Position numbers and translations under genes: made by a program. From Aurantimonadaceae bacterium (GTDB lineage: Bacteria > Pseudomonadota > Alphaproteobacteria > Rhizobiales > Rhizobiaceae), in the NCBI GenBank assembly GCA_947474855.1, contig CANJKV010000004.1:1-64000 (forward strand): a stretch of DNA of 64,000 nucleotides. The letters run 5' to 3'. The notes under the pieces were generated by a model. It was not told the origin of the DNA and made no database searches. It saw only the letters and a list, made by a program, of their open reading frames with translations. The first letter of the stretch is position 1. Each line of letters begins with the position of its first letter. This document shows, piece by piece, positions 1 through 64,000 of this stretch.

Positions 1-618
1 AAGCGCGGCCGGCTCTGGCTGAACGACGGCTCGTGCGTTCGGCTTCGGCCCGAGCGACCCAACCACGTCTGGTCCTATGACTTCGTGGAGGACCGCACTC
101 ACAATGGCCGCAAGTTCCGCATGCTGAACATCGTCGATGAGTTCACCCGCGAGTGTCTGTGCATCCGGATCGACCGGAAGCTGAGATCTTCGGATGTCAT
201 CGACGTCCTGTCGGACCTCTTCATCCTGCGCGGTGTGCCGGGACACATCCGCTCCGATAACGGCCCCGAGTTCATCTGCAAGGCGGTTCGCGAGTGGATC
301 ACCGCGGTCGGCGCCAAGACCGCCTTCATCGAACCGGGCTCACCTTGGGAGAACGGCTACTGCGAGAGCTTCAACTCCAAGCTCCGGGACGAGCTCCTCA
401 ACGGTGAGATCTTCTACAGCCTCGCCGAGGCCTGGATCGTCATCGAGAGTTGGCGCCAGCACTACAACACGCGACGCCCCCATTCCGCCCTCGGCTACAA
501 ACCGCCGGCACCAGCCGCCGTACCGTGGCCGCAAGCGCCACCCCAACCCGCTTCGCCGGCCACCTCAACCGTCGCCGACAAGCCCAACCATGCATTAGAT
601 TTGAACCGGGCCACCTAA
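1..618 (+). CDS. IS3-family transposase OrfB, C-terminal part
   Basis: This is the rve-type integrase core of an IS3-family OrfB transposase, which cuts and joins DNA at the element ends. The frame is open from base 1, so the start is missing and 205 codons are present. The DDE triad is visible: Asp in YDFVED near residue 27, Asp in RSDNGPEF near residue 83, and Glu in the WENGYCESFNSKL segment near residue 120. The C-terminus (RRPHSALGYKPPAP) is typical of the IS407/IS51-like group. The N-terminal HTH part and OrfA are outside the window. In a full element the protein would be made by programmed frameshifting, which cannot be judged here. Confidence 0.9.
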   Translation, partial: KRGRLWLNDGSCVRLRPERPNHVWSYDFVEDRTHNGRKFRMLNIVDEFTRECLCIRIDRKLRSSDVIDVLSDLFILRGVPGHIRSDNGPEFICKAVREWITAVGAKTAFIEPGSPWENGYCESFNSKLRDELLNGEIFYSLAEAWIVIESWRQHYNTRRPHSALGYKPPAPAAVPWPQAPPQPASPATSTVADKPNHALDLNRAT

Positions 619-626
619 CGGGGGCA
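1..626 (+). mobile_element. IS3-family insertion sequence, right end only
   Basis: The window opens inside an insertion sequence whose transposase reads to the right. The transposase stop (616-618) is followed within a few bases by CGGGGGCA, and IS3-family elements end in CA, so the right terminus is placed at about 626. Immediately after this point an ABC permease frame begins with no start codon, showing that the element sits inside that gene. The left end and any target duplication lie outside the window, so the exact family group (IS407-like by protein) is inferred. Confidence 0.75.
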
Positions 627-1581
627 GGCCAGCCGCGCGCACGCGCTGCTGATCGAGCCCTTCCTGTCCTTCGCCTTCTTCTCCGAGGTGCTGCTGAAGA
701 CCGGGCCGCTCCTCCTGATCGCGCAGGGGCCGGCGATCGGCTACCGCGCCAAGGTCTTCAACATCGGCGCGGAAGGTCAGTTCGTCCTCGGCGCGATCTT
801 CGCCTCCAGCATCCCGGTCTGGTTCCCGATAGCGCAAGGCCCTTGGATCTGGCCGGCCTTGCTGCTCCTCGGCGCGCTCGGCGGCGCCCTTTGGGCGGCG
901 ATCACCGCCTTCTGGCGCGTGCGGTTCAACGCCAGCGAGATTCTCGTCTCGCTGATGCTCTCCTTCGTCGCGATCCAGATCCTCAACTACCTGCTGCTCG
1001 GCCTTTGGAAGGACCCCTACGGCTTCAACTTCCCGCAATCCGTCATGTTTCAGACGGATGCGATCCTGCCGATCCTGATCCCGGGCACGCGGGTCAACGT
1101 GTCCCTGCTCGTCGCCCTCGCTCTGTCGGGCGCGGCCTTCCTGTTCATGCAGCGCTCGTTTCTCGGGTACAAGCTGCAGGTCGGCGGCCTCGCCCCGCGG
1201 GCCGCCTCCTATGCCGGCTTCTCGGAAGGCCGCGCGATCTGGCTCTCGCTGCTGATTGGGGGCTTGGCGGCCGGCCTCGCGGGCGCGGCCGAGGTGGCGG
1301 GGCCCGTCGGCCAGCTGCAGCGCTCGATCTCGACCGGCTACGGCTACACGGCGATCATCGTCGCCTATCTCGGCGGCCTCCACCCCCTCGGCATCCTCGC
1401 CGCCTCGTTCGTCATGGCGGCGATCTCCATCGGCGGCGACAACGCCATGGTCTCGGCCAACCTGCCGCTCGCCATCGTGCGCGTCTTCCAGGGCAGCTTT
1501 CTCCTGTTCTACCTCTGCGCCGTCACCTTCGCCCGCTACCGCTTCGAATGGCCCCGACCCGCACCCGGAGCCCGCGCATGA
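627..1581 (+). pseudogene. nucleoside-type ABC transporter permease, 5' truncated by the IS
   Basis: The product is an inner-membrane permease of the BPD_transp_2 (branched-chain/nucleoside, BmpB/YufP-like) family. The family signature around VFNIGAEGQF is intact and at least seven hydrophobic segments follow, down to a stop at 1579-1581. The frame runs backwards without any start codon into the IS3 element, so roughly the first 40 residues (first membrane helix) are lost. The first internal ATG is too far in to give a normal protein. Its stop overlaps the start of the next permease (ATGA), as expected for a heterodimeric permease pair. Loss of this subunit probably inactivates the transporter unless the 5' part persists beyond the IS. 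Confidence 0.85.
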
Positions 1582-2489
1582 ACGCCCTCGCCTTCATTCT
1601 CGCGGCGACGCTCGCCGCCGCGACACCCTTCCTGCTCGCGTCCCTCGGCGAGCTCGTGGCCGAGCGCAGCGGCGTCCTCAACCTCGGCGTCGAGGGCATG
1701 ATGGTGCTCGGCGCGGTGCTGGCCTTCGTCACCGTCTATCACGGCGGCGGCCATCTCCTCGCCTTCGCCGCGGCGGGCCTCGGAGCGGGTCTGCTCGCCC
1801 TCGTCTTCGCCCTCGCCGTTCTCGGCTTCCAGGCGAACCAGGTGACCTGCGGCCTCGCCATCGGCATCCTGGGACAGGGTCTCTCCGCGCTGTTCGGAAA
1901 AAGCTACGAGAGCCTGACCGTGACGGGCCTGCCGAAGCTCGCCGTGCCGCGGCTCTCGGAGCTCCCGGTCGTCGGCGGCCTGTTCAACCAGGACGCCGTC
2001 GTGTGGCTATCGCTCGCCGCGACGCTCGCGATCGGTCTCACCCTGTCGCGCAGCAAGCTCGGGCTCGTCCTCCGGGCGACCGGCGAGAACCCGAAGGCGG
2101 CCCACGTGATCGGCATTCCCGTGGTGGCGGTGCGCCTCTGCGCGGTCGGCTTCGGCGGCGTGATGGCGGGTTTCGCCGGCGCCTACGCGGCCGTGGTCTA
2201 CACGCCCCTCTCGGCGGACGGGATGATTGCCGGGCGCGGCTGGATCGCCGTCGCCCTCGTCGTCTGCGGCACCTGGCCGACGGGCCGCATCCTGCTCGGC
2301 GCCTGCCTGTTCGGGGCGCTCTCGCTCGCGGGGCTCGCGGCCCAGGCGGAAGGCGTCGGGCTCCCCTCGCAGCTCCTGGCGAGCCTCCCCTACCTCGTGA
2401 CGATCCTCGTCCTCGGCCTCATCTCTGCCGACCGGCGACGGATGAAGCTGAAGGGCGTGGCCTCGCTCGGCGAGCCGCTGGAGCGCTGA
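1578..2489 (+). CDS. nucleoside-type ABC transporter permease, second subunit
   Basis: A 303-residue inner-membrane permease of the BPD_transp_2 family, the usual partner of the truncated permease just upstream (YufQ/NupQ-like). It carries the family signature VLNLGVEGMM near residue 35 and about eight hydrophobic segments. The start at 1578 is chosen because it overlaps the upstream stop as ATGA, a sign of translational coupling. In this family the substrates are nucleosides or purines, and the neighbouring purine-type catabolic genes agree with that. The ATPase and lipoprotein components would be left of the IS and are not seen. Expression may now depend on IS-borne or internal promoters. 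Confidence 0.85.
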   Translation: MNALAFILAATLAAATPFLLASLGELVAERSGVLNLGVEGMMVLGAVLAFVTVYHGGGHLLAFAAAGLGAGLLALVFALAVLGFQANQVTCGLAIGILGQGLSALFGKSYESLTVTGLPKLAVPRLSELPVVGGLFNQDAVVWLSLAATLAIGLTLSRSKLGLVLRATGENPKAAHVIGIPVVAVRLCAVGFGGVMAGFAGAYAAVVYTPLSADGMIAGRGWIAVALVVCGTWPTGRILLGACLFGALSLAGLAAQAEGVGLPSQLLASLPYLVTILVLGLISADRRRMKLKGVASLGEPLER

Positions 2490-2669
2490 CGCCGCGCCGG
2501 TCCCCCCGCTCGCGGGCCCATCCCATCCCGGATCGATTGCCTTTGAGCCATCGGGGCCGAAGCAGCCCTTCCGATGAACGAGCAAGCAGGCCGGCAAGCA
2601 CAGACAGGCAGCAGTTGCCTAATATTCGCGCACATCAGAAAACAGATTAGAAAATTCGCAAGAAACATC

Positions 2670-2697
2670 TTGCTGCGCAGCCGCCCGATGGTATGAT
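2670..2697 (+). promoter_or_regulatory. sigma70-like promoter for the NMT1-type operon
   Basis: TTGCTG (2670-2675) and TATGAT (2692-2697) are separated by 16 bases in a locally AT-rich stretch. A transcript starting about 7 bases downstream (near 2704) would begin exactly at the riboswitch below. The agreement of predicted start and RNA structure is the main support. The rest of the preceding intergenic stretch from 2490 shows no gene. Confidence 0.5.
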
Positions 2698-2701
2698 CCC
2701 G

Positions 2702-2753
2702 CCAGCGAGTAGAAGCGGTCAGGGCTCTTGGAGTTCGGGACATTGCTCGGAGA
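2702..2753 (+). ncRNA. NMT1-motif (xanthine/urate-type) riboswitch, copy 1
   Basis: The aptamer has the conserved strands GAGTAGAAGCGGTC (2707-2720) and GACATTGCTC (2739-2748). Outer helix P1 is CGAG (2706-2709) with CTCG (2746-2749). The inner helix is GTC/GAC closed by a GGCTC-TTG-GAGTT hairpin. An almost identical pair of strands, with compensating changes in both helices, occurs at 6980-7024. NMT1-motif RNAs are known to bind xanthine and uric acid and to precede NMT1-domain transporters; this one precedes exactly such a transporter. The identification rests on remembered consensus and context, not a covariance search. Confidence 0.75.
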
Positions 2754-2984
2754 CCCTGAGGTGTCCCGTGCTCGTCGAATTCCCCAAGCCCGCCACAGGC
2801 CCGCTCGAAGCAGAAGCGACGCGATGCGCCGCTCCTCCCTCGTCCGCGACTGCCCGGCCGTTTCCCTGCCGCCGGCCCTGCCGGTCGGCTGCCGCGGCCG
2901 GCACGGCTCCGGCCGCCTGTCCCCCGCAATCTCGGCGGCCGCCCTCCCACCATCCCCTGGATTCATCATCGAACGGAGTTTTCG
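2754..2984 (+). other. long leader between riboswitch and binding-protein gene
   Basis: About 230 bases separate the aptamer from the start codon. The stretch is very GC-rich. One clear hairpin is GGCCGCC (2911-2917) pairing with GGCGGCC (2934-2940), without a T-run. A Shine-Dalgarno-like CGGAG lies 10 bases before the ATG at 2985. How the aptamer would signal across this distance is not evident. A short open frame from 2824 overlaps the gene start but has no visible merit. Confidence 0.4.
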
Positions 2985-3986
2985 ATGTCGCGGACTGACG
3001 CCCTCAAGACGCTCGGCTTGGCGCTCCTGGCCTGCGCCGCATCGCTGGGCCCCGCCCGCGCGGCCGATCCTGTGACCTTCCAGCTCGACTGGCTACCGGG
3101 CGGCGACAAGGCGCCGATCTACGTCTGCATCAAGCGCAACTTTTGCTCCGAGGCCGGGCTCGACGTCACCATCGCCTCCGGGCGCGGCTCGACGGAGGCG
3201 ATCACCCGCCTCGCGGCCGGGGCTTCGGATGTGGGCGTGTCCGACATCGGCGCGCTGATGGCGGCGCGGGCGACGGAAAAGGTGCCGGTCTCGGCCGTCA
3301 TGTCGCTGTTCAACAAGGGGCCGCATGCCTTCTACACGCTGAAGGGCAAGGGCATAGAGAGCGTCGCCGACATCGACGGCAAGTCGGTCGCGACATCGCC
3401 CTTCACCTCTTCCAACGTCTACCTGCCGCTGGTCCTCAAGGACGCCGGCCTGACCGACGACTCCATTCGCCTGACCAAGGCCGATCCCGGCGCGCTCGGG
3501 CCGATGCTGATGACCGGTCAGGTCGACGCGATCATCGCCTGGATGACGGACCTGTCGCGCTACGGCGGGCAGGCGGAAGACGCGGGCGCCGAGATCGTCG
3601 CGCTGCCCTGGTCGGCGGCGGGGCTGGAGCTCTACTCCGCCTCGCTCATCGCCTCGGACGCGTTCCTCCAGGAGCGGCCGGACGTCGCCCGACGCTTCGT
3701 CGAGGCCTATCGCCAGTCGGTGGTCTACGCTCGCGAGAACCCGAAGGACGCCGCCGCAGCCGTTGTCGAGACGGTGCCGGAGCTGGACTCGGAGGACGTC
3801 GAGGGCTCGCTGAACGACGCGATGGCGCTCGTCTTCAACGACGTGACCGAGCGCCTGCCGCTCGGCACCTTCGACGCCGCGCGCCTCGCCGAGACCTGGA
3901 AGCGCGTCGCGGCGGCGCAGGAGATCGACCCCGCCTCGCTCGATCCCGAGACCGCGGTCGCGCGCGACTTCGTGCCCGGAAGCTGA
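2985..3986 (+). CDS. NMT1/THI5-like ABC substrate-binding protein
   Basis: A 333-residue periplasmic binding protein of the NMT1/THI5 (SsuA/TauA-like) family. The first 26 residues form a Sec signal peptide ending ARA, before the mature start ADPVTF. The opening strand VTFQLDWLPGGDKAPIY and the downstream GRGSTEA segment are family features. It is the first gene of a binding protein-ATPase-permease-deaminase operon, with 5 bases to the ATPase. The family name comes from pyrimidine-precursor proteins but members bind many small heterocycles and sulfonates. The xanthine-type riboswitch and the 8-oxoguanine-deaminase-like gene suggest a purine-related ligand; that is inference. Confidence 0.85.
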   Translation: MSRTDALKTLGLALLACAASLGPARAADPVTFQLDWLPGGDKAPIYVCIKRNFCSEAGLDVTIASGRGSTEAITRLAAGASDVGVSDIGALMAARATEKVPVSAVMSLFNKGPHAFYTLKGKGIESVADIDGKSVATSPFTSSNVYLPLVLKDAGLTDDSIRLTKADPGALGPMLMTGQVDAIIAWMTDLSRYGGQAEDAGAEIVALPWSAAGLELYSASLIASDAFLQERPDVARRFVEAYRQSVVYARENPKDAAAAVVETVPELDSEDVEGSLNDAMALVFNDVTERLPLGTFDAARLAETWKRVAAAQEIDPASLDPETAVARDFVPGS

Positions 3987-3991
3987 CCGCC

Positions 3992-4768
3992 ATGGCGCTC
4001 GATCCTCCGGCCGTGTCCTTCCGCGGCCTCGGCCAGGTCTTCGAAACGCGCGGCGGGCGCGTCGAGGCGCTGCGGGAGGTGAGCTTCGACGTCGCGCGGC
4101 ACGAATTCGTCGCGATTCTCGGGCCGTCGGGCTGCGGCAAGTCCACGCTGCTGCGCATGGTGGCGGGGCTCCTGAAGCCGACGCGCGGGCGCGTCTCGGT
4201 CTTCGGCCTGCCGGTGACGGAGCCGCGCGACGACGTCGGCATCGTCTTCCAGAAGCCGACGCTCCTCCCCTGGGCCAGCGTCGAGGACAACATCCTGTTT
4301 CCCGCCCGGCACAAGCGCGGCAGCGTCACGCAGCAAGACCGCGCGCGGGCGGCCGAGCTGATCGCGATGACCGGCCTCCAGGGCTTCGAGAAGCGCCTGC
4401 CGGACGAGCTCTCCGGCGGCATGCAGCAGCGCGTCGGCATCGCCCGGGCGCTGCACATGGATCCCGACATCCTCCTGATGGACGAGCCCTTCTCGGCGCT
4501 CGACGCGCTGACGCGCGAGGAGATGGGCTTCGAGCTGTCGCGCATCTTCGAGGCGCGGCGCAAGACCGTCCTCTTCATCACCCATTCGGTGAGCGAGGCG
4601 GCGATCCTGGCCGACCGGGTGGTCGTGCTCACCGGCCGGCCGGGGACGCTCGCCGCCGACATGCCCGTGTCGCTGCCGCGGCCGCGCGGGATCGAAACCG
4701 CTTCGATGGGAGCCACCCATGAGTTCGCCGGACATCTCCGCAGCCTCCTCCTCCGCCGCGCGGCCTGA
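3992..4768 (+). CDS. ABC transporter ATP-binding protein (NitT/TauT type)
   Basis: A 258-residue cytoplasmic ATPase that drives the importer encoded by its neighbours. Walker A is GPSGCGKST near residue 46, the Q-loop is in VFQKPTLLPW, the signature is LSGGMQQR, and Walker B is ILLMDEPFSALD, with the switch His in THSVSEA. The PTLLPW form of the Q-loop is typical of the nitrate/sulfonate/taurine subfamily. It starts 5 bases after the binding protein. Its 3' end overlaps the permease start at 4719 by 50 bases, an unusually long overlap that suggests tight coupling or a later true permease start. Confidence 0.9.
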   Translation: MALDPPAVSFRGLGQVFETRGGRVEALREVSFDVARHEFVAILGPSGCGKSTLLRMVAGLLKPTRGRVSVFGLPVTEPRDDVGIVFQKPTLLPWASVEDNILFPARHKRGSVTQQDRARAAELIAMTGLQGFEKRLPDELSGGMQQRVGIARALHMDPDILLMDEPFSALDALTREEMGFELSRIFEARRKTVLFITHSVSEAAILADRVVVLTGRPGTLAADMPVSLPRPRGIETASMGATHEFAGHLRSLLLRRAA

Positions 4769-5564
4769 GACCGAGACGGCCCCGCGGACGAAGCGCGGCT
4801 CGCTTCTCCTGGCGCCGGGCGTCCTGCCGGGATTGACGACGCTCGTCATCCTTCTCGCCTGGGAGGGCGCGACGCGCCTCTTCGCGATCCCCTCCTTCGT
4901 CCTCCCCTCGCCGCTCGGCATCCTCGCCGGCTTCGAGGCGGTCGGCCTGTCGCGCTGGGCCGAGCATATCGGAGCGACGCTCCGGGTCGCGATGCTCGGC
5001 TACGCCGTCTCGATCCTCGTCGCCGTGCCGCTCGCGATCGTGCTGGCGCGCTCGCCGGTCCTGTCGCGGGCCCTCTACCCGATCCTCGTCGTCGTCCAGT
5101 CGACGCCGATCGTCGCGGTGGCGCCGATCATCATCGTCGTGATGGGCGCGGGCGACCTGCCGCGCGTCGTCATCACCTGCCTCATCACCTTCTTTCCGAT
5201 CGTCGTCTCGACGACGACCGGCCTCATGGCGACGCCGCCCGAGCTGATCGAATTGTCGAAGAGCCTGCGCGCCCCGGCCTGGCGCGAGATCACCCAGATC
5301 CGCCTGCCCTTCGCCGTGCCTTACATCTTCTCCGCGCTGAAGATCTCGATCACCCTCGCCGTGATCGGCGCGGTCGTCGCCGAGTTCGTCGCGGCGGAGA
5401 AGGGCGTCGGCTACTTCATCCAGTTCTCGACCTCGATGTTCCGCCTGCCGCAAGCCTGGGCAGGGCTCCTGATCCTCGCAGGCATGTCGCTCCTCCTCTT
5501 CCAGGCGGTGACGCTCATCCAGAAGCGCGTCTTCCCCTGGAGCTTGCCCAAAGACGCGCCATGA
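4719..5564 (+). CDS. ABC transporter permease (NitT/TauT type)
   Basis: A 281-residue inner-membrane permease of the BPD_transp_1 superfamily. After a Ser/Ala-rich cytoplasmic N-terminus there are about six hydrophobic segments. The EAA loop is visible in ELSKSLRAPAWREITQIRLP near residues 180-200, where the ATPase docks. The ATG at 4719 lies within the ATPase gene. No better in-frame start is evident before the first membrane segment. The stop overlaps the start of the deaminase-like gene (ATGA). It forms the membrane channel for the ligand of the 2985-3986 binding protein. Confidence 0.88.
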   Translation: MSSPDISAASSSAARPETETAPRTKRGSLLLAPGVLPGLTTLVILLAWEGATRLFAIPSFVLPSPLGILAGFEAVGLSRWAEHIGATLRVAMLGYAVSILVAVPLAIVLARSPVLSRALYPILVVVQSTPIVAVAPIIIVVMGAGDLPRVVITCLITFFPIVVSTTTGLMATPPELIELSKSLRAPAWREITQIRLPFAVPYIFSALKISITLAVIGAVVAEFVAAEKGVGYFIQFSTSMFRLPQAWAGLLILAGMSLLLFQAVTLIQKRVFPWSLPKDAP

Positions 5565-6943
5565 CCGACTTCCTGATCGAGAACGCGCTCGGCATCCTGA
5601 CGGGCCGCGAGGGCGCGGCGGCGCGGGCGACCGGGTCGGTGCGCGTCGAGGACGGGCGCATCGCCGCCGTCGGACGGCTCGCGCGCCGGCCGGGCGAGCG
5701 GGTGGTGGACGCGTCGGGCTGCGTCGTCGCGCCCGGCCTCGTCAACACGCACCACCACCTGTTCCAGTCCGTGCTGAAGGGTGTGCCGGCCGGCCTCGAC
5801 CAGCCGCTCGCGCCCTGGCTGCGGCTCGTGCCCTATGCCTACTGGGACCGCATCGACGAGGAGGCGCTGCGCGTTTCCGCCACGATCGGCCTCGTCGAGC
5901 TGGCGCTATCGGGCACGACCACGGTCGCCGACCACCACTACTTCTACTCCGACCTCTACGACTTCGATCCGAACGAGGTGCTGTTCGAGGTCGCCGAGCG
6001 CTTCGGCCTGCGCTTCGTTCTCGCCCGCGGCGGGGCGACCACGACCCGCCGCTTCGATGGCGCCGACTTCGCGCCGCTGCCGACGGAATCGCTCGGGAGC
6101 ATGATCGACGCCGTGGAGGCGGCGGCCAGGCGCTGGCACGACCCCGCGCCAGACGCCATGCGCCGCGTCGTTTTCGCGCCGACGACGCCGACCTTCTCGC
6201 TGCGGCCCGAGGAGTTGCGCACGGTCGCCGCGGAAGCGCGGCGAATGGGGCTGCGCCTCCATTCGCACCTGTCGGAGAACGGCGACTACGTCGCCCACAC
6301 GCTGAACAACTTCGGCAAGCGCCCGGTCCACTGGCTCGCCGAGCACGACTGGCTCGGCGAGGACGTGTTCTTCGCCCATCTCGTGGAATGCGACGCCAGC
6401 GAGGTGGCACTCCTCGCCCAGACCCGCACCGGCATGGCGCACTGCCCGCAGGCCAATGCGCGCCTCGGCTCCGGCATCGCGCCGGCGGCGGCGATGTCGC
6501 GCGCCGGCGGGCGCGTCTCGCTCGCCGTCGACGGCGCGGCGGCCAACGAGGCGGCGGACATGGCCTCGGCGCTCTATGCCGGCTTCTGCCTGCACCGCTC
6601 GGCCGGCGGCGCCGGGGCGGTCACGCCCGACGAGCTGGTCGGCTGGGGAAGCCGCGGCGGCGCCGAGGTGCTGGGCCTTTCCGCCGTCGGCACGATCGAG
6701 CCGGGTAAGGCCGCCGACCTCGTGCTCTTCGACCTTTCCCATCCCCGTTGGATGGGCCTCCACGATCCGCTCGCCGGCCCCGTCATCGGCGGCGGGCAGG
6801 CGCAGGTGCGCGCGAGCTTCGTCGCCGGCCGCGAGCTCGTGCGGAACGGCGCCGTGCCCTGGCTCGACATGGAGAAGCTCGGACACGACGCGGCGCGCAC
6901 CGTCCGACGCCTCGCGGAGCCGCGGAGCGCCCGCGCCGCCTGA
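5561..6943 (+). CDS. 8-oxoguanine-deaminase-like amidohydrolase
   Basis: A 460-residue zinc amidohydrolase of the ATZ/TRZ (cytosine deaminase-like) group. Metal and catalytic residues are in place: HxH at 64/66, His236 and Glu239 in HSHLSEN, His273, and Asp324 in VDGAAANEAADM. That last segment and HHHLFQSVLKG are features of 8-oxoguanine deaminases, which convert 8-oxoguanine to urate. Hydroxyatrazine-type hydrolases are close relatives, so substrate is not certain. It is coupled by ATGA to the permease, so uptake and deamination are co-expressed. A urate product fits the urate/xanthine-type riboswitches on both sides of this operon. Confidence 0.82.
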   Translation: MTDFLIENALGILTGREGAAARATGSVRVEDGRIAAVGRLARRPGERVVDASGCVVAPGLVNTHHHLFQSVLKGVPAGLDQPLAPWLRLVPYAYWDRIDEEALRVSATIGLVELALSGTTTVADHHYFYSDLYDFDPNEVLFEVAERFGLRFVLARGGATTTRRFDGADFAPLPTESLGSMIDAVEAAARRWHDPAPDAMRRVVFAPTTPTFSLRPEELRTVAAEARRMGLRLHSHLSENGDYVAHTLNNFGKRPVHWLAEHDWLGEDVFFAHLVECDASEVALLAQTRTGMAHCPQANARLGSGIAPAAAMSRAGGRVSLAVDGAAANEAADMASALYAGFCLHRSAGGAGAVTPDELVGWGSRGGAEVLGLSAVGTIEPGKAADLVLFDLSHPRWMGLHDPLAGPVIGGGQAQVRASFVAGRELVRNGAVPWLDMEKLGHDAARTVRRLAEPRSARAA

Positions 6944-6979
6944 CGAGATCCCCGCCGCGCGAGCGCGCGGCGGGCGCAT

Positions 6980-7061
6980 GGGAGTAGAAGCGGTCGGCGC
7001 CCGCCCGGGCCCGACATTGCTCCCTCAACCCCGGGATCGACCGCCGATCCCAACCTTGAGG
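6980..7061 (+). ncRNA. NMT1-motif (xanthine/urate-type) riboswitch, copy 2, with expression platform
   Basis: The aptamer spans 6980-7024: P1 is GGGAG (6980-6984) with CTCCC (7020-7024), the inner helix GTCGG pairs with CCGAC, and the conserved strands GAGTAGAAGCGGTC and GACATTGCTC match copy 1. A perfect hairpin GGGATCG/CGATCCC (7033-7051) follows. CCTCAA (7023-7028), which includes two P1 bases, is fully complementary to TTGAGG (7056-7061), the ribosome-binding region of the oxygenase gene. P1 and this anti-ribosome-site helix therefore compete, which suggests control of translation. The direction of control is inferred and untested. Confidence 0.75.
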
Positions 7062-7070
7062 AAACCAGCC

Positions 7071-8072
7071 ATGTCCGCAGCGACCAAGACCTACGATCTC
7101 GACGAGCTGAACAAGGAGAAGACCTTCGGCGGCATGGGCCGCACGAAGGAGCGCGAGGTACCGCGCATCGACCTCTCGGACTTCGAGGCGCGCAAGGCCG
7201 AGATCGCCGACCAGCTCTGGGCGGCTTCCACCGAGATCGGCTTCTTCCAGCTGATCAATCACGGCATCCCTCAGGCGCAGATCGACGAAGCCTTCGAGAT
7301 GGCCGCCCGGTTCTTCGACCTGTCGCAGGAAACGAAGGGGAGATACCCGCTCGGCAAGGGCACCAATGCCGGCTGGGAATACAAGGCGCAGGTGCGCCCC
7401 TCCACCGGCACGGCGGACAACAAGGAAAGCTATCAGATCACCCTGCCGCGCATGGCGGGGCTCTGGCCAACCGGCGAGGAACTCGCCGGCTTCAAGGCGA
7501 CGATGCTCGCCTTCGAGCGCGCCAACTGGGCGCTCGGCATGAAGGTCCTGTCCTGCTTCGCACTGAAGCTCGGCTTCGCCCCGGACTTCTTCACCGAGGC
7601 GCACGACCCGCTCTCGCCGGACTACCAGAGCACGCTGCGGCTCATCCACTACCTGCCGATGGAGAACGCCAAGCCCGAGGACTTCACCGGCTGGCGCGCC
7701 GGCGCCCACACCGACTTCGACTGCTTGACCCTCCTCCACCAGCGCACCGGCCAGGGCGGGCTCCAGCTCTGCCCCGGCAAGGAGACCGGCACCGGTGCGG
7801 AGCTGGAATGGACCGATGTGCCCCCGCTCCCCGGCGTCGTCACCTGCAACATCGGCGACATGCTGATGCGTTGGAGCGACGACCAGCTCCAGTCGACGCT
7901 GCACCGGGTGCGCATGCCGCGCGCCGACGAATATCTCGGCCCCCGCTACTCGCTGCCCTTCTTCTGCCAAGCCAACAAGGACGCGGTGATCCAGGGGCCC
8001 GGCGGCAAATACTCGCCGATCTCGGCGCACGACTACCTCCAGCAGCGCCTCGCGGCGAACTTCGCCAAGTGA
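7071..8072 (+). CDS. 2-oxoglutarate/Fe(II)-dependent oxygenase (isopenicillin N synthase-like)
   Basis: A 333-residue cytoplasmic non-haem iron dioxygenase with the N-terminal DIOX_N region (about 30-140) and the 2OG-Fe(II) domain (about 185-300). The iron ligands are His213 and Asp215 in GAHTDFD and His278 in STLHRV; Arg292 and Ser294 (RYS) bind 2-oxoglutarate. The start at 7071 follows GAGGAAACC. It is directly controlled by the second xanthine-type riboswitch, so an oxidation step on xanthine, urate or a related purine is plausible. Bacterial xanthine hydroxylases of this fold are not established to my knowledge, so the substrate is inference. No stop-coupled partner gene follows. Confidence 0.85.
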   Translation: MSAATKTYDLDELNKEKTFGGMGRTKEREVPRIDLSDFEARKAEIADQLWAASTEIGFFQLINHGIPQAQIDEAFEMAARFFDLSQETKGRYPLGKGTNAGWEYKAQVRPSTGTADNKESYQITLPRMAGLWPTGEELAGFKATMLAFERANWALGMKVLSCFALKLGFAPDFFTEAHDPLSPDYQSTLRLIHYLPMENAKPEDFTGWRAGAHTDFDCLTLLHQRTGQGGLQLCPGKETGTGAELEWTDVPPLPGVVTCNIGDMLMRWSDDQLQSTLHRVRMPRADEYLGPRYSLPFFCQANKDAVIQGPGGKYSPISAHDYLQQRLAANFAK

Positions 8073-8273
8073 GCCCGGCCCGCTCGATGGCCACGCGGCG
8101 ATCGAGCGCGTCCCGGCATCCGCACGGGCGGACGCGGAGGGTCGGATGAACAACTGGGGCGGGTGGTTTTGGGATGGTGTGCTTCGAAGGATCGTCAACC
8201 CATGAGCTGCCGCCCGCCTCACCCCTCACACCGCCGCGCCGATGCTTTGACCTGTTCCATCCCCCTTTCAGGA

Positions 8274-8413
8274 TCGTCATCCCGGCGTCGAGCCGGGATC
8301 CATTCCGTGGGCGTCGAGCGTGGGCTTTCGGGTCGAGGAAGAACGCCCTTCCTGCACCGACTTGGCAGGTCGGACGGCTTGGCATGGGTCCCAGATCAAG
8401 CCCGGGATGACGA
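8274..8413. repeat. alphaproteobacterial palindromic repeat element
   Basis: TCGTCATCCCGGC... (8274-8303) and ...CCCGGGATGACGA (8384-8413) form imperfect 30-base inverted termini around about 80 bases. Such CATCCCGG-ended elements are dispersed in alphaproteobacterial intergenic regions, and their RNA would fold into a long hairpin. Only one copy is evident in this window. It occupies most of the 8073-8483 gap, which otherwise holds no gene, and may end the convergent transcripts on either side. Confidence 0.6.
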
Positions 8414-8483
8414 AACTGGAAGGAAGACGAGTCGAAACAAAGGCGCGGCGGTATCAGTCTCGTCACGGGCGAGCGGCCGGTCT

Positions 8484-9149
8484 TCAGATGTTACCTTGCC
8501 GATATCTCGGTGGAAGTTCTGCCGCGGGCAAATCGTCGGCTGTGAACCGCTTTCCGCTGGACCAGGGAAGCGCGTTTAAGGCCATCCCCAGTACTGCACT
8601 GATGGCGGCGAAAATCGCTTTGCCAAAGCCCTTTTTCAGGCCGCCGAACAGAGCACCAAGCGGTTTGAAGACCAAAAGTGGGATGATGAGAAAGGGTATG
8701 ATCAAAAAAGCGAGGACCATGGGAGCCGCCGCCTCCATCATTGGATCGCCGCCATGGCGCAGACGAAGTTGGGGGTTTCGTGCGGCCGCAAACGGGATCA
8801 GCTCCTCCATGAACCGAACGTAGTCGGCAGACCGATCGATGCCGGAACCTCCCTGCCAGTCGAGCGAGGAAATCTCGCTCGTTGACCAAAGCGTCCTCAA
8901 ACGAGCTGTGTAGACCGGGAAGCCGAAGGTGCCGACGCCGCTGGTGTAGTGGAGATGCAGGAACCGAAGCGCAGTCCACGGGACGACCCGAACTTTCCCG
9001 CGCCGCGACACGGAGAGGCCCCGTTCCTCGATGACGTAGACCGTAGGAACACCATGGGACGCTTGGTGATGCTGCGTGAGATTGGCGGTGAAGCCGTATG
9101 TCGGAAGGGCGTCCCCCTGCAATTGAACTTCTCCACGCAGTCCGCCCAT
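8484..9149 (-). CDS. uncharacterised membrane protein
   Basis: I do not recognise this 221-residue protein. The first 130 residues are polar and strand-rich, including a VPTVYVIEERGLSVSRRGKV segment and Trp/Tyr-rich stretches. Around residues 142-165 lies a strongly hydrophobic stretch (MVLAFLIIPFLIIPLLV), followed by a Gly/Lys-rich GGLKKGFGKAIFAAI segment. The ATG at 9149 is the first in-frame ATG, but the frame is open further upstream (RRRRKWLIHSRARAVIW), so the true start may be an upstream non-ATG codon. An overlapping frame starting at 9171 has a poorer, Arg/Ser-rich composition. It stands alone between convergent neighbours. Confidence 0.5.
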   Translation of the reverse strand: MGGLRGEVQLQGDALPTYGFTANLTQHHQASHGVPTVYVIEERGLSVSRRGKVRVVPWTALRFLHLHYTSGVGTFGFPVYTARLRTLWSTSEISSLDWQGGSGIDRSADYVRFMEELIPFAAARNPQLRLRHGGDPMMEAAAPMVLAFLIIPFLIIPLLVFKPLGALFGGLKKGFGKAIFAAISAVLGMALNALPWSSGKRFTADDLPAAELPPRYRQGNI

Positions 9150-9319
9150 CGAAATGCCGCGTGTATCCCATATGACGGCTCGTGCGCGACTATGGATCAG
9201 CCACTTCCGTCGTCTACGGGTCGAAGTCAGCCAACCGGCTCGATAGCCTAACGACCCGCCTTCGAGCGCCTTCCGTCGCCCGGCCGGCATCGGCGGCGCG
9301 CGCCACCGCCGGCCCCTCG

Positions 9320-10123
9320 TCAGACGCGCGTGGCGCCCGGCAGCGGCGCGCGGCGCAGGTCGTCGAGGAGGGTGAGGAGCCCGCGCGCCTGGTGCTCGGC
9401 GAGACGGCGGCCCTTCTCGGCTGTCCCCCGCGAGGCCTCGCCGACGGCGCCTGACGGGTTGAGGTCGCTGGCGATCCAGGCATAGGCGTGCTGGCCCGTC
9501 GCGCGCAGGAGCGCGAAGCGGCGCTCGTCCTCCTCCACGGTCGAGGAGAAGTCCTCGGCGCGGTCCATGTCGACCGCATCGGGGCGAAAGGCCAGCATCA
9601 GCGAGGTCTCGGCGTCGCCGGCATGGATGCCGTAGCGGCTCTCGGCTTCCGAGAAGAGGCCGTCCGGCTTGCCGAAGCGTGACCAGGAGGTCTTGGCGAC
9701 GAGCATTCCGAGTTCCACCCGCAATTCGCGCGCGACGATGCCCATGACCTCCTCGTTGCCGCCGTGGCTGTTGACGATGGCGAGCTTTCGGATGCCGGCC
9801 CGCGCCACCGAGCGGCCGAGCGCCAGCCAGTGCTCGATGAGGACGGTCGCGGGAATGGTGAGCGTGCCCGGCGCATGGAGGTGCTCGTTGGACTTGCCGA
9901 CCGCCTGGATCGGCAGGATGCGCAAATCGAAGTCCGCTGGCAGCAGCGGGATCAGCGTGTCCAGCATGCCGGCCGCGATGATCGCGTCGGTGCCGCAGCC
10001 GAGATGCGGCCCGTGCTGCTCGGTCGCGGCGATCGGCAGGAGCGCGATGGTCTCCAACGGGTCGAGGCCCTCGAATTCGGTGGTGCGGAATTCGCCCCAC
10101 CAGACGCGGCGCGGGGCGCTCAT
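9320..10123 (-). CDS. creatininase-family amidohydrolase
   Basis: A 267-residue metal-dependent amidohydrolase of the creatininase family, whose members open small cyclic amides (creatinine, riboflavin-pathway formamides). The signature EQHGPHL (35-41) with Glu35 and His37, Asp46, the NSHGGN motif (118-123) and an Glu-containing AGDAETSLML segment match the family metal site. It starts with an ATGA overlap on the RidA-family gene, forming a two-gene unit divergent from the 10707 transporter. The reaction is not fixed, but ring opening of an imported cyclic amide fits the neighbourhood. Confidence 0.88.
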   Translation of the reverse strand: MSAPRRVWWGEFRTTEFEGLDPLETIALLPIAATEQHGPHLGCGTDAIIAAGMLDTLIPLLPADFDLRILPIQAVGKSNEHLHAPGTLTIPATVLIEHWLALGRSVARAGIRKLAIVNSHGGNEEVMGIVARELRVELGMLVAKTSWSRFGKPDGLFSEAESRYGIHAGDAETSLMLAFRPDAVDMDRAEDFSSTVEEDERRFALLRATGQHAYAWIASDLNPSGAVGEASRGTAEKGRRLAEHQARGLLTLLDDLRRAPLPGATRV

Positions 10124-10590
10124 GCCGGCCCTCCCCCGCCCATCCGGGCGGCGACGACCTCGACCTCGACCACAAATTCCTCGCGGGTGAAGCCGCCGAC
10201 GATCATCAGCGTCGAGGCGGGGGGCGCGGCGGCGAAGAGGCGGTCGCGCACCCGCATGTAGGGCGCCATGTGCTCGCGGGCGGTGACGAAGGCGTTGATG
10301 CGCACGACGTCGGCAAGGCCCATGCCGGCGCCCTCAAGGATCGCCGCAACGTTGCGGAAGCAGAGTTCGGCCTGCGCCTCGCAACCCTCCGGCACGCGGC
10401 CTTCGGGATCCTGGCCGAGCTGGCCGGAGCAGAAGACCAGCCGGGCCCCGGCGGCGACCTCGACGCCGTGGCTGTAGGCGGCGAAGGGCGGCGCGATGCC
10501 GGCGACGGCGACGGGCCGGGCCGCCGGTTCGTCGCCGCGCGGCGCCGTTCGCTCCTGCAAAAAAATGCCTTGCATTTCACCATGCCCCAT
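10120..10590 (-). CDS. RidA/YjgF-family protein lacking the usual catalytic arginine
   Basis: A 156-residue (or slightly shorter) Rid-family protein with the typical core LVFCSGQLGQDPEG, the FRNVAAILEGAG helix, and a C-terminal VEVEVVAAR strand. Classical RidA proteins, which hydrolyse reactive imines, have an Arg in a P-x-R-S context. Here the equivalent segment reads AAPPASTLMIV, with Ala in place of Arg. This places it among the Rid groups without imine deaminase activity, whose roles are often unknown. An internal ATG (MQGIF) is an alternative start. It is the first gene of the unit with the creatininase-family gene. Confidence 0.85.
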   Translation of the reverse strand: MGHGEMQGIFLQERTAPRGDEPAARPVAVAGIAPPFAAYSHGVEVAAGARLVFCSGQLGQDPEGRVPEGCEAQAELCFRNVAAILEGAGMGLADVVRINAFVTAREHMAPYMRVRDRLFAAAPPASTLMIVGGFTREEFVVEVEVVAARMGGGGPA

Positions 10591-10617
10591 TATTAGTCTC
10601 TTTTTCGTAGGCTAATA
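10591..10617. promoter_or_regulatory. inverted repeat in the divergent promoter region
   Basis: TATTAG (10591-10596) and CTAATA (10612-10617) form an inverted pair around a T-rich centre in the 116-base gap between the RidA-family gene and the binding-protein gene. The symmetry and position suit a regulator site controlling both directions. The LysR gene at 16712 is a possible regulator. No clear promoter elements could be assigned. Confidence 0.3.
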
Positions 10618-10706
10618 GATGGCGCGGTGACAAGCCCGATCTGACCAGCCTCATAAGCACAGCTTCAAGGATCGCCCCGCTCTCCGGCCCGCAAAGGACC
10701 CGCGCC

Positions 10707-11705
10707 ATGCTGAAGTCGCTCGCCGCCGCCCTGTCTCTCGCCTGCGCAGCGGCCGCCCCCGCCGCAGCCGCCGACGCCGTCACCTTCGGCACCAACTGGC
10801 TCGCCCAGGCCGAGCACGGCGGCTACTACCAGGCGCTCGCCGACGGCACCTACGAGAAGTACGGGCTGGACGTGACGATCCGGCAGGGCGGGCCGCAGGC
10901 CGCCAACCGCAACCTCCTGATCGCCGGGCAGATCCAGTTCTACATGGGCGGCACGCTCGGCTCCTTCGATGCGGTGTCGCAAGGCATCCCCCTCGTCACC
11001 GTCGCCGCGATCTTCCAGAAGGACCCCCAGGGGCTCATGGCCCATCCGGACGCGGGCTACGAGACCTTCGCGGATCTGGCCAAGGCGCCGACCATCTTCA
11101 TGGGGAAGGAGGGGTTCACCACCTACTTCTCCTGGATGAAGGCGAACTACCAGGGCTTCTCGGACGCGCAGTTCAAGCCCTACCAGTTCAATCCGGGACC
11201 CTTCCTCGCCGACAAGCAGTCGGTGCAGCAGGGCTACGTCACCTCCGAGCCCTTCGAGATCGAGAAACAGGCGGGCTTCGCGCCGACGATCTTCCTCCTC
11301 GCCGACCAGGGCTACTCGACCTATTCCACGACGATCGAGACGCAGGCCGCCCTCGTCGCGGAGAACCCGGACCTCGTCCAGCGCTTCGTCGACGCCACCG
11401 CCATCGGCTGGGCCAACTATCTCCACGGCGACAACGCCGCCGCCAACGCGCTGATCAAGGCCGACAATCCGGAGATGACCGACGAGCAGCTCGCCTATTC
11501 GCTGGCCAAGATGAAGGAGTTCGGCATCGTCGAGACGGGCGATGCGGCGGAGGGCGGCATCGGCTGCATGAGCGACGCGCGCTACAAGGACTTCTTCGAC
11601 AAGATGGCCGCCGTCGACGTCGTGCCCAAGGACCTCGACTACACCAAGGCCTACACGCTGCAGTTCACCTGCAAGAAGGTCGGCCTGGACCTGCGGAAGT
11701 CCTGA
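10707..11705 (+). CDS. NMT1/THI5-like ABC substrate-binding protein
   Basis: A 332-residue periplasmic binding protein. The signal peptide (MLKSLAAALSLACAAAAPAAAA) precedes ADAVTFGTNWLAQAEHGGYY, the N-terminal strand and first ligand loop of the NMT1 family. Later segments DVTIRQGGPQ and GQIQFYMGG are also typical. The C-terminus holds two Cys (GIGCMSD and FTCKKV) that could form a disulfide. It heads a run of seven closely spaced genes through the LysR gene at 17677. Compared with the binding proteins at 2985, 23688 and 27202 it is clearly divergent, so a different ligand is likely. A co-encoded cytosine-deaminase-like enzyme suggests a pyrimidine-like compound. Confidence 0.85.
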   Translation: MLKSLAAALSLACAAAAPAAAADAVTFGTNWLAQAEHGGYYQALADGTYEKYGLDVTIRQGGPQAANRNLLIAGQIQFYMGGTLGSFDAVSQGIPLVTVAAIFQKDPQGLMAHPDAGYETFADLAKAPTIFMGKEGFTTYFSWMKANYQGFSDAQFKPYQFNPGPFLADKQSVQQGYVTSEPFEIEKQAGFAPTIFLLADQGYSTYSTTIETQAALVAENPDLVQRFVDATAIGWANYLHGDNAAANALIKADNPEMTDEQLAYSLAKMKEFGIVETGDAAEGGIGCMSDARYKDFFDKMAAVDVVPKDLDYTKAYTLQFTCKKVGLDLRKS

Positions 11706-11710
11706 CGGCG

Positions 11711-12544
11711 ATGAGCGCGCCCGCCGCCACGTCCCTGCCGCCGGGCGCCGCCCGCCCCGTCGTGTCGCTGCGGGGCGTCTCCAAGCGCTTCTCCAACGGC
11801 ACGCTCGCCTTGTCGAGCATGTCGATGGACATCCGCCGGGGCGAGTTCGTCAGCCTCCTCGGCCCGTCGGGCTGCGGCAAGTCGACGGCGCTGCGCATCG
11901 TCGCCGGCCTCGGGCAGCCGAGCGAGGGGACGGTGGACTGGCCGGCCTCGCGCATCGGCCGGAACGGCCGGCCGGACGCCGACATCGGCTTCGTCTTCCA
12001 GGAGCCGACGCTGATGCCCTGGAAGCCGGTCTTCGACAACGCCTTCCTGCCGCTGCGGCTGAAGGGCGTGTCCAAGGCGCAGGCGCGCGACACGGTCATG
12101 GCGGCGCTGGAGACCGTCGGGCTCGAGGACTTCGCCCGCGCCTATCCGCGAGAGCTGTCCGGCGGCATGCGCATGCGCGTCTCGATCGCCCGCGCCCTCG
12201 TCACCGAGCCGAAGCTTCTCCTGATGGACGAGCCCTTCGGCGCGCTCGACGAGATCACCCGCCAGAAGCTCAACGACGACGTGCTGCGCCTCTGGCACGA
12301 GAAGGGTCTGACCGTGGTCTTCGTCACCCACTCCGTCTTCGAGGCGGCCTATCTGTCGAGCCGCATCGCGGTGATGGGCGCGCGGCCGGGCCGCGTCGTC
12401 TCCGACATGGCGCTGGCCTCTCCGGCGGGGCGCGAGCGCGATGCCGGCTTCCGCTCCTCCGACGCCTATGGCGAGCTCTGCCGCCACGTCAGCCAGGCGC
12501 TCGCCGGCGCCATGTACGCGCCGCGCGGCGCGGAGGCGGCCTGA
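11711..12544 (+). CDS. ABC transporter ATP-binding protein (NitT/TauT type)
   Basis: A 277-residue cytoplasmic ATPase. Walker A is GPSGCGKST near residue 53, the Q-loop is FVFQEPTLMPW, the signature is LSGGMRMRVSIARAL, Walker B is LLLMDEPFGALD, and the switch His lies in THSVFEAAYLS. It begins 5 bases after the binding protein and ends 1 base before the permease, so the three form one transport operon. Subfamily assignment follows from the PTLMPW Q-loop. Confidence 0.9.
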   Translation: MSAPAATSLPPGAARPVVSLRGVSKRFSNGTLALSSMSMDIRRGEFVSLLGPSGCGKSTALRIVAGLGQPSEGTVDWPASRIGRNGRPDADIGFVFQEPTLMPWKPVFDNAFLPLRLKGVSKAQARDTVMAALETVGLEDFARAYPRELSGGMRMRVSIARALVTEPKLLLMDEPFGALDEITRQKLNDDVLRLWHEKGLTVVFVTHSVFEAAYLSSRIAVMGARPGRVVSDMALASPAGRERDAGFRSSDAYGELCRHVSQALAGAMYAPRGAEAA

Positions 12545-12545
12545 G

Positions 12546-13391
12546 ATGGTGGCGCTCGCCGACGACGCGCCGGCTGCAAACCGCTCCGAAAGCGCGCCCG
12601 GCGCGAACCGCGACCGCCTCATGCGGATCGCGGTGCCCGCGGCGATGCTGGCGCTGACCCTCCTCGCCTGGGAGGCCTATGTCCGCCTCAACGGCGTGCC
12701 GCCCTACATCCTGCCCGCTCCGAGCCTCGTCGCGGCGACCCTCGTTAAGGACTGGGCCACGCTCTGGCCGGCGCTCCTCGTCACGCTCCAGATCACCTTC
12801 TCGGCGCTGATCCTGGCGCTCGTCGGCGGCTCGGCGCTGGCGATCCTCCTCGTCCAGTCGCGCTGGGTCGAGCTCGCGCTCTACCCCTACGCCGTGATCC
12901 TCCAGGTGACGCCGATCGTCGCGATCGCCCCGCTGATCCTCGTCTACGTCCCCTCGACGCAAGGCGCGATCATGATCTGCGCCTTTCTCGTCGCCTTCTT
13001 CCCCATCCTCTCCAACATGGTCCAGGGCCTGAAGAGCGTCGACCACAACCTCCTCAACCTCTACGACCTCTACGGCGCCTCGCGCTGGCAGCAGCTCCGG
13101 ATGCTGAAGCTGCCGGCCGCCCTTCCCTACTTCATGGCGGGCCTCAAGATCGGCGGCGGCCTGTCGCTGATCGCCGCCGTCGTCGCCGAGTTCGCGGCCG
13201 GATCGGCGGGGGCGGGCTCCGGCCTCGCCTTCCGGCTCCTGGAATCGCAGTACCGCATGAACATCCCGCGCCTCTTCGCGGCGCTCGTGCTCCTGTCGGC
13301 GACGGGCGTCGCGATCTTCGCCTTCACCTCGCTCGTGTCCTGGCTGTCGCTGCGGCGCTGGCACGAGAGCGCCCTGTCCCGCGAGAACTGA
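12546..13391 (+). CDS. ABC transporter permease (NitT/TauT type)
   Basis: A 281-residue inner-membrane permease of the BPD_transp_1 family. About 25 polar N-terminal residues precede the first membrane segment (LALTLLAWEAYVRL). The EAA loop is in YDLYGASRWQQLRMLKLPAALP near residues 170-195. The ATG at 12546 is preferred because it follows the ATPase stop directly. It supplies the channel for the ligand of the 10707 binding protein, and is followed after 5 bases by the deaminase-like gene. Confidence 0.88.
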   Translation: MVALADDAPAANRSESAPGANRDRLMRIAVPAAMLALTLLAWEAYVRLNGVPPYILPAPSLVAATLVKDWATLWPALLVTLQITFSALILALVGGSALAILLVQSRWVELALYPYAVILQVTPIVAIAPLILVYVPSTQGAIMICAFLVAFFPILSNMVQGLKSVDHNLLNLYDLYGASRWQQLRMLKLPAALPYFMAGLKIGGGLSLIAAVVAEFAAGSAGAGSGLAFRLLESQYRMNIPRLFAALVLLSATGVAIFAFTSLVSWLSLRRWHESALSREN

Positions 13392-13396
13392 GCCCC

Positions 13397-14692
13397 ATGC
13401 CGCAGAACCCGCAAGGCGGCGACGCCCTCCTGATCCGCCGCGCGCGCCTTGCGAGCCCCGCGGGCTTCGCCGGCGCCGACATCCGGGTCGCCGGCGGCAT
13501 GATCGAAGCCCTCGCCGCGCCCGGCACGCTCGCCCCCGCGCCCGGCGAGCCCGTGATCGAGGCGGACGACGGCCTCGTCCTGCCGGCCTTCGTCGACCTC
13601 CACACTCACCTCGACAAGGGCCATATCAGCCCCCGCCGGCCCAATCCCGACGGCAGCTTCACCGGCGCGCTTTTCGCGGTGAAGGACGACCGCGAGGCCA
13701 ACTGGACGGCCGCCGACGTGTCCGCGCGCATGGAGTTCGCGCTGCGCTGCGCCCATGCCCACGGCACGGCGGCGATCCGCACCCATCTCGACTCGGCCCC
13801 GCCGCAGAACCGCATCTCCTGGCCGGTGTTCGCTGAGGCGCGCGAACGCTGGGCCGGCCGCATCGAGCTGCAGGCGACGGCCCTGATGGGCCCCGACCAC
13901 GCGCTCGACCGCGCCGTCGTCGACGAGCTGGCCCGCACCGCAAAGGCGCATGGCGGCCGGCTCGGCGGGGCGATCTCGGTCTTCGACCGGGCGGAAGAAG
14001 CGATCGCCAACCTCGTCGAGGCGGCGGGGACCCACGGGCTCGACCTCGACCTCCACATCGACGAGAGCGGCGACGTCGCCTCGCGCAGCCTCGGCATCCT
14101 CGCCCGGCGCGTCATCGAGACCGGCTTTTCCGGCCGGGTGCTCGCCGGCCATTGCTGCTCGCTCGCGGTGCTGCCCGAGCGCGACGCGGCCGAGACGATC
14201 GAGCTGGTGGCCCGCGCCGGCATCGCCGTCGTCTCGCTGCCCATGTGCAACCTCTACCTCCAGGACCGAGCGAACGGCCGCACGCCGCGCTGGCGGGGCG
14301 TGACGCTCCTGTCCGAGCTGAAGGCGGCGGGGGTCCCGGTCTCGCTCGCCTCCGACAACACGCGCGACCCCTTCTATGCCTATGGCGACCTCGACATGGC
14401 CGAGGTGCTGCGCGAGGCCGTGCGCATCGGCCATCTCGACCATCCCGCCGAGGACCTGCCCGCCTGGTTCGGCGCGGTCGGTGCCCTTCCCGCCGCGACC
14501 GGCGGCTTCCGCTACCGCGCCAGGATCGAGCCCGGCGCTCCGGCCGACCTCGTCCTGTTCCGCGCCCGCGATCCCGGCGAGCTGTTCTCCCGGCCGCAGA
14601 GCGACCGGACGGTGGTGCGCGCCGGCCGGATCATCGCCCGCGACCTGCCCGACTACCGCGAGCTCGACGCCCTTCTCGGAGACGCCCCATGA
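13397..14692 (+). CDS. cytosine-deaminase-like amidohydrolase
   Basis: A 431-residue zinc amidohydrolase of the CodA/N-isopropylammelide group. The N-terminal metal motif is LHTHLDKG (His69, His71, Asp73, Lys74). HLDSA, LHIDESGD, AGHCCSLA and SDNTRDPFYAYGDLDM follow in the order seen in CodA, giving the other metal ligands and the catalytic Asp. Cytosine deaminase converts cytosine to uracil; relatives act on creatinine, isoguanine or triazines, so the exact substrate is open. It overlaps the next gene by ATGA and lies in the transport operon. Confidence 0.82.
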   Translation: MPQNPQGGDALLIRRARLASPAGFAGADIRVAGGMIEALAAPGTLAPAPGEPVIEADDGLVLPAFVDLHTHLDKGHISPRRPNPDGSFTGALFAVKDDREANWTAADVSARMEFALRCAHAHGTAAIRTHLDSAPPQNRISWPVFAEARERWAGRIELQATALMGPDHALDRAVVDELARTAKAHGGRLGGAISVFDRAEEAIANLVEAAGTHGLDLDLHIDESGDVASRSLGILARRVIETGFSGRVLAGHCCSLAVLPERDAAETIELVARAGIAVVSLPMCNLYLQDRANGRTPRWRGVTLLSELKAAGVPVSLASDNTRDPFYAYGDLDMAEVLREAVRIGHLDHPAEDLPAWFGAVGALPAATGGFRYRARIEPGAPADLVLFRARDPGELFSRPQSDRTVVRAGRIIARDLPDYRELDALLGDAP

Positions 14693-16089
14693 CCCTCGAC
14701 GCCTTCCGCCGCGACCTCGGGACCATCGCCGTCGAGGACAATCCGAAGCTCGTCCAGAAGAAGAGCCGCGACTTCTACTGGTACTCGCCCGTCCTCAAGC
14801 GCCAGCTCGACCACGTCACCGCCGATCTCGTCGTCTCGCCCAAAACGACGGAAGAGGTCGTCGAGGTTCTCGCCGCCGCGCACAGGCACAAGGTGCCGAT
14901 CACGCCGCGGGGCGCGGGCACCGGCAATTACGGGCAGGCGATGCCGCTCGCCCGCGGCGCCGTCCTGAACCTCTACGAGATGAACCGGATCCTGGATTCG
15001 AGCCCGACGCGGGTGCGCGCCGAGGCGGGGGCGGTGCTGGAGAAGATCGACCAGCACACCCGCCCCGCTCACGGCGCCGAGATCCGCTTCTTCCCCTCCA
15101 CCTACCGCACGGCGACCGTCGGCGGCTTCGTCGCCGGGGGCTCGGGGGGCGTCGGCTCGATCCGATGGGGCGGCCTTCGCGCGCTCGGCAACATCCTCGG
15201 CCTCACCGTCGTCACCTGCGAGGCGCGCCCGCGCGTCCTCCAGATCGAGGGGACGGACATCCTGAAGGTCGCCCACGCCTACGGCACCAACGGCATCATC
15301 ACCGAGGTCGAGCTGCCGCTGACCGCCGCCTACGACTGGGTCGACGTCCTCCTCGCCTTCCCGGACCCGATGGCGGCGACGCGCTTCGCCGAGGCGCTCG
15401 CCCGTCAGGACGGGCTCCTCGCCAAGGAGATCGCCGTCGTCGCGGCGCCCGTCGCCCACGACTACTTCCCGCACTACCGCCGCTTCTTCGAGCGCGACGC
15501 CTCGATCGTCGTCGTGATGTGCGCGGCCCACGCCATGGACCCGCTGGCGGTTCTCGCCCGCCACATGGGCGCCGCCATCGTCTACCGCGCCGACGCCCTG
15601 TCGCCCGAGGAGAAGCGCCATCTGCCGCCGGTCTTCGAGCTGTGCTGGAACCACACCACCATGCGCGGCCTGAAGGTCGACCCGGGCATCACCTATCTCC
15701 AGACGCAGTATCCCGACTACGAGCACGTCAAGCGCATCCACGAGATCCTCGGCGACGAGATGCCGCTGCACCTCGAGATGATCCGCTTCGACGGGCGCAT
15801 CGTCTTTTCCGGCCTGCCGATCGTGCGCTTCTCCACGGAAGAGCGGCTGGAGGAGATCATCCGCATCCACGAGGAGAACGGCTGCCTCGTCTTCAACCCG
15901 CACCGCTACACGCTGGAGGAAGGCGGCATGAAGCGCACCGACGCCGCCCAGCTCGCCTTCAAGGCGGAAGCCGACCCGCTCGGCCTCCTCAACCCCGGCA
16001 AGATGATCGCCTGGGAAAACCCGGACTTCGACTTCGCCGACAACCGCGCCTGGGTCTTTGCCGGCCTCCAGGCGGTCGACGCCGCCTGA
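14689..16089 (+). CDS. FAD-linked oxidase (FAD-binding PCMH type)
   Basis: A 466-residue protein with an N-terminal FAD_binding_4 domain: VVSPKTTEEVVEVLAAAHRH near residue 45, then TPRGAGTGNYGQAMPLARG, which carries the flavin pyrophosphate loop, and TVGGFVAGGSGGVGSIRWG. The C-terminal part has a substrate region ending in GLLNPGKMIAW, typical of glycolate-oxidase GlcD-like enzymes. It probably oxidises a hydroxy acid or amine released in this pathway and passes electrons to a quinone or flavoprotein. It overlaps the amidohydrolase stop (ATGA) and is 8 bases from the quinone reductase gene. Confidence 0.82.
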   Translation: MTLDAFRRDLGTIAVEDNPKLVQKKSRDFYWYSPVLKRQLDHVTADLVVSPKTTEEVVEVLAAAHRHKVPITPRGAGTGNYGQAMPLARGAVLNLYEMNRILDSSPTRVRAEAGAVLEKIDQHTRPAHGAEIRFFPSTYRTATVGGFVAGGSGGVGSIRWGGLRALGNILGLTVVTCEARPRVLQIEGTDILKVAHAYGTNGIITEVELPLTAAYDWVDVLLAFPDPMAATRFAEALARQDGLLAKEIAVVAAPVAHDYFPHYRRFFERDASIVVVMCAAHAMDPLAVLARHMGAAIVYRADALSPEEKRHLPPVFELCWNHTTMRGLKVDPGITYLQTQYPDYEHVKRIHEILGDEMPLHLEMIRFDGRIVFSGLPIVRFSTEERLEEIIRIHEENGCLVFNPHRYTLEEGGMKRTDAAQLAFKAEADPLGLLNPGKMIAWENPDFDFADNRAWVFAGLQAVDAA

Positions 16090-16097
16090 CGGCCGCG

Positions 16098-16691
16098 ATG
16101 CGCGTCCTCCTGATCCACGCCCATCCGGTCGAGACGAGCTACAGCGCGCAGCTTCGCGACACGGCGAAGGCCGCGCTGGAAAGGGCCGGCCACGCGGTGG
16201 ACCTCCTCTCGCTCTACGACGAGAACTTCGACGCGGTGCTGTCGCGGGAGGAGCGGCTGAACTATCACGACACCGGCGCCAACATCACGCCGACTATTGC
16301 CCCTTACGTCGAGCGGGTGCGGGCGGCGGAAGGGGTCGTCCTCGTCCACCCCGTCTGGAACTTCGGCATGCCGGCGATCCTGAAGGGCTTCTTCGACCGG
16401 GTCTTCGTGCCCGGCGTCGCCTTCCGCATGACGGAGGGCGACAAGGGCCGGCTGGTGCGCTGCCTCGACAACGTGTCCAAGGTGACGGTGATCACGACCT
16501 ATGGCGGCCCGCGCATCCGCGCGCTCCTCGTCGGCGATCCGCCGCGGCGCGTCGCCCGGCGGGTCCTCTGGGCGGTGTTTCGCCCCAAGGGCCCGGTGCG
16601 CTATCTCGCCCTTTATGACATGAACCGCAACGGGCCGGCAGAGCTCGACGGCTTCAAGGCCAAGGTCGCCGCGGCCATGGCGGCCTTCTGA
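16098..16691 (+). CDS. flavodoxin-fold NAD(P)H:quinone oxidoreductase
   Basis: A 197-residue flavoprotein of the Flavodoxin_2 (NQO1/KefF/MdaB) family. The N-terminal strand and flavin phosphate loop are MRVLLIHAHPVETSYSAQL. HPVWNFGMPAILKGFFDRVF is the central family motif, and the later ITTYGGPRIR loop also contacts flavin. It lies 8 bases after the FAD oxidase and so may pair with it in electron transfer, which is inference from position. A second member of this family is at 36683-37312. Confidence 0.85.
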   Translation: MRVLLIHAHPVETSYSAQLRDTAKAALERAGHAVDLLSLYDENFDAVLSREERLNYHDTGANITPTIAPYVERVRAAEGVVLVHPVWNFGMPAILKGFFDRVFVPGVAFRMTEGDKGRLVRCLDNVSKVTVITTYGGPRIRALLVGDPPRRVARRVLWAVFRPKGPVRYLALYDMNRNGPAELDGFKAKVAAAMAAF

Positions 16692-16711
16692 GCGGTGGGA
16701 GAGAGGCCAGG

Positions 16712-17677
16712 ATGGGAGGGGCGAGGCCGGCGGCGCCGGAACCGATCGAGGGCGCGGACCGCTCGCGCGGCGAACTCGACATCCGCCAGCTGCGCGTCCT
16801 GAAGACGCTGCTCTCGGAGCAGAGCGTGTCGCGCACCGCGGCGCTGCACGGCCTCAGCCAGCCGGCCGTCAGCCTGACGCTGCGCCGCTTCCGCACCCTC
16901 ACCGGCGACGTCCTCCTGACCCGCCACGGGACGGGGCTCGCCCGCACGCCGCGCGCCGACGACCTCGTGGCGCTCGTCGACCGCATCCTCGACGACATCG
17001 ACCATCTCGCGGGCCGCGAGGCCGACTTCGATCCCGGCACCTCCGACCGGCGCGTGCGCATCGTCGCGGCGACCGGCTTCGGCCCCGTGCTGGTGCCGCG
17101 CCTGACCCGGCGCCTGCGCGAGGTCGCACCGCACATGGTCCTGGAGATGCACGCCATGCCGAGCGTGGCGGCCCTCCAGCAGCTCCTGGAGGCGGGCGAG
17201 ATCGACCTCGTGCTCGCCCATCGTCAGCCGACGTCGCCGAGCCTTCGCGGCGAGCAGGTGGCGACCTGCCGGACCGTCTGCATGCTCGATCCCCGCCATC
17301 GGCTGGCGGGCACCGCGCGCATCGGCATGGACGACTACCTCGCGCTGGAGCACCTCTCGCCCAATCCGCCGCACGGCGCGGCGGTCAGCCCGGTCGACGG
17401 ACGGCTCGCCGAGCTCGGCCTGTCGCGCCGCATCCGCGTCAGCCTCTCGGAATATTCGCTGGTGCCCTTCGTGCTGTCGGGAAGCGATCTCGTCTTCACC
17501 ACCGCCGAGCCTTTCGCTCGGCACTTCCGCACCTTCTGCGACATCGCGATCGTGCCCGCGCCCGAGGCCTTCGGCGACATGGACGTCTCCCTCTTCTGGC
17601 ACGAGCGCGCCCACCACTCCTCCTTCAACGCCTGGCTCCGCACGATCGTGCGCGACCACGTGACGGAAATCTGCTGA
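16712..17677 (+). CDS. LysR-family transcriptional regulator
   Basis: A 321-residue regulator. The winged HTH occupies about residues 23-80 (LDIRQLRVLKTLLSEQSVSRTAALHGLSQPAVSLTLRRFR), and the co-inducer domain follows from about 110 (RRVRIVAATGFGPVLVPRL). It resembles the NodD/PcpR-type subgroup with a long C-terminal domain. It is 20 bases behind the quinone reductase and transcribed with the operon, an arrangement that suggests it controls this unit. Its target could be the inverted repeat at 10591-10617; that is a guess. Confidence 0.88.
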   Translation: MGGARPAAPEPIEGADRSRGELDIRQLRVLKTLLSEQSVSRTAALHGLSQPAVSLTLRRFRTLTGDVLLTRHGTGLARTPRADDLVALVDRILDDIDHLAGREADFDPGTSDRRVRIVAATGFGPVLVPRLTRRLREVAPHMVLEMHAMPSVAALQQLLEAGEIDLVLAHRQPTSPSLRGEQVATCRTVCMLDPRHRLAGTARIGMDDYLALEHLSPNPPHGAAVSPVDGRLAELGLSRRIRVSLSEYSLVPFVLSGSDLVFTTAEPFARHFRTFCDIAIVPAPEAFGDMDVSLFWHERAHHSSFNAWLRTIVRDHVTEIC

Positions 17678-18226
17678 GGCCTGCTGCCGGCCGCTGACCC
17701 GCCCCGGTCCGCCGGGAGCGGCGGCGGGAGCGAGGCGAGGCCGCGTCGTGGGATGGTACTGCCCCTCCCAGACCGACGCTCCCCGCCCGTCCTTCTCCGA
17801 TCGCCTGACGCCCGCCTCCCGCCTTCGTCGACCACCGACATCGGCCGGCCCATGAACCGATCGTTCGGGTGAGGACAATGCAGCGCCGGAAGACGCGTTG
17901 TCGCCGCGCAGACTACGCCGGGTCATTGACGACGATCTCGCCGGCGGTTCGCGCTGGTGGAAAATGGGGGCGACACCGGGAAGGGACCATTGGGCACGGG
18001 GTCGAGGCTTCTCGTGACGAAGAACTGGGCAGGCTGCACGCAAATGCGTTCGGCACATGATTCATGCCCGACGGCGGTGGCCTCTCCTGTTCGTTCGTAT
18101 AGGTTCGGGCTGAGTCTCCCCTCCTCTTCCCTCTCCGTCTGCGACCGGAACCTACCCGAATCTTGCGTATCGGCGCGGCCGTTCGTCTCGCAAGCTGCGT
18201 GCACGTCGCTTGCAGAGGAGGTCGCC
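17678..18226. other. gap without a convincing gene
   Basis: About 550 bases. The first 200 are GC-rich with several short self-complementary stretches (for example around 17700-17740) and no T-run terminator. The later part around 18060-18180 is less GC-rich. A Shine-Dalgarno GAGGAGG at about 18216-18222 belongs to the next gene. The reading frame upstream of 18227 is open but its composition is not protein-like. Confidence 0.4.
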
Positions 18227-20077
18227 ATGATCGGTCGTCCGGTTCGGGTTCGCGTGGTTTCGCCCATCACGGCCGAGGGTTTCCGGCAGCCCGGCGACCT
18301 TGCGGCCCTCGGCCACGAGGGGCTCGTCGTCGATGGATCGCAGATCGCCTCCGGCCCCGCTTCGATCGAGTCCGAGTTCGAGGTTGCGACCTGTGTGCCC
18401 GACACGATCGCCCGGATCATCGAGGCCGAGCGCGAGGGGATCGACGCCGTCGTCATCGACTGCATGGCCGATCCGGCGCTGCGCCCAGCGCGCGAGATGG
18501 TGCGCATTCCCGTCGTCGGCCCGAGCCAGGCGGCCATGCACGTGGCGGCCATGCTCGGGCATCGCTTCTCCGTCGTCACCGTCATGCGGCGCCTGCGGGC
18601 GCAGTTCGAGAACGCCGCCGCCATCCATGGCCTCGCCTCGCGCATGGCCTCGGTGCGGCACGTCGACATTCCCGTCCTCGAGCTCGAAGCTGACCTCGAC
18701 GCCACGAAGGCGGCGCTGGTCGAGGAAGCGCAGCGGGCGGTCGAGGTCGACGGTGCGGAGGCGGTGATCTTCGGCTGCACGGGGCTCCTCGGCTGCGCCG
18801 CCTCGGTGCGCGACGGGCTCCTCGCCCACGGGATCGACATCCCCATCATCGATCCCATCCCGACGGCGGTCAGCATCGCGGCGGCTCTCGTGCGCTCCAA
18901 CCTGACGCACAGCCCGCTCACCTTTCCCAAGCCGCCACGCAAGACGCTCCTGGGCTACGACCTCCTGAAGCCCGCCTTCTCCGTCGCGGCGGAATGCCGC
19001 CTCGTTGAAAAAGGATATCGCCAAGGCGGGATGGCCGGCTATGGGCTTCGGCGGCTCTTGATCGACGAGAACGGCGAGCCGAAGGCCGAACTTGCGATCG
19101 GCGAGCGCAAGAGCCTTCAGACCGACCGCGTGATCTTAGTGCCCGGCCCTCAAGAGGAAGTCGAGGTGGTCCGGCGCATCTATGGCATCTTCGTCGAGCT
19201 CGGCCTCGGGGAGGCGGAGATCGCGGCCCGGCTGAACCGCGAGGGCATCCTCACCGACCTCGGGCGGCCTTGGACACGGGGCACGGTCCACCAGGTGCTG
19301 ACGAACCCGAAATACATCGGCGACAACGTCTTCAACCGGGTCTCCTTCAAGCTGAAGATGCGCCGGGTCGTCAACACCCGGGAGCATTGGGTGCGCGCCT
19401 GCGGTGCCTTCGCGGCGATCGTCGACGCCGACGTCTTCGAGCGGACCGCGAAGATCGTGGAGGAGCGAAGCCAACGCCTCTCCGACGACGAGCTTCTCGA
19501 TTTGCTCCGGTCCCTCCTGAAGGCGCAGGGGTCCTTCTCGAGCATCGTCATCGACGAGCGCGAGGATATGCCGTCGAGCAGCGTCTACAGGAACCGCTTC
19601 GGCAGCCTGCTGCGCGCCTATCGCCTCGTCGGCTACAGCCCGGAGCGGGACTACCGCTACGTCGAGATCAACCGGCGGCTGCGAGCCATGCATCCCGACG
19701 TCGTCGCCGCGGTGATCGATGGCCTGCGCGCCGCCGGCGGCGACGTCCACGTCGATCCCGCAACGGGCCTGATCGACATCAACGGCGAGTTTACCGCGTC
19801 CGTCGTCATCGCCCGTTGTGGCGAGACCCGAGGAGCCTCGCCGCGCTGGCGGATCCGGCTCGACGTGGGTCTTGTGCCCGACATCACTGTCGCGATCCGC
19901 ATGGGCCGCAATAACCTAGCTCCTCTGGACTACTACCTGCTTCCACGCCTCGACATGACCGAGCCGAAGCTTCGGCTCGCCGAGAACAACGGCCTGTCGC
20001 TGGACGGCTATCGCTTCGAGACGCTGGACTTCCTGTTCTCCCTTGCAGCTCGAGCCCCATTCAAGGAGGCCGCATGA
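18227..20077 (+). CDS. racemase-recombinase chimera (Asp/Glu/hydantoin racemase fused to serine recombinase C-terminus)
   Basis: Residues 1 to about 250 are an Asp/Glu/hydantoin-racemase-family domain with both catalytic Cys: Cys79 in VVIDCMADPAL and Cys184 in IFGCTGLLG. From about residue 257 the sequence switches to the middle and C-terminus of a large serine recombinase (CRLVEKGYRQGGMAGYGLRR, then LQTDRVILVPGP and a recombinase domain to about residue 420). The recombinase catalytic domain that should precede this is absent. No stop or frameshift breaks the 616-codon frame. The start at 18227 follows GAGGAGG at normal spacing. This is most simply a deletion joint that left an in-frame fusion. 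Racemase activity may survive; recombination cannot. Confidence 0.8.
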   Translation: MIGRPVRVRVVSPITAEGFRQPGDLAALGHEGLVVDGSQIASGPASIESEFEVATCVPDTIARIIEAEREGIDAVVIDCMADPALRPAREMVRIPVVGPSQAAMHVAAMLGHRFSVVTVMRRLRAQFENAAAIHGLASRMASVRHVDIPVLELEADLDATKAALVEEAQRAVEVDGAEAVIFGCTGLLGCAASVRDGLLAHGIDIPIIDPIPTAVSIAAALVRSNLTHSPLTFPKPPRKTLLGYDLLKPAFSVAAECRLVEKGYRQGGMAGYGLRRLLIDENGEPKAELAIGERKSLQTDRVILVPGPQEEVEVVRRIYGIFVELGLGEAEIAARLNREGILTDLGRPWTRGTVHQVLTNPKYIGDNVFNRVSFKLKMRRVVNTREHWVRACGAFAAIVDADVFERTAKIVEERSQRLSDDELLDLLRSLLKAQGSFSSIVIDEREDMPSSSVYRNRFGSLLRAYRLVGYSPERDYRYVEINRRLRAMHPDVVAAVIDGLRAAGGDVHVDPATGLIDINGEFTASVVIARCGETRGASPRWRIRLDVGLVPDITVAIRMGRNNLAPLDYYLLPRLDMTEPKLRLAENNGLSLDGYRFETLDFLFSLAARAPFKEAA

Positions 20078-20646
20078 CGGAAGCGAAGCACACCCGAACG
20101 GAGATGATCCCGATCGACCCGGTCGTCATCCTGAACCCGCGCGCCCGCAACCGGCGAAAGTTCCTGGAGGTCGTCGAGAGCATCCGGACGGTCGGATTGA
20201 AGCGGCCGATCAGCGTCAACAGGATGATCGGGCCGGACGGCGGGCGATCCTACGGCCTCGCCTGCGGTCAGGGACGGATCGAGGCTTTCCGCGAGCTCGG
20301 CCGGACGGAGATCCCCGCCATCGTCAGGCAAGCGTCCGAGGAGGAATGCCTCGTCATGAGCCTCGTCGAGAACTGCGCCCGCCGGATGCACCGATCCGTC
20401 GACCTCCTCCAGGACGTGGCGACGCTGCGTGGGCGCGGCTATAGCGACCGGCAGATCGCCGAGAAGATCGGTGCCTCGCCAGAATGGGTCAGCATGATGG
20501 CGACGCTGATCGAGAAGGGCGAGCAGCGCCTCATCGAGGCCGTGGACGTGGGAACCATCCCCATTTCGGTCGCGATCGAGATCGCCCGCGCCGACGACGA
20601 GACGATCCAGCAGATGCTGGCCGAAGCCTATACCGAGGGCCGGTGA
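20074..20646 (+). CDS. ParB/RepB-like DNA-binding protein, C-terminally truncated
   Basis: A 190-residue protein of the ParB/Spo0J family. The ParB N-domain spans about 10-95, with ACGQGRIEAFRELGRTEIPA corresponding to the conserved GxRR-type box and VMSLVENCARR after it. An HTH follows (YSDRQIAEKIGASPEWVSMM). The protein stops soon after the HTH (AYTEGR), where relatives linked to serine recombinases continue for another 100 residues or so. It overlaps the recombinase frame by ATGA. In alphaproteobacterial integrative elements a large serine recombinase is often followed by one or two such genes, so this is the tail of an eroded element. Confidence 0.75.
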   Translation: MTEAKHTRTEMIPIDPVVILNPRARNRRKFLEVVESIRTVGLKRPISVNRMIGPDGGRSYGLACGQGRIEAFRELGRTEIPAIVRQASEEECLVMSLVENCARRMHRSVDLLQDVATLRGRGYSDRQIAEKIGASPEWVSMMATLIEKGEQRLIEAVDVGTIPISVAIEIARADDETIQQMLAEAYTEGR

Positions 20647-20705
20647 CATGACCAGTTGACCCGAGCCGCGCCGGAACGGGTCGATACGTTGCATTGATAT
20701 CCATG

Positions 20706-20728
20706 CCGCTTCTCATCACGAGAAGCGG
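20706..20728 (+). terminator. hairpin, possible terminator after the ParB-like gene
   Basis: CCGCTTCTC (20706-20714) and GAGAAGCGG (20720-20728) form a perfect 9-base stem with a 5-base loop, 60 bases after the ParB stop. There is no T-run, so it is at best a weak intrinsic terminator. The rest of 20647-21045 shows no convincing gene. Confidence 0.45.
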
Positions 20729-21045
20729 CTGGTCGGTCACGTCCGCCGCCGATCAGCGGCCCAGGGCTGGGCACCTTGATCCCGAGTGCCCTGGTATCTT
20801 TCGCCCTCCCTCCTTAAGCGGCTCGCCTCAATAAGCATAGGCGGACCCAAGAGCGGTAGGCTCGCCTATGATCGGGAGGTGCGCTTCTACACGCCTTCAA
20901 ATGGACCGTGGCGCAGTGAGTATGCCTATATGGAGTGCGTCATGTTCCTTGACGGGATCTCAGGGCCAGGCACTCCCTTCTCACAGCATCGGCAGCATGC
21001 GCTACCTTCGTCCCTCATCGCAGATCGCGCGGATGGATCCTCGCC

Positions 21046-21261
21046 ATGATCGATGAAGCCAAGATGGAGAGGATCTCCGACGAGATCTCCGATCTACTCG
21101 AGGGCTTGAACCTCGAAGAAGTGGCGCAGATCCTGCGCGTTCACCTCACCATGCTGGTTCTGCAGGGAGCGGACGAGCCGCAGGAGAGCCTGGCCTTCCT
21201 CGACGAGATCCACCGAAGCGTCGCCGAGACCGTCAAGCGCTACCCCTTCGGCAGCGACTGA
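21046..21261 (+). CDS. small uncharacterised protein, 71 aa
   Basis: This 71-residue acidic protein is predicted to be almost all helix (MERISDEISDLLEGLNLEEVAQILRVH, then SLAFLDEIHRSVAETVKRY). It has no Cys, no membrane segment and no recognised domain. A weak GGAT-type ribosome site precedes the ATG. It sits behind the recombinase/ParB remnant together with another small helical protein at 21451, so both may be cargo of that element. Composition looks protein-like, but the gene is a prediction. Confidence 0.5.
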   Translation: MIDEAKMERISDEISDLLEGLNLEEVAQILRVHLTMLVLQGADEPQESLAFLDEIHRSVAETVKRYPFGSD

Positions 21262-21450
21262 CCAGTTCGGCCGCGACAAGCCAGTCCCTCGGCGGGAGCG
21301 TAACAGGCGGTCTCGACCCTACCTCTGGACCTCTCATTCGAAGCCGAGGACCTTCGCCTCCGGCAAATCTTTGCATGTCCGAGCGGCTGAGGCGTTGATC
21401 ATTGTAGGTGAACCTTACATCCCCGATAGAAGCTGAGGGGATGATGGGAC

Positions 21451-21705
21451 GTGCCTGAGCAGATACTGGCAGAGATGGCGGCAGCGAGCGACGTCGCGAT
21501 GAGGGCGCTGACGATGCTGCTTGCACTCGGGCGCTCGGATCTCGTTGAGGAGATCAGAAGCCAAGCCGTCGCGGAAGCTGGCAACAACATCGGTAACGCC
21601 GAGACGATCGATATGGCAGCCGTTCGAGAGTTCGGCCGCAGGCACGTGGAAACGATGATCGACGCGACCCTCTTGGCTTCCCGCTCAGGCGCCATGCCGA
21701 ACTGA
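21451..21705 (+). CDS. small uncharacterised protein, 84 aa
   Basis: An 84-residue helical protein starting at GTG (21451), preceded by GAGGGGATGATGGGAC. It is rich in Ala and Glu (AEMAAASDVAMRALTMLLALGRSDLVEEIR), with no known motif. The C-terminus RRHVETMIDATLLASR is amphipathic. It could be a small regulatory or structural protein of the mobile remnant. The 288 bases that follow (21706-21993) hold nothing recognisable. Confidence 0.45.
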   Translation: MPEQILAEMAAASDVAMRALTMLLALGRSDLVEEIRSQAVAEAGNNIGNAETIDMAAVREFGRRHVETMIDATLLASRSGAMPN

Positions 21706-21993
21706 CGTCGTGCATGTCCTTATGACAACAGCTGGTATCCCCGTTGAGACCGTGTCCATGCTGAAGTTCGTCTTCGCCAAGACGGCTCCACCGGCCGGGT
21801 CAACCTCTTGCACCGCCTGTCGGTCTCGTCGCGCTGAAGCACGCCGGCCGCTCAGTGGAAGCGCGCGGGAGCCCGCTTCTTGGACGTATCGGCGGCCACC
21901 CACCTCTCGTCCTGATCCGCGACCTCTCCCTAACGCCGATGCCGAGGCGCTGGATAGCGACATCGGAATGCTGCGGCCCGTTCATGAGAAGTG

Positions 21994-22665
21994 TCAGGTC
22001 TCGACATAAACGCAGCCCACATCCGACAAGGCGCGATCGATCCAGGAGCGGTCATCGCCGCCGGCGAGGATCGTCTTCATCAGCCTGGCTTCCGCCGCCT
22101 GCTTCCGGCGAGCGATGTCCCAGATCCTAGTCACATCCTCGGGCGAGATCGCGACGAGCCCGTCCGCATCGCCACAGACCAGATCGCCTGGCGCGATCAT
22201 CATGCCGCCGACCGCGACGGGCACGTTGATGAGGCCGGGGCCGTTCTTGTAGGGGCCGCGATGGGTGACTCCGGCCGCGAACACGGGAAAGCTGCCGCGC
22301 GACAGGACCGCGCTGTCGCGGATGGCGCCGTCGACGACGAGTCCGGCGAGCCCGCGGCGCGCGGCGTAGGAGACCATGAGCTCACCCACGGTCGCGTTGT
22401 CGAGCGCGCCGCCAGCATCCACGACGACGACGTCGCCGGGCTCGGCGAGGTCGAGCGCCTTGTGAACGACGGGGTTGTCGCCGGGCCGGGTTTTCACCGT
22501 GAAGGCGGGTCCGACCATGCCGCCGCCATGCATGGCGCGCAGCGGCGTGCCGGCGCCTTGCAGGCGCTCCATGGCGTCGCTGACGAGCGCGACGGGAAGG
22601 TCGCGGAAGTGGTCGCTCCAAGCCGGACCAGGCCCCTCGCGCCTCGGATGGATCCGACAGGTCAT
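21994..22665 (-). CDS. RraA-family aldolase/decarboxylase-like protein
   Basis: A 223-residue protein of the RraA/HMG-aldolase family, whose enzymatic members split 4-hydroxy-4-methyl-2-oxoglutarate or decarboxylate oxaloacetate. The family pattern is visible: AMHGGGMVGPAFTVKTRPGD, then GDVVVVDAGGALDNATVGELM, GLVVDGAIRDSAVL and GDLVCGDADGLVAI; the DGAIRD Arg/Asp pair matches the Mg-binding site. The start at 22665 (MTCRIHPRR) is preferred over an upstream ATG that would run into the FAH-family gene. It follows that gene by 37 bases in one minus-strand unit. Confidence 0.85.
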   Translation of the reverse strand: MTCRIHPRREGPGPAWSDHFRDLPVALVSDAMERLQGAGTPLRAMHGGGMVGPAFTVKTRPGDNPVVHKALDLAEPGDVVVVDAGGALDNATVGELMVSYAARRGLAGLVVDGAIRDSAVLSRGSFPVFAAGVTHRGPYKNGPGLINVPVAVGGMMIAPGDLVCGDADGLVAISPEDVTRIWDIARRKQAAEARLMKTILAGGDDRSWIDRALSDVGCVYVET

Positions 22666-22702
22666 GCGCCCTCCCGCGCTCGCCCCCGCAACGCGTCGTC
22701 GC

Positions 22703-23392
22703 TCAGGCGACGGGCTGACCGACCTCAACCCGCAGGGTCGGGAGCTTCTCGACGCGGGCCTCGATCCGGTCGCCCGGCCGCACCGGTCCGACGCCGTGGG
22801 GAGTGCCCGTGAGGATGACGTCGCCCGGCTTCAACTCGAAATAGGTCGACAGGTTCGCGATGATCTCCGGGATCTTCCAGATGAGGAGGTCGACGTCGGA
22901 TTCCTGACGCGTTTCGCCGTTGACCGTCAGCTCGATGCGGCCGCTCTGGATGTGTCCGACCGTCTCGACGGGAACGACCGGTCCACAGGGGAAGGAGTGA
23001 TCGAAGGACTTGGCAATCTCCCACGGGCGCCCGCTGCCCTGGATGTCGCGGCGCGTCATGTCGATGCCGACGGCGTAGCCGAAGACGTGATCGAGCGCTT
23101 CCTCCTTGGGAATGTTCACGCCCCCGCCCTTCATGGCGAGAACGAGCTCGACCTCGTAGTGGAAGTCCTTCGTCATCGTCGGATAGGGGATGGTTCCGCC
23201 ATCCTGGACAAGGGCGTCGGCCGGCTTCTGGAAGAAGAGCGGCGGATCGCGCTCCTCGTTGCCGCCCATCTCGCGGACATGTGCGACGTAGTTGCGGCCG
23301 ATGCAATAAACCCGTCGAACGGGAAAGGCGGCCTCCGAACCCTGGACTGGGATCGTCGGGATCGTGGGCGCTTCGACGACGAACTGGCTCAT
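22703..23392 (-). CDS. fumarylacetoacetate-hydrolase-family protein
   Basis: A 229-residue FAH-family hydrolase of the fumarylpyruvate/acylpyruvate type. VYCIGRNYVAHVREMG, FFQKPADALV, the metal ligands in HYEVELVLAM, GYAVGIDMTRRDIQ and DVILTGTPHGVGPVRPGD follow in the family order. It cleaves a C-C bond in a beta-diketo acid. The start at 23392 gives the normal family length. With RraA downstream it forms a two-gene unit divergent from the 23688 transporter, suggesting a lower pathway from the imported ring compound to pyruvate-like products. Confidence 0.87.
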   Translation of the reverse strand: MSQFVVEAPTIPTIPVQGSEAAFPVRRVYCIGRNYVAHVREMGGNEERDPPLFFQKPADALVQDGGTIPYPTMTKDFHYEVELVLAMKGGGVNIPKEEALDHVFGYAVGIDMTRRDIQGSGRPWEIAKSFDHSFPCGPVVPVETVGHIQSGRIELTVNGETRQESDVDLLIWKIPEIIANLSTYFELKPGDVILTGTPHGVGPVRPGDRIEARVEKLPTLRVEVGQPVA

Positions 23393-23452
23393 TGCTGCTT
23401 CCTCCCTGGGTGGCTGGGCCAGAAGAAGCACGCAGAAACCCAGATCTTCAAG

Positions 23453-23619
23453 GAAAAAACATTTTGCATCGCGGAAGCATCGCGGGCGCCAACAGCCGCG
23501 CCCTCCGAAAATTTTGCTGAAAAAGCTTCTAAATCTCCCTGTTATCCGACAGGCATCGCTGGACGCCGACTCATGTTCGCATGTGCAATATCGATTATGC
23601 CTTCCGAAAATGTTTTTTC
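23453..23619. promoter_or_regulatory. paired inverted A/T-rich motifs in the divergent control region
   Basis: GAAAAAACATTTT (23453-23465) recurs as its exact inverted complement AAAATGTTTTTTC (23607-23619), 154 bases apart centre to centre. A related GAAAATTTTGC lies between them at 23507. The region is strikingly AT-rich for this genome and separates the FAH/RraA unit from the third ABC triad. It probably holds both promoters and regulator sites; the GntR protein at 26402 is the nearest candidate regulator. Confidence 0.45.
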
Positions 23620-23687
23620 TCATGCAGGCTCCCTTAGCGCACATGAGCCGAACAAGAGCAGCAGTGCGCAACCAGGGAGGAAGCATC

Positions 23688-24719
23688 ATGAAAGCCCGAT
23701 CTTCGTCGTGCCTGCGTATCGATGTCCTGGCAGGTCTTGCAGCGCTCGCCCTGTCCGGCAGCGCGGCCCTCGCGCAGGAGCCGACATCGATCACGATCGT
23801 CGTGCCGAACCCGTCGGCGCTGAACAACTTCCCGCTCCACAACGCCATCGGCGAAGGCTACTTCGAGGAAGAAGGCCTCACCGTCCGCGTCGAAGCGGTG
23901 AACGGATCGGCCTCCGTGCTCCAGGCCCTGGCCTCCGGCCAGGCTCAGATCGGCAATCCAGGCCCAGGTCCGGTGCTCGCGGCGCGCGAGCGCGGCGAGG
24001 ACGTCGTCTTTATCTACAACCAGTATCCCAACTCGATCTTCGGCCTCGTCGTGCCCGAAAACTCCGAGGTCCAGGAGCCCGCCGCGCTGAAGGACAAGAC
24101 CATCGGCGTCGGCACGGCGGACGGAGCGGAGGTCGGCTTCACCCGCGCCATCATGGCCGAGGCCGGGATGAAGGAGAACGAGGGCTACCAGTTCCTGGCG
24201 GTCGGCGACGGCGGCACGGCCGCCGCGGCGATCCTCAACGAGGAGGTCGCCGCCTATGCCGCGGCGGCGAGCGACGCTGCGATCATCGAGGCCCGCGGCA
24301 TTCCCTTGCGCGAGATCACGCCGGACGGCTTCCTCAGCTACTTCGGCAACGGCTGGGCGGTGACGCGGAGCTATCTCGACGATAATCCGGACGTCGTCGA
24401 GCGTTTCGGGCGCGCGCTCGTCAAGGGCACGCGCTTCGGCCTCGACCCCGCCAACAACGAGAAGACCCTCGCCCACGCGGCCGCGGCCAACCCGCAGGAA
24501 GCCGAGGACGCCTCGCTCGCCAAGCTCCTCCTCGAAGCCGCCCAGACCCGCATCAACCCGCAGCCGGACCAGCGGGACAAGGGCTTCGGCTACCAGCCCC
24601 CCGAGCACTGGCAGCTTTGGCACGAGGCTCAGGTCGAGACCGGCGCGCTGAAGGGGCCGCTCGCCGACCTCAACGCCGCCTATACCAACCAGTTCGTCGA
24701 AAGCTGGAACACGCAATGA
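23688..24719 (+). CDS. NMT1/THI5-like ABC substrate-binding protein
   Basis: A 343-residue periplasmic binding protein. The signal peptide ends at ALAQ before EPTSITIVVPNPSALNNFPLHNAIGEGYF. The ligand-loop segment VNGSASVLQALASGQAQIGNPG and the later GVGTADGAEVGF and YFGNGWAV are shared, nearly residue for residue, with the binding protein at 27202. The start follows GGGAGGAAGC. It is coupled by ATGA to the ATPase. The ligand is unknown; co-localised FAH and RraA genes point to a compound degraded through a diketo acid. Confidence 0.85.
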   Translation: MKARSSSCLRIDVLAGLAALALSGSAALAQEPTSITIVVPNPSALNNFPLHNAIGEGYFEEEGLTVRVEAVNGSASVLQALASGQAQIGNPGPGPVLAARERGEDVVFIYNQYPNSIFGLVVPENSEVQEPAALKDKTIGVGTADGAEVGFTRAIMAEAGMKENEGYQFLAVGDGGTAAAAILNEEVAAYAAAASDAAIIEARGIPLREITPDGFLSYFGNGWAVTRSYLDDNPDVVERFGRALVKGTRFGLDPANNEKTLAHAAAANPQEAEDASLAKLLLEAAQTRINPQPDQRDKGFGYQPPEHWQLWHEAQVETGALKGPLADLNAAYTNQFVESWNTQ

Positions 24720-25531
24720 GGCTGGCGGCTGTCGAAACCGATCGCGCGGTCGGCGACGCCGGCCGCCCCACCGTCTACGAACTGCGCCAGGTCACCAAGA
24801 GTTACGGCCGGGGCGCGATCCGCGCCCTGGACACCGTCGACCTCCAGCTGAAAAGCGGCAGCTTCTCCGCAATCATCGGCCCGTCGGGCTGCGGCAAGTC
24901 CACGCTCCTGAAGATCATGGCCGGCCTCGTGCCGCCGACAAGCGGGCGCGTGGTGCTCAACGGCACGCCCGTCATGGGACCGCGGCGCGACATCGGCATG
25001 ATGTTCCAGCAAGCGACGCTGTTCCCCTGGCGCACCACGATCGAGAACGTCGTCCTGCCGATCGAGATCCGCGACGGCGCGACAGCCGCGAAGGCAGCTC
25101 ATGGCCGCGCACGCGCGCTGCTCGAGCTCGTCGGGCTCGGCGGCTTCGAGACCGTTTATCCCGACAAGCTGTCGGGCGGCATGGCGCAGCGCGCCGCCAT
25201 CTGCCGCATGCTCGTCACCGAGCCGGCCATGCTGCTCCTCGACGAGCCCTTCTCGGCGCTCGACGAGTTGTCGCGCGACTTCATGAACATGGAGCTCCAG
25301 CGCATCTGCCTGGAGAAGGACGCCACCGCCTTCCTCGTCACCCACTCGATTCCCGAGGCGGTGATCCTGTCCGACACCGTCTACGTCATGTCGCCCCGGC
25401 CGGGGCGCTTCGTCGAAATCATCGACATCGACCTGCCGCGCCCGCGAACCCTCGACATGCTGACCGATCCGCGCCTCGGCGCCTATGTCCGGCGCATCCG
25501 CTCGCTTCTCGACGAGGGAGCCTTTCAATGA
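24716..25531 (+). CDS. ABC transporter ATP-binding protein (NitT/TauT type)
   Basis: A 271-residue ATPase. Walker A is GPSGCGKST near residue 58, the Q-loop is MFQQATLFPW, the signature is LSGGMAQRAAICRML, Walker B is LLLDEPFSALDE and the switch His is in THSIPEA. The start at 24716 overlaps the binding-protein stop and the stop overlaps the permease start, both as ATGA. The three proteins form one importer. Confidence 0.9.
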   Translation: MRLAAVETDRAVGDAGRPTVYELRQVTKSYGRGAIRALDTVDLQLKSGSFSAIIGPSGCGKSTLLKIMAGLVPPTSGRVVLNGTPVMGPRRDIGMMFQQATLFPWRTTIENVVLPIEIRDGATAAKAAHGRARALLELVGLGGFETVYPDKLSGGMAQRAAICRMLVTEPAMLLLDEPFSALDELSRDFMNMELQRICLEKDATAFLVTHSIPEAVILSDTVYVMSPRPGRFVEIIDIDLPRPRTLDMLTDPRLGAYVRRIRSLLDEGAFQ

Positions 25532-26388
25532 CCGAATACTCCAGCGTCGATGCCGCCGAGGCCCCCGACACCGTGTGGAGCGAGCGCGCCTCGCTGATCG
25601 ACCGCGTGCCGCGCTCGCTCGCCATGGTTCTGCTCTTCGCGGCCTTTATCGGCGTCTGGCAGCTCGTGCACGTTCTGCGGCTCGTCTCGCCGATCATCCT
25701 GCCCTCGCCCTTCGAGGTGGCGGAGGACATCGTCTTCGTGGGCACGAACCTCCTGTCGGGCGGCTACATGCTGGGGGCGCTCTGGATCACGGTGAAGGAG
25801 GTCATCCTCGGCTTCATCATCGCGATGGCCATCGGCTTCTCGCTCGGCTTGCTCGTGGGCGAGACCGGCTTCGGCGAGCGCGTGGTGCTGCCCTACCTCG
25901 TCGCCATCGACACCATGCCGAAGGTCGCCTTCGCGCCACTCTTCGTCGCTTGGCTCGGCTTCGGCATCTCCTCCAAGGTCGCGCTCGCCGCCTTCATCGC
26001 GACCTTTCCGATCGTGGTGGCCACGGCGGCGGGCCTCCACGTCGCCAACGAGAACGAGCGCATGCTGTTCAAGACGCTGGGCGCCAGCCGCTGGCAGACG
26101 CTCTTCCGCATGAAGCTGCCGACCGGCCTGCCGCAGATCTTCACCGGCCTCAAGATCGCCGCCGTCGGCGTCATGGCGGGCGCGATCACGGGCGAGTTCC
26201 TCGGGGGCGGCAAGGGCTTCGGCGAGCTGATCCGCGTCGCGGCCTCGCAGCTCGACACCCCGCGCATCTTCTCGCTCATCATCTTCCTTTCGCTCCTCGG
26301 CCTCGCGCTGTTCTGGAGCGTCGTCTGGGTCGAGCGGCGCTTCGTCTTCTGGCACAAGACCTCGGTGGCCGGAGGACCCGGCCTCTAG
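25528..26388 (+). CDS. ABC transporter permease (NitT/TauT type)
   Basis: A 286-residue inner-membrane permease with about six hydrophobic segments and the EAA loop in KTLGASRWQTLFRMKLPTGLP near residues 183-205. It starts with an ATGA overlap on the ATPase. It ends 13 bases before the GntR regulator. Two binding proteins (23688 and 27202) flank this unit and may both deliver ligand to it. Confidence 0.88.
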   Translation: MTEYSSVDAAEAPDTVWSERASLIDRVPRSLAMVLLFAAFIGVWQLVHVLRLVSPIILPSPFEVAEDIVFVGTNLLSGGYMLGALWITVKEVILGFIIAMAIGFSLGLLVGETGFGERVVLPYLVAIDTMPKVAFAPLFVAWLGFGISSKVALAAFIATFPIVVATAAGLHVANENERMLFKTLGASRWQTLFRMKLPTGLPQIFTGLKIAAVGVMAGAITGEFLGGGKGFGELIRVAASQLDTPRIFSLIIFLSLLGLALFWSVVWVERRFVFWHKTSVAGGPGL

Positions 26389-26401
26389 AAAGAACAACCC
26401 C

Positions 26402-27142
26402 ATGACCCTTCTCGTGCCGGAGCCGCCGCTCCTCAAGGCGTCGGACAAGACCACATCCGCGACGCTCGTCTACCAGAAGCTGCGCCGCGACATCCTCAAC
26501 GGGACAATGAAGCCGGGACAGAAGCTGCAGATCGACCAGGTCGCGCAGCGCTACGACTCCGGCATCAACCCGGTGCGCGAGGCCTTGAACCGCCTTTCGG
26601 CCGAGCGCCTCGTCGACCGGCGCGACCAGCGCGGCTTCTTCGTCCCGCCGCTGACGCTGATAGCCTTCCGCGAGCTCGTCGCCTCCCGCTGCTGGATCGA
26701 GGCAATCGCGCTGGAGCAGTCGATCCTCAACCGGACGAAGGCCTGGGAGGACGAGGTAATCACGACGCATTATCGGCTCGACCGCGAGCCGGTGCGCCTT
26801 GCCGACGAAGAGGGCGGCGACAATTCGGCCTGGGAGGAGCGTCACCGCGCCTTTCACAACGCCCTCGTCGGCAACAGCGGCTCGTCCTGGCTGACAGGCT
26901 TCTGCCACGACATGATGGACCATGCCGAGCGCTACCGCTTCGCCTCGATGTCGGGCTCCTATCCCCGCCGCGACTCGCGCGAGGAGCACCGGCTGATCAT
27001 GGAGGCGACGCTCGACGGAAGCGTCGCGCTCGCCGTCGAGCGGCTCACCGCGCACTACAGGCTGACGCTTCAGCAGCTGGAAGAACAAACGCGTGCGCCC
27101 ATGCCGGGCGAGACCGAGACCCCGTCCCGGTCTCCCGATTGA
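26402..27142 (+). CDS. GntR-family transcriptional regulator (FCD type)
   Basis: A 246-residue regulator. The winged HTH is in residues 20-90 (TLVYQKLRRDILNGTMKPGQKLQIDQVAQRY, then VREALNRLSAERLV). The all-helical FCD ligand domain follows, with metal-type ligands in HRAFHNALV and REEHRLIMEA. It is embedded between the transporter and the second binding protein in the same direction, so it probably controls this cluster in response to a ligand. The paired motifs at 23453-23619 are possible operators. Confidence 0.88.
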   Translation: MTLLVPEPPLLKASDKTTSATLVYQKLRRDILNGTMKPGQKLQIDQVAQRYDSGINPVREALNRLSAERLVDRRDQRGFFVPPLTLIAFRELVASRCWIEAIALEQSILNRTKAWEDEVITTHYRLDREPVRLADEEGGDNSAWEERHRAFHNALVGNSGSSWLTGFCHDMMDHAERYRFASMSGSYPRRDSREEHRLIMEATLDGSVALAVERLTAHYRLTLQQLEEQTRAPMPGETETPSRSPD

Positions 27143-27201
27143 TCCCGGCGAAGTTGCCCCGGGCCGCCGGCGCTTCAAGCACACGAAAGGGAGGAGACGA
27201 C

Positions 27202-28221
27202 ATGAGATGGATCAGAGCCGCCGCGCTCTTCGCGGCCCTTGCGGCTGCAATGCCGGCCGGAAGCGTGACGGCCCAGGAGCCGACATCCCCGCAGCCGATC
27301 ACGGTGGTGCTCGCCAATCCGTCCGCGATAAACATCACGCCGGTCTGGACGGCCATCGGTGAGAACTACTTCGCCGAGGAAGGTCTGGAGGTGTCGATCC
27401 AGGCGGTGAACGGCTCGGCGGCGGTTCTCCAGGCCGTGGCCGCGGGCCAGGCGCAGATCGGCCAGCCGGGCGCCGGGCCGACCATCAACGCGCGGGCGAA
27501 CGGCCTCGACGTCCAGTTCTTCTACAACCTCAACCCGCAAAGCGCCTTCGGCATCCTCGTTCCCGCCGAGAGCGGCCTCGCCGCCCCCACCGACCTCAAA
27601 GGCAAGGTGATCGGCGTCGGCACGGCGGACGGCGCGGAAACGGCGTTCGCGCGAACCATCATGACGGATGCCGGCCTGGAAGAAGGACGCGACTACGAGT
27701 TCCTCGTCGTGGGTGATGGAGGCCTTGCGGTCGCGGGCTTCACCCGCGGCGACATCGACGCCTACGCCGCGGCGACGAGCGACGGCGCGATCCTTGATCA
27801 GCGCGGCCTCAAGACCACGAACATCACGCCGCCGGCCTTCCGGTCGTATTTCGGCAACGGCTTCGTCGCCCTCTCCTCCTTCATCGAAGAGAACCCGGAC
27901 GTGATCGAGAAGTTCGGCCGGGCCGTCGCGCGCGGCTCGACCTTTGCCATGAACCCGGCCAACATCGAGACCGTGCTCGAACACACGGCGGCGGGCAACC
28001 CACAGGAGGGCGAGGACAAGAACTTCGCTCGCGCTCTCACGACAGCGATCATCGCGCGCCAAACGCCGCCGGACGGCAAACGGCTCGGCGAGAACGATCC
28101 AGCCGCGTGGGATGCATGGCATGACAGCCTGATCGCTTCCGGAGACCTCGACGCCCCGCTGCCGGACATTCACGAAGCCTACACGAACCGCTTTGTGGAG
28201 GCTTGGGCCCAGGGCCTTTGA
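27202..28221 (+). CDS. NMT1/THI5-like ABC substrate-binding protein, paralogue without own transporter
   Basis: A 339-residue periplasmic binding protein with a signal peptide ending SVTAQ. It shares VNGSAAVLQAVAAGQAQIGQPG, GVGTADGAETAF, VVGDGG and YFGNGFVALSS with the 23688 protein, showing a tandem duplication. GGGAGGAGACG precedes the ATG at 27202. No ATPase or permease follows; the nearest belong to the 24716-26388 unit. It may widen the ligand range of that importer or act as a sensor. An upstream in-frame ATG at 27139 overlaps the regulator stop but gives a poor signal peptide. Confidence 0.83.
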   Translation: MRWIRAAALFAALAAAMPAGSVTAQEPTSPQPITVVLANPSAINITPVWTAIGENYFAEEGLEVSIQAVNGSAAVLQAVAAGQAQIGQPGAGPTINARANGLDVQFFYNLNPQSAFGILVPAESGLAAPTDLKGKVIGVGTADGAETAFARTIMTDAGLEEGRDYEFLVVGDGGLAVAGFTRGDIDAYAAATSDGAILDQRGLKTTNITPPAFRSYFGNGFVALSSFIEENPDVIEKFGRAVARGSTFAMNPANIETVLEHTAAGNPQEGEDKNFARALTTAIIARQTPPDGKRLGENDPAAWDAWHDSLIASGDLDAPLPDIHEAYTNRFVEAWAQGL

Positions 28222-28812
28222 TAAGAGGCAACGGCGAGTGCGTCGTCCACCTAACGCACTTGCATGGAATCAAGTCGTGTTCAGATCGACAGCTGAGTCT
28301 CCACTCATCCCGGCTGCACTGGGCGAGCGGACGTGCCGGGAGTGTGGCTCGTCAGCGAAAAACGGCGGATCCGCTTTTAGAGCTCGACGAGGAAAAGCTC
28401 GCGGACACGAAGCTAATACGCTGATATAGTTGCAGAACACATTGGCTGTGTCGAAGGACTTCGCTCTCGGCTTGGCGCCGCGGCGACGGACCTATGGCTG
28501 TCAGCGTCCTCGAAGCTTGCGAATGATCGCCATTGCATCCTCCGGCGGTATCCAGAGGATGCGTAGGACGCCGGCACAGCGATGCCGAGGATCGCCAGCG
28601 ACTCCGGCTGACCACAGGTGGAGCGCGGCCACGATGATCGCCAACCGGGCGTTCCAGCCGATTTTCCTCCTTCAGAGCCCATCACGGACTCGTGATGGAA
28701 CCATCACCTTCTCGACACATGCTCGGCCGGCCGCCGTCAAAATCCTCAAGCATCTAGCGCCCGCCAGAAGACGATCTGAGAACAAGATCGGCAGGCGCCA
28801 AGAGCGACAAGG
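28222..28812. other. gap without a recognisable gene
   Basis: About 590 bases. Short open frames exist on both strands but none has a convincing ribosome site or protein-like composition. Less GC-rich stretches occur near 28408-28445. Immediately before the next ATG is AAGGATG, consistent with that gene's ribosome site. Confidence 0.35.
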
Positions 28813-29463
28813 ATGATGATGATCTACTCGCGGCTGACGAGCCTGATCGCCTGCGCGATCATATCCACGATGATCTTTGCTCCAGCCTCTTCAGCAGAAG
28901 AATCTTCCAAGATCAGCGCCCATGGCCGCACCTCAGTCGTCCTCAAGCCGGGCGATGGCCTTGCTGAACTTGCAAGCCGGGCGCCCTCGACATCATCTCA
29001 CTCAGATCAAACTTCCGCCCACTCCAGCGGTCGGCCGGACGCGAACCTGGTTGCGGGCGAGAGGGAACTCGAATGCCTCGCACGCGGCATCTACTTCGAG
29101 GCCAGGGGCGAGCCCACGAGCGGCAAACTAGCCGTGGGTCAAGTGATCCTGAACAGGGTCGCGAGCCCGGCCTATCCGGACACGGTCTGCGACGTCGTCT
29201 ATCAGAACGATCAACTGCGCAACCGCTGCCAATTCTCCTTCGCCTGCGACGGCGCTCCCGACGTGATCGCGGAGATGGGGAAGTGGCATGAAATCCGCCT
29301 CCTGGCCAAGCGCCTCCTCGACAAGGTGGACGTCGACGTCGAGCCGGCGCTGCTGACCTCGACCCATTATCACGCGCAGTCCGTCAACCCGCGTTGGGCG
29401 CGCAAGCTCGTCCTAACCGGGCGCGTCGGTCAGCACCTCTTCTACCGCGACCGCACCGCATGA
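28813..29463 (+). CDS. SleB-type cell wall hydrolase, exported
   Basis: A 216-residue exported protein with an N-terminal signal sequence (ending PASSAEE), a Ser/Thr-rich linker to about residue 80, and a Hydrolase_2/SleB domain from about 85 to 212. LECLARGIYFEARGEP carries the catalytic Glu of the family, with VGQVILNRVASPAYPDTVCDVVYQ and CQFSFACDG after it. These enzymes cleave peptidoglycan glycan chains in the periplasm. It stands alone. The repeated ATG at the start (ATGATGATG) leaves the first residue uncertain by two codons. Confidence 0.85.
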   Translation: MMMIYSRLTSLIACAIISTMIFAPASSAEESSKISAHGRTSVVLKPGDGLAELASRAPSTSSHSDQTSAHSSGRPDANLVAGERELECLARGIYFEARGEPTSGKLAVGQVILNRVASPAYPDTVCDVVYQNDQLRNRCQFSFACDGAPDVIAEMGKWHEIRLLAKRLLDKVDVDVEPALLTSTHYHAQSVNPRWARKLVLTGRVGQHLFYRDRTA

Positions 29464-29623
29464 CGGAGAAAGGACTGAGGAGTGCTGATTGCGCCGGTCC
29501 CCTCCTCTCCTCTCCACACTTCTCAGCAGCACCAACGATCCGAGACCGCGCTGGCGACGATGCCGGATGGTTGCGCATTCATTGATGTGGCCGCGGCCCC
29601 TTGCTCGCCTTGTTTGACCACCG

Positions 29624-31033
29624 TTATCGGCGGGCGAGCGCCGACAGGGAGCGGGACCGATATCGGCCGGCGGGAGTCGATGCGACGAGGCGGTCGGCCT
29701 CCACCATGACCTGGCCGCCGAGAACAACGGTTGTCGGCCAACCCTGCACCTCGATGCCCTCATAAGGGCTGTAGTCGGCGCCGTCGTGGAGATCGGCGTG
29801 GCGGATCGTGCGCCGCTCGGCCGGGTCCCAGATCGCGATGTCGGCATCCATGCCCACCGCGATGCGGCCCTTGCGCTCCAGGCCATAGACCTTGGCATGG
29901 TTGGTCGCGGTCAGGGCCACGAAGCGGGGAAGGTCGATCCGCCCCTTCATCACCCCTTCCGAGAACAGGATCGGCAGGCGCGTTTCGACGCCCGGGATGC
30001 CGTTCGGAATGTGGCGGAAGCTCTGGCGCCCCTTCGGGTTCAGCTTGCCGGCGGGGTCGTCGTAGCGGAACGGGCAATGATCGGAGGAGAAGAGGTCGAA
30101 GATCCCGGTCTCGATGCCGCGCCAGCAGGCCTGCTGCTCGGCCGCGTCCCGCGGCGGCGGCGAGCAGACGAACTTGGCGCCCTCCCAGTCCATCCCCTCG
30201 AGGTCGGCGGCAGTCAGCATCAGGTATTGCGGGCAGGTCTCGCCGACGATCGGGCGGCCGCGCGAGCGGGCGCGGGCGATCTCCTCGGCCGCCGCCCCGT
30301 TCGACACGTGGACGATGACGACGGGCACGTCGACGATCTCAGCGAGCGAGAGCGCCCGGTGCGTCGCCTCACGCTCTGCCGCGACCGGGCGCGTCGTCGC
30401 GTGGGCGCGGGGGGCGACGTCGCCCGCCACCTCGTGGCGGCCGATCAGGTAGCGGATCGCGTCCTCGTTCTCGCAATGAACCATGACGAGCGCGCCGGTG
30501 CGCCGCGCGACGTCCATCGTATCGAGAATCTCGGCGTCGTTCAGGCGCAGATCCTCGTAGGTCATGAAGACCTTGAAGGAGGTGTAGCCGTCGGCGACGA
30601 GGGCCGGCAGCTCCTGGCCGAGGACGGAGGGGCTCGGGTCGGAGACGATGAGGTGGAACGAGACGTCGGTGTAGCAGCGGCCGTCGGCGAGCGCGTGGTA
30701 AACGGTCAGGGCCTCGCGCAGCGACTGGCCCTTTTGCTGGAGGCAGAAGGGCAGCACCGTCGTGTTGCCGCCGAAGAGCGCCGAGCGCGTGCCGCTCTCG
30801 AAATCGTCGGCCATGACGATGTTCTCGCCCGAGGGCTGGGCGAGGTGGACGTGGCTGTCGATGCCGCCGGGCAGCACGTAGCGCCCTGTGGCGTCAATCT
30901 CGCGCGCGCCGGCGCCCAGCGCCTCGCCGATCTGGACGATGCGCCCGTCGCGGATGCCGACATCGGCGGAGAAGACGTCCGAGGCAGTGCCCACCGTCCC
31001 GCCGCGGATCACGAGATCGAACGGCGCGCTCAA
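29624..31033 (-). CDS. hydA: dihydropyrimidinase/D-hydantoinase
   Basis: A 469-residue zinc amidohydrolase that opens dihydropyrimidine or hydantoin rings to N-carbamoyl acids. Metal ligands are in GGIDSHVHLAQP, the carboxylated Lys in SFKVFMTYEDL, His in MVHCENED and VHVSNG, and the catalytic Asp in SSDHCPFRYDD. Length and motif order match the family. The start overlaps the aminotransferase stop (ATGA). With the aminotransferase and amino-acid transporter upstream it appears to release amino acids from imported rings. The symbol is by function class only. Confidence 0.88.
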   Translation of the reverse strand: MSAPFDLVIRGGTVGTASDVFSADVGIRDGRIVQIGEALGAGAREIDATGRYVLPGGIDSHVHLAQPSGENIVMADDFESGTRSALFGGNTTVLPFCLQQKGQSLREALTVYHALADGRCYTDVSFHLIVSDPSPSVLGQELPALVADGYTSFKVFMTYEDLRLNDAEILDTMDVARRTGALVMVHCENEDAIRYLIGRHEVAGDVAPRAHATTRPVAAEREATHRALSLAEIVDVPVVIVHVSNGAAAEEIARARSRGRPIVGETCPQYLMLTAADLEGMDWEGAKFVCSPPPRDAAEQQACWRGIETGIFDLFSSDHCPFRYDDPAGKLNPKGRQSFRHIPNGIPGVETRLPILFSEGVMKGRIDLPRFVALTATNHAKVYGLERKGRIAVGMDADIAIWDPAERRTIRHADLHDGADYSPYEGIEVQGWPTTVVLGGQVMVEADRLVASTPAGRYRSRSLSALARR

Positions 31034-32253
31034 AGGCTCGGCTCCAGCGCGGCGATCAGACGGTCGACCTCGGTCGGCGTGTTGTAGTGGAGCATGGAGA
31101 CCCGCACCACGCCCTCGCTCGCCGTCAGGCCGTGCTCCTCGACGATGCGCTTGGCGTAGAAGTCGCCGTAGCGGATACCGACTTTGGCCGCATCCGCCGC
31201 CTCGACCACCGCGCGCGACGAGCGCCCTTCGGCGATGAAGGAGATGGTGGAGACCCGCTCGGCCTCCGCCGCGCTCCGCCGGCCGATCACCCGCACGCTG
31301 TTGCGGCTCGAGAGGAAATCGAGAAGGCGGGCGGTGAGCGCCTCCTCCTGCCGCGCGATGGCGGAGAAGCCCGCTTCTATCGCCGCCCGCCCGCCGGCCG
31401 CCCCGGCGCGGCGGCCCAGCTCCTCGACGTAGTCGACGGCGCCGATCGAGCCCCAGGCGGCCTCGTAGTTGATGTTGCCGGGCTCCAGCTTGTGCGGCAC
31501 GCGGCTCTTGTCGAAGAAGTAGTGGTAGATGTTGTCGAGCGCGAGGAGCTTGTCGCGCTTACCGAACATCACGGCGTGGTGCGGCCCGAAGACCTTGTAG
31601 ACCGAGAAGACGTAGTAGTCGGCGTCGAGTGCGCGCACGTCGATCACCCGATGCGGCGCATAGGCGACGGCGTCGACGCACAGCTCGGCGCCGGCCGCGT
31701 GGACGATGTCGGCGATGGTGCGGACGGGATTGATCGTGCCGAGGATGTTGGAAGCGTGGGTGACGCAGACGAGCTTGGTCTTCTCGCTCATCAAGCCCTT
31801 GAGGTCCTCGAGGTCGAGCTCGAAGCTTTCGGGATCGCAGCGCCACCATTTGATGACGATGCCGCGCTCCGCATGGCGCAGCCAGGGGCCGATGTTCGCT
31901 TCGTGGTCCACGTTCGTCAGGACGATCTCGTCGCCCGGCTGAAGGCGCCCGGTCATGGCCTCCGACAGGTAGCGCAGCAGGGCGGTCGTCGAGGCGCCCT
32001 CGACGATCTCGCCAGGATCGCAGTTCATAAAGCGGGCGAAGGCCTCGCGCGAGGCGGCGACGCGGCGCATCGAGACCTGGCTCGGCTCGTAGCTCGCGCC
32101 GGTCTGGACGTTGGTGTGGAGGAGGTAGTCGCGGACGCGATCTGCCACGCTCTCCAGCACCTGCGAGCCGCCGGCATTGTCCATAAAGGCCCAGTCGCTC
32201 TTCAGGCCCGGAAACTGCGCGCGGACGATGTCGAGATCGAGATCGGAGAGCAT
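31030..32253 (-). CDS. class V aminotransferase (cysteine-desulfurase-like, PLP enzyme)
   Basis: A 407-residue PLP enzyme of the aminotransferase V/SufS fold. The PLP-binding Lys lies in YVFSVYKVFGPHHAVMFG near residue 218; THASNILGTINPV and the ADIVHAAGAELCVDAVAYAPH segment hold the cofactor pocket. Several members with this VYKVFGPHH pattern are listed as cysteine desulfurase-like without a proven role in sulfur transfer. The active-site Cys loop of real desulfurases is not evident. The start at 32253 is 37 bases after the ATPase stop. It overlaps the hydantoinase (ATGA). Confidence 0.82.
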   Translation of the reverse strand: MLSDLDLDIVRAQFPGLKSDWAFMDNAGGSQVLESVADRVRDYLLHTNVQTGASYEPSQVSMRRVAASREAFARFMNCDPGEIVEGASTTALLRYLSEAMTGRLQPGDEIVLTNVDHEANIGPWLRHAERGIVIKWWRCDPESFELDLEDLKGLMSEKTKLVCVTHASNILGTINPVRTIADIVHAAGAELCVDAVAYAPHRVIDVRALDADYYVFSVYKVFGPHHAVMFGKRDKLLALDNIYHYFFDKSRVPHKLEPGNINYEAAWGSIGAVDYVEELGRRAGAAGGRAAIEAGFSAIARQEEALTARLLDFLSSRNSVRVIGRRSAAEAERVSTISFIAEGRSSRAVVEAADAAKVGIRYGDFYAKRIVEEHGLTASEGVVRVSMLHYNTPTEVDRLIAALEPSL

Positions 32254-32290
32254 GGGAGAGCCTTGCGTTTCGGCGCTGCGGCGCCGGAGT

Positions 32291-33037
32291 TCAGTGATTG
32301 AGGACGGCGTCGAGGAAGGCGCGGGCGCGCTCGTTGGTCGTGGCCGAGAAGAAGACGTCGGGCGTCGACACCTCGCGGATCTCGCCCGCCTCCATGAACA
32401 CGATGCGGTCGGCGACCTGGCGGGCAAAGCCCATCTCGTGGGTGACCAGCACCATGGTGACGCCGGAATGGGCGAGCGAGCGGATGACCTGCAGCACCTC
32501 GCCGACCATCTCCGGGTCGAGCGCCGAGGTCGGCTCGTCGAAGAGGAGGATGCGCGGCTCCATGGCGAGGGCGCGCGCGATCCCGACGCGCTGCTGCTGG
32601 CCGCCGGAGAGCTGGCCTGGATACTTCTCCGCCTGGCTGGCGATGCCGACGCGCTCGAGGAGGGTCCTCGCCTTGGTTCGGGCCGCCTCCCAGGTCAGGC
32701 CCTTCACCCGCACCGGCCCCAGCGCGACGTTGTCGAGGACGGTTTGGTTGGGGAAGAGGTTGAAGGACTGGAAGACCATGCCGGTCTGCTGGCGGACCTT
32801 CAGGAGGTTCGGCCCGCGCTCGACTCGCACGCCGCCGACGAAGACGTCGCCGCTATCGTATTCCTCCAGGTGGTTGATGCAGCGGATCAGCGTCGACTTG
32901 CCGGAGCCCGAGGGGCCGAGGAGCACGACGACCTCGCCCGCCGCGACGTCGAGGTCAACGTTGCGCAGCGCCTCGAAGGTGCCGAAGCGCCGGCCGACGC
33001 CGCGCATGCGGATAATGGGATTGGGGATCGTGCTCAT
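32291..33037 (-). CDS. polar amino-acid ABC transporter ATP-binding protein
   Basis: A 248-residue ATPase of the HisP/GlnQ type. Walker A is GPSGSGKST near residue 40, the Q-loop is MVFQSFNLFPNQTVLDNV, the signature is LSGGQQQRVGIARAL, Walker B is ILLFDEPTSALDPE, and the switch segment is VTHEMGFAR. It overlaps the permease gene by ATGA. With the permease and the binding protein at 33960 it makes up an amino-acid importer. Confidence 0.92.
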   Translation of the reverse strand: MSTIPNPIIRMRGVGRRFGTFEALRNVDLDVAAGEVVVLLGPSGSGKSTLIRCINHLEEYDSGDVFVGGVRVERGPNLLKVRQQTGMVFQSFNLFPNQTVLDNVALGPVRVKGLTWEAARTKARTLLERVGIASQAEKYPGQLSGGQQQRVGIARALAMEPRILLFDEPTSALDPEMVGEVLQVIRSLAHSGVTMVLVTHEMGFARQVADRIVFMEAGEIREVSTPDVFFSATTNERARAFLDAVLNH

Positions 33038-33705
33038 CGGGCGCGCCCCTGGTAGCGCTTCTCGAAGCGGGCGACGAGCCGCACCAGCGGCAGGAGGATC
33101 AGGAGGTAGAGAACGGCGGCGCCGATGAGCGGCGTCGGGTTGGCGGCGAGCGCCTGGGCCTGCGTCGCCTGCTTCAGGAGGTCGGGCAGCGCCACGACGG
33201 AGGCGAGCGCGGTGTCCTTCATGACGTTGATCGAGTTGTTGGTGAGCGGCGGGATGACGATGCGGATCGCCTGGGGAAGCACCACGTCGCGCATGACGTC
33301 GAAGGGGCGCAGCCCGACCGACTGCGCCGCCTCGAACTGCCCACGCGGGATCGCCTCGATGCCGGCGCGGTAGATCTCGGCGGTGTAGGCGCTCGACACG
33401 GTCGCGAGCGCCAGACACGCCGAAGCGAAAGGCGAGAGGCTGACCCCGAGAAAGGGAAAGGCGTAGTAGACGATCACCAACCAGACGAGGACGGGGAGCG
33501 CCCGGAAGACGTCGATATAGGCGACCGCCAGCCAGCGCAGCCAGCGCGGCGCATAGAGCCGCACGAGCGCCAGCGCCAGGCCGCCGACGAGACCGAGCGC
33601 GATCGACAGGGCGCCGAGAAGGATCGTGCGCCAGAGCCCTTGCAGGAGCAGAGGCAGCGACCGGACGAGGACGTCCAGGTTGAAGAAGGTGTTGACGATG
33701 CTCAT
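33034..33705 (-). CDS. polar amino-acid ABC transporter permease
   Basis: A 223-residue inner-membrane permease of the HisM/GlnP type. About five hydrophobic segments are seen, and the EAA loop lies in FEAAQSVGLRPFDVMRDVVLPQA near residues 130-155. Only one permease gene is present, so it probably homodimerises. It is separated from its binding-protein gene (33960) by a 254-base gap full of hairpins. Confidence 0.9.
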   Translation of the reverse strand: MSIVNTFFNLDVLVRSLPLLLQGLWRTILLGALSIALGLVGGLALALVRLYAPRWLRWLAVAYIDVFRALPVLVWLVIVYYAFPFLGVSLSPFASACLALATVSSAYTAEIYRAGIEAIPRGQFEAAQSVGLRPFDVMRDVVLPQAIRIVIPPLTNNSINVMKDTALASVVALPDLLKQATQAQALAANPTPLIGAAVLYLLILLPLVRLVARFEKRYQGRAR

Positions 33706-33757
33706 GCCCGCTGCCGTTGTGCGTGAGAAGAGGCGGGGCTACCGCCCCGATCCCCGC

Positions 33758-33834
33758 CCGGGAACGAGTTCCCGGCCCCTTCCCTCTTTAGCCAGTTTCC
33801 GATCGGCGGGGGCAGAGCCTCCTCCGCCGATCGG
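33758..33834. terminator. hairpin cluster between binding-protein and permease genes
   Basis: CCGGGAAC (33758-33765) pairs with GTTCCCGG (33768-33775). CCGATCGGCGG (33799-33809) pairs perfectly with CCGCCGATCGG (33824-33834). Both are intergenic, downstream of the binding-protein gene in the minus direction. Such structures often protect the binding-protein mRNA or partly stop transcription, giving more binding protein than membrane components. No strong T-run is present. Confidence 0.5.
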
Positions 33835-33959
33835 ACATGAGCCAAAGGAAGAGGGGTCCAGGGGACATCATGTCCCGTCCGAAGAACGGGCGAGACCCGT
33901 GGCTCGCCCAGGGCAGGGGCGCGGGGACGGCGTCCCCGCATCACCCGCGGAACGATAGG

Positions 33960-34751
33960 CTACTGGAGCTTGGGCGTGTCGCGGACCTCGGCCGAGGAGG
34001 TGCCGGCGTCGGGCTTTGCGCCGAACCACTTCTCGTGGATCTCGGCGACGAAGCCCTCGTTTTTCAAGGCGGTAATCGCCTCGCTGGCCTTGGCGGTCAG
34101 CTCGCTGTCCTTCGAGAACATCATGGAATACTGCTCGCCGCTCGGGATGCGGGCGACGACAGCAAGTTCCGGCTTGTCCTTGATGTAGTAGGCGACGGCC
34201 GGAATGTCGGAGATGTAGCCGTCGAGGCGCCCGCCCGCGAGGTCGAGCATCGCCGGCTGGAGGCCCTCGTAGCGGCGGATCTCACCGATGCCGTATTCGG
34301 CCTGATGGGCGGTCGCCCAGATGTCGCCGGTCGAGCCGGTATCGACGCCGACGGTCTTGCCCTTCAGCGTGTCGAGGCCCTTCACCTCGGAATCGGTCCG
34401 GGTCGAGAGCGACTGGTCGCTGTCGTAGTAGGGCTGAGCGAAGGAGACCGACTTCAGGCGCTCCTGGGTGATGGTGATCGAGGAGATCGCGGCGTCGATG
34501 CGGCCGGACTGCACAGCCGAGAACAGGCCGTTGAACGGGATGTTCTGGATGTCGACCCCGTCATAGCCCAGGCGCTTGGCGACTTCCTTCGCGAGGTCGA
34601 CCTCGAAGCCGACGATCTCGCCGCTCTGATCCTGGAACTCCCAGGGCAGGTTGCCGACGTTGGCGCCCACGGTCAGCATCTCGGCCGAAGCCGCGACGGC
34701 CGAGAGGGAAAGGGCCGCGACGGCGAGGGCGGCCAGTTTCATGCGGATCAT
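33960..34751 (-). CDS. polar amino-acid ABC substrate-binding protein
   Basis: A 263-residue periplasmic binding protein of the SBP_bac_3 (HisJ/GlnH) family. The signal peptide ends at ASAE, followed by MLTVGANVGNLPWEFQDQSGEIVGFEVDLAKEV, the classic opening of this family. DAAISSITITQERLKSVSFAQPYY carries the ligand-binding Arg. AGGAG precedes the ATG at 34751 by 7 bases; a second ATG four codons later is possible. It is the first gene of the uptake operon and lies just downstream of its likely GntR regulator. Confidence 0.9.
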   Translation of the reverse strand: MIRMKLAALAVAALSLSAVAASAEMLTVGANVGNLPWEFQDQSGEIVGFEVDLAKEVAKRLGYDGVDIQNIPFNGLFSAVQSGRIDAAISSITITQERLKSVSFAQPYYDSDQSLSTRTDSEVKGLDTLKGKTVGVDTGSTGDIWATAHQAEYGIGEIRRYEGLQPAMLDLAGGRLDGYISDIPAVAYYIKDKPELAVVARIPSGEQYSMMFSKDSELTAKASEAITALKNEGFVAEIHEKWFGAKPDAGTSSAEVRDTPKLQ

Positions 34752-34838
34752 GTCGGCTCCTATGGGTTGGGGATGGTTGCTTCGTCGGCACGGCGGGACG
34801 GCGCCTGGGCTGATGAAGAATCATGCAGCCCCGATCAG

Positions 34839-34867
34839 AAAATGCACACATGAACTGCATGCACTTT
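34839..34867. promoter_or_regulatory. inverted repeat upstream of the amino-acid transporter
   Basis: AAAATGCA (34839-34846) and TGCACTTT (34860-34867) form an inverted pair with one mismatch in the AT-richer part of the 232-base gap between the GntR gene and the binding-protein gene. A GntR operator is plausible by position; the sequence does not match a consensus I can name. Confidence 0.3.
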
Positions 34868-34983
34868 CTGTGACAAGGAGTATGACGGAACGGCGGTCTT
34901 GCAAAGCGAAAAATAAGTTGCGCGAAGCGCCGGGTTCGCCGACGTCGCATACCGCAGCTCGCGTCCGTCCGCCCGGGCGCCCT

Positions 34984-35712
34984 TTAGGTCCGGCGCTTGG
35001 TGCGCCTCGGCGACGGCGCATTCGGGATGGCATAGGGGGCGAGGATGTCCATCAGGTCGCCGCGCGGCTCGGGCGCCTGGAGAAGGGCGCGCCGGGCCAC
35101 CTGATCAAGATGTCCGGCCATGACGTTCATGGCGCGCTTCTCGTCGCCCGCCACCAAGGCGTCGATGACCTCCCGGTGCTCGGCGATGGCGCAGTCGCTC
35201 GAATGCGGGCGGCCGAAGGTCGAGAGCGACAGGCAGGAGCGGTAGGCCGTTTCGCGGACGTAGCGCAGGAGCGTCGGCTTGCCGGTCATCTCCGCGAGGC
35301 GGACGTGGAACTCGGTGGCGAGGCGCAGCGACACGACTTCGGAGCCGTCGCGTGCACGCTCCTCTTCGAGCGTGTGGGCGTTCAGCTCCTCGACCTGACG
35401 GGGCGACAGGCGGCCGCACAGGGCCCGCACCACCAAACGCTCCAACTCGATCCGGATATCGAACTCGTCTCGCGCCTCCTCGAAGGACGGCGTCGCGACC
35501 ACGGCGATGCGGTTGCGGCGCAGCTCGACGAGGCCTTCGGAGGCGAGCTGGCCGAGAGCATGGCGGGCGATGGTGCGGCTGACGCCGAAGCGCTCGCCGA
35601 GTTGATCCTCGGGCAGTTTGTCGCCGGGCGACAACGCCCGCTCCAGGATCGCACGGCGGATGGCGCGGCAGATCGTGGACGCTCGGTCGCCATGCTCCCC
35701 CTTCGCCGTCAC
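34984..35712 (-). CDS. GntR-family transcriptional regulator (FCD type)
   Basis: A 242-residue regulator. The winged HTH covers about residues 10-80 (ICRAIRRAILERALSPGDKLPEDQLGERFGVSRTIARHALGQLASEGLV), and the FCD domain follows, with metal-ligand-like ATEFHVRLAEM and AEHREVIDAL. GTG at 35712 is chosen because AAGGAG lies 8 bases before it and the protein then begins just before the HTH. A longer ATG start at 35832 would add 40 residues of poor composition. Its position suggests control of the amino-acid transporter and hydantoinase operon. Confidence 0.85.
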   Translation of the reverse strand: MTAKGEHGDRASTICRAIRRAILERALSPGDKLPEDQLGERFGVSRTIARHALGQLASEGLVELRRNRIAVVATPSFEEARDEFDIRIELERLVVRALCGRLSPRQVEELNAHTLEEERARDGSEVVSLRLATEFHVRLAEMTGKPTLLRYVRETAYRSCLSLSTFGRPHSSDCAIAEHREVIDALVAGDEKRAMNVMAGHLDQVARRALLQAPEPRGDLMDILAPYAIPNAPSPRRTKRRT

Positions 35713-35892
35713 CGCTCGCTCCTTCGCTCCGCCGCCGACATCGTTCGACAGGACTCGCGAATAGCATTCCGGTCCGCCGGACAGAAGCGCGCATCGTTCG
35801 ACGACATCTCGCGGCCGGCGGCATTCCTGCATGCAGTTGCTCGTCCGTGTGAATGCGATTCTGACAGGCCATCTTACCCGGCCTGCCGCAGC

Positions 35893-36303
35893 TCAGGTAT
35901 TGCCAGGAGACGGCAACGCGCTGCGGGCGATCTGGGCGTCCAAGGCCTCGTAGTCGAAGTAGCCGATGGTCTCGTAGAGTTCCTGGCGGGTCTGCATGCG
36001 CGGCAGCATGGCGGCCGCGGAACTGTCGCGGGCGATCGTCGCGTAGAGCTCGTTCTGCGCCTTGGCCGCGACGCGCAGCGAGCTGACGGGCCAGATCACC
36101 ATGGCATAGCCGAAGCTTTCGAACTCGTGCGCGGTGAAGGGCGGCGTGCGCCCGAACTCGGTCATGTTGGCGAGAAGTGGCACGCCGGGCAACGCCCGGG
36201 CGAAGGCGCGGAACATCTCGGCATCCGTCAGCGCCTCGGGAAAGATCGCGTCGGCGCCGGCTTCGAGATAAAGGCGGGCCCGGGCGACCGCGCCGTCCAA
36301 GCC
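35893..36303 (-). pseudogene. PEP-mutase/isocitrate-lyase-family protein, 5' truncated
   Basis: The frame encodes only the C-terminal half of a methylisocitrate-lyase/oxaloacetate-decarboxylase-type protein: GLDGAVARARLYLEAGADAIFPEAL, then PLLANMTEFGRTP and FGYAMVIWPVSSLRVAAKA. The N-terminal barrel half, with the metal-binding Asp residues and the KKCGH-type loop, is missing. Homology ends abruptly at about 36303, where a second broken gene begins on the other strand. The ATG-less start (TTG at 36300) is only where the frame happens to open. It is not expected to be active. Confidence 0.8.
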
Positions 36304-36611
36304 TGTTCGTCTCGGGCCAGGTCGGCAGCCGCGCCGACAGCTCGCCCGAGCCCTACTTCTCGGCGCAGGTGCGCCTGGCCTTCGCCAACCTCCAAGCCGT
36401 CCTGGCAGCCGCCGGCTGCACCTTCGACGACATCGTCGACGTGACGACCTTCCACACCGATCCGGAGCACCAGTTCGAAGCGGTGATGGCGGTGAAGGCC
36501 GAGATCTTCCCGGACGCGCCCTATCCGAACTGGACGAGCGTCGGCGTCAACTGGCTGGCGGGCTTCGACTTCGAGATCAAGGTCATCGTCCGGATCCCGG
36601 AAGCGGCCTAA
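36300..36611 (+). pseudogene. RidA-family protein, 5' truncated
   Basis: From SLFVSGQVGSRAD onward this is a RidA-family protein (VRLAFANLQAVLAAAGCTFDDIV, PNWTSVGVNWLAGFDFEIKVIV) to the stop at 36611. The first 20 or so residues, including the start, are missing. The upstream open frame runs antisense through the lyase fragment and is Arg/Ser-rich, so it is not part of a gene. The active-site Arg position of RidA reads NWTSV here, so even the intact protein may not have been an imine deaminase. Confidence 0.75.
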
Positions 36612-36682
36612 TTTTTCACACCCGACGGCCGCGCCGATCGGGGAGCACCGCAGGTTTCGCCCAACGACAAAGGAACGCGTGC

Positions 36683-37312
36683 ATGCACACCCTGATCGTC
36701 GTCGCCCATCCCGATCCTCAGTCCTACACCCATGCGGCGGTCGCCCGCCTCGTCGCCGGGATCGAGACCGTGCCGGGCAACACCCACGAGATCCTCGACC
36801 TGGCGGCTGAAGGATTCGACCCGCGCTTCACCGCCGCCGACAACGACCTCTTCCACGGCCGGGCCGACTCCTCGCTCGACCTCCTCGCGGAGCAGAGGCG
36901 CGTGGATAGGGCCGACCTCCTTGTGCTGGTCTTTCCGGTCTACTGGTGGTCCATGCCGGCCGTCATGAAGGGGTGGATCGACCGCGTCTTCACCAACGGT
37001 TGGGCCTTTATCGATGATCCCGAGGAGGGCACGACGCGCCTGCTCGGCCGGCTGAGGGGCCAGGTCGTCGCGATCGGCGGCGTCAACCGCCGGACCTACG
37101 AGCGGCGCGGCTATCTCGAGGCCCTGAACACCCAGATCGTTCAGGGCATCTTCGAGTTCTGCGGCATCCGTCCGGCGGGCCTGGACATCCTCCTGCCGCT
37201 GGATCCGGCGAGCGAGGCGGAAGGTCTTCAAAACGCCTTCGACATCGGGCGACGCCTTTCGGCCGAGCCGACCGGCTCGTCCGCGCCAGACGTCGGCGCA
37301 TCGGAGGCCTGA
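36683..37312 (+). CDS. flavodoxin-fold NAD(P)H:quinone oxidoreductase
   Basis: A 209-residue Flavodoxin_2-family protein. The flavin loop is IVVAHPDPQSYTHAAV near residues 5-20; the central motif VFPVYWWSMPAVMKGWIDRVF and the loop IGGVNRRTYERRGY follow. AAAGGA precedes the ATG at 36683. It is only 72 bases behind the broken RidA gene and could have been its operon partner. The last 20 residues are a loose Ser/Ala tail. Confidence 0.85.
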   Translation: MHTLIVVAHPDPQSYTHAAVARLVAGIETVPGNTHEILDLAAEGFDPRFTAADNDLFHGRADSSLDLLAEQRRVDRADLLVLVFPVYWWSMPAVMKGWIDRVFTNGWAFIDDPEEGTTRLLGRLRGQVVAIGGVNRRTYERRGYLEALNTQIVQGIFEFCGIRPAGLDILLPLDPASEAEGLQNAFDIGRRLSAEPTGSSAPDVGASEA

Positions 37313-37333
37313 CGGACGGACCTGAGTGCCGCA

Positions 37334-37425
37334 TGTGGATCGGCGCCCAGCTTCGGCGCCGATCGGTGCGACAACCTGTTGATGGTGCTTGTCTCACGTC
37401 GGTCGGCATGTATCGCCGATCCACA
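37334..37425. repeat. dispersed repeat element, copy A
   Basis: GTGGATCGGCGCC at the left end and its complement-like CGCCGATCCACAC at the right end (to 37426) bracket about 92 bases. The inner AGCTTCG-GCGCCGATCGG block is shared with a second copy at 60936-61027 in the opposite orientation. It fills part of the 37313-37643 gap, in which no gene is evident. Confidence 0.65.
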
Positions 37426-37643
37426 CCTCAAGGCTCGCAGAGCATGACCTTCGCCGACCCAGAGGGCATGATCGGCAGGGAGACCGAAAGCGTGCGGATC
37501 TGTGTGCGTAGATCCACAGCTTCGATGCAGATAAAAGATGATGCCTCGCTACCCACAAAGGCAGAAGACACCAGCAGGAAACACTGGCGGTCTATCGGCA
37601 GTAGCGCTTGGCCTTGAGCCTCGCTTCGCAACGGGAGAGCCCG

Positions 37644-38051
37644 ATGCCGTATGTTTCCCATCTCTTCTTCAGAACAGCCATCGTGTTCCTGGTGATCGGG
37701 ATTGCGGTTGGCCTGCACATGGCCATTTCCGGTGACCACAGCGTGGCACCGGCACACGCGCACATCAACCTGCTGGGCTGGGTCACCAGTGCGCTCTTCG
37801 GCGGGTATTATGCCCTCAATCCTGCCAAGGCGCAGCGACGGATCGCGATGATCCAGTACGGTGTGTACACGGCGGGCATCGCGATCATGCTGCCGTCTCT
37901 TTACGTGCTGCTCTCAGGATACCCTGAGATTGGGCCCGTCGTCGCGGGGTCGGCCTTCATAGTTTATGCGGGCGTGATCCTGTTTGCCGTTGTTCTCTTC
38001 GCACGAGGGGAAAGCAAGCAGGCTTTACGACCGAGAGAACCAGCTGTTTAG
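37644..38051 (+). CDS. small four-helix membrane protein, cytochrome-oxidase-subunit-I-like
   Basis: A 135-residue integral membrane protein with four hydrophobic segments (about residues 9-28, 42-60, 70-92, 98-120). The segment HMAISGDHSVAPAHAHINLLGWVTSALFGGYY resembles the His-containing helix of haem-copper oxidase subunit I, and short homologues are often listed as cytochrome-c-oxidase-like. A full oxidase metal site is absent, so enzymatic function is unlikely. The ATG at 37644 is chosen over one 12 codons upstream because GGGAG sits just before it. Confidence 0.7.
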   Translation: MPYVSHLFFRTAIVFLVIGIAVGLHMAISGDHSVAPAHAHINLLGWVTSALFGGYYALNPAKAQRRIAMIQYGVYTAGIAIMLPSLYVLLSGYPEIGPVVAGSAFIVYAGVILFAVVLFARGESKQALRPREPAV

Positions 38052-38203
38052 GCTCGATACATAGACCACAGAACAGATCTTCGGCATGTCCCACAGGTGT
38101 ATGGATCTGAGGGCAAGGCCGGGAGACCCACCAATCCTGCCGCTTTGGGGTGCTCTTATGTTCCCCGAGCAGTAAGCTGCGTCGCCAGAAAGTATTCGGA
38201 CAT

Positions 38204-39448
38204 TCAGGCGAAAGCCACCTCAAGTCGCCTGTCGCTTCGGGATATCACCTGGCAGGCGCGATGGAAATCGTCAGCTAGAATGTGAAGCTTGAACTTGTCG
38301 GGTACGTTGGCCGTACTCACGAAGTCGATGCCCGCTCCCGTCTGCGACAGGCTGCGCACCGTGCAGTCGATGGTCGAGCGGCCGGCGTTGAAGGCGATGC
38401 GTCCGCCCTTGAGGACGCGCCGTCGCACATCCGACGTCGTCGGGGCTGCTGCAACGGGAGAGCGCCATACGGTGCAGCGGTTGCGGCCATCTTCCTTGGC
38501 AGCGTAGAGCGCCGCATCCGCGCGCTGGAGCAGCGTATCGACATCCCCAATCGAAGGATCAATCCCGCACACGCCGAAGCTCGCAGTCGCGCTGATCGTC
38601 GCCGTCTCGGCCGTCAAACGCAGCCTCGCGATGCTGGAGCGCAGCTTCTCCGCCACGGGTAAGGCTGCAGAAGCCGCGGTGTGCGGCAGCAGGATGGCGA
38701 ATTCCTCACCGCCAAGCCTGCCGACGATGTCCGATCCCCGAAGTTCGCGCCTGCAGGCGGCTACGGCCTCGCTCAACAGGCGGTCGCCAGTGCCGTGACC
38801 GTGCGTGTCGTTGACCAGCTTGAAGTGATCGAGATCCAGCATCAGAAGACTGAGGTCGTGACGATGACGTTGCGCCAGCGCCAAGGCACGGCCAGCCTCC
38901 TCCCGGAACGTGCGCCTCGACATGGCGCCCGTCAGGCTGTCCGTCGTCGCCAGGGTGCGAAGCTCCAGCTCGCTCAGAACCAATCGCGAGAGATCCGTCA
39001 GGATCTCCACCTCGTGAGCGGCGAACGAGCGGGGCTTGGTGTCTGCTGCGCACAAGGTGCCGAGGGCCTGTCCCTCCGGGGTCAACAAGGGAATGCCGGC
39101 ATAGAAGCGCAGCTCAAGCCCACCGGTCACGCACGGGTTTGTTTGCACCCTTGGATCGACAAGGGTGTTCTCGACGATCAGCGGCTGAGCTTGCTTGACT
39201 GCCAGATTGCACAAGGAGTGCGCCAGATCAGTCTCGGACTGGTTGAGCCCCTGCCGAGACTTGAACCACTGCCTGTGCCCGTCGATCAGCGTGACGGCCG
39301 CGATCGGAACGTCGAAGACGCGACGAACCAGGCGCGTGATGCGGTCGAATGCTTCTTCCTGAGGAGTGTCGAGGATGTCGTAGCAATCGAGTACGCAAAG
39401 GCGCTCATCCTCTTGCTCGGCTTCGAATTGCATTGCGATACTCATCAC
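38204..39448 (-). CDS. GAF-GGDEF-PilZ diguanylate cyclase
   Basis: A 414-residue cytoplasmic signalling protein. Residues about 20-160 are a GAF sensor (ITRLVRRVFDVPIAAVTLIDGHRQWFKS, LCNLAVKQAQPLIVEN). A GGDEF domain covers about 170-325, with the active-site loop RLGGEEFAILLP and DLDHFKLVNDTHGHGTGD, so cyclic-di-GMP synthesis is likely. A C-terminal PilZ-like domain (RRRVLKGGRIAFNAGRSTIDCTVRSLSQTGAGI) starts near 335 and may give product feedback. No membrane segment is present. It is convergent with the small membrane protein. Confidence 0.88.
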   Translation of the reverse strand: MMSIAMQFEAEQEDERLCVLDCYDILDTPQEEAFDRITRLVRRVFDVPIAAVTLIDGHRQWFKSRQGLNQSETDLAHSLCNLAVKQAQPLIVENTLVDPRVQTNPCVTGGLELRFYAGIPLLTPEGQALGTLCAADTKPRSFAAHEVEILTDLSRLVLSELELRTLATTDSLTGAMSRRTFREEAGRALALAQRHRHDLSLLMLDLDHFKLVNDTHGHGTGDRLLSEAVAACRRELRGSDIVGRLGGEEFAILLPHTAASAALPVAEKLRSSIARLRLTAETATISATASFGVCGIDPSIGDVDTLLQRADAALYAAKEDGRNRCTVWRSPVAAAPTTSDVRRRVLKGGRIAFNAGRSTIDCTVRSLSQTGAGIDFVSTANVPDKFKLHILADDFHRACQVISRSDRRLEVAFA

Positions 39449-39666
39449 ACCTAGTACTTGCAGATCTCCAACTCTCTTCAGCCTTTATCGATGTAGGTCG
39501 TTTAGGAGTGGTTTACTGGTCAGCTGCCTCCTAACTCCTCACGCCGCTTTCACGGACTTACCGCCATCTAACTGCCTGTAGGAGGCCACGTTTGTGGGCG
39601 GCATCATTACCTGCCCAGCCCACGTTTGAGATTGATAACTGTGTTCGCTTCAGGAAGAGAGCCATC

Positions 39667-39816
39667 ATGGATCGCGAGAAGCTGATCAAGCAGATCGAGC
39701 GGGCGGAAGCTCGCGCTGCAGAGCACCATCAACATCCGGTTGGTGACAAACCGGACACAGCGGCACGGGGCGGACGTGATAGCCCATCAGCACCTCCCTC
39801 ACGCGCCCCTGGTTGA
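39667..39816 (+). CDS. short helical protein, probably truncated
   Basis: A 49-residue frame from ATG 39667, opening with MDREKLIKQIERAEARAAEHHQ, a charged helix like the beginning of many small alphaproteobacterial proteins. From about residue 28 the composition changes to Pro/Ser/Gly, which suggests that the original C-terminus has been replaced. AGAGAGCC precedes the ATG. I would treat it as a remnant. Confidence 0.3.
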   Translation: MDREKLIKQIERAEARAAEHHQHPVGDKPDTAARGGRDSPSAPPSRAPG

Positions 39817-40189
39817 CCCAGCGGACGCGCGATCTCGAACATGCTCCGGCCGGTAAGGCGCCGGCGACGTCGCAGACGCGGTCTCGCGTCTGGTTGGTCA
39901 CCGTCGAGCGCGTCGAGCATGTCGACCAAGCGCTTGATCCCGTCGGCGATGCGGGCGCGGCGGTTGAGAGGGGCGTGCGGGAAGCGAGCGCGCCAACCCC
40001 ATGCCGCCTTCAATCCCAGAAGGTATTTTCGTCGGTTCTGTCGGGGCATCAACGGGCAGTTTTGAAACTTTCATCGACGGCCATTGGCTCTTTCGGCTCC
40101 CCGCGGCGGGCGCGATGGCCCGCCGTGAAGACAGCCTCAATGCCTACGCGGTGTGTTGGTGTAACGGGGGTGGAGGTTGGGGTAAGGTG
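39817..40189. other. gap without a clear gene
   Basis: About 370 bases. On the minus strand a short frame contains RRARIADGIKRLVDMLDALDGDQPD, resembling the charged helical core of a common small alphaproteobacterial protein, but it lacks a sound start and end. It is best seen as another gene remnant next to the fragment at 39667. Confidence 0.3.
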
Positions 40190-40684
40190 TCATCGCATGG
40201 GCTTCTCGCCGGCCGGCAGCGGGTTCTCCCGGTGAAACTTCTCTCGGCGCTCCAAGTCCCGCACCGCAGTCGATCTGGCATGATCCCCAACCCTCTTCTG
40301 CACGGCCGCCACGGCTTCATCCGGATCGGCACGCCGCCAGATGAGGAGGCGGACGGCGACCCTCATGGCCTCCACGAAGGCGGCTTTGTCGAGCATCATC
40401 ACGCTCCCGCGCCGGCTGCGCCACATCAGCGCCTCAAGCACGGCACGGTCGACCTGCGACGCCTCGGGCACTCGGCGGGCTCGCCGGCCGGCGCGCCAAT
40501 TTGCCGTCCGCTGCCGGTCCTCCCGCATGATCTGGGGGATGCTCTTGCGAGCGACAGGTTTAGGCCTGCCTTTGTCAGAGCCAGCCTTCGAGGAGACGAG
40601 CACTGGCCCGGCCTTAGCGGGCGAGACTGTCTTTGAGGTCACAGTTTCAGGGGAAGCAGTCGTTGGTGTGGCGTCGTCATCCAT
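40190..40684 (-). CDS. uncharacterised basic protein
   Basis: I do not recognise this 164-residue protein. The first 60 residues are Thr/Ser/Lys/Pro-rich and probably disordered. The rest is basic and helical (MREDRQRTANWRAGRRARRVPEASQVDRAVLEALMW, then MLDKAAFVEAMRVAVRLLIWRRADPDEAVAAVQKRV). The ATG at 40684 follows GGAGGACGACC. It faces away from the HTH gene at 40871 and may be part of an integrated element. Confidence 0.55.
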   Translation of the reverse strand: MDDDATPTTASPETVTSKTVSPAKAGPVLVSSKAGSDKGRPKPVARKSIPQIMREDRQRTANWRAGRRARRVPEASQVDRAVLEALMWRSRRGSVMMLDKAAFVEAMRVAVRLLIWRRADPDEAVAAVQKRVGDHARSTAVRDLERREKFHRENPLPAGEKPMR

Positions 40685-40870
40685 GGGTCGTCCTCCAGTG
40701 TCGAGGACGCTAGGCTGGGCGATGCGGCGGCAAGCCACAAAGGCACCCTCCGAGACGTCACTCGCCTGACCGCGCGAAATTTTCTCCACGTGAATTGCCG
40801 AACCCTGTGATTTCTATCCTGTCGGCCTCGTGCAGTCGGGGTCGGCGCCCGGACCGCTCAGTCCGCGGGA

Positions 40871-41065
40871 ATGCAGACGATGAAGATCGCGGTCACGATC
40901 GACCAGGCCGTCGCGATGTCCGGCATCGGCCGGACCACCCTTTACAAGCTGATCAGGGAAGGCAGGCTGCACCCACGCAAGCTGGGCAATCGCACGCTGA
41001 TCCTCGTCGACGAGCTGGAGGCCTGCATCCGCTCCCTTCCAGCTATCGAGGCGAGGTCGGGATAG
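40871..41065 (+). CDS. excisionase-like HTH protein
   Basis: A 64-residue protein with a MerR/excisionase-type winged HTH (HTH_17): VTIDQAVAMSGIGRTTLYKLIREGRLHPRKLGNRTLILVDELEACI. Such proteins act as excision directionality factors or small repressors in integrative elements. The start may be ATG 40871 or ATG 40880. About 140 bases downstream is a tRNA-Ser-like sequence that may be an attachment site, which supports a mobile-element origin. No integrase gene is left in the immediate neighbourhood. Confidence 0.75.
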   Translation: MQTMKIAVTIDQAVAMSGIGRTTLYKLIREGRLHPRKLGNRTLILVDELEACIRSLPAIEARSG

Positions 41066-41205
41066 GCGATGTCGAAGGCTGACACGGCAGCGGACAGCGG
41101 CGAACGATCACGCACAGCGCAGCGCAGAAGTGGGGAACAAAGTGGGGGAAGGATCAGGCGCCTCGGAAAATTCCCGAGTATAAACAGCTACTTAAGAACA
41201 ATGAT

Positions 41206-41226
41206 TGGCGGAGAGGGAGGGACTCG
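41206..41226 (-). repeat. possible attachment-site remnant resembling a tRNA-Ser 3' end
   Basis: Read on the minus strand, these 21 bases begin CGAGTCCC and end CTCTCCGCCA, like the T-arm and acceptor end of alphaproteobacterial tRNA-Ser genes. The rest of a tRNA cannot be folded around it. Integrative elements that insert in tRNA genes leave such 3'-end copies. The GTGGGGAACAAAGTGGGGG tract just upstream (41131) and the excisionase-like gene fit that view. The 41066-41580 stretch has no gene. Confidence 0.4.
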
Positions 41227-41580
41227 CCGCCACGTGGGTGAAAACCCATACAAAACAAGGATTTCGACAATCGCGAAACAAGCCCTGTGTACCACGCTTG
41301 CGCCCTCCAGTCCAGCCATTCTAGTGGGCGAGTTCTTCCCACGGATTGCCGTGCGCCGCCCTCCCCTTTCCGCCTGACACAGCTCCTCGAACGCTGGCTG
41401 GCCACGGAGCCGGCCGCTCGCCTGGGCGAGGGCAAGTTTGGGCGCTGATCTCTTCGGAGAAGGTGGAGAGGGGGCTGCTATGCCATGACCGCACGCGCCC
41501 CCTCGTTACCCTGGTCACCGTGAAAGCTGCGGGCAAGCCCACCATGCACCGATTTAGGTCGGGCAGCGACGAAGGGCTCG

Positions 41581-41939
41581 ATGGTGGTGCTGGTTCTTCT
41601 ATTCCCTGTTGCCCTATTCGGCGCCGCTGTCCTGCTTCTCGTGGCGCGACATCGCACGGGGACGTGGAGGGCCGCCCGCGGCGGTCCGCTCCTGCTGCTT
41701 TGACGCTTCTCGCCAGCTATGCCCTGGCCTTCGTCGGGCTGAACGCCGCCCCCTACTACGAGGACAACGGGGCGGCGGAGTTCATCGAGTTTCGGTACCG
41801 CTGGACCTGGGCGGCGGTGATCGGCGGCCTCGTCTCCATGTTCAGCGTGCCCGGCGTCTTCGCTTTGCGTGCCCTCTGGCTCTGGTGGCGGTGCCGGAAC
41901 GCGCAAGCTACGGACAGGCCGCCCCGGGAGCGCGCCTGA
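41581..41939 (+). pseudogene. small membrane protein with a frameshift
   Basis: From ATG 41581 the frame reads MVVLVLLFPVALFGAAVLLLVARHR and stops at 41701-41703. In the next frame the sequence continues seamlessly as ALTLLASYALAFVGLNAAPYYEDNGAAEF, then WTWAAVIGGLVSMFSVPGVFALRALWLWW to a stop at 41939. A one-base change near 41690-41701 (CTGCTGCTTT) would join them into a protein of about 119 residues with three hydrophobic segments. The function is unknown. It may be a real mutation or a sequencing error. Confidence 0.5.
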
Positions 41940-42792
41940 AGCGGCGTCGCACCCGACGCGCCGAGCATCGAGGGACCTTGCGGCATCCTAGCGTCTCTCG
42001 ACTCCAGCCGAGCCCGGCTCGAACCTCGATCGTCCCGACCACCAGGAATGAGCTCGCGGCTCATCGCAGTCCAAGGATGCTCGCAAGGACGCCCGCCGCC
42101 AGGCAGAGCGGGAGGCAAGCGGCGGCGCGAAACCCGGCCCAGGCAAAGACCTGCAGGATAGGCCGGCAATTGACGCCGTCGCCGGCGCCATGATCAGGGC
42201 GAGCGATTGGTCGAGGGTGTCAATGCCGATGGCCGCTGCCGGCCAGCGTCACGGGGGAGCAAGACGTTGGCCCCTATCGAGCCTATTGGGTCTTGGTTAC
42301 GCTTGCGCTTACCCTCCTGACCATCGCTCTCGTGGGACGTGGCGCAGGCGAGCCGCTGCCCATACGCCTGCGGCGCCTCCCAGCTCGGATGCGCGGCATC
42401 ACGGGCGTGTTGCTCGCCGCGAGCGTCGTCAGCATCGTCGGATTAGGCCTTCTGATCGTCGCCAGGCAATGAACGAGGATCAGGGCAGCATCCGCGGAGT
42501 GGCATCGAGGCGCTGCAGAGTGGCAGAAGTCGCTCAAGCAAGCGATCTGACAAGCTGGCGAGTCAGCTCACATCTGCTTGGCCGATGGGCAGCATCGACC
42601 GATATTTTCATGCTGCCAATCGAGCCCCCCTTACAGCCCAAGCAATATGCAAACCAGTTCCCATCTCGACGTCGTCATGACCAGATCGCTCCAGACTTCG
42701 GTGCACCGAGTGCTTTCCGAGATTAAAGCTGATCAACGCGGCTCAGCGAGAACACACTTCCCCGACGAGCAGATCGCGATCAACGGTCATGT
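41940..42792. other. degenerate region with a membrane-protein fragment
   Basis: About 850 bases without an intact gene. On the plus strand an open frame from 42194 to the stop at 42472 encodes two convincing membrane helices (YWVLVTLALTLLTIALVGRG and GVLLAASVVSIVGLGLLIV), but it has no ATG, GTG or TTG start before them. It is probably the tail of a broken gene. The stretch from 42480 to 42790 shows nothing recognisable. Confidence 0.35.
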
Positions 42793-43272
42793 TCACGACT
42801 GGCCAGCTCCGGCCTTGCCAGCGAGATCTTTCAGGACTCCAAGAAACACCTCGAAACGCTCCGGCCCCACCTCCTGCGACCATTCTGCCTGCAATTGCTC
42901 CAAGCGGGCGAAGATCACTTCCGCGATGGCCCACCCCTGCGGCGTCACGTGCACGAGGCGCCTGTCCCCGTCCCCGCCCGCCCGACGCTCGACGTAGCCG
43001 AGCCCCTCGAGCTGCACGAGCAGGTAGTTCATGGCCTGGCGCGACATATTCTTCCGCCGCGCCAGTTCGGACGGCCTCACGCCGTCGAGGAGCGGATAGG
43101 AGAAGACGGCGAAGTGGGCCTCCTGGAAGCCCGTGAAGCCCGCCTCGTGGATCGCCGACATAAGCTGGAGCCGCACGTGCTGCCAGGTGATTCGCATAAG
43201 GGCGCCGAAGGTCGTCGGCGGAAGGGCCCGCCGCGGCGCTGCGGAAGCATCGGCCGGGTATTGCATTGACAT
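42793..43272 (-). CDS. MarR-family transcriptional regulator
   Basis: A 159-residue winged-HTH regulator. The core is FSYPLLDGVRPSELARRKNMSRQAMNYLLVQLEGLGYVERRAGGDGDRRLVHVTPQG, with the DxRxxxVxLT-like wing. The start at ATG 43272, or 43266 two codons later, lies only a few bases from a symmetrical operator. It is divergent from the cupin gene, and the two operators between them suggest autorepression plus control of the cupin gene. Confidence 0.88.
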   Translation of the reverse strand: MSMQYPADASAAPRRALPPTTFGALMRITWQHVRLQLMSAIHEAGFTGFQEAHFAVFSYPLLDGVRPSELARRKNMSRQAMNYLLVQLEGLGYVERRAGGDGDRRLVHVTPQGWAIAEVIFARLEQLQAEWSQEVGPERFEVFLGVLKDLAGKAGAGQS

Positions 43273-43313
43273 AGATGTAAAGTCGCTTTACACATTTCGT
43301 AAAGAGACTTTAC
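43266..43313. promoter_or_regulatory. two MarR-type operators and overlapping promoter
   Basis: Operator 1 is the perfect palindrome TGTAAAGTCGCTTTACA (43276-43292). Operator 2 is GTAAAGAGACTTTAC (43299-43313). The shared half-site is GTAAAG with a 3-base spacer, and the centres are 22 bases apart, two helical turns, so two dimers could bind the same face. A plus-strand TTGACA (43266-43271) with TACACA 17 bases later overlaps operator 1, consistent with repression of the cupin gene. Confidence 0.75.
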
Positions 43314-43329
43314 AGATGGCGGGACGACG

Positions 43330-43749
43330 ATGGAAGCGGCTATGAGCGATCTCGTGCGCATCGGAGAGCTCGAGCTGCGCTTCAAGGTCGGCGAGCCCTC
43401 CGCCACGATGTTCGAGTTCCGTGTGCCGCCCCGCGCCCGCGTTCCCGCCCCGCACCATCACGCCGAGGCCGACGAGATCGTCTACAGCCTCGAAGGGATC
43501 CTGACGGTGACGGTGGACGGCACGGTCCAGGAGCTGACACCGGGAGAGGCCCTCTTCATCCCCCGCGGCAGCGTGCATCACCACGAGAACCTGCATCCCG
43601 ACCTGTCGCGATCGCTCGTGGTGATCACGCCGGGAACGATCACTCGCGCCTACTTCGAGGAGCTCGCCGCCGTGATCAACGTGCCCGGCAAGCCGGATCT
43701 CGAGAAGGCTCGCGAGATCATGGCGCGGCACGGCCTCGCGCCGGCCTGA
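43330..43749 (+). CDS. single-domain cupin protein
   Basis: A 139-residue beta-barrel protein of the Cupin_2 type. Motif 1 is APHHHAEADEIVYSLEGILTV, with metal-ligand His and Glu residues. Motif 2 is PGEALFIPRGSVHHHEN. A C-terminal helical tail follows (KPDLEKAREIMARHG). The start may be ATG 43330 or 43342. Divergent MarR control suggests a stress- or metabolite-inducible dioxygenase or binding protein; the substrate is unknown. A second, frameshifted cupin gene follows at 43825. Confidence 0.85.
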   Translation: MEAAMSDLVRIGELELRFKVGEPSATMFEFRVPPRARVPAPHHHAEADEIVYSLEGILTVTVDGTVQELTPGEALFIPRGSVHHHENLHPDLSRSLVVITPGTITRAYFEELAAVINVPGKPDLEKAREIMARHGLAPA

Positions 43750-43824
43750 GCTTTGGCAGGAATCGCGCAGGCACGATGCGCCTCCTTTTCCACAACGACC
43801 AACCAAGCAGCGAGCCCCGAAGCC

Positions 43825-44282
43825 ATGTCCGAGACGCAGACTGACACCTACTTCCTGGCGGGCATCCTGCTGCGATTTCTCCAACGGGATCCGGAGGCGG
43901 GCTACTGCCTCGTGGAGGCGCTCGTTTCCCCGGGAGCCGGCCCGCCGCCCAACCGTCACCCCAGCACGACGAGGCCTTCTTCGTTCTTGAGGGCACCTTC
44001 GAGTTTGGGGTCGGCGCCGACACCCGCGATCTCGGCACGGGCGAGTTCGTGCGCATCCCGCATGGCGAGGCGCACACCTTCAGGAACGTCGGAGCGGGGC
44101 CGGGGCGCCTGCTCATCCTGAACACGCCGGGAACGCTACACGTCAACTTCTTCTCGCAGGCGGGTGAGCCGATGCCGCAGGGCACCTGGAGCTTGCCCGA
44201 TCCCCTGCCCGCGCCCGATGTCCCGCGCATCCTCGAAGTCGGGCGCCGTCATGGCATGGAGTTCCTGCTTCCCGCGAGCTAG
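43825..44282 (+). pseudogene. cupin-family protein with frameshift in a C-run
   Basis: From ATG 43825 the frame reads MSETQTDTYFLAGILLRFLQRD up to PPPNRHP. The cupin continues in another frame from HDEAFFVLEGTFEFGVGADTRDLG through VRIPHGEAHTFRNVG to the stop at 44282. The switch falls in the CCCC run of CACCCCAGCAC (about 43958-43968); one more C would restore a 152-residue protein. It is therefore a recent mutation, a slippage site, or a sequencing error. With the intact cupin upstream it looks like a two-gene unit under the MarR protein. Confidence 0.7.
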
Positions 44283-44299
44283 GCCACGGCTGCCGCAGG

Positions 44300-44785
44300 C
44301 TAGGTCAAGGCTGCCGTCAGGACCTTCTCGTCGGACCGCATGCGATCAATGAGTTCGTGAAGCGTCATCCGCAAGGCTGCCAGATCGGCGTCGTCGATGC
44401 CTGTGCGGCACTCGACGGCGTTCTGGGCCGGCGCGGCTGCAGCTTCCAGGGCGATGCCTGCGGCTGTGGGCGCGATCAAAACGTGCCTTTTGTCTGCGGG
44501 ACTCGCGCGGCGCATGAGGTATCCGGCGCGCTCCAACTGGCCAAGGAGCGGCGTCACCGCGCTTGGTCCGAGCTGGAGGCGCTCCGCGATCCGCTTGGCA
44601 GGTACCTCATCCTCCTGCCAGAGCACCATCATGACGAGGTATTGGGGATAGGTCAGGTCCAATCGAGCAAGCAAGGGGCGATAGGCGCGGGTGACAGCGT
44701 TCGTCGCCGCGTAGAGGGCGAAGCAGAGCTGATCGTCGAGCCGAACCGTGCCCGTGACCCGATTCACCATGGTCCCGTTTCCCAT
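44300..44785 (-). CDS. ohrR: OhrR-type MarR-family peroxide-sensing regulator
   Basis: A 161-residue MarR-family protein with the OhrR pattern LDDQLCFALYAATNAVTRAYRPLLARLDLTYPQYLVMMVLWQ. Cys21 matches the reactive Cys that senses organic hydroperoxides. The winged HTH (AERLQLGPSAVTPLLGQLERAGYLMRRASPADKR) follows. The usual partner gene ohr is not next to it. The start is at 44785 with GGAAAC-type spacing; a second ATG (MVNRV) is six codons in. The symbol is given on motif similarity only. Confidence 0.8.
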   Translation of the reverse strand: MGNGTMVNRVTGTVRLDDQLCFALYAATNAVTRAYRPLLARLDLTYPQYLVMMVLWQEDEVPAKRIAERLQLGPSAVTPLLGQLERAGYLMRRASPADKRHVLIAPTAAGIALEAAAAPAQNAVECRTGIDDADLAALRMTLHELIDRMRSDEKVLTAALT

Positions 44786-44907
44786 TTGCGCCGCACAAAG
44801 TCGTTCACGTATGAACCATCTAACCCATTCGCGGGCAAAACCTACGATAAGCCCTCGTGCCTGCCTGATCGCATGAGGATGTGAACGGAATAACCCAGGT
44901 GTTATCG

Positions 44908-45135
44908 ATGAGCGGCAACGAACCCCGCCAACACTCGAGCGAGAACCCGCCGCAAGACGATCTAGCGGTGCTGCAGCTCATCGCCAACGGCGAGAGCTAC
45001 GACGAGGCCGCCGGCATCCTCGACGTGGGTCGCGACGTCGTGGACGAAGCCATGCGCCGCGTTCGCAGATCGCTCGAAGCATTGACCGACGAGCATGCCG
45101 TCGCCCTGGCTTTCCGTTGTCGGATGATCGATTAA
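44908..45135 (+). CDS. stand-alone LuxR-type HTH protein
   Basis: A 75-residue protein. After a short polar N-terminus (MSGNEPRQHSSENPPQDD), residues about 20-75 follow the LuxR/GerE HTH pattern: LAVLQLIANGESYDEAAGILDVGRDVVDEAMRRVRRSLEALTDEHAVALAFRCRMID. There is no receiver or ligand domain. The same layout is repeated in the gene at 45217, so the two are likely paralogues. The ATG at 44908 is preferred; GTG at 44881 would add nine residues. Confidence 0.6.
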   Translation: MSGNEPRQHSSENPPQDDLAVLQLIANGESYDEAAGILDVGRDVVDEAMRRVRRSLEALTDEHAVALAFRCRMID

Positions 45136-45216
45136 GCTGCATCTAAACGGCGAGACCAGCGAGAACACTCATGGTCCCGCCGCAACGACGGATGCGATGG
45201 TCGGAGGGGACGGTAG

Positions 45217-45420
45217 ATGCTGACGGTCGGCGACCTGTCCAGCACCATGCTCGACATCATCGGCAAGCTGGCGGAGGGAGAGAGCCTTCCACAGATCGCG
45301 ATTGACCTCCGTCTCAGCGAAGACGATGTCGACGTCATCGTCGCGGCGGCGGCCAAGGTCCTGCGGGCGCGCAACCGAGTCCATGTCGTCAACATCGCGC
45401 TTCGCCGCCGGCTGATCTGA
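45217..45420 (+). CDS. stand-alone LuxR-type HTH protein
   Basis: A 67-residue protein matching the LuxR/GerE HTH almost end to end: LDIIGKLAEGESLPQIAIDLRLSEDDVDVIVAAAAKVLRARNRVHVVNIALRRRLI. The terminal RNRVHVVNIALRRRLI is the family's typical last helix. It has no sensory domain, so it might act as a small DNA-binding or anti-regulator protein. It is 81 bases downstream of the paralogue at 44908. Confidence 0.68.
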   Translation: MLTVGDLSSTMLDIIGKLAEGESLPQIAIDLRLSEDDVDVIVAAAAKVLRARNRVHVVNIALRRRLI

Positions 45421-45483
45421 TCCTTGCAAAAGCTGACATGACGCGTCGAAGTCCGGCGCGCCGATCCACCAGACCACGCCCGA

Positions 45484-46194
45484 TCACGCATGAAGCCGCA
45501 GCAGCCAGTCGCGCAGCGCTCCGGCAGCATCGCGCCAGCGCGGCTCCAGCATCAGCGCGTGGCCGAGCCGCGGCAGGAGCGTCGGGCCGCAGCCGTAGTA
45601 GAGGCCGGTGCGCCAGATCTCGTCGGCGGGAACGATGCGGTCGTCCAGCCCGCCCAGCACGAAGGTCGGCGGAGCGGTCCAGGCAAGCGGCGCGAACGGT
45701 GGCCATCCCTGAAGCTCGGGGCCGATCCGCGGCGACTCGCGTCCGATGCGCGAGGCGAAGCGCTCCAGGTCTTCAGGCGGTAGATCGGGCGAGAACAAGG
45801 CTTCGCGCACGAGATCACGGTCGACGAGCGGGCTCCTGCCCGAGGACATGGCGAGCACGCTCGCGAACAGGTGCGGCGACAGGATCCCCATGCGCAGCGC
45901 CGAGGGTGCGAGCCCCCAAGGGGGCACGGACGCCAGCAGTGCCATGCCCGCCGCTTGGCCTCCGCCTTGGATGAACTTCTGCACCACCGCTCCGCCGAGC
46001 GAGTGACCGACGAGCACGATCGGTCCCTCGATCAGGCTCGCCAGCACCGGGTAGGAGCGAAGTCGCCTCGGAAAGCCGCCCGCTCGGCGGCTTCCTCGCT
46101 TGGCAAGCTCTCGCATCCTGGCGACGCGTTCCCTCCAGGCAGCCAACCCGTCAGTAGCCCTGGTTCTGCATCCGTGCGAAGCCGCGGAACCCAC
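45484..46194 (-). CDS. alpha/beta-hydrolase, probably 5' truncated
   Basis: The conserved part is an alpha/beta-hydrolase: nucleophile elbow VLVGHSLGGAVVQKFI, catalytic Asp region FVLGGLDDRIVPADE, and His in PRLGHALMLEPRWRD. Normally about 90 residues, including the HGxx oxyanion strand, precede the elbow. Here only some 45 residues do, and the first 15 overlap the 3' end of the DUF4145 gene and look unrelated. The gene therefore seems to have lost its 5' end, and the true start, if any, may be internal (ATG 46116). Activity is doubtful. Confidence 0.6.
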   Translation of the reverse strand: MGSAASHGCRTRATDGLAAWRERVARMRELAKRGSRRAGGFPRRLRSYPVLASLIEGPIVLVGHSLGGAVVQKFIQGGGQAAGMALLASVPPWGLAPSALRMGILSPHLFASVLAMSSGRSPLVDRDLVREALFSPDLPPEDLERFASRIGRESPRIGPELQGWPPFAPLAWTAPPTFVLGGLDDRIVPADEIWRTGLYYGCGPTLLPRLGHALMLEPRWRDAAGALRDWLLRLHA

Positions 46195-46924
46195 CCTCGA
46201 TCATGAGCGCCCCTTCGGTCTTCGCCACCCGATCCGCAAGCTCCGAAAGATCGACGGAAGCTTCGGCGTCGAACAGATCCTGCAAGGCATCCTCGAGGAG
46301 CATGAACATCTTCACCAACGTCAATCTATCGACCTTCCCTCCATGGCTCGCAGAATTCCCGACGAGCCGAAGGGCGCCCAACGTCCTAGAATGTTCAAGA
46401 CTGCGACCCGAGAACAAGATCAGAAGCTTGTGAAGGTTCTTATTGCCATTGCCAGGCTCATGATGCGCAATGATCTTCTCGGCGCAGGTGCGAAGCCTGT
46501 TTGCGCATGCGGCCGGATCGACCCAGAACAGCGAGAACGCCGTCAGCAACGTCGTCCTTATCTCCAAAGGCAGCGTGTGCGGCATCCGAATGATGGGAGG
46601 CGCCGGCGTCATGCCCAGGGGAACGAGCACCTCGGTTCCTCCGTCGCCGTAACAGGCGAGATCTTCCCTCTCCCATGTCTCGCCCGAGACCGCCACGACC
46701 TCTCCGCAATCGGCGACGTCGCAGATCAGGCTGCACGTGAATGTACCGCTCCCCTCCCTCGGGCAGTCGTACTCCTCCTCGCACCTGGGAAGGAGATGCC
46801 GCGCCACCCTCATGTCAAGGCTGTCTGCCACCAGCCTGACCTTTCCCGTCTCGCATCTGGGGCAAGGAAGCGGAGGCACCTCGGTTGTCCTGTAAAACTT
46901 CCTCCAAAGGGATTCGTCGACCAT
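46151..46924 (-). CDS. DUF4145-domain protein
   Basis: A 257-residue protein. The N-terminal half has paired Cys (PCPRCETG near residue 20, RCEEEYDC, SLICDVADCGE) that may bind zinc. The C-terminal half matches DUF4145: LRTCAEKIIAHHE, then LGALRLVGNSASHGGKVDRLTLVKMFMLLEDALQDLF. This domain is found in restriction-modification and other phage-defence contexts as well as alone. The ATG at 46924 is preferred (GAGGG just before); a longer frame to 47119 has a poor N-terminus. The 322 bases between this gene and the IS5 element hold nothing else. Confidence 0.7.
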   Translation of the reverse strand: MVDESLWRKFYRTTEVPPLPCPRCETGKVRLVADSLDMRVARHLLPRCEEEYDCPREGSGTFTCSLICDVADCGEVVAVSGETWEREDLACYGDGGTEVLVPLGMTPAPPIIRMPHTLPLEIRTTLLTAFSLFWVDPAACANRLRTCAEKIIAHHEPGNGNKNLHKLLILFSGRSLEHSRTLGALRLVGNSASHGGKVDRLTLVKMFMLLEDALQDLFDAEASVDLSELADRVAKTEGALMIEGGFRGFARMQNQGY

Positions 46925-47246
46925 CAAACCCTCGCCTAGCAGCGGTTCCACGAGATGGATGATGCCGATCGATAGTTGCAGCTCGTTGCTCGAAACCCGG
47001 AGTATTTTACCGGGAACGCTCTTTCGAGCGGGCGCGTCGACGGCGATCCGCAGCCCGGCGCCGCCTTTACCCGGTCCGGACGCTCCTTCGTCGGCAACGA
47101 CGTCGATGCAGCAGATCATGGATCGTCACGGTCCGCCCACCGTATCGCCCTGTGGAAGAATGAAGCGCCCTCGCAGTTCGGATCACCACGCAACCATGCC
47201 AGGATCTGGCTCCGATGCGATATCTTGCCGCGCAGGAGCGTCCTAA

Positions 47247-48154
47247 GAGTCCGTCCGGAAACTCATTCTGCTGAAGCGATGCGGCGGATGAGGACGTTCG
47301 CTGCGGCGGCATGGAGGAAGGCTGTCGACGAGGCGATCGTTGTTTCGGCATCCTTCCAGAGCCGCCGGTTGCGGCCGAGCCAGGCGAAGGTTCTCTCGAC
47401 CACCCAGCGCCTCGGCTGCACGGCGAAGCCGATCTGGCCGGGCTTTGGTCGCACGATCTCGACCGGGACCGGGCTGGTCCGGCGGACCCTTTCGCCCTGA
47501 TAGCCTCGATCTGCGAAGATGCGCTCGACGAAGGGGAAGCGGCTCCGCGATGCGCGGGCCAGGGGACCGGCGCCGTCACGGTCCTGGACCGAGGCTGCGC
47601 CAACGACAACCGTCAGCAATCGGCCGTCGGTATCGACCAGCGCGTGGCGTTTGCGACCGACGATCCGCTTGGCGCCGTCGTAACCGCGAGGCCCGCCGCT
47701 CTCGCAGGTTCGTGCGGTCTGGCTGTCCATGACCGCCGCGCTGGGTGAAGCTTGGCGGCCGCATCGTTCCCGGTCGGTCAGAACAAGCCGATGGCCGAGG
47801 CCCTCGAACAGGCGTTCGTCACGGAACCGGCGGAACCAGTCCCAGACCGTGCTGCGCGGCGGGAAGTGGTCCGGCAGCATACGCCATGGGCAACCGGAGC
47901 GCAGGATGAACAGCACCGCGTTGATGATCTCGCGCATCGGCCAAGCCCGAGGCCGGCCGGTCATGTCCGCTCTTGGCAGCACGGGTTCGATCAACGCCCA
48001 TTCCGCGTCGGTAAGGTCGCTCGAATAGCGCAGATGGTCTCTGTTATGCTGGGCGCGGGTGGCTGGCGTCCACATGCCTGGCTCCACGGAAGGCTTCGAA
48101 CACCTCCAAGGAATCAGCCGGATGCCGGCCACTCAACCCTTTCCGGACGGGCTC
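47247..48154 (-). mobile_element. complete IS5-family insertion sequence, 908 bp
   Basis: The left terminus GAGTCCGTCCGGAAA (47247-47261) and right terminus TTTCCGGACGGGCTC (48140-48154) are 15-base inverted repeats with one mismatch. Both ends are flanked by TAA (47244-47246 and 48155-48157), a 3-base target duplication as expected for the IS1031-like group of IS5. The single transposase gene is intact, so the element could still be active. It lies just upstream of the decayed lipoprotein gene. Confidence 0.9.
47263..48075 (-). CDS. IS5-family transposase
   Basis: A 270-residue DDE transposase. The N-terminal DUF4096 domain is seen in LRYSSDLTDAEWALIEPVLP and AVLFILRSGCPWRMLP. Catalytic Asp is in AVMDSQTART near residue 113, the second Asp in IFADRGYQGE, and Glu in RRWVVERTFAWLGRNRRL near the C-terminus. 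The start at 48075 leaves a short 5' region inside the terminal repeat. No frameshift is visible, so the enzyme should be functional. Confidence 0.92.
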   Translation of the reverse strand: MWTPATRAQHNRDHLRYSSDLTDAEWALIEPVLPRADMTGRPRAWPMREIINAVLFILRSGCPWRMLPDHFPPRSTVWDWFRRFRDERLFEGLGHRLVLTDRERCGRQASPSAAVMDSQTARTCESGGPRGYDGAKRIVGRKRHALVDTDGRLLTVVVGAASVQDRDGAGPLARASRSRFPFVERIFADRGYQGERVRRTSPVPVEIVRPKPGQIGFAVQPRRWVVERTFAWLGRNRRLWKDAETTIASSTAFLHAAAANVLIRRIASAE

Positions 48155-48174
48155 TAACCTTCGTCAGTCGCCCG

Positions 48175-49273
48175 ATGGAGAGAAACCTCATGCGAGACGT
48201 GTCGGCGGAATGGCGCCCTGCCCTTCGTTCCCTTCTCGTGATAGCCTGCTCGCTCGTCGCAGGATGCGCGAACAAGCCTCTCCCGGAAGATGTGGCTCGC
48301 GGCTACGACACGGTCGACATCGTGGACAAGATCCGCTGCGAGTCGAGGGAAGCCGTGTACAGGGAGTTGCTTGCCCTTCTCGCGGAAAGAGGCGCGCCGG
48401 CCGCGGTCGTGAGATCCATCATGAACACGCCGGGCGAGATCCGGGAAAGCGATCTCGACGCGCTTCCCTCGCACCTCAGGAGCGAGATCGACGACTACTA
48501 CAACGCCGGCATCGCTTACGACTTCAAGCTCAACATGACCGTCAACAACGTCGTCGAAGGGTCCGTGACGGCCCAGGATTCCTAGCCGACCGGGCTCTTT
48601 ACGGGCATCCTAGGCGGCAAGAACGAACGGACGCGCAGCAACCAGCGGACGTTCCGGGTGAAGGATACCGTCCCCCAGCTGTTCATCGACCTGAGCATGA
48701 AGGATTGCGGCAGGCGGCAGGCAGGAGTTCGCCACGTCGACGATCGCAGCTTCTCGTATCCGATCACGGGGAACATAGGATTGAGGGAGATGGTCCGCAC
48801 CTTTCGGAAGCTCGTCGAGCGGGACATACTGAAAGCCCCCCGCGGGAGCCGACACGAAGGAGGCGGTCCTGACGGACGAGATCGCCTTCACGACGAAGAA
48901 CTCCGCGGAAGCGAAACCATCCTTCTCGTTCCAGCCGGTGACGACCGGCTTGCACCTGAGCGCGCTTTCGATTGGAACATCCGGCTACCGGGAGGACGTG
49001 CATAGGGTCATCGTCGCCCTTGCCATGCCCGAGGAGGTCACCGCGGCGGCTGACGCGAGCGCGTCTCGAACGAGCGGAGGAAGTACGGCGTCATCTCCGC
49101 CAAGGAGCGGAAGCGGCCCTTCTGCGTCCACGCGGCAAGTCTCGCCCCCATCCCCGACGTCGGCAAGGGCCGAGCAGGCGGCCGAGGCCGCGAGCCGAGC
49201 CATCGATGCGGTCCTCCTGCGCAACAACCTCTTCCTCGACAGGCGGGAGCTGGAGGACCTTCTCGACCGCTGA
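48175..49273 (+). pseudogene. lipoprotein gene broken by a stop and a frameshift
   Basis: The first frame (start 48175 or ATG 48190) encodes a lipoprotein signal with lipobox LVAGC and about 115 residues, to a TAG at 48583-48585. The same frame continues as FTGILGGKNERTRSNQRTFRVKDTVPQLFIDLSMKDC and YPITGNIGLREMVRTFRKLVE. A frame change then occurs near the C-run at about 48837, after which TKEAVLTDEIAFTTKNSAEAKPSFSFQPVTTGLHL runs to a stop at 49273. Joined, these give a lipoprotein of about 360 residues. I do not know its function. A functional short form (48190-48585) cannot be excluded. Confidence 0.6.
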
Positions 49274-50142
49274 TCGGCCGCCGTCCTGCGCCGAAGGCGC
49301 TTATGCGACCTTGCGTGCGTCGGGGAGAACGATGGAGCCAGGACCTTCGGAGCAAGCCCGATGCCGGCCCCGCCGGCGTCTTCCCCGATCCGAACCAGGC
49401 GACGGCCGGCCGCCATTGGCCGACCCCATCTTCATCGTTGACAACGGCCCCACAACTCCGCCTTACGCGCGGGGCCGTCTCGCCTGACCTGTCGCCGGGT
49501 CGAAGCCGACATCTCGATCCAGATCGACCAGTCGTGTTCGGTCGGCGCGCAATCGCGAACGTCGACCCGGAAACGAAGGGTCATCCCCGTTGGCGTCCCT
49601 AACCTTGACCGATATCGGCGGGCGTACCATGAAGCGTGCACTCGTCCTGCGCTTCCGGAAGCACGGGTCCGCCCACCTGAGCGAGGCGCTCGCCGCGGCG
49701 GGAGGCTTCCGCACGCACGCCGCCCTCTCGGCGCCCATCTGCAGGGCCGAGCCCAGACATGCCGACTTCGTGCTGCTGGACGAAGCCGCCTCAATGTCGC
49801 GCCTCGAGCAGCTGAGCGACGTATCTCTCGATGCCGTCGATCGGCACATGCTCTTCGACGACTTGCCGATCGAAGGTCACGGCGACGTGCTGAACACCAG
49901 ACCTGGGTCGCGAAGGGCGTGGAAACGCGGCAGCAGCGCGACTGGCTGACGTCGAAGGGCTGCGGCATGGCGCAGGGCTACTACCTCGGCAGGCCCTCCG
50001 TTACAAAGCTCGCGGAAGGGTTCGGGCGCAACCGATCATCCCCATCAGCGCTATCGACGGCGGCCGGCACAACACGCCTCGCCAACTTCGAGACCGCAGT
50101 CTGCGACATGAAACGATCGAAGAACATGCTTGGACAGCACGG
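49274..50142. other. degenerate stretch with an EAL-domain remnant
   Basis: No intact gene is convincing. A plus-strand frame from ATG 49629 to 49949 (107 residues, MKRALVLRFRKHGSAHLSEAL) has weak protein character and no known motif. In another frame, at about 49908-49995, KGVETRQQRDWLTSKGCGMAQGYYLGRPS is unmistakably the C-terminal motif of an EAL cyclic-di-GMP phosphodiesterase, but the rest of the domain is absent. This is the border between the degraded region and the defence-like genes. Confidence 0.45.
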
Positions 50143-50736
50143 TCATTCCGGCCAGTTCGCCGGCCTGCCTATAAGCCCGCGTTCGGGCATCGAGCGAAGC
50201 CAAGCGACGAACGTCTCGACCTCCGGCGGGGGGAAGCGAACCTTGTGCCCTTGCGTGGAATGCACGAACTGCGAGAACCGGTCCGGGACCGACGGTCCGT
50301 CCTTTCCCCAATAGGCATAATCGCGTCCGAGCAACACCCTGCTCGTCGAACCCGTGTCGCGCTTCAAGTTCGGAAGACTGGGGCTGCCGTCCGCTTCGCT
50401 GTGGAACGAGTCCGCCTGGATCCAGGAACCGTCGACATCGCGATGATAGATGTTGTCGCCATGCCGCTGCATCAGACTGCCGTTCATGACCGGACGTCGA
50501 CGCCGGAATCTCGGATCGCTCCAATAGCGATCGAAGTCCACGATCTCGTCGATGCGCATCCAGTACGACAGCCTGCCGTCGAGGCGGTTAGGCGCCGATC
50601 CCGTTCCGATCACATAGTCGCCCAGCTGCGCGAAGAGCCTGATCCGCGGCTTGCATGCCGCCAAGGAGCAGACGCCGTGAAACGGATTGGGTGCGAAGCC
50701 CAGGTCGTGATCGATGACATAGGTGAAGAGGCGCAT
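50143..50736 (-). CDS. Nmad2-like (nucleotide modification associated domain 2) protein
   Basis: A 197-residue protein whose opening, MRLFTYVIDHDLGFAPNPFHGVCSLAACKPRIRLFAQLGDYVIGTGSA, is typical of the Nmad2 family, first predicted from gene clusters that modify or process nucleotides in DNA. RLSYWMRIDEIVDFDRYW and the later GRDYAYWGKDGPSVPDRF segments continue the pattern. It starts 7 bases after the acidic-linker protein and forms a two-gene minus-strand unit, divergent from the MazG/UDG/phosphoesterase genes. The biochemical role of the family is unknown; recognition or transfer of a modified nucleotide is the usual guess. Confidence 0.75.
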   Translation of the reverse strand: MRLFTYVIDHDLGFAPNPFHGVCSLAACKPRIRLFAQLGDYVIGTGSAPNRLDGRLSYWMRIDEIVDFDRYWSDPRFRRRRPVMNGSLMQRHGDNIYHRDVDGSWIQADSFHSEADGSPSLPNLKRDTGSTSRVLLGRDYAYWGKDGPSVPDRFSQFVHSTQGHKVRFPPPEVETFVAWLRSMPERGLIGRPANWPE

Positions 50737-50743
50737 CGCGCGA

Positions 50744-51244
50744 TCAGCATCTGTTGCGCTTCGTCGGCACCGCGCCCCGCGCTCCACCGTCGGGGCGGTG
50801 CCAACTCTCGCCCTCGCCGCGGACGATCTCTCCGAAGCTGCGGGCATCCCATGGGACACACCCGGAACCGTACTCGTCGAGCACCCGGGGAAGCTCGCCG
50901 ACCTGCCGCGACGGATGCCATATGCCGACGACCCTGGCGCCGCGTCCGGCGGCCTGCCTGGCGGCAGCCTCGACGGAACCGTCGAGATCCTCCCCCACGA
51001 CGATGACGCAGACTTCGTCATCCTCCACGGCCGAAGAGTCTTCGGCGTCGTCGGTCTCCCCTTCCGTCTCATCGTCGCTGGGCCGCTCGTCGATCTCGTC
51101 GTCGTCCGACGCGTCCTCCCGGTCGGCTGCGGGATCGAACCCGTGGCCGGCCTCCTCGGCGATCTCGAGCCCCGCCTCCTCAAGGAGCTCGACGAGCTTC
51201 TCGGGATCGGGGCCGGCATGAAGGATCCGAATCCTGGCGATCAT
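50744..51244 (-). CDS. Rossmann/TIR-like protein with an acidic linker
   Basis: A 166-residue protein. Residues 1-36 (MIARIRILHAGPDPEKLVELLEEAGLEI) form a small beta-alpha unit. Residues 39-78 are almost all Asp/Glu/Ser/Thr. Residues 79-145 resemble the core of a TIR or nucleoside-deoxyribosyltransferase-like Rossmann domain: VCVIVVGEDLDGSVEAAARQAAGRGARVVGIWHP, ending FGEIVRGEGESW. The assignment is by pattern only. An overlapping 64-codon frame (51435 to 51241) ends in an ATGA overlap with this start and could be a short leader gene, but it would overlap the divergent MazG-like gene. The partner is the Nmad2-like gene. Confidence 0.6.
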   Translation of the reverse strand: MIARIRILHAGPDPEKLVELLEEAGLEIAEEAGHGFDPAADREDASDDDEIDERPSDDETEGETDDAEDSSAVEDDEVCVIVVGEDLDGSVEAAARQAAGRGARVVGIWHPSRQVGELPRVLDEYGSGCVPWDARSFGEIVRGEGESWHRPDGGARGAVPTKRNRC

Positions 51245-51399
51245 GAACGTTCCTTTGATGACCGGCGAGTCATGCAGAGGTGGTGACGAGCACCCACAAT
51301 ATGCAATAGCCGGGTCTCCTGCATCCGGTTCGCTCGTGGAACCAGCAGATCATAGCCGCGCTCCGGATCCGGAACGTCGGAAACCTCGATGGGGAAGGC

Positions 51400-52560
51400 A
51401 TGGCGAGTTCGCCCTTGCGTTTCGACGACTACCAAGCCTCAGCCGCGTCGACCGACAGGACGCGTTCGAAGGCCTCCGAATTCGACCTGCCGATCCTGGG
51501 TCTGTTTGGGGAGACCGGGAGCCTTCTCGCCGAGGTGAAGAAGCGCCAACGCGATTCGGCGGCACACGGGGGCTATCGCGACCGAGTGGTCGAGGAGATG
51601 GGCGACGTGTTGTGGTATCTGGCCGTGATCGCGGACCGGGTTGCGATACCGTTGTCGCGCCTCGCGAACCATTCGTCCAAAGACGGCAGGACGTCGGATC
51701 AGATGAGGCACCTCGTCGATCTGCAGCCGCAACGTTCGCTCGATCTCGACAGCCCCACGGTCGCCTTCGAGCGGACGCTTCTAAGGCTGGCCGGAGCCGC
51801 AGGCAGACTCGCCGAGCATGGTGCCCGGAAGCACGGCGATCAAGCCGATCTGGAAGCGCTCCTGGCGGAGATCCTTCGTCTCCTGGTGGAAGCGGCGAAC
51901 GAGGCGGGCGTGACTCTGGACGAGGCAGCCCGGGGGAACATGGCGAAGGCGGCCGACCGATGGGCGTCGGAGCGAACCTTTCCGTTGCCGTTCGACGAGG
52001 CATTCCCCTTCGAGGAGCGTCTTCCGCGTTCGTTGGACGTCGACGTGTTCGAACGCGAGGCCGCCAACGGCAAGCACTACGTCGTCCAGCGTTGCAACGG
52101 CGTCTTCATCGGGGATCGTCTGACGGACAACATCGTGACGCCCGACGATTATCGCTTCCACGACGTCTTCCACTACGCGAATGCCGCGGTTCTCGGCTGG
52201 TCACCGGTGACGCGTGCGTTGCTGAGGCTGAAGCGGAAGAGCGAGACGAAGATCGACGAGGGCCAGGACGGCGCGAGAGCGATCATTATCGAGGAAGCGA
52301 TCTCCGCCTACGTGTTCGGCGAGGCGAAGAGAGAAGCGTTCTTCGAGGATGCATCGGAGGGCGACCTGGGCTTCTCCCTGCTGAAGTCCGTTCGCCAGTT
52401 CGCCAGAGGATACGAGGTCGATCGCTGCCCCCTGTGGCTGTGGGAGAGGGCGATCCTGCAGGGCTGCGCCGCCTTCCGCTTCCTGCGCCTTCGTCGTCGG
52501 GGAACACTCCGGATCGACCTGCCCGCCCGGGAATTGCGGATCGAGGAGATGCCGGCTTGA
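51400..52560 (+). CDS. MazG-like nucleotide pyrophosphohydrolase with a C-terminal extension
   Basis: A 386-residue protein. Residues about 25-85 carry the MazG/all-alpha NTP pyrophosphohydrolase motif: LGLFGETGSLLAEVKKRQRD with Glu38 and Glu45, then VVEEMGDVLWYLAVIADR with Glu65/66 and Asp69, which bind Mg. A long helical middle follows. The C-terminal half (about 205-386) is unusual, with FHDVFHYANAAVLGW and IIIEEAISAYVFGEAKRE, which could be a second metal site. MazG enzymes hydrolyse (d)NTPs, including modified or alarmone nucleotides. It leads the plus-strand arm of the cassette and ends in a TTGA overlap with the glycosylase-like gene. Confidence 0.78.
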   Translation: MASSPLRFDDYQASAASTDRTRSKASEFDLPILGLFGETGSLLAEVKKRQRDSAAHGGYRDRVVEEMGDVLWYLAVIADRVAIPLSRLANHSSKDGRTSDQMRHLVDLQPQRSLDLDSPTVAFERTLLRLAGAAGRLAEHGARKHGDQADLEALLAEILRLLVEAANEAGVTLDEAARGNMAKAADRWASERTFPLPFDEAFPFEERLPRSLDVDVFEREAANGKHYVVQRCNGVFIGDRLTDNIVTPDDYRFHDVFHYANAAVLGWSPVTRALLRLKRKSETKIDEGQDGARAIIIEEAISAYVFGEAKREAFFEDASEGDLGFSLLKSVRQFARGYEVDRCPLWLWERAILQGCAAFRFLRLRRRGTLRIDLPARELRIEEMPA

Positions 52561-53231
52561 CGCCGTCCTCGTTCGTGGATGCCATGGCCGGGCTCAGATT
52601 CCCGGATGTCTTCAACCCTTACGCGCAAGTATGTGAAATCCACGATCGTTCCGATGCTCCGGAGATTCGTCGAGACAACCTGCGGCGGGTGGTGGAAGCG
52701 GCCATCGCGGCGGAGGTCGAGACCTTCTGGATCGCCCGGGATCTCGGCTACCGTGGCGGACGACGTACGGGCCTAGCGCTGACCGACGAGGCGCACCTGC
52801 CTCTTCATGCGGGCATCATGGGGATCCCATCGCTTCGGCAAGCGACGGTGGGGCCGGCGGTGCGGGAGCGCACGGCGACCGTCATCTGGAACATGCTGCG
52901 CGAGTTGCGGCGGCCGGTGTTCCTCTGGAACGTGTTCCCCCTTCACCCTCATTCCCGGGGCGATCCGCTCTCGAACAGATGCCACACCAGGGCGGAGCGC
53001 GAGGCATGCCGGGCGGTCCTGGACTGGCTGCTTTCCACGCTTCGTCCGCGGTCCGTCGTGGCGATCGGACGGGACGCGCAGGATGCGCTCGTCGATCTGG
53101 GAGTCCGCTCGACGCCGGTTCGTCACCCGAGCTACGGTGGTCAGACCGAGTTCGTAGCCGGAGTGCGCGAACACTATGGCCTGCCTCGAGGCTTGGACGC
53201 GGGGCGTCAGCTCTCGATCTTCCAGTCGTGA
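52557..53231 (+). CDS. uracil-DNA-glycosylase-like protein
   Basis: A 224-residue protein with UDG-superfamily features: FWIARDLGYRGGRRTGLALTDE near residues 57-78 (catalytic loop), LWNVFPLHPHSRGDPLSN near 123-140, VVAIGRDAQDAL near 168-178, and the DNA-inserting RHPSYGG near 189-195. The TTG at 52557 is chosen as start because GAGGAG lies 9 bases before it and it overlaps the MazG stop as TTGA; ATG 52584 is the alternative. The usual water-activating Asp/Asn cannot be assigned with certainty. It may excise an altered base or act on the nucleotides handled by its neighbours. Confidence 0.72.
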   Translation: MTPSSFVDAMAGLRFPDVFNPYAQVCEIHDRSDAPEIRRDNLRRVVEAAIAAEVETFWIARDLGYRGGRRTGLALTDEAHLPLHAGIMGIPSLRQATVGPAVRERTATVIWNMLRELRRPVFLWNVFPLHPHSRGDPLSNRCHTRAEREACRAVLDWLLSTLRPRSVVAIGRDAQDALVDLGVRSTPVRHPSYGGQTEFVAGVREHYGLPRGLDAGRQLSIFQS

Positions 53232-53256
53232 GCGGCAAGCTGGAAATCGGGACGAC

Positions 53257-55407
53257 ATGACGGACGCTACCTTCCTGCACCTGACGGACGCCCACCTTTC
53301 GACGACGGGCGTTCCGTTCCGCATGGACGACCACAAGGTGCGGCTTCCCAGGCTCGATCATCCGGATCGTGCTCAGGTCCTCGATCTGCTGCTCTCGCGG
53401 GTGGCCGAAAGGCTCGACGCCGCCGGCCGTCGGATCGACGCGGTGCTGTTCTCCGGCGACGCGCAGGAACGGGGCGGCCCGGGCGGCCACCGTCGCGTCC
53501 TGGACATCCTGCTCCATCGCCTCGCACGGTGCGGGATCGGCCCGGAACGCATCGTCGCCGTCCCCGGCAACCACGACGTTCCGAAAGGCAGCGACCCAAG
53601 TTCGACCACCCGCTACTCGGACTTCGTCGCGGCGTGGAAGGCGGCCGGATGCGTCGTTCCTTGGCTCGACGGCGAGCCGCTCCCCACGCAGGACGAGCTC
53701 CATCGCTTTCGACTGCTGGCTCCGGATCGCTCGTGGGTTGTGCTGCCGCTGAACACCAGCAACTGGTGCCAGGTGCGGGCCGAGTTGCCGTCCCCGCTGA
53801 AGGAAGCCTGGCCGCTGATACCCGATCTGCTGGAGGCCGCAGGCGCCGGGCAGCGCCAGGTCCTTCTCGATCAGCTGGAAAAGCTCGTAAGCTACGATGT
53901 CGCTCGCGTGTCGGGTGAGCAGATGGAGATCATGCGGGAGGTCGCACGATCGACGCCGGCTCCTGCGTCGGGATCCCAGACGCGGATCATGGTCATGCAT
54001 CACCATCTCCGCAACCCGGATCTGCGCGAGGAGATCCGCCCCTTCGCGGATCTCGTCAACGTCGAGCTGGTAAGACGCTTCATCCGGGAGAACCGGATCA
54101 ACGTCGTCGTCCACGGACACAAGCACCAACAGCAGGTGGGTTACGACCACGATGCCGAGGGCGCCGCGCACCGTCGCACGCTCCTGGTGTCCGGCGGCAC
54201 CTTCGACGAAGGGCGGGAGCGGGATGCCGCCCGCATCCTGACCCTTGGCGGCCTTCCCAATCTCGCCGCGCTGACCGTCACGACGTTCTCCCTGCCGAGA
54301 TCCGGATCGAACCTCGACGCGATCGAGGACGCCCCGCGACCGCTGTGGTCCTGCAGCGAGGCGGGCGGAGCCCCGACGGTGGTGCAGGGTTCGGATCTCA
54401 ACGAGGTGTACGAACGCGCATGCGACGCCGCCACCAACGACGCGAAGGGCGGCATCCTCGTCGTTCATCTCGACCTTCCCGACGACCAACTGGCCCGGAT
54501 CCTGGTTCCGAAGTCCTATCCCTACGTCGACGGGCTGGACGAGGATCGACGGGAGGAATGGTTCGGAGAGCTGGTATCATGGTGGCAGCTCGACCGTTCG
54601 AAGCTGGAGAGCCGCATACCCTACATCCACGGCAACCGTCTTCGACGGTATGCGGGGGGGTTCGACCAGATCGCCAGGATCGTGCGACTCCTGCGGGGCC
54701 CGGCCACGACGAAGGCGATCGCCGTCCTCGTGGATCCGCTGCGCGACTTCGACCCGGAGGGACGAAAGGAGCGCTTCGCCTCGTTCTGCCTCGTGGAGTT
54801 CAAGCGACGGGAAGATGGCGACCGGAAGCTCGTGGACGCGATCGCCTTCTATCGGACGCAGGAGTTCGCGAAGTGGTGGCCGATCAACGTGGCCGAGCTC
54901 CGGCACCTGCAGCGGGAGATCGGCGGTCAGGTCGGACTGGAGGTCGGAAGGATCACGACGATCTGCGCCGACGCCCGCGTCCAGGCGCCCTCGCCTTCGG
55001 CCGTGACGATGCCGATCCTGGACCGCTGGCTGGATCAGGCGCCGGAGCGCCTGCACCTACTTGCCCAGCTTCTCGTCCAAGGGGCGCCGGACGCACCGAG
55101 ACGTGATCGCGCATTGGCCGACTGGAGGCTCGCCCTCGTCGAGCTGCGCGCATCGACGAAACGGTACAATCCGGATGGCAATCCCCTCTCCGTGGAAGGC
55201 CTATCCGTCCTGGGGTCCTTCGTCCGGGAGTCGGGAGGTCCCGAGGCGGGCAGGCTCGCAGGGCTCCTCGAGGATCTGGCGACGATCAACGACTCCATCG
55301 CCCGGACGACGGAGAGGGAGGCTTTCGAGCGGCTTGCGGCATCGGCTGAACGCCGCATCCAGGAACTTGAGAGCTTCAGGCCGACCACGGCTCCTGCCGG
55401 CCATTGA
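53257..55407 (+). CDS. metallophosphoesterase-thymidylate-synthase-like fusion protein
   Basis: A 716-residue two-domain protein. Residues about 1-330 are a calcineurin-like phosphoesterase with all metal motifs: Asp11 and His13 in LTDAHLS, GD at 67-68, GNHD at 104-107, HHH at 248-250 and GHKH at 287-290. Residues about 380-600 resemble thymidylate synthase: IHGNRLRRYAGGFDQIARIVRLLR, then Cys511 in the FASFCLVEF strand at the place of the catalytic Cys, and FYRTQEFAKWWPINVAELRHLQ, with Arg533 and Asn544 at nucleotide-binding positions. The usual Asp of the RSxD motif is Glu536. It lies 25 bases after the glycosylase-like gene. Hydrolysis of a phospho-compound plus a dUMP/dCMP-type transfer is possible. 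Confidence 0.78.
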   Translation: MTDATFLHLTDAHLSTTGVPFRMDDHKVRLPRLDHPDRAQVLDLLLSRVAERLDAAGRRIDAVLFSGDAQERGGPGGHRRVLDILLHRLARCGIGPERIVAVPGNHDVPKGSDPSSTTRYSDFVAAWKAAGCVVPWLDGEPLPTQDELHRFRLLAPDRSWVVLPLNTSNWCQVRAELPSPLKEAWPLIPDLLEAAGAGQRQVLLDQLEKLVSYDVARVSGEQMEIMREVARSTPAPASGSQTRIMVMHHHLRNPDLREEIRPFADLVNVELVRRFIRENRINVVVHGHKHQQQVGYDHDAEGAAHRRTLLVSGGTFDEGRERDAARILTLGGLPNLAALTVTTFSLPRSGSNLDAIEDAPRPLWSCSEAGGAPTVVQGSDLNEVYERACDAATNDAKGGILVVHLDLPDDQLARILVPKSYPYVDGLDEDRREEWFGELVSWWQLDRSKLESRIPYIHGNRLRRYAGGFDQIARIVRLLRGPATTKAIAVLVDPLRDFDPEGRKERFASFCLVEFKRREDGDRKLVDAIAFYRTQEFAKWWPINVAELRHLQREIGGQVGLEVGRITTICADARVQAPSPSAVTMPILDRWLDQAPERLHLLAQLLVQGAPDAPRRDRALADWRLALVELRASTKRYNPDGNPLSVEGLSVLGSFVRESGGPEAGRLAGLLEDLATINDSIARTTEREAFERLAASAERRIQELESFRPTTAPAGH

Positions 55408-55660
55408 GAGCCTGGGGCCGAGCGCCGCGCGATGATGGCGGACCGATCGTCGCCACGTCGTTTCGGCGCATGGCGTCGTTCGCTCGGATCCGAAGCGAGT
55501 GTCACGCAGCGTTACGGAACCGGCGGGAAGGAGTTACGTCGTCGGATCGCGCCGCGTCGAAAGACGAGGGATCGTGCGGTCGGGGAGCCTCGATCCGGGG
55601 ACTCGAAGCCTGAACGAGCCCCTGGAAACCCGCCCACCGGCGGGAAGCCCAGTTTTCAAA

Positions 55661-55983
55661 CGTAACAGTTTATGATACGCTTTTCGCGCTATGGATACAT
55701 CCGATCCCTTCGTTCTTGCCCTCGGGGCCTTCGTCGGCTCTGCAGCGAAGGGCAACAAGGCCGAGGCTGCCCGCATGCTCGGGGTGGCTCGCCCCGAGAT
55801 TTACCGTTACCTCGCCGGAGTACGCCCGCATCGAGCCAAACGCGAGCGATTGGAGGCCTATCTCGCCACGGCAGCCGGCAGATCTCCGAGCGGCGGCGAG
55901 CCCGCCGGCACGAGCGCCGGAGCCGGACTTGATGATACGGTAAACGTATCTGAATTGTTGAATTCCTTGCGATTCGTGATACG
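55661..55983. promoter_or_regulatory. repeated TGATACG sites, likely operators of the HTH gene
   Basis: Upstream of the HTH gene, CGTAACA (55661-55667) and TGATACG (55673-55679) form an inverted pair with one mismatch and a 5-base spacer. Inside the gene, GATACG-GTAAA-CGTATC (55934-55950) is a perfect palindrome with the same half-site and spacer. TGATACG occurs a third time at 55977-55983. Three copies of this AT-rich 7-mer in 310 bases of GC-rich DNA suggest binding by the encoded HTH protein. The 55408-55660 gap holds no gene. Confidence 0.55.
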
Positions 55984-56071
55984 ATTGATCGAGGCGGATC
56001 TGGAGAACGGCCGCAGAAGCGGGCGAGCCACGCGCGACGTCGCGCCGTCCGAACGGGATGATGCCGGATGA
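55691..56071 (+). CDS. small HTH regulator of the IetAS-type operon
   Basis: A 126-residue protein. Residues about 22-45 (NKAEAARMLGVARPEIYRYLAG) form a Fis/Cro-like HTH, and the following RPHRAKRERLEAYL is basic. The C-terminal half has a helix (VSELLNSLRFVIRLIEADLENGRR) that may dimerise. It ends in an ATGA-type overlap with the AAA ATPase gene. Its own promoter and coding region contain repeated TGATACG sites, so autoregulation and control of the toxin-like operon are likely. Confidence 0.7.
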   Translation: MDTSDPFVLALGAFVGSAAKGNKAEAARMLGVARPEIYRYLAGVRPHRAKRERLEAYLATAAGRSPSGGEPAGTSAGAGLDDTVNVSELLNSLRFVIRLIEADLENGRRSGRATRDVAPSERDDAG

Positions 56072-57129
56072 GCCGCACCGACCTTCTTCTACAGCTTGTC
56101 CGCGCAGGCGCGTCCAACGACCACGCGATGCTGGAGCGCACCGTGGCGGCGCTGGTTGCGGAAGCTCGTGCGAAGCAACACCATACCCTGGCGGACAGGC
56201 TGACGAAGGTCCTCGGGGACAGCATCGACCTTCGGGCTCCTCGATCCGTCGGAGGGTCCTCCTTGCCTGACAAGATCCGTGAGCTGCTCGTGGAGCGTCC
56301 GGCGAGGCGATCGCTCGACGATCTCGTGCTGCCTGATGCGGTCCAGACGGAAACGTGCGAGTTCGTCGAGGAGCAAAGAGGGGCGGACCTTCTGCGATCC
56401 TATTCCCTGGAGCCTCGTCACAAGGTGATGCTCGTCGGGCCGCCCGGCAACGGCAAGACCACCCTTGCGGAAGCGATCGCTTTCGAGTTGTCGGTCCCCC
56501 TCTACGTCGTGCGCTACGAGGCGATCATCGGCAGCTATCTCGGCGAGACGGCGAGCCGCCTGAAACGTGTGTTCGATTTTGCGCGGACCACGCCGTGCGT
56601 CCTCTTCCTCGACGAGTTCGACGCGATCGGCAAGGAGCGTGGAGACGTCCACGAGACGGGCGAGATCAAGCGGGTCGTGTCGTCCCTCCTGATGCAGATC
56701 GACGAGCTTCCATCCTACACGATCGTCATTTGCGCCACCAACCATCCCGAACTTCTCGACCGGGCGGTGTGGCGGCGCTTCCAGATGAGGCTCGAGCTGC
56801 CACCTCCGACCCCGGCGCAATTGGCGCGGCTGGTCGCGGACGCGGAGCGAACGCTGGGAAAGCGGTTGGGCGTCGCCCCGCAGTCCGTCGCCAGGGCGCT
56901 GAAGGGCGCGAGCTTCGCGGAAGCGGAGGAATTCATCCTTGATCTGCGACGCCGGATGGTGCTCTCAGGCACGGGTGAACCGACGGTGCAGATCGTAAAG
57001 CGTCGGCTGAAGTTCTGGCGCGAGCGGTTCGCCCGCGCCCTCGGAGAAGACACGAACTACGATGGCCCGGAGCCCGATCATCCCCCTCGCACGGACCGGG
57101 ACGGGGAAACGACTGACGAGGAAGCGTAG
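56068..57129 (+). CDS. ietA: AAA ATPase, IetA-like
   Basis: A 353-residue AAA+ protein. Walker A is GPPGNGKTT (124-132), Walker B is VLFLDEFDA (178-186), sensor 1 is ATN (223-225), and Arg residues at 236-237 (WRRF) suit an arginine finger. The first 80 residues are helical. Adjacent genes for an AAA ATPase and a subtilisin-like protease are the hallmark of IetAS, first described on an Agrobacterium Ti plasmid as a stability/incompatibility toxin-antitoxin pair (IetA the antitoxin) and later reported as antiphage. The protease gene starts 68 bases before this gene ends, an unusually deep overlap. Confidence 0.82.
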   Translation: MSRTDLLLQLVRAGASNDHAMLERTVAALVAEARAKQHHTLADRLTKVLGDSIDLRAPRSVGGSSLPDKIRELLVERPARRSLDDLVLPDAVQTETCEFVEEQRGADLLRSYSLEPRHKVMLVGPPGNGKTTLAEAIAFELSVPLYVVRYEAIIGSYLGETASRLKRVFDFARTTPCVLFLDEFDAIGKERGDVHETGEIKRVVSSLLMQIDELPSYTIVICATNHPELLDRAVWRRFQMRLELPPPTPAQLARLVADAERTLGKRLGVAPQSVARALKGASFAEAEEFILDLRRRMVLSGTGEPTVQIVKRRLKFWRERFARALGEDTNYDGPEPDHPPRTDRDGETTDEEA

Positions 57130-59695
57130 CATCCCGCTCCCGAAGACGACCTTCGGGTCGCAGGCGGCTCGTCTCGGGCCGCGGCTCGATGATCGTCTCG
57201 CCCGCATCGTCTCCGGCCGCGACATCGAGGTGGACACCAATCCGACCGCCTTCGCTCCCGAACGGGTCCTGGTCTTCGAGATCCTCGGCGAACTCGGCGA
57301 CTTCGCCAAGGCGGCTCGCAGGATCGGGCTCGAGTGGCTCGCGGAGCGCATCGTCACTCTCCTGGATCCCGAGATCGTGCTTCGCACGGCAGGCGACGGC
57401 GAGGACGGCGACGTGGACGACGAGGTGGACGGCGTCGACTTCGTGCTCCAGGAAGACGAGAAGCCTTCGGAGGCCCCGGGTCGCCTCTACTTCGCCATGC
57501 CGACCCTTGAAGCCTTTCGACGGTTGAAGTCGCTGTGGGACCGATTCAAGCTCGACGGAAGTTTGCCGTCTGGCCATTCGGATTGGCGCGACCTCTTTCA
57601 TCGGCTGCACGACTTACGCGCCTGGGGCCCTGCGGACCGGGTGGCGCCGCACACCCAAACCCATCTCGGTCGCCAGCTCGCCGAAGAACCGGCCTCGCGC
57701 CTCAACGTGGAACTCGACCTCTGGTACCGCGCCGACGAGCGGTCTCGCTCGGCGGCGTTCGAACGCATGCGCTCGCAGCTATCCGAGGTCGGCGGCATCC
57801 TGCTGGACAGTGCCGAGATGCCCGACGTCCACTACCATGCGGCGCTGGTCAGCCTTCCACCCGGCGGGGCCGCCGAACTTGTTCAACTGCATGGCCCGCT
57901 CGCATCTTCCCGCGAGGTGATGTCGGTCCGTCCCCAGTCCATGTTCCGCGCAGTCCCGTCCGACAACGAGCTCCAGGAGGACACCGCTGTCGACCGCGTG
58001 CTCGCCGAACGTGACGGAAGGCCGTCGCTCGCGGCCCTCGTCGACGGCCTTCCCGTGGAAAACCACGTGCTGTTGCAGAACCGCCTCGACGTCGTCGACA
58101 TCGGCGTCGTCAGCGCCTCGGTCCCGCTTCCACGCCGCCGGCACGCCACGGCGATGGCGTCCTTGATCCTGCATGGCGACCTGCAGGACGGCGAGCCGCC
58201 GATCGACCGGGTCCTGAAGGTCGTTCCGATCCTTAGCCCGACGGCCGACGGCACGGAGCAGCCCCCGTCCGACAAACTCGCCGTCAAGCTGATATGCGAG
58301 GCCATCGAGGATCTGAAGAACGGCCGCGACGGCAACGGACCGAGCGGGCGGGACGTCATCCTCGTCAATCATTCCGTCTGCGACGAGGCGAATCCCTTTA
58401 CGGGTGCCATGAGCCACTGGGCAAGGGTACTCGATCACCTCTCCTACAAGCATGGCATCTTGTTCGTCGCCAGCGCCGGCAACATCCGGAGCGGCTTCCC
58501 GGTCTCGGCATATGCCACGGTCTCCGAGTTCCATAAGGCGGATCCGAAAACCCGGCGGAGCCACATCCTGCGAGCCGTAGACGCCGCGAAGGCCGAGCGC
58601 GGCATGTATTCTCCCGCAGAGTCGTTGAACGCCCTCACGGTCGGGGCGGCGCACGCCGACGGATCGACGCGTCCGGTCCCGTCGAACATCGTGGACCCGT
58701 TCGGCGAGATGCGGATGAGCAACCTCGGTTCGCGCGTCGGCCTTGGATTCGGACGTGCGGTGAAGCCAGACGTCCTGATGCCGGGTGGACGTCAGGCGGC
58801 ACAAGGCAGCCTCACTCCGCTTTCCGTTCGCGGCTTCGACGCCGGGGCATGTTTCGGGCAGCTGGCAGCCGCGCCGGACCAACACGGCGGATCGTTCGAC
58901 AGGACCTTTTTCACATCCGGCACGAGCAACGCCGCGGCGCTCGCGACGCGGGCGGGCCTTCTGATAGCGGACGCGCTTGACGAAACATACGAGGATCGCG
59001 ACCTGCCTTGGTACCGGCAAGCAGAGGCGGCCTGCATGCTGAAAGCGCTCGTGGCGCATTCCGCAGCCTGGGGCGCCGCTGGCGAGGAACTCGACTCCCT
59101 GCTTCCTCCGACGGAGAGCCGCAGGCACGTGCCGCGCCGATCGAACATATCCCGCTATCTCGGATATGGCCTAGGGGATGTCGGAAGGATCATCGACGCG
59201 TCCCAGCACCGCGTGACGCTCCTCGCCACGGATCTCATAAGGAAGAACCAGCGTCACGAGTATCGCATTCCTCTGCCCTCGGAACTGGCGAGCCGCACCG
59301 ACGTGCGTCGCGTCACCGTGACGCTGGGTTGGCTCACCCCGCTGTTTCATCAGAGAACGAACTATCGGGCCGTAGCCCTTCAAGTGGTCGGGTCCGACGG
59401 ATCGAGCCACCTTTGGGAAGGGGTGAAGCGCGTTCCGCTGCAACCTCCCCTGGGAGCGACGACCCGGGGCACACTGTTCCATACGATCTACGAAGGCGAT
59501 CGAGCCGTCCCATTCGGGCCCGACGCGGAGATCCTGCTCAACGTGCAGGCTTCGTCGAGACTGACCGGCCCGATCTCCAGGGAAAACGTGCCCTATGCAC
59601 TGGCGGTCTCGCTCGAGGTCGCGCCGAGTCTGGATGCCGACATCTTCACTTCTGTGGCGAACCGCCTGCGGCCGCCGATCGGAGCCCGTGCATGA
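57062..59695 (+). CDS. ietS: subtilisin-like serine protease, IetS-like
   Basis: An 877-residue protein with an S8 protease domain from about 320 to 640. The triad is Asp328 (ALVDGLP), His361 (RRRHATAMA) and Ser622 (TSGTSNAAA); Asn474 in FVASAGN is the oxyanion residue. The first 300 residues are a non-peptidase region with an acidic stretch (DGEDGDVDDEVDG, 112-124), and a beta-rich C-terminal domain follows 660. No signal peptide is seen, so it acts in the cytoplasm. It is the toxin or effector partner of the AAA ATPase. Its stop overlaps the next gene as ATGA. A start downstream of the ATPase stop is possible but would remove conserved-looking sequence. Confidence 0.85.
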   Translation: MARSPIIPLARTGTGKRLTRKRSIPLPKTTFGSQAARLGPRLDDRLARIVSGRDIEVDTNPTAFAPERVLVFEILGELGDFAKAARRIGLEWLAERIVTLLDPEIVLRTAGDGEDGDVDDEVDGVDFVLQEDEKPSEAPGRLYFAMPTLEAFRRLKSLWDRFKLDGSLPSGHSDWRDLFHRLHDLRAWGPADRVAPHTQTHLGRQLAEEPASRLNVELDLWYRADERSRSAAFERMRSQLSEVGGILLDSAEMPDVHYHAALVSLPPGGAAELVQLHGPLASSREVMSVRPQSMFRAVPSDNELQEDTAVDRVLAERDGRPSLAALVDGLPVENHVLLQNRLDVVDIGVVSASVPLPRRRHATAMASLILHGDLQDGEPPIDRVLKVVPILSPTADGTEQPPSDKLAVKLICEAIEDLKNGRDGNGPSGRDVILVNHSVCDEANPFTGAMSHWARVLDHLSYKHGILFVASAGNIRSGFPVSAYATVSEFHKADPKTRRSHILRAVDAAKAERGMYSPAESLNALTVGAAHADGSTRPVPSNIVDPFGEMRMSNLGSRVGLGFGRAVKPDVLMPGGRQAAQGSLTPLSVRGFDAGACFGQLAAAPDQHGGSFDRTFFTSGTSNAAALATRAGLLIADALDETYEDRDLPWYRQAEAACMLKALVAHSAAWGAAGEELDSLLPPTESRRHVPRRSNISRYLGYGLGDVGRIIDASQHRVTLLATDLIRKNQRHEYRIPLPSELASRTDVRRVTVTLGWLTPLFHQRTNYRAVALQVVGSDGSSHLWEGVKRVPLQPPLGATTRGTLFHTIYEGDRAVPFGPDAEILLNVQASSRLTGPISRENVPYALAVSLEVAPSLDADIFTSVANRLRPPIGARA

Positions 59696-60657
59696 ACGAC
59701 GATTTCGAAGAAGGCGCATCCCTCGCCTTCGAACCGGAAGAAGCCATCGCTGCGTATCTCGACGACATCGAGGACCTGGAAGCAGCGGCAGCGCTTCGAC
59801 GCAAGGTCGTCCGCGGCCAGAGCATCGCGAGCCTGCTCGGTCTGGAATACGCGATCAGCGCTCATCACTACGGATACATCTCCGAGTCGGAAACCGGTCG
59901 AGCTCCGATCGTGCCGGCGACTTCGGTCAAGCCGGACCCCGACCTCGTCAACACTGCGGTGAAGGTGACCCTGGAGAAGTTCTACGTCGAATCGTACCCC
60001 GGCATCGGTCGGCATACGATCCTTCTGGAGGTCCTTGGACGCAATCAGGCCGGAAGCGAAGCGGAGGATCTGCGCTTCACCTCGGTCGTGGAGGCGAACG
60101 ATCGCGACAGCGTCGCCATCGCTGGCATCCCGCTGTTCGTAGGCCTGCGGGTGCCGCCCGACGGGATCGCCTTCAAGGGTCGCACGATCGGCCTGAGGTC
60201 GAGCGGCGACGCCATGATCGTCGACGCCCTCAAGAGTGGCGCCTTCCAAAGCGGAATGAAGCTGCTCGGACATGTGCAGCCCGTAATACCGCAGTTCGTC
60301 CAGTTGGCGGCCGGCGTCACCGCTGGCCTCGCCAAGCGACGGCTCAACAAGCAGATCCAGACGTTCCAGCTCGGGCTGGACTTCTCCGACCAATCGACGG
60401 CTCCCTCGCTGCGCCTCGGCGCGTACGTGGTCGTGCAGGCCCCGGACGACGGCTCCTGGTCGTGGTCGGACTGGATCTATGATTTCGATCGGTCGAACGT
60501 GGTTCACGCCGAAACGGGAAACCAGGCGCCATATAACACGATGGTGTTCCGCATCTCGAAGAGCCACGTCGAGACTCCGGCATCGGCGACACGGTCGGAC
60601 GATCAGGACAAGGCACGTCCCGCCCGGAGGCGATCGACGAAGAGCATGCCGGCTTGA
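59692..60657 (+). CDS. uncharacterised third gene of the IetAS-type operon
   Basis: I do not recognise this 321-residue protein. An acidic N-terminus (1-35) and helix lead to a beta-rich region (VKVTLEKFYVESYPGIGRHTILLEVLGRNQ, 90-119; IPLFVGLRVPPDGIAFKGRTIGLRS, 146-170). A moderately hydrophobic stretch at about 192-214 (LGHVQPVIPQFVQLAAGVTAGLA) precedes a basic segment, then more strands and a basic tail. It is coupled to the protease by ATGA, so it is very likely part of the same system. It could be a protease substrate, a sensor, or an effector released by cleavage; none of these is shown by sequence. Confidence 0.65.
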   Translation: MNDDFEEGASLAFEPEEAIAAYLDDIEDLEAAAALRRKVVRGQSIASLLGLEYAISAHHYGYISESETGRAPIVPATSVKPDPDLVNTAVKVTLEKFYVESYPGIGRHTILLEVLGRNQAGSEAEDLRFTSVVEANDRDSVAIAGIPLFVGLRVPPDGIAFKGRTIGLRSSGDAMIVDALKSGAFQSGMKLLGHVQPVIPQFVQLAAGVTAGLAKRRLNKQIQTFQLGLDFSDQSTAPSLRLGAYVVVQAPDDGSWSWSDWIYDFDRSNVVHAETGNQAPYNTMVFRISKSHVETPASATRSDDQDKARPARRRSTKSMPA

Positions 60658-60935
60658 AGAGTTTCTCACGACGGGTTCACGATCCGGCTCGATCTTCCCC
60701 GTCGGAGGTCGGCATGCGTCGTCACGCAGTGACGGATCAGGGATGGCTGGTGGTCGAGTTGCTTCTGCCGAGGAACAGCCACGGTGTGCCTGGAGCGCCT
60801 TCCGCTCGGTCCGATTCGTGGCCCGCGGCCTTGAAGTAGTTGGCGCCCCTGGCAAGGCAGGAAGCGGGGGATGAACGTGCCGACGGCCTGAGATGACGCC
60901 CGAGGGGCCCTCAGCCTGTCAACCTGCGCCGCATT

Positions 60936-61027
60936 GTAGATCGGCGCCGCTGTGTGACCTCGGCGATATCAGTCTCTTCAATACCTTACCAAGCCGATCG
61001 GCGTCGAAGCTCGGCGCCGATCCACAC
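60936..61027. repeat. dispersed repeat element, copy B
   Basis: On the minus strand this reads GTGTGGATCGGCGCCGAGC, then TTCGACGCCGATCGG, and closes with CGGCGCCGATCTAC, matching the ends and inner block of copy A at 37334-37425. The middle 40 bases differ. The palindromic ends would fold into a cruciform or long RNA hairpin. It directly abuts a LysR-gene remnant. The rest of 60658-61394 has no intact gene. Confidence 0.65.
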
Positions 61028-61160
61028 CTTGACGTCGCCGTGGCCAACGAGCGCTCGGCGCAGGCGGACCATCTCCGCGACGATGCCCTCGTACAAGGGG
61101 CCGACCGTCCGGAGCAGACGCTCCCCGGCTTCCGTCGGCGACATGCCTCTGCGGCCGCAC
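61028..61160 (-). pseudogene. LysR-family regulator fragment interrupted by repeat B
   Basis: On the minus strand, MSPTEAGERLLRTVGPLYEGIVAEMVRLRRALVGHGDVKV matches the end of the LysR HTH domain and its linker helix. Coding similarity stops exactly where repeat B begins (61027). Upstream residues (IKKVLCGRRG) do not continue as a LysR HTH, so both sides are lost. Only about 45 codons survive. Confidence 0.5.
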
Positions 61161-61394
61161 AGGACTTTCTTGATCCACAGCCACCTGATCCGTACGGGGT
61201 TACGGCGACGTGGCCGATAGGCAACACGACGACGATGTCGCCACCGCCTTATTGATACGGACCCGTACTTTTGGTTAGTTGGCCGCGTCCCGGCATCGCA
61301 TGCAGCCTTGCATGTTCGCGGCTGGGGCCTGCCGAAAGGGTTGCGCCGAACCGCTTGGCTTGAACGTTCAACCACGGCGTATCCTAGGGACACG

Positions 61395-61982
61395 ATGATC
61401 GAGGACATACTTCGCGCCATGGGCATGACGACGGTTCTGCTGGCGAGTTCGGCAGCGCTGGCCCAAGAGGACGACGTGCTCACGCTCGGCGGCATCGTAG
61501 TCGGAAGGAACGCCGACACGCTGGAATGGCGTCTGGGCGGCGGCGGCTACGACACCGGTCCCTTCACTCCCGACACGTTCACGGGCGGCGTCATCAACGG
61601 CGAGGTTCTCCTGCCTTCGCCCGACGTCCTGGCAGTCATCGGCTCGCCGCGGCCCTACCTGGGCGCCGACATCGCCATCTCGGACGATCCCATCCACGTG
61701 GCCTACGCCGGACTGAACTGGGAAGCCTATCTGACCAAGGCCTTCTACGTTGGCTTCAGTCTCGGCGGATCGCTTAACAGCGACGAGCGGGTCAGCAACG
61801 ATGCCGGCGAGGAAAGGAACCTGGGTTCTCCCGTGCTTTTCCATCTGCAGGCTAGTGCCGGCTACGACTTCAATCGCAGCGTCGGCATTCAAGCCTTCGT
61901 CAACCACTTCTCAAATGCCCAATTGGCCAAGGACAACGACGGGCTGGAATCGACCGGGGTGCGGTTGACCTATAGATACTGA
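61395..61982 (+). CDS. PagL-like lipid A deacylase (outer-membrane beta-barrel)
   Basis: A 195-residue outer-membrane protein. A signal peptide ends at ALAQ (residue 24), with a second possible ATG at residue 9 or 11. The mature part has alternating strands. The C-terminal segment FVNHFSNAQLAKDNDGLESTGVRLTYRY contains the acyloxyacyl-hydrolase residues His171, Ser173 and Glu185, and ends in an aromatic residue as barrels do. PagL removes a 3-O-acyl chain from lipid A. It stands alone between the LysR remnant and the lipoprotein gene. Confidence 0.82.
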   Translation: MIEDILRAMGMTTVLLASSAALAQEDDVLTLGGIVVGRNADTLEWRLGGGGYDTGPFTPDTFTGGVINGEVLLPSPDVLAVIGSPRPYLGADIAISDDPIHVAYAGLNWEAYLTKAFYVGFSLGGSLNSDERVSNDAGEERNLGSPVLFHLQASAGYDFNRSVGIQAFVNHFSNAQLAKDNDGLESTGVRLTYRY

Positions 61983-62076
61983 CAAGCCGTTCCAGACATC
62001 CAAGGATCGTACGTTCGTGCGTCGGCAAGCATCCGACCGGATTACGACCGTCCTTGCTTCCACAACGGAGACGGAT

Positions 62077-63306
62077 GTGAGAAATGGACTTCGCCTCATC
62101 CTCGTTCTTCTGGCCGCGGCTGCGGCCGGTTGCGCAAGCCGCCCCCACGCGACGCTTCTACCAGTGGCCGAGACGGTAAGCGGCGCGCACATCGTCGACA
62201 TGCTCGTAGCGACGACGAGAGCCCCCTCCCCGGTGCCAGGTGTCGTCTTCGCAGGAGAACGCGGTTCCGGCCTGTCAATCGAGAACATCGTCATCTCAAT
62301 TCCACCGGACAGGAACCGCGAAGCCGGCTCCCTCGTCTATCCAAGCCAATATCCCGGCGATCCCTCACGAGAATTCGTCGCGCTGAAGGTGGCCCCCATC
62401 GACGGCCGCGGAGCTCGAGCCTGGTATGACCGGGTCGCGGGACCGAAGAAGCGCGTCCTGATCTTCGTTCACGGTTTCAACTCGACCTACGAGGAAGCTG
62501 TGTTCCGCTTCGCCCAGATCAGCCACGATACGGGCACGAGCGCTGCACCTGTCCTGTTCACCTGGCCGTCGCGCGGCAGCATCTTCGATTATCTCTACGA
62601 TCGGGAAAGCGCCAACTACTCTCGCGACAGCCTTGAGTCGATCATCGCGCAAGCAGCGGCAAACCCTCGGGTCGGCGAGATCACGCTCATGGCGCACTCC
62701 ATGGGCGGATGGTTGGCGATGGAGGCGGTTCGCCAACTCAGCATCCGGCAAGGTGGCCTGCCGGACAAGCTGCGCAACATCGTTCTCGCAGCTCCCGATC
62801 TCGACGTGGACGTGTTCCATGAGCAACTCGACGAGCTCGGGCCAGCACAGGACCGGATCACCATCTTCACGTCGCAGGACGATCGGGCGCTACTCGTCTC
62901 CCGACGGTTGGCCGGAGGTGTCCAGCGGCTTGGATCGGTGGATCTCACTCGTCCCGAGGTGCAGGCGATGTTCGCTCGGCGGGGCATCGACGTCGTCGAT
63001 CTCAGCGGCATCCAGGCAGGAGACGGCCTGAACCACACCAAGTTCGCCGAAATCCCGGATGTGGTGCAGGCGATCGGTCGCCGTTTGATCGCCGGGGATC
63101 AAGTCTCGGACTCGCGCCTCAGCCTTGCGGAGGCGATCGGGGCCACCGCCATAGGCACCGCACAGGGCGTCGGCTCCGCCATCGGTGCGACCGCGGCGGT
63201 TCCCGCTGCGGTCGTCAGCGAGGATGGCCGACGGCAGTTGCGCGAGCGCGTCGAGGAGGCGGGCAGCAGCCTCGGTGGCTCCCTCAAGACCGCGGTCGGC
63301 CGATGA
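62077..63306 (+). CDS. alpha/beta-hydrolase lipoprotein (DUF900 type)
   Basis: A 409-residue lipoprotein with lipobox AAAGC (Cys19). The DUF900 alpha/beta-hydrolase domain covers about 60-310: VLIFVHGFNSTYEEAVFRFAQ, LFTWPSRGSIFDYLYDRESA, and the nucleophile Ser208 in LMAHSMGGWLAME. A Gly/Ala-rich C-terminal stretch (GATAIGTAQGVGSAIGATAAVPAAV) follows. GTG at 62077 is the chosen start because GGAG lies 6 bases before it and a proper lipoprotein signal results; an ATG at 62017 would hide the signal. It overlaps the next gene by ATGA. Confidence 0.85.
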   Translation: MRNGLRLILVLLAAAAAGCASRPHATLLPVAETVSGAHIVDMLVATTRAPSPVPGVVFAGERGSGLSIENIVISIPPDRNREAGSLVYPSQYPGDPSREFVALKVAPIDGRGARAWYDRVAGPKKRVLIFVHGFNSTYEEAVFRFAQISHDTGTSAAPVLFTWPSRGSIFDYLYDRESANYSRDSLESIIAQAAANPRVGEITLMAHSMGGWLAMEAVRQLSIRQGGLPDKLRNIVLAAPDLDVDVFHEQLDELGPAQDRITIFTSQDDRALLVSRRLAGGVQRLGSVDLTRPEVQAMFARRGIDVVDLSGIQAGDGLNHTKFAEIPDVVQAIGRRLIAGDQVSDSRLSLAEAIGATAIGTAQGVGSAIGATAAVPAAVVSEDGRRQLRERVEEAGSSLGGSLKTAVGR

Positions 63307-64000
63307 AAGGGCCTTGGATCCGCGCAGCAAGGCGACTCGGCAAGGTTCTGCTGGTGATCGTCATGCTAGGTTTCTGCACCTGGAGCGTACTGGCCCTTTG
63401 GTACCAGGGTGACGGGCCCCCAGCATCGCGGGCCGGGCTAATCCTATCCTGGTTGGGACTGCTCGTGGTCTCGTTCTGGCTCGGCCTGTTGCGGCCAGCA
63501 TGGGGCTTGGCACTCGCAGCGGTCCTTACTGTCTCGTTTTGTGCATGGTGGTGGACGCTCGCGCCGCGGCTCGACCGCGACTGGGCGCCGGATGTGGAGC
63601 ACATCGTCACGGGTCGCCGCGCGGGCACCATCGTCACGCTCGACAACGTGCGCGATTTCGCCTGGCACACTCCCGATAGAGCTGTCGAGCGCTGGCGCAG
63701 GGAGCAGTACGATCTTACCGAGATCGCGAGCGTGGATGTCGCATTGTCCTACTGGGGCATCGAAGCCATCGCACACACGCTCGTGAGCTTCGGCTTCTCC
63801 GATGGCCGGCACGTCGTGTTTTCCGTGGAGATCCGCAGGGAGCGCGGCGAGGCCTTCTCCTCCGTCGCCGGCTTCTTCAAGGCCTACGAACTTGCCCTCG
63901 TCGCCGCCGAAGAGCGGGATATCCTATACCTGCGCACCAACGTCAGGCGGGAAGACACCTATCTCTACCCGCTCTCGATGCCTCGCGAGTACATGCAGGC
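63303..64000 (+). CDS. DUF4105-type inner-membrane protein, partial at right edge
   Basis: At least 232 residues, cut by the window end. Three hydrophobic segments near the N-terminus (about 13-33, 44-62, 66-86) are followed by a periplasmic domain: NVRDFAWHTPDRAVERWRREQYDL, ALSYWGIEAIAHTLVSFGF and VVFSVEIRRERGEAFSSVAGFFKAYEL. These match DUF4105, now linked to lipoprotein N-acylation (Lnb). The His of IAHTL and the Cys-less pattern fit, but the catalytic part may extend beyond the window. It is coupled by ATGA to the lipoprotein hydrolase. Confidence 0.82.
   Translation, partial: MKGPWIRAARRLGKVLLVIVMLGFCTWSVLALWYQGDGPPASRAGLILSWLGLLVVSFWLGLLRPAWGLALAAVLTVSFCAWWWTLAPRLDRDWAPDVEHIVTGRRAGTIVTLDNVRDFAWHTPDRAVERWRREQYDLTEIASVDVALSYWGIEAIAHTLVSFGFSDGRHVVFSVEIRRERGEAFSSVAGFFKAYELALVAAEERDILYLRTNVRREDTYLYPLSMPREYMQ

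Follow-up and report, generated by a model that had tools for sequence, protein, structure and literature searches.

The locus examined here consists of five tightly packed genes in two divergent arms beside a defence gene pair, and it raises the question of whether these genes form one system and what that system would do to nucleotides or to DNA. From its letters alone, the window (the whole stretch of DNA analysed, 64,000 nucleotides) had been read as holding a nucleotide-processing cassette, with base modification or nucleotide depletion directed against phage as the leading hypothesis. All five ORFs claimed are present (Table 1), as are the spacings described for them, including a 7-base gap between the Nmad2 and TIR-like genes, a TTGA overlap of the MazG stop and the UDG start, and a 25-base gap ahead of the fusion of phosphoesterase and thymidylate synthase (TS)-like domains. 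The adjoining IetAS pair was recovered by PADLOC (IetA, 56068-57129, 472 bits; IetS, 57062-59695, 826 bits). A short control region was proposed to serve both arms and a divergent intergenic region does exist, but a sigma-70-type scan of it returned no promoter-like site and shared control is therefore unproven; the region aligns poorly with those of two related loci (L021 and L063).

Table 1. Features of the five-gene cassette and the adjoining defence pair (positions in the window)
Feature	Length	Position	Strand	Basis
Nmad2 protein	197 aa	50143-50736	-	PF18753
Degenerate ThsB-type TIR	166 aa	50744-51244	-	PADLOC ThsB partial match and alignment
Intergenic region, divergent arms	155 bases	51245-51399		
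MazG pyrophosphohydrolase with MazG_C	386 aa	51400-52560	+	PF18722, PF03819
SMUG1-like UDG-superfamily protein (TTG start)	224 aa	52557-53231	+	PF03167, AF2 fold
Calcineurin-like phosphoesterase/TS-like fusion	716 aa	53257-55407	+	PF00149, TIGR03283
IetA-IetS defence pair, outside the cassette		56068-59695	+	PADLOC

Four of the five annotations (Nmad2, MazG with MazG_C, UDG, and phosphoesterase with a TS-like domain) were borne out. The MazG protein matches PF03819 (25.2 bits; cut-off, 22), with conserved ligands, and also MazG_C PF18722 (254.2 bits; cut-off, 29.7), a domain termed a predicted nucleotide kinase (PMC13092281). In the fusion protein, the phosphoesterase matches PF00149 Metallophos (46.5 bits; cut-off, 21.5) and its metal ligands are conserved in 37 of 37 aligned rows, with the exception of H250 (35 rows). 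This N-terminal phosphoesterase resembles that of the anti-phage system DS-9, though an identification as DS-9 is rejected at 68 bits to NF053862 against a cut-off of 420, and the cassette protein differs in its TS-like C-terminus; a HAD-phosphatase had no match in the proteins scanned. Nor is the C-terminus a canonical thymidylate synthase, as TIGR03283 aligns over residues 428-575 at 57 bits, under its cut-off of 174.55, and PF00303 went unreported in the Pfam profile scan. The TS-like catalytic residue set nevertheless appears to be present in C511, R533, and N544, which we take, by spacing, to be the equivalents of E. coli TS C146, R166, and N177 (catalytic cysteine, phosphate arginine, and pyrimidine asparagine). 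R533 and N544 each occur in 37/37 rows; C511 is a cysteine in 30 and is replaced by serine, threonine, or valine in seven, so TS chemistry is not kept in every member.

The UDG matches PF03167 (36.5 bits; cut-off, 24.3) and its AF2 model (pLDDT 88) is predicted to be closest in fold to SMUG1 (Z 16.9, 189 residues, rmsd 2.8), followed by SMUG2 (Z 15.1) and family 4 (Z 13.8); the best 47 matches are all solved UDGs (Z 12.2-16.9), which places the protein in the superfamily. By sequence, a search of the PDB with the first UDG alignment gave no match at E 0.01, and with E values up to 10 the profile gave 27 weak matches to family 4 and UdgX, SMUG1 being absent. Residues D62, N125, and H190 are invariant in the 17 rows aligned. 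SMUG1 removes 5-hydroxymethyluracil.

The sequence-only reading assigned all five products to nucleotide or base chemistry, which is doubtful for Nmad2 and wrong for the TIR-like protein. Nmad2 belongs to PF18753 (211.2 bits; cut-off, 26.1), and its AF2 model, of moderate quality (pLDDT 75), has ASCH as its top Foldseek match (E 6e-4, probability 0.99); the weak matches include two 5hmC endonucleases, VcaM4I and PD-T4-3. A YTH domain is named in 49 of the 50 VIA matches listed (Z 6.9-7.7), the best Z of 7.7 being a level also reached by unrelated models. These weak matches predict a PUA-like (ASCH/EVE/YTH) fold and make Nmad2 a candidate reader of modified bases. The product of the second gene, formerly labelled Rossmann/TIR-like, has no Pfam match; PADLOC ThsB covers residues 91-166 (41.6 bits) and the N-terminal half is acidic. 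By alignment, it lacks both the active-site glutamate and the N-terminal FISH region present in 13 of 13 intact TIRs, and it is best described as a degenerate ThsB-type TIR; an active ThsB or a deoxyribosyltransferase is unsupported. The likeness to Thoeris extends to this relationship with ThsB-type TIRs, and intact TIR relatives adjoin Nmad2 elsewhere (PF08937, 74-84 bits). The cassette differs from Thoeris in the loss of the motifs and in having Nmad2 as the partner, and a ThsA partner (SIR2/SLOG) had no match among the 10 window proteins scanned.

Comparison of loci bears on whether the genes form a unit. The same five families occur together in six other loci (L010, L011, L021, L028, L029, and L030), a recurrence that places the grouping beyond chance. 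Across a class draw of 385 genomes, the UDG (11 genomes) and Nmad2 (13 genomes) co-occur in seven, against 0.4 expected (Fisher p 2e-9), and lie <3 kb apart in six of the seven. Co-occurrence holds for MazG_C with the UDG and for Nmad2 with the TIR, but extends to the phosphoesterase-TS gene in only a minority of loci. That gene is optional, being found in none of the 20 regions fetched from the draw (G463 and the Nmad2 contig of G668 were left out) and missing from most of the MazG_C/UDG cassettes read, while Nmad2 and the TIR are missing from 30 of the 38 phosphoesterase-TS loci. Lone loci without partners were also fetched (Nmad2, 3/10; UDG, 1/10; kinase, 2/7). A fixed, obligate five-gene system is rejected; the five genes are one state of a modular family whose partners swap. 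MazG with MazG_C is common to most of its cassettes, including all 24 phosphoesterase-TS loci with a UDG; MazG_C is found in 42 of 47 UDG loci versus 10 of 19 loci with a 5-hmdU DNA kinase, and 5 of the 28 stronger UDG plasmid records have no MazG match. A second module consists of either TIR and Nmad2 or XRE, ImmA/IrrE, and TS, with both together being rare.

The loci seen follow a clear rule of a single DNA-acting enzyme each, either the UDG or a 5-hmdU DNA kinase. The 66 loci with one of the two divide into 47 with the UDG and 19 with the kinase, none having both. The same holds for the 38 phosphoesterase-TS loci (24 UDG, 12 kinase, and two partial loci, L032 and L043, labelled with neither), for the 20 class-draw regions (10 UDG, including L117 at 98 bits, and seven kinase), and for plasmids (13 UDG loci, including the distant L074 and L075, and no kinase). 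Weak phosphoesterase-only loci (L045-L062) were excluded from every count, L012 and L013 (the ends of one plasmid) were counted once, and, within the 38, L039 comprises the phosphoesterase part only and L043 the TS part only. Both enzymes occur in one genome, on separate contigs, in 2 of the 385 genomes, and the kinase (HMUDK, PF18723) had no matches in the host genome, a 95% complete draft. On the phosphoesterase-TS tree, from which L043 is omitted, the two enzymes switch six times (bootstrap range, 6-6), at least three of the switches being forced by starred branches; L027 (kinase) and L030 (UDG) are sisters at 100/100, and forcing the kinase rows into a single clade is rejected (p-AU 3e-66). 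This one-enzyme rule points to a substrate that the two enzymes may share, and it opens the functions of Nmad2 and MazG_C to direct testing. The alternation of a UDG with a 5-hmdU DNA kinase as DNA-acting partner favours the base-modification half of the original hypothesis.

Every enzyme domain of the cassette has housekeeping relatives, and the genes could conceivably perform dUTP hygiene or repair on accessory DNA with no link to phage. We consider this improbable. Besides the cassette, the host genome encodes a ThyA (420 bits; ThyX had no match there) and four other UDG-superfamily genes, which makes a housekeeping role for the cassette TS and UDG unlikely, and the rarity of UDG and Nmad2 in the class draw, their patchy distribution, often on plasmids, and the adjoining IetAS pair also argue against it. 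Only six plasmid records have the phosphoesterase-TS gene, and defence-type gene names lie near all six, a raw count without a background rate. An abortive depletion of the nucleotide pool, in which MazG, the phosphoesterase, the TS-like domain, and dCTP deaminase drain dNTPs and the UDG merely clears misincorporated uracil, is consistent with the retained MazG and phosphoesterase ligands and with the dCTP deaminases of sister loci, an antiphage depletion enzyme family. This reading is nonetheless quite unlikely, as depletion has no need of the UDG or kinase found in 36 of 38 phosphoesterase-TS loci, and TS and thymidylate kinase are anabolic.

Instead, we tentatively favour, at somewhat under an even chance, a reading in which the locus is a single version of a modular cassette against phage; the cassette would produce and/or sense a 5-substituted deoxyuridine, likeliest 5-hydroxymethyl-dU, and would target this base within DNA. 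MazG would convert (d)NTPs to dNMPs, giving dUMP; the TS-like domain, which appears to keep the dUMP-holding residues and, in most members, the catalytic cysteine, would place a C5 group on dUMP; and the phosphoesterase would trim nucleotides. Recharged by MazG_C or a cellular kinase, the modified nucleotide would enter replicating DNA, where the SMUG1-like UDG may excise the base and so create abasic sites that block replication of the phage; the 5-hmdU DNA kinase of sister cassettes would act in its place. Nmad2 and the degenerate TIR may provide the trigger or control, a role that would fall elsewhere to XRE, ImmA/IrrE, and TS. In favour of this reading, the sister cassettes hold further deoxyuridine-pathway enzymes, namely dCTP deaminase (PF22769; also in some cassettes lacking phosphoesterase-TS), thymidylate kinase (PF02223), and extra TS-like proteins. 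A narrower version, ‘poison and excise’, is unlikely, though it would imply a new immunity logic in which viral DNA is poisoned with a removable base. Here MazG and the TS-like enzyme would make a thymidine analogue upon infection, and this host-made 5-hydroxymethyl-dU or similar base would enter phage DNA and be attacked by the glycosylase or the 5-hmdU DNA kinase, with Nmad2 as base reader and the acidic pseudo-TIR as a DNA mimic restraining the glycosylase.

The cassette might alternatively restrict phages that carry their own hydroxymethyl- or hyper-modified pyrimidines, with the UDG excising these bases, Nmad2 aiding recognition, and MazG and the phosphoesterase destroying the modified nucleotides. 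This is possible, if on balance doubtful. The SMUG1-like fold and the reader-like matches of Nmad2 would suit such a role, but it leaves the TS, dCTP deaminase, and thymidylate kinase of sister cassettes unexplained and gives no reason for a 5-hmdU DNA kinase, a phage self-modification enzyme, to take the place of the glycosylase. Also in its favour, Brig1 and Brig3, UDG-superfamily glycosylases that protect against phage, target modified phage bases and generate abasic sites in phage DNA, and they act on (glucosyl-)5hmC (PMC11078745, PMC13160076). The best structural match of Brig1 is a family-4 UDG, whereas the cassette UDG is SMUG1-like and has nucleotide-enzyme partners.

Parts of the cassette have already been predicted or validated in papers from 2024-2026. 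Thymidylate synthase and 5-hydroxymethyluracil kinase are validated domains in DefensePredictor (DeWeirdt, Mahoney, Laub, Science 2026, PMC13092281), where the Fig. 3C legend also names dNMPk, 5hmdUk, and NMAD; aGPT-Pplase, MazG, MazG-C, dUTPase, NMAD, and UDG are predicted (text and Fig. 6F legend). Compared by domain names alone, the vocabulary is that of the cassette; the UDG/kinase substitution, the phosphoesterase-TS fusion, and the degenerate TIR are absent from the portion of that text available (PMC13092281). The cassette was originally described as belonging to no named system, which holds only in part, given the domains listed in DefensePredictor. The substitution pattern was not found in the literature searched. 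The modular family joins separately published pieces, namely antiphage glycosylases of the UDG type, defence genes for TS and 5-hmdU kinase, Nmad domains, and TIRs. A phage origin is rejected, with no tblastn match (E 1e-5) to the phosphoesterase-TS, UDG, or Nmad2 queries in 50,697 phage records. Phages that hypermodify 5-hmdU use a TS-type dUMP hydroxymethylase, a kinase, and a 5-hmdU DNA kinase; unlike that pathway, the cassette is bacterial, on a plasmid or island, and the likeness lies in the TS-like, dNMP kinase, MazG, and HMUDK families of its sister cassettes.

The coordinates and spacing claimed for the five genes in the sequence-only reading are borne out by the open reading frame (ORF) positions, and its identities for Nmad2, MazG, the UDG and the phosphoesterase hold, with Pfam scores exceeding the cut-offs. 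The thymidylate-synthase-like (TS-like) domain of the phosphoesterase-TS fusion has only a sub-cut-off match (NCBIfam TIGR03283, 57 of 174.55 bits), and the C-terminal half of the TIR-like protein weakly matches ThsB (PADLOC). PADLOC also recovered the IetA-IetS defence pair that had been proposed as a neighbour. Over its first 18 kb the window has a GC content of ~0.70 (0.66-0.72), against ~0.65 (0.62-0.66) from 36 kb on, the part in which the cassette sits, a shift that is compatible with an acquired island. ThyA is encoded in full (420 bits) on another contig of the host draft genome (415 contigs, 95% complete, 4.4% contamination), which also has four other UDG-superfamily genes, and the cassette copies are therefore extra; ThyX had no match in this 95% complete draft.

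Features of the window
Feature	Position	Strand	Remark
TIR-like gene	51244-50744	minus	upstream of Nmad2
Nmad2	50736-50143	minus	Pfam match above cut-off
MazG-MazG_C	51400-52560	plus	both Pfam domains above cut-off; overlaps UDG start
UDG	52557-53231	plus	TTG start; Pfam match above cut-off
phosphoesterase-TS	53257-55407	plus	25 bases past UDG; Metallophos above Pfam cut-off
DUF4145 protein	within 46151-48132		weak PD-T7-4 match, 21 bits
ORF	47263-48132		putative IS5-type transposase by its look
ORF	59683-60657		downstream of IetS; unmatched in Pfam (E 1) and PADLOC (E 0.1)

Searches with tblastn matched the phosphoesterase-TS in six plasmid records, all Hyphomicrobiales, and in none of the phage records. 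Any match was found in four of 397 genomes of the order: the window's own, G194 (strong but partial, two segments covering residues 372-707) and two others with weak matches. MazG_C and UDG adjoin the gene in five of the six plasmids; the sixth (R. rosettiformans) has MazG_C, the 5-hmdU DNA kinase (PF18723, 369 bits), TS-like proteins and a thymidylate kinase, with no UDG. A scan of genome contigs returned 49 loci, from which L045-L062 were dropped as weak matches to the phosphoesterase part only, leaving 31 real relatives (L014-L044; both parts in 29, the phosphoesterase part only in L039 and the TS part only in L043) with titles that include Alpha- and Betaproteobacteria, Myxococcus and Actinomycetota. 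The checked metal ligands are kept in all 37 aligned rows having the residue (H250 in 35, Q in two), as are R533 and N544 of the TS-like domain (37/37), while position 511 is Cys in 30 rows, Ser in L025 and L037, Thr in L027 and L030, and Val in L040, L042 and L043; we take these TS-like residues, by spacing, to correspond to those of E. coli ThyA. An in-frame stop or frame break interrupts the gene in L011 (8318-10504) and L034 (7243-9418).

Across the 38 phosphoesterase-TS loci (the window, six plasmids and L014-L044), UDG is present in 24 and the kinase in 12, and no locus has both; L032 and L043 have neither. MazG_C accompanies UDG in 24/24 loci and the kinase in 5/12. On the 37-row phosphoesterase-TS tree the UDG/kinase label changes six times (bootstrap range 6-6), an exact count that is soft because the tree program flagged long branches, and at least three changes are forced by the starred branches. 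A single grouping of the kinase rows is rejected (p-AU 3e-66), and L027 (kinase) and L030 (UDG) are sisters with 100/100 support. An XRE, ImmA/IrrE and TS-like set occurs in 29/38 loci and an Nmad2+TIR pair in 8/38, with both modules in L030 and L044 and neither in L032, L040 and L043. A C1 peptidase occurs in 21/38 loci; in plasmid locus L007 (7506-9205), an ImmA/IrrE protease fused to a chagasin-type inhibitor (PF09394) adjoins such a papain-like peptidase (PF00112), forming an inhibitor/protease pair.

A single class-level draw of 385 genomes, which included the window's own and was not anchored on the phosphoesterase-TS, contained UDG in 11 genomes, Nmad2 in 13 and the kinase in seven. UDG and Nmad2 were common to seven genomes against 0.4 expected (Fisher p 2e-9, with species not independent), lying <3 kb apart in six of the seven; Nmad2 and the kinase shared three genomes, and UDG and the kinase two, on separate contigs. 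Of 20 fetched regions, 10 had UDG, seven the kinase and none both, with MazG_C in 8/10 and 5/7, respectively. TIR+Nmad2 (7/20) and XRE/ImmA-IrrE (6/20) were likewise never together, each trigger module was seen with each DNA-acting enzyme (5, 2, 3 and 3 regions), and no region had the phosphoesterase-TS. Against the pattern stand partnerless loci (three Nmad2, one UDG, two kinase), a UDG locus at a contig end without MazG_C and another with MazG_C and no trigger module.

Searched from the other cassette genes, plasmid records matched UDG (45), MazG (34), Nmad2 (16) and the TIR-like protein (one). Listed rows, read by eye, place a MazG match beside UDG in 23 of 28 records scoring at least 160 bits for UDG, and MazG within a few kilobases in 11/16 Nmad2 records. 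Among the plasmid UDG loci L063-L075, MazG_C is present in 10/13 and the kinase in 0/13. A dCTP deaminase lies near UDG in L069-L072 (confirmed as PF22769 in L069, L071 and L072, which also have MazG_C), and others occur in L123 (with the kinase) and L030 (with the phosphoesterase-TS). In L073 a DUF4031 protein (PF13223; 5464-5778) lies directly upstream of MazG_C, near the dCTP deaminase site of some cassettes. In L064 (2952-5835), a thymidylate kinase is flanked by two TIR-Nmad2 pairs, with MazG and UDG adjoining.

SMUG1 removes 5-hydroxymethyluracil. The UDG keeps D62, N125 and H190 in 17/17 rows, and although sequence alone gives weak matches to family 4 and UdgX, the nearest fold to its AF2 model (pLDDT 88) is SMUG1 (Foldseek E 8e-9; VIA-align Z 16.9 over 189 residues, rmsd 2.8, versus Z 13.8 for family 4). 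The Nmad2 model (pLDDT 75) first matched a Z. mobilis ASCH protein (Foldseek E 6e-4), then, at weak E, EVE, YTH, VcaM4I and PD-T4-3, with ATP sulfurylases among them; a YTH domain is named in 49 of 50 VIA rows among the matches listed, at Z 6.9-7.7, a range that, according to the tool, unrelated models often reach, yet the list is uniform. In the alignment, 13/13 intact TIRs retain both FISH and the (W/F)E-motif Glu. FISH is lost in the window protein and eight others; the window protein has also lost the Glu, which, read by eye, persists in L010, L011 and L029. Asp and Glu make up 39% of the first 80 residues of the window protein, and such an acidic pseudo-TIR adjoining UDG could be a DNA-mimic inhibitor. 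L021 has an additional TIR-Nmad2 pair with the TIR intact.

The recurring nucleotide enzymes (MazG, TS-like, dCTP deaminase, thymidylate kinase), together with the alternation of a SMUG1-like glycosylase and a 5-hmdU DNA kinase, point to a 5-hydroxymethyl-deoxyuridine-type substrate; this base or a close relative in DNA would be the simplest substrate common to both. The cassette itself may synthesise the modified deoxyuridine, with the glycosylase or kinase then acting on DNA, and we favour this over pure restriction or pure depletion because some of the partner enzymes are anabolic. The trigger role seems to fall to either of two modules, the TIR+Nmad2 pair or the XRE+ImmA/IrrE set that replaces it elsewhere.

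Titles and abstract openings searched contained no description of the UDG/5-hmdU-kinase substitution; an earlier one is possible, for example in Burroughs 2015 NAR (PMC4678834), which PMC13092281 cites for related predictions. Passages of that DefensePredictor paper (PMC13092281) state that defence requires the DS-8 and DS-9 metallophosphatases, include 5-hydroxymethyluracil kinase and thymidylate synthase among newly validated domains, and name dNMPk and NMAD in the Fig. 3C legend. Its text and Fig. 6F legend further place aGPT-Pplase, MazG, MazG-C, dUTPase, NMAD and UDG among the predicted domains. Passages on Brig1 (PMC11078745) and Brig3 (PMC13160076) describe antiphage UDG-superfamily glycosylases.

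A gene with a defence-type annotation lies nearby in 6/6 phosphoesterase-TS plasmids (a raw, uncontrolled count): CHAT, caspase and AbiE (L007), caspase (L008), caspase and ABC-three-component (L009), SIR2 with AAA (L010 and L013) and an S8 peptidase with an ATP-binding protein (L011). In plasmid UDG locus L066, TIR genes adjoin a SLOG cluster3 protein (PF18180; 3902-4483); downstream of UDG there is a SIR2 gene, and a CBASS phospholipase lies upstream.
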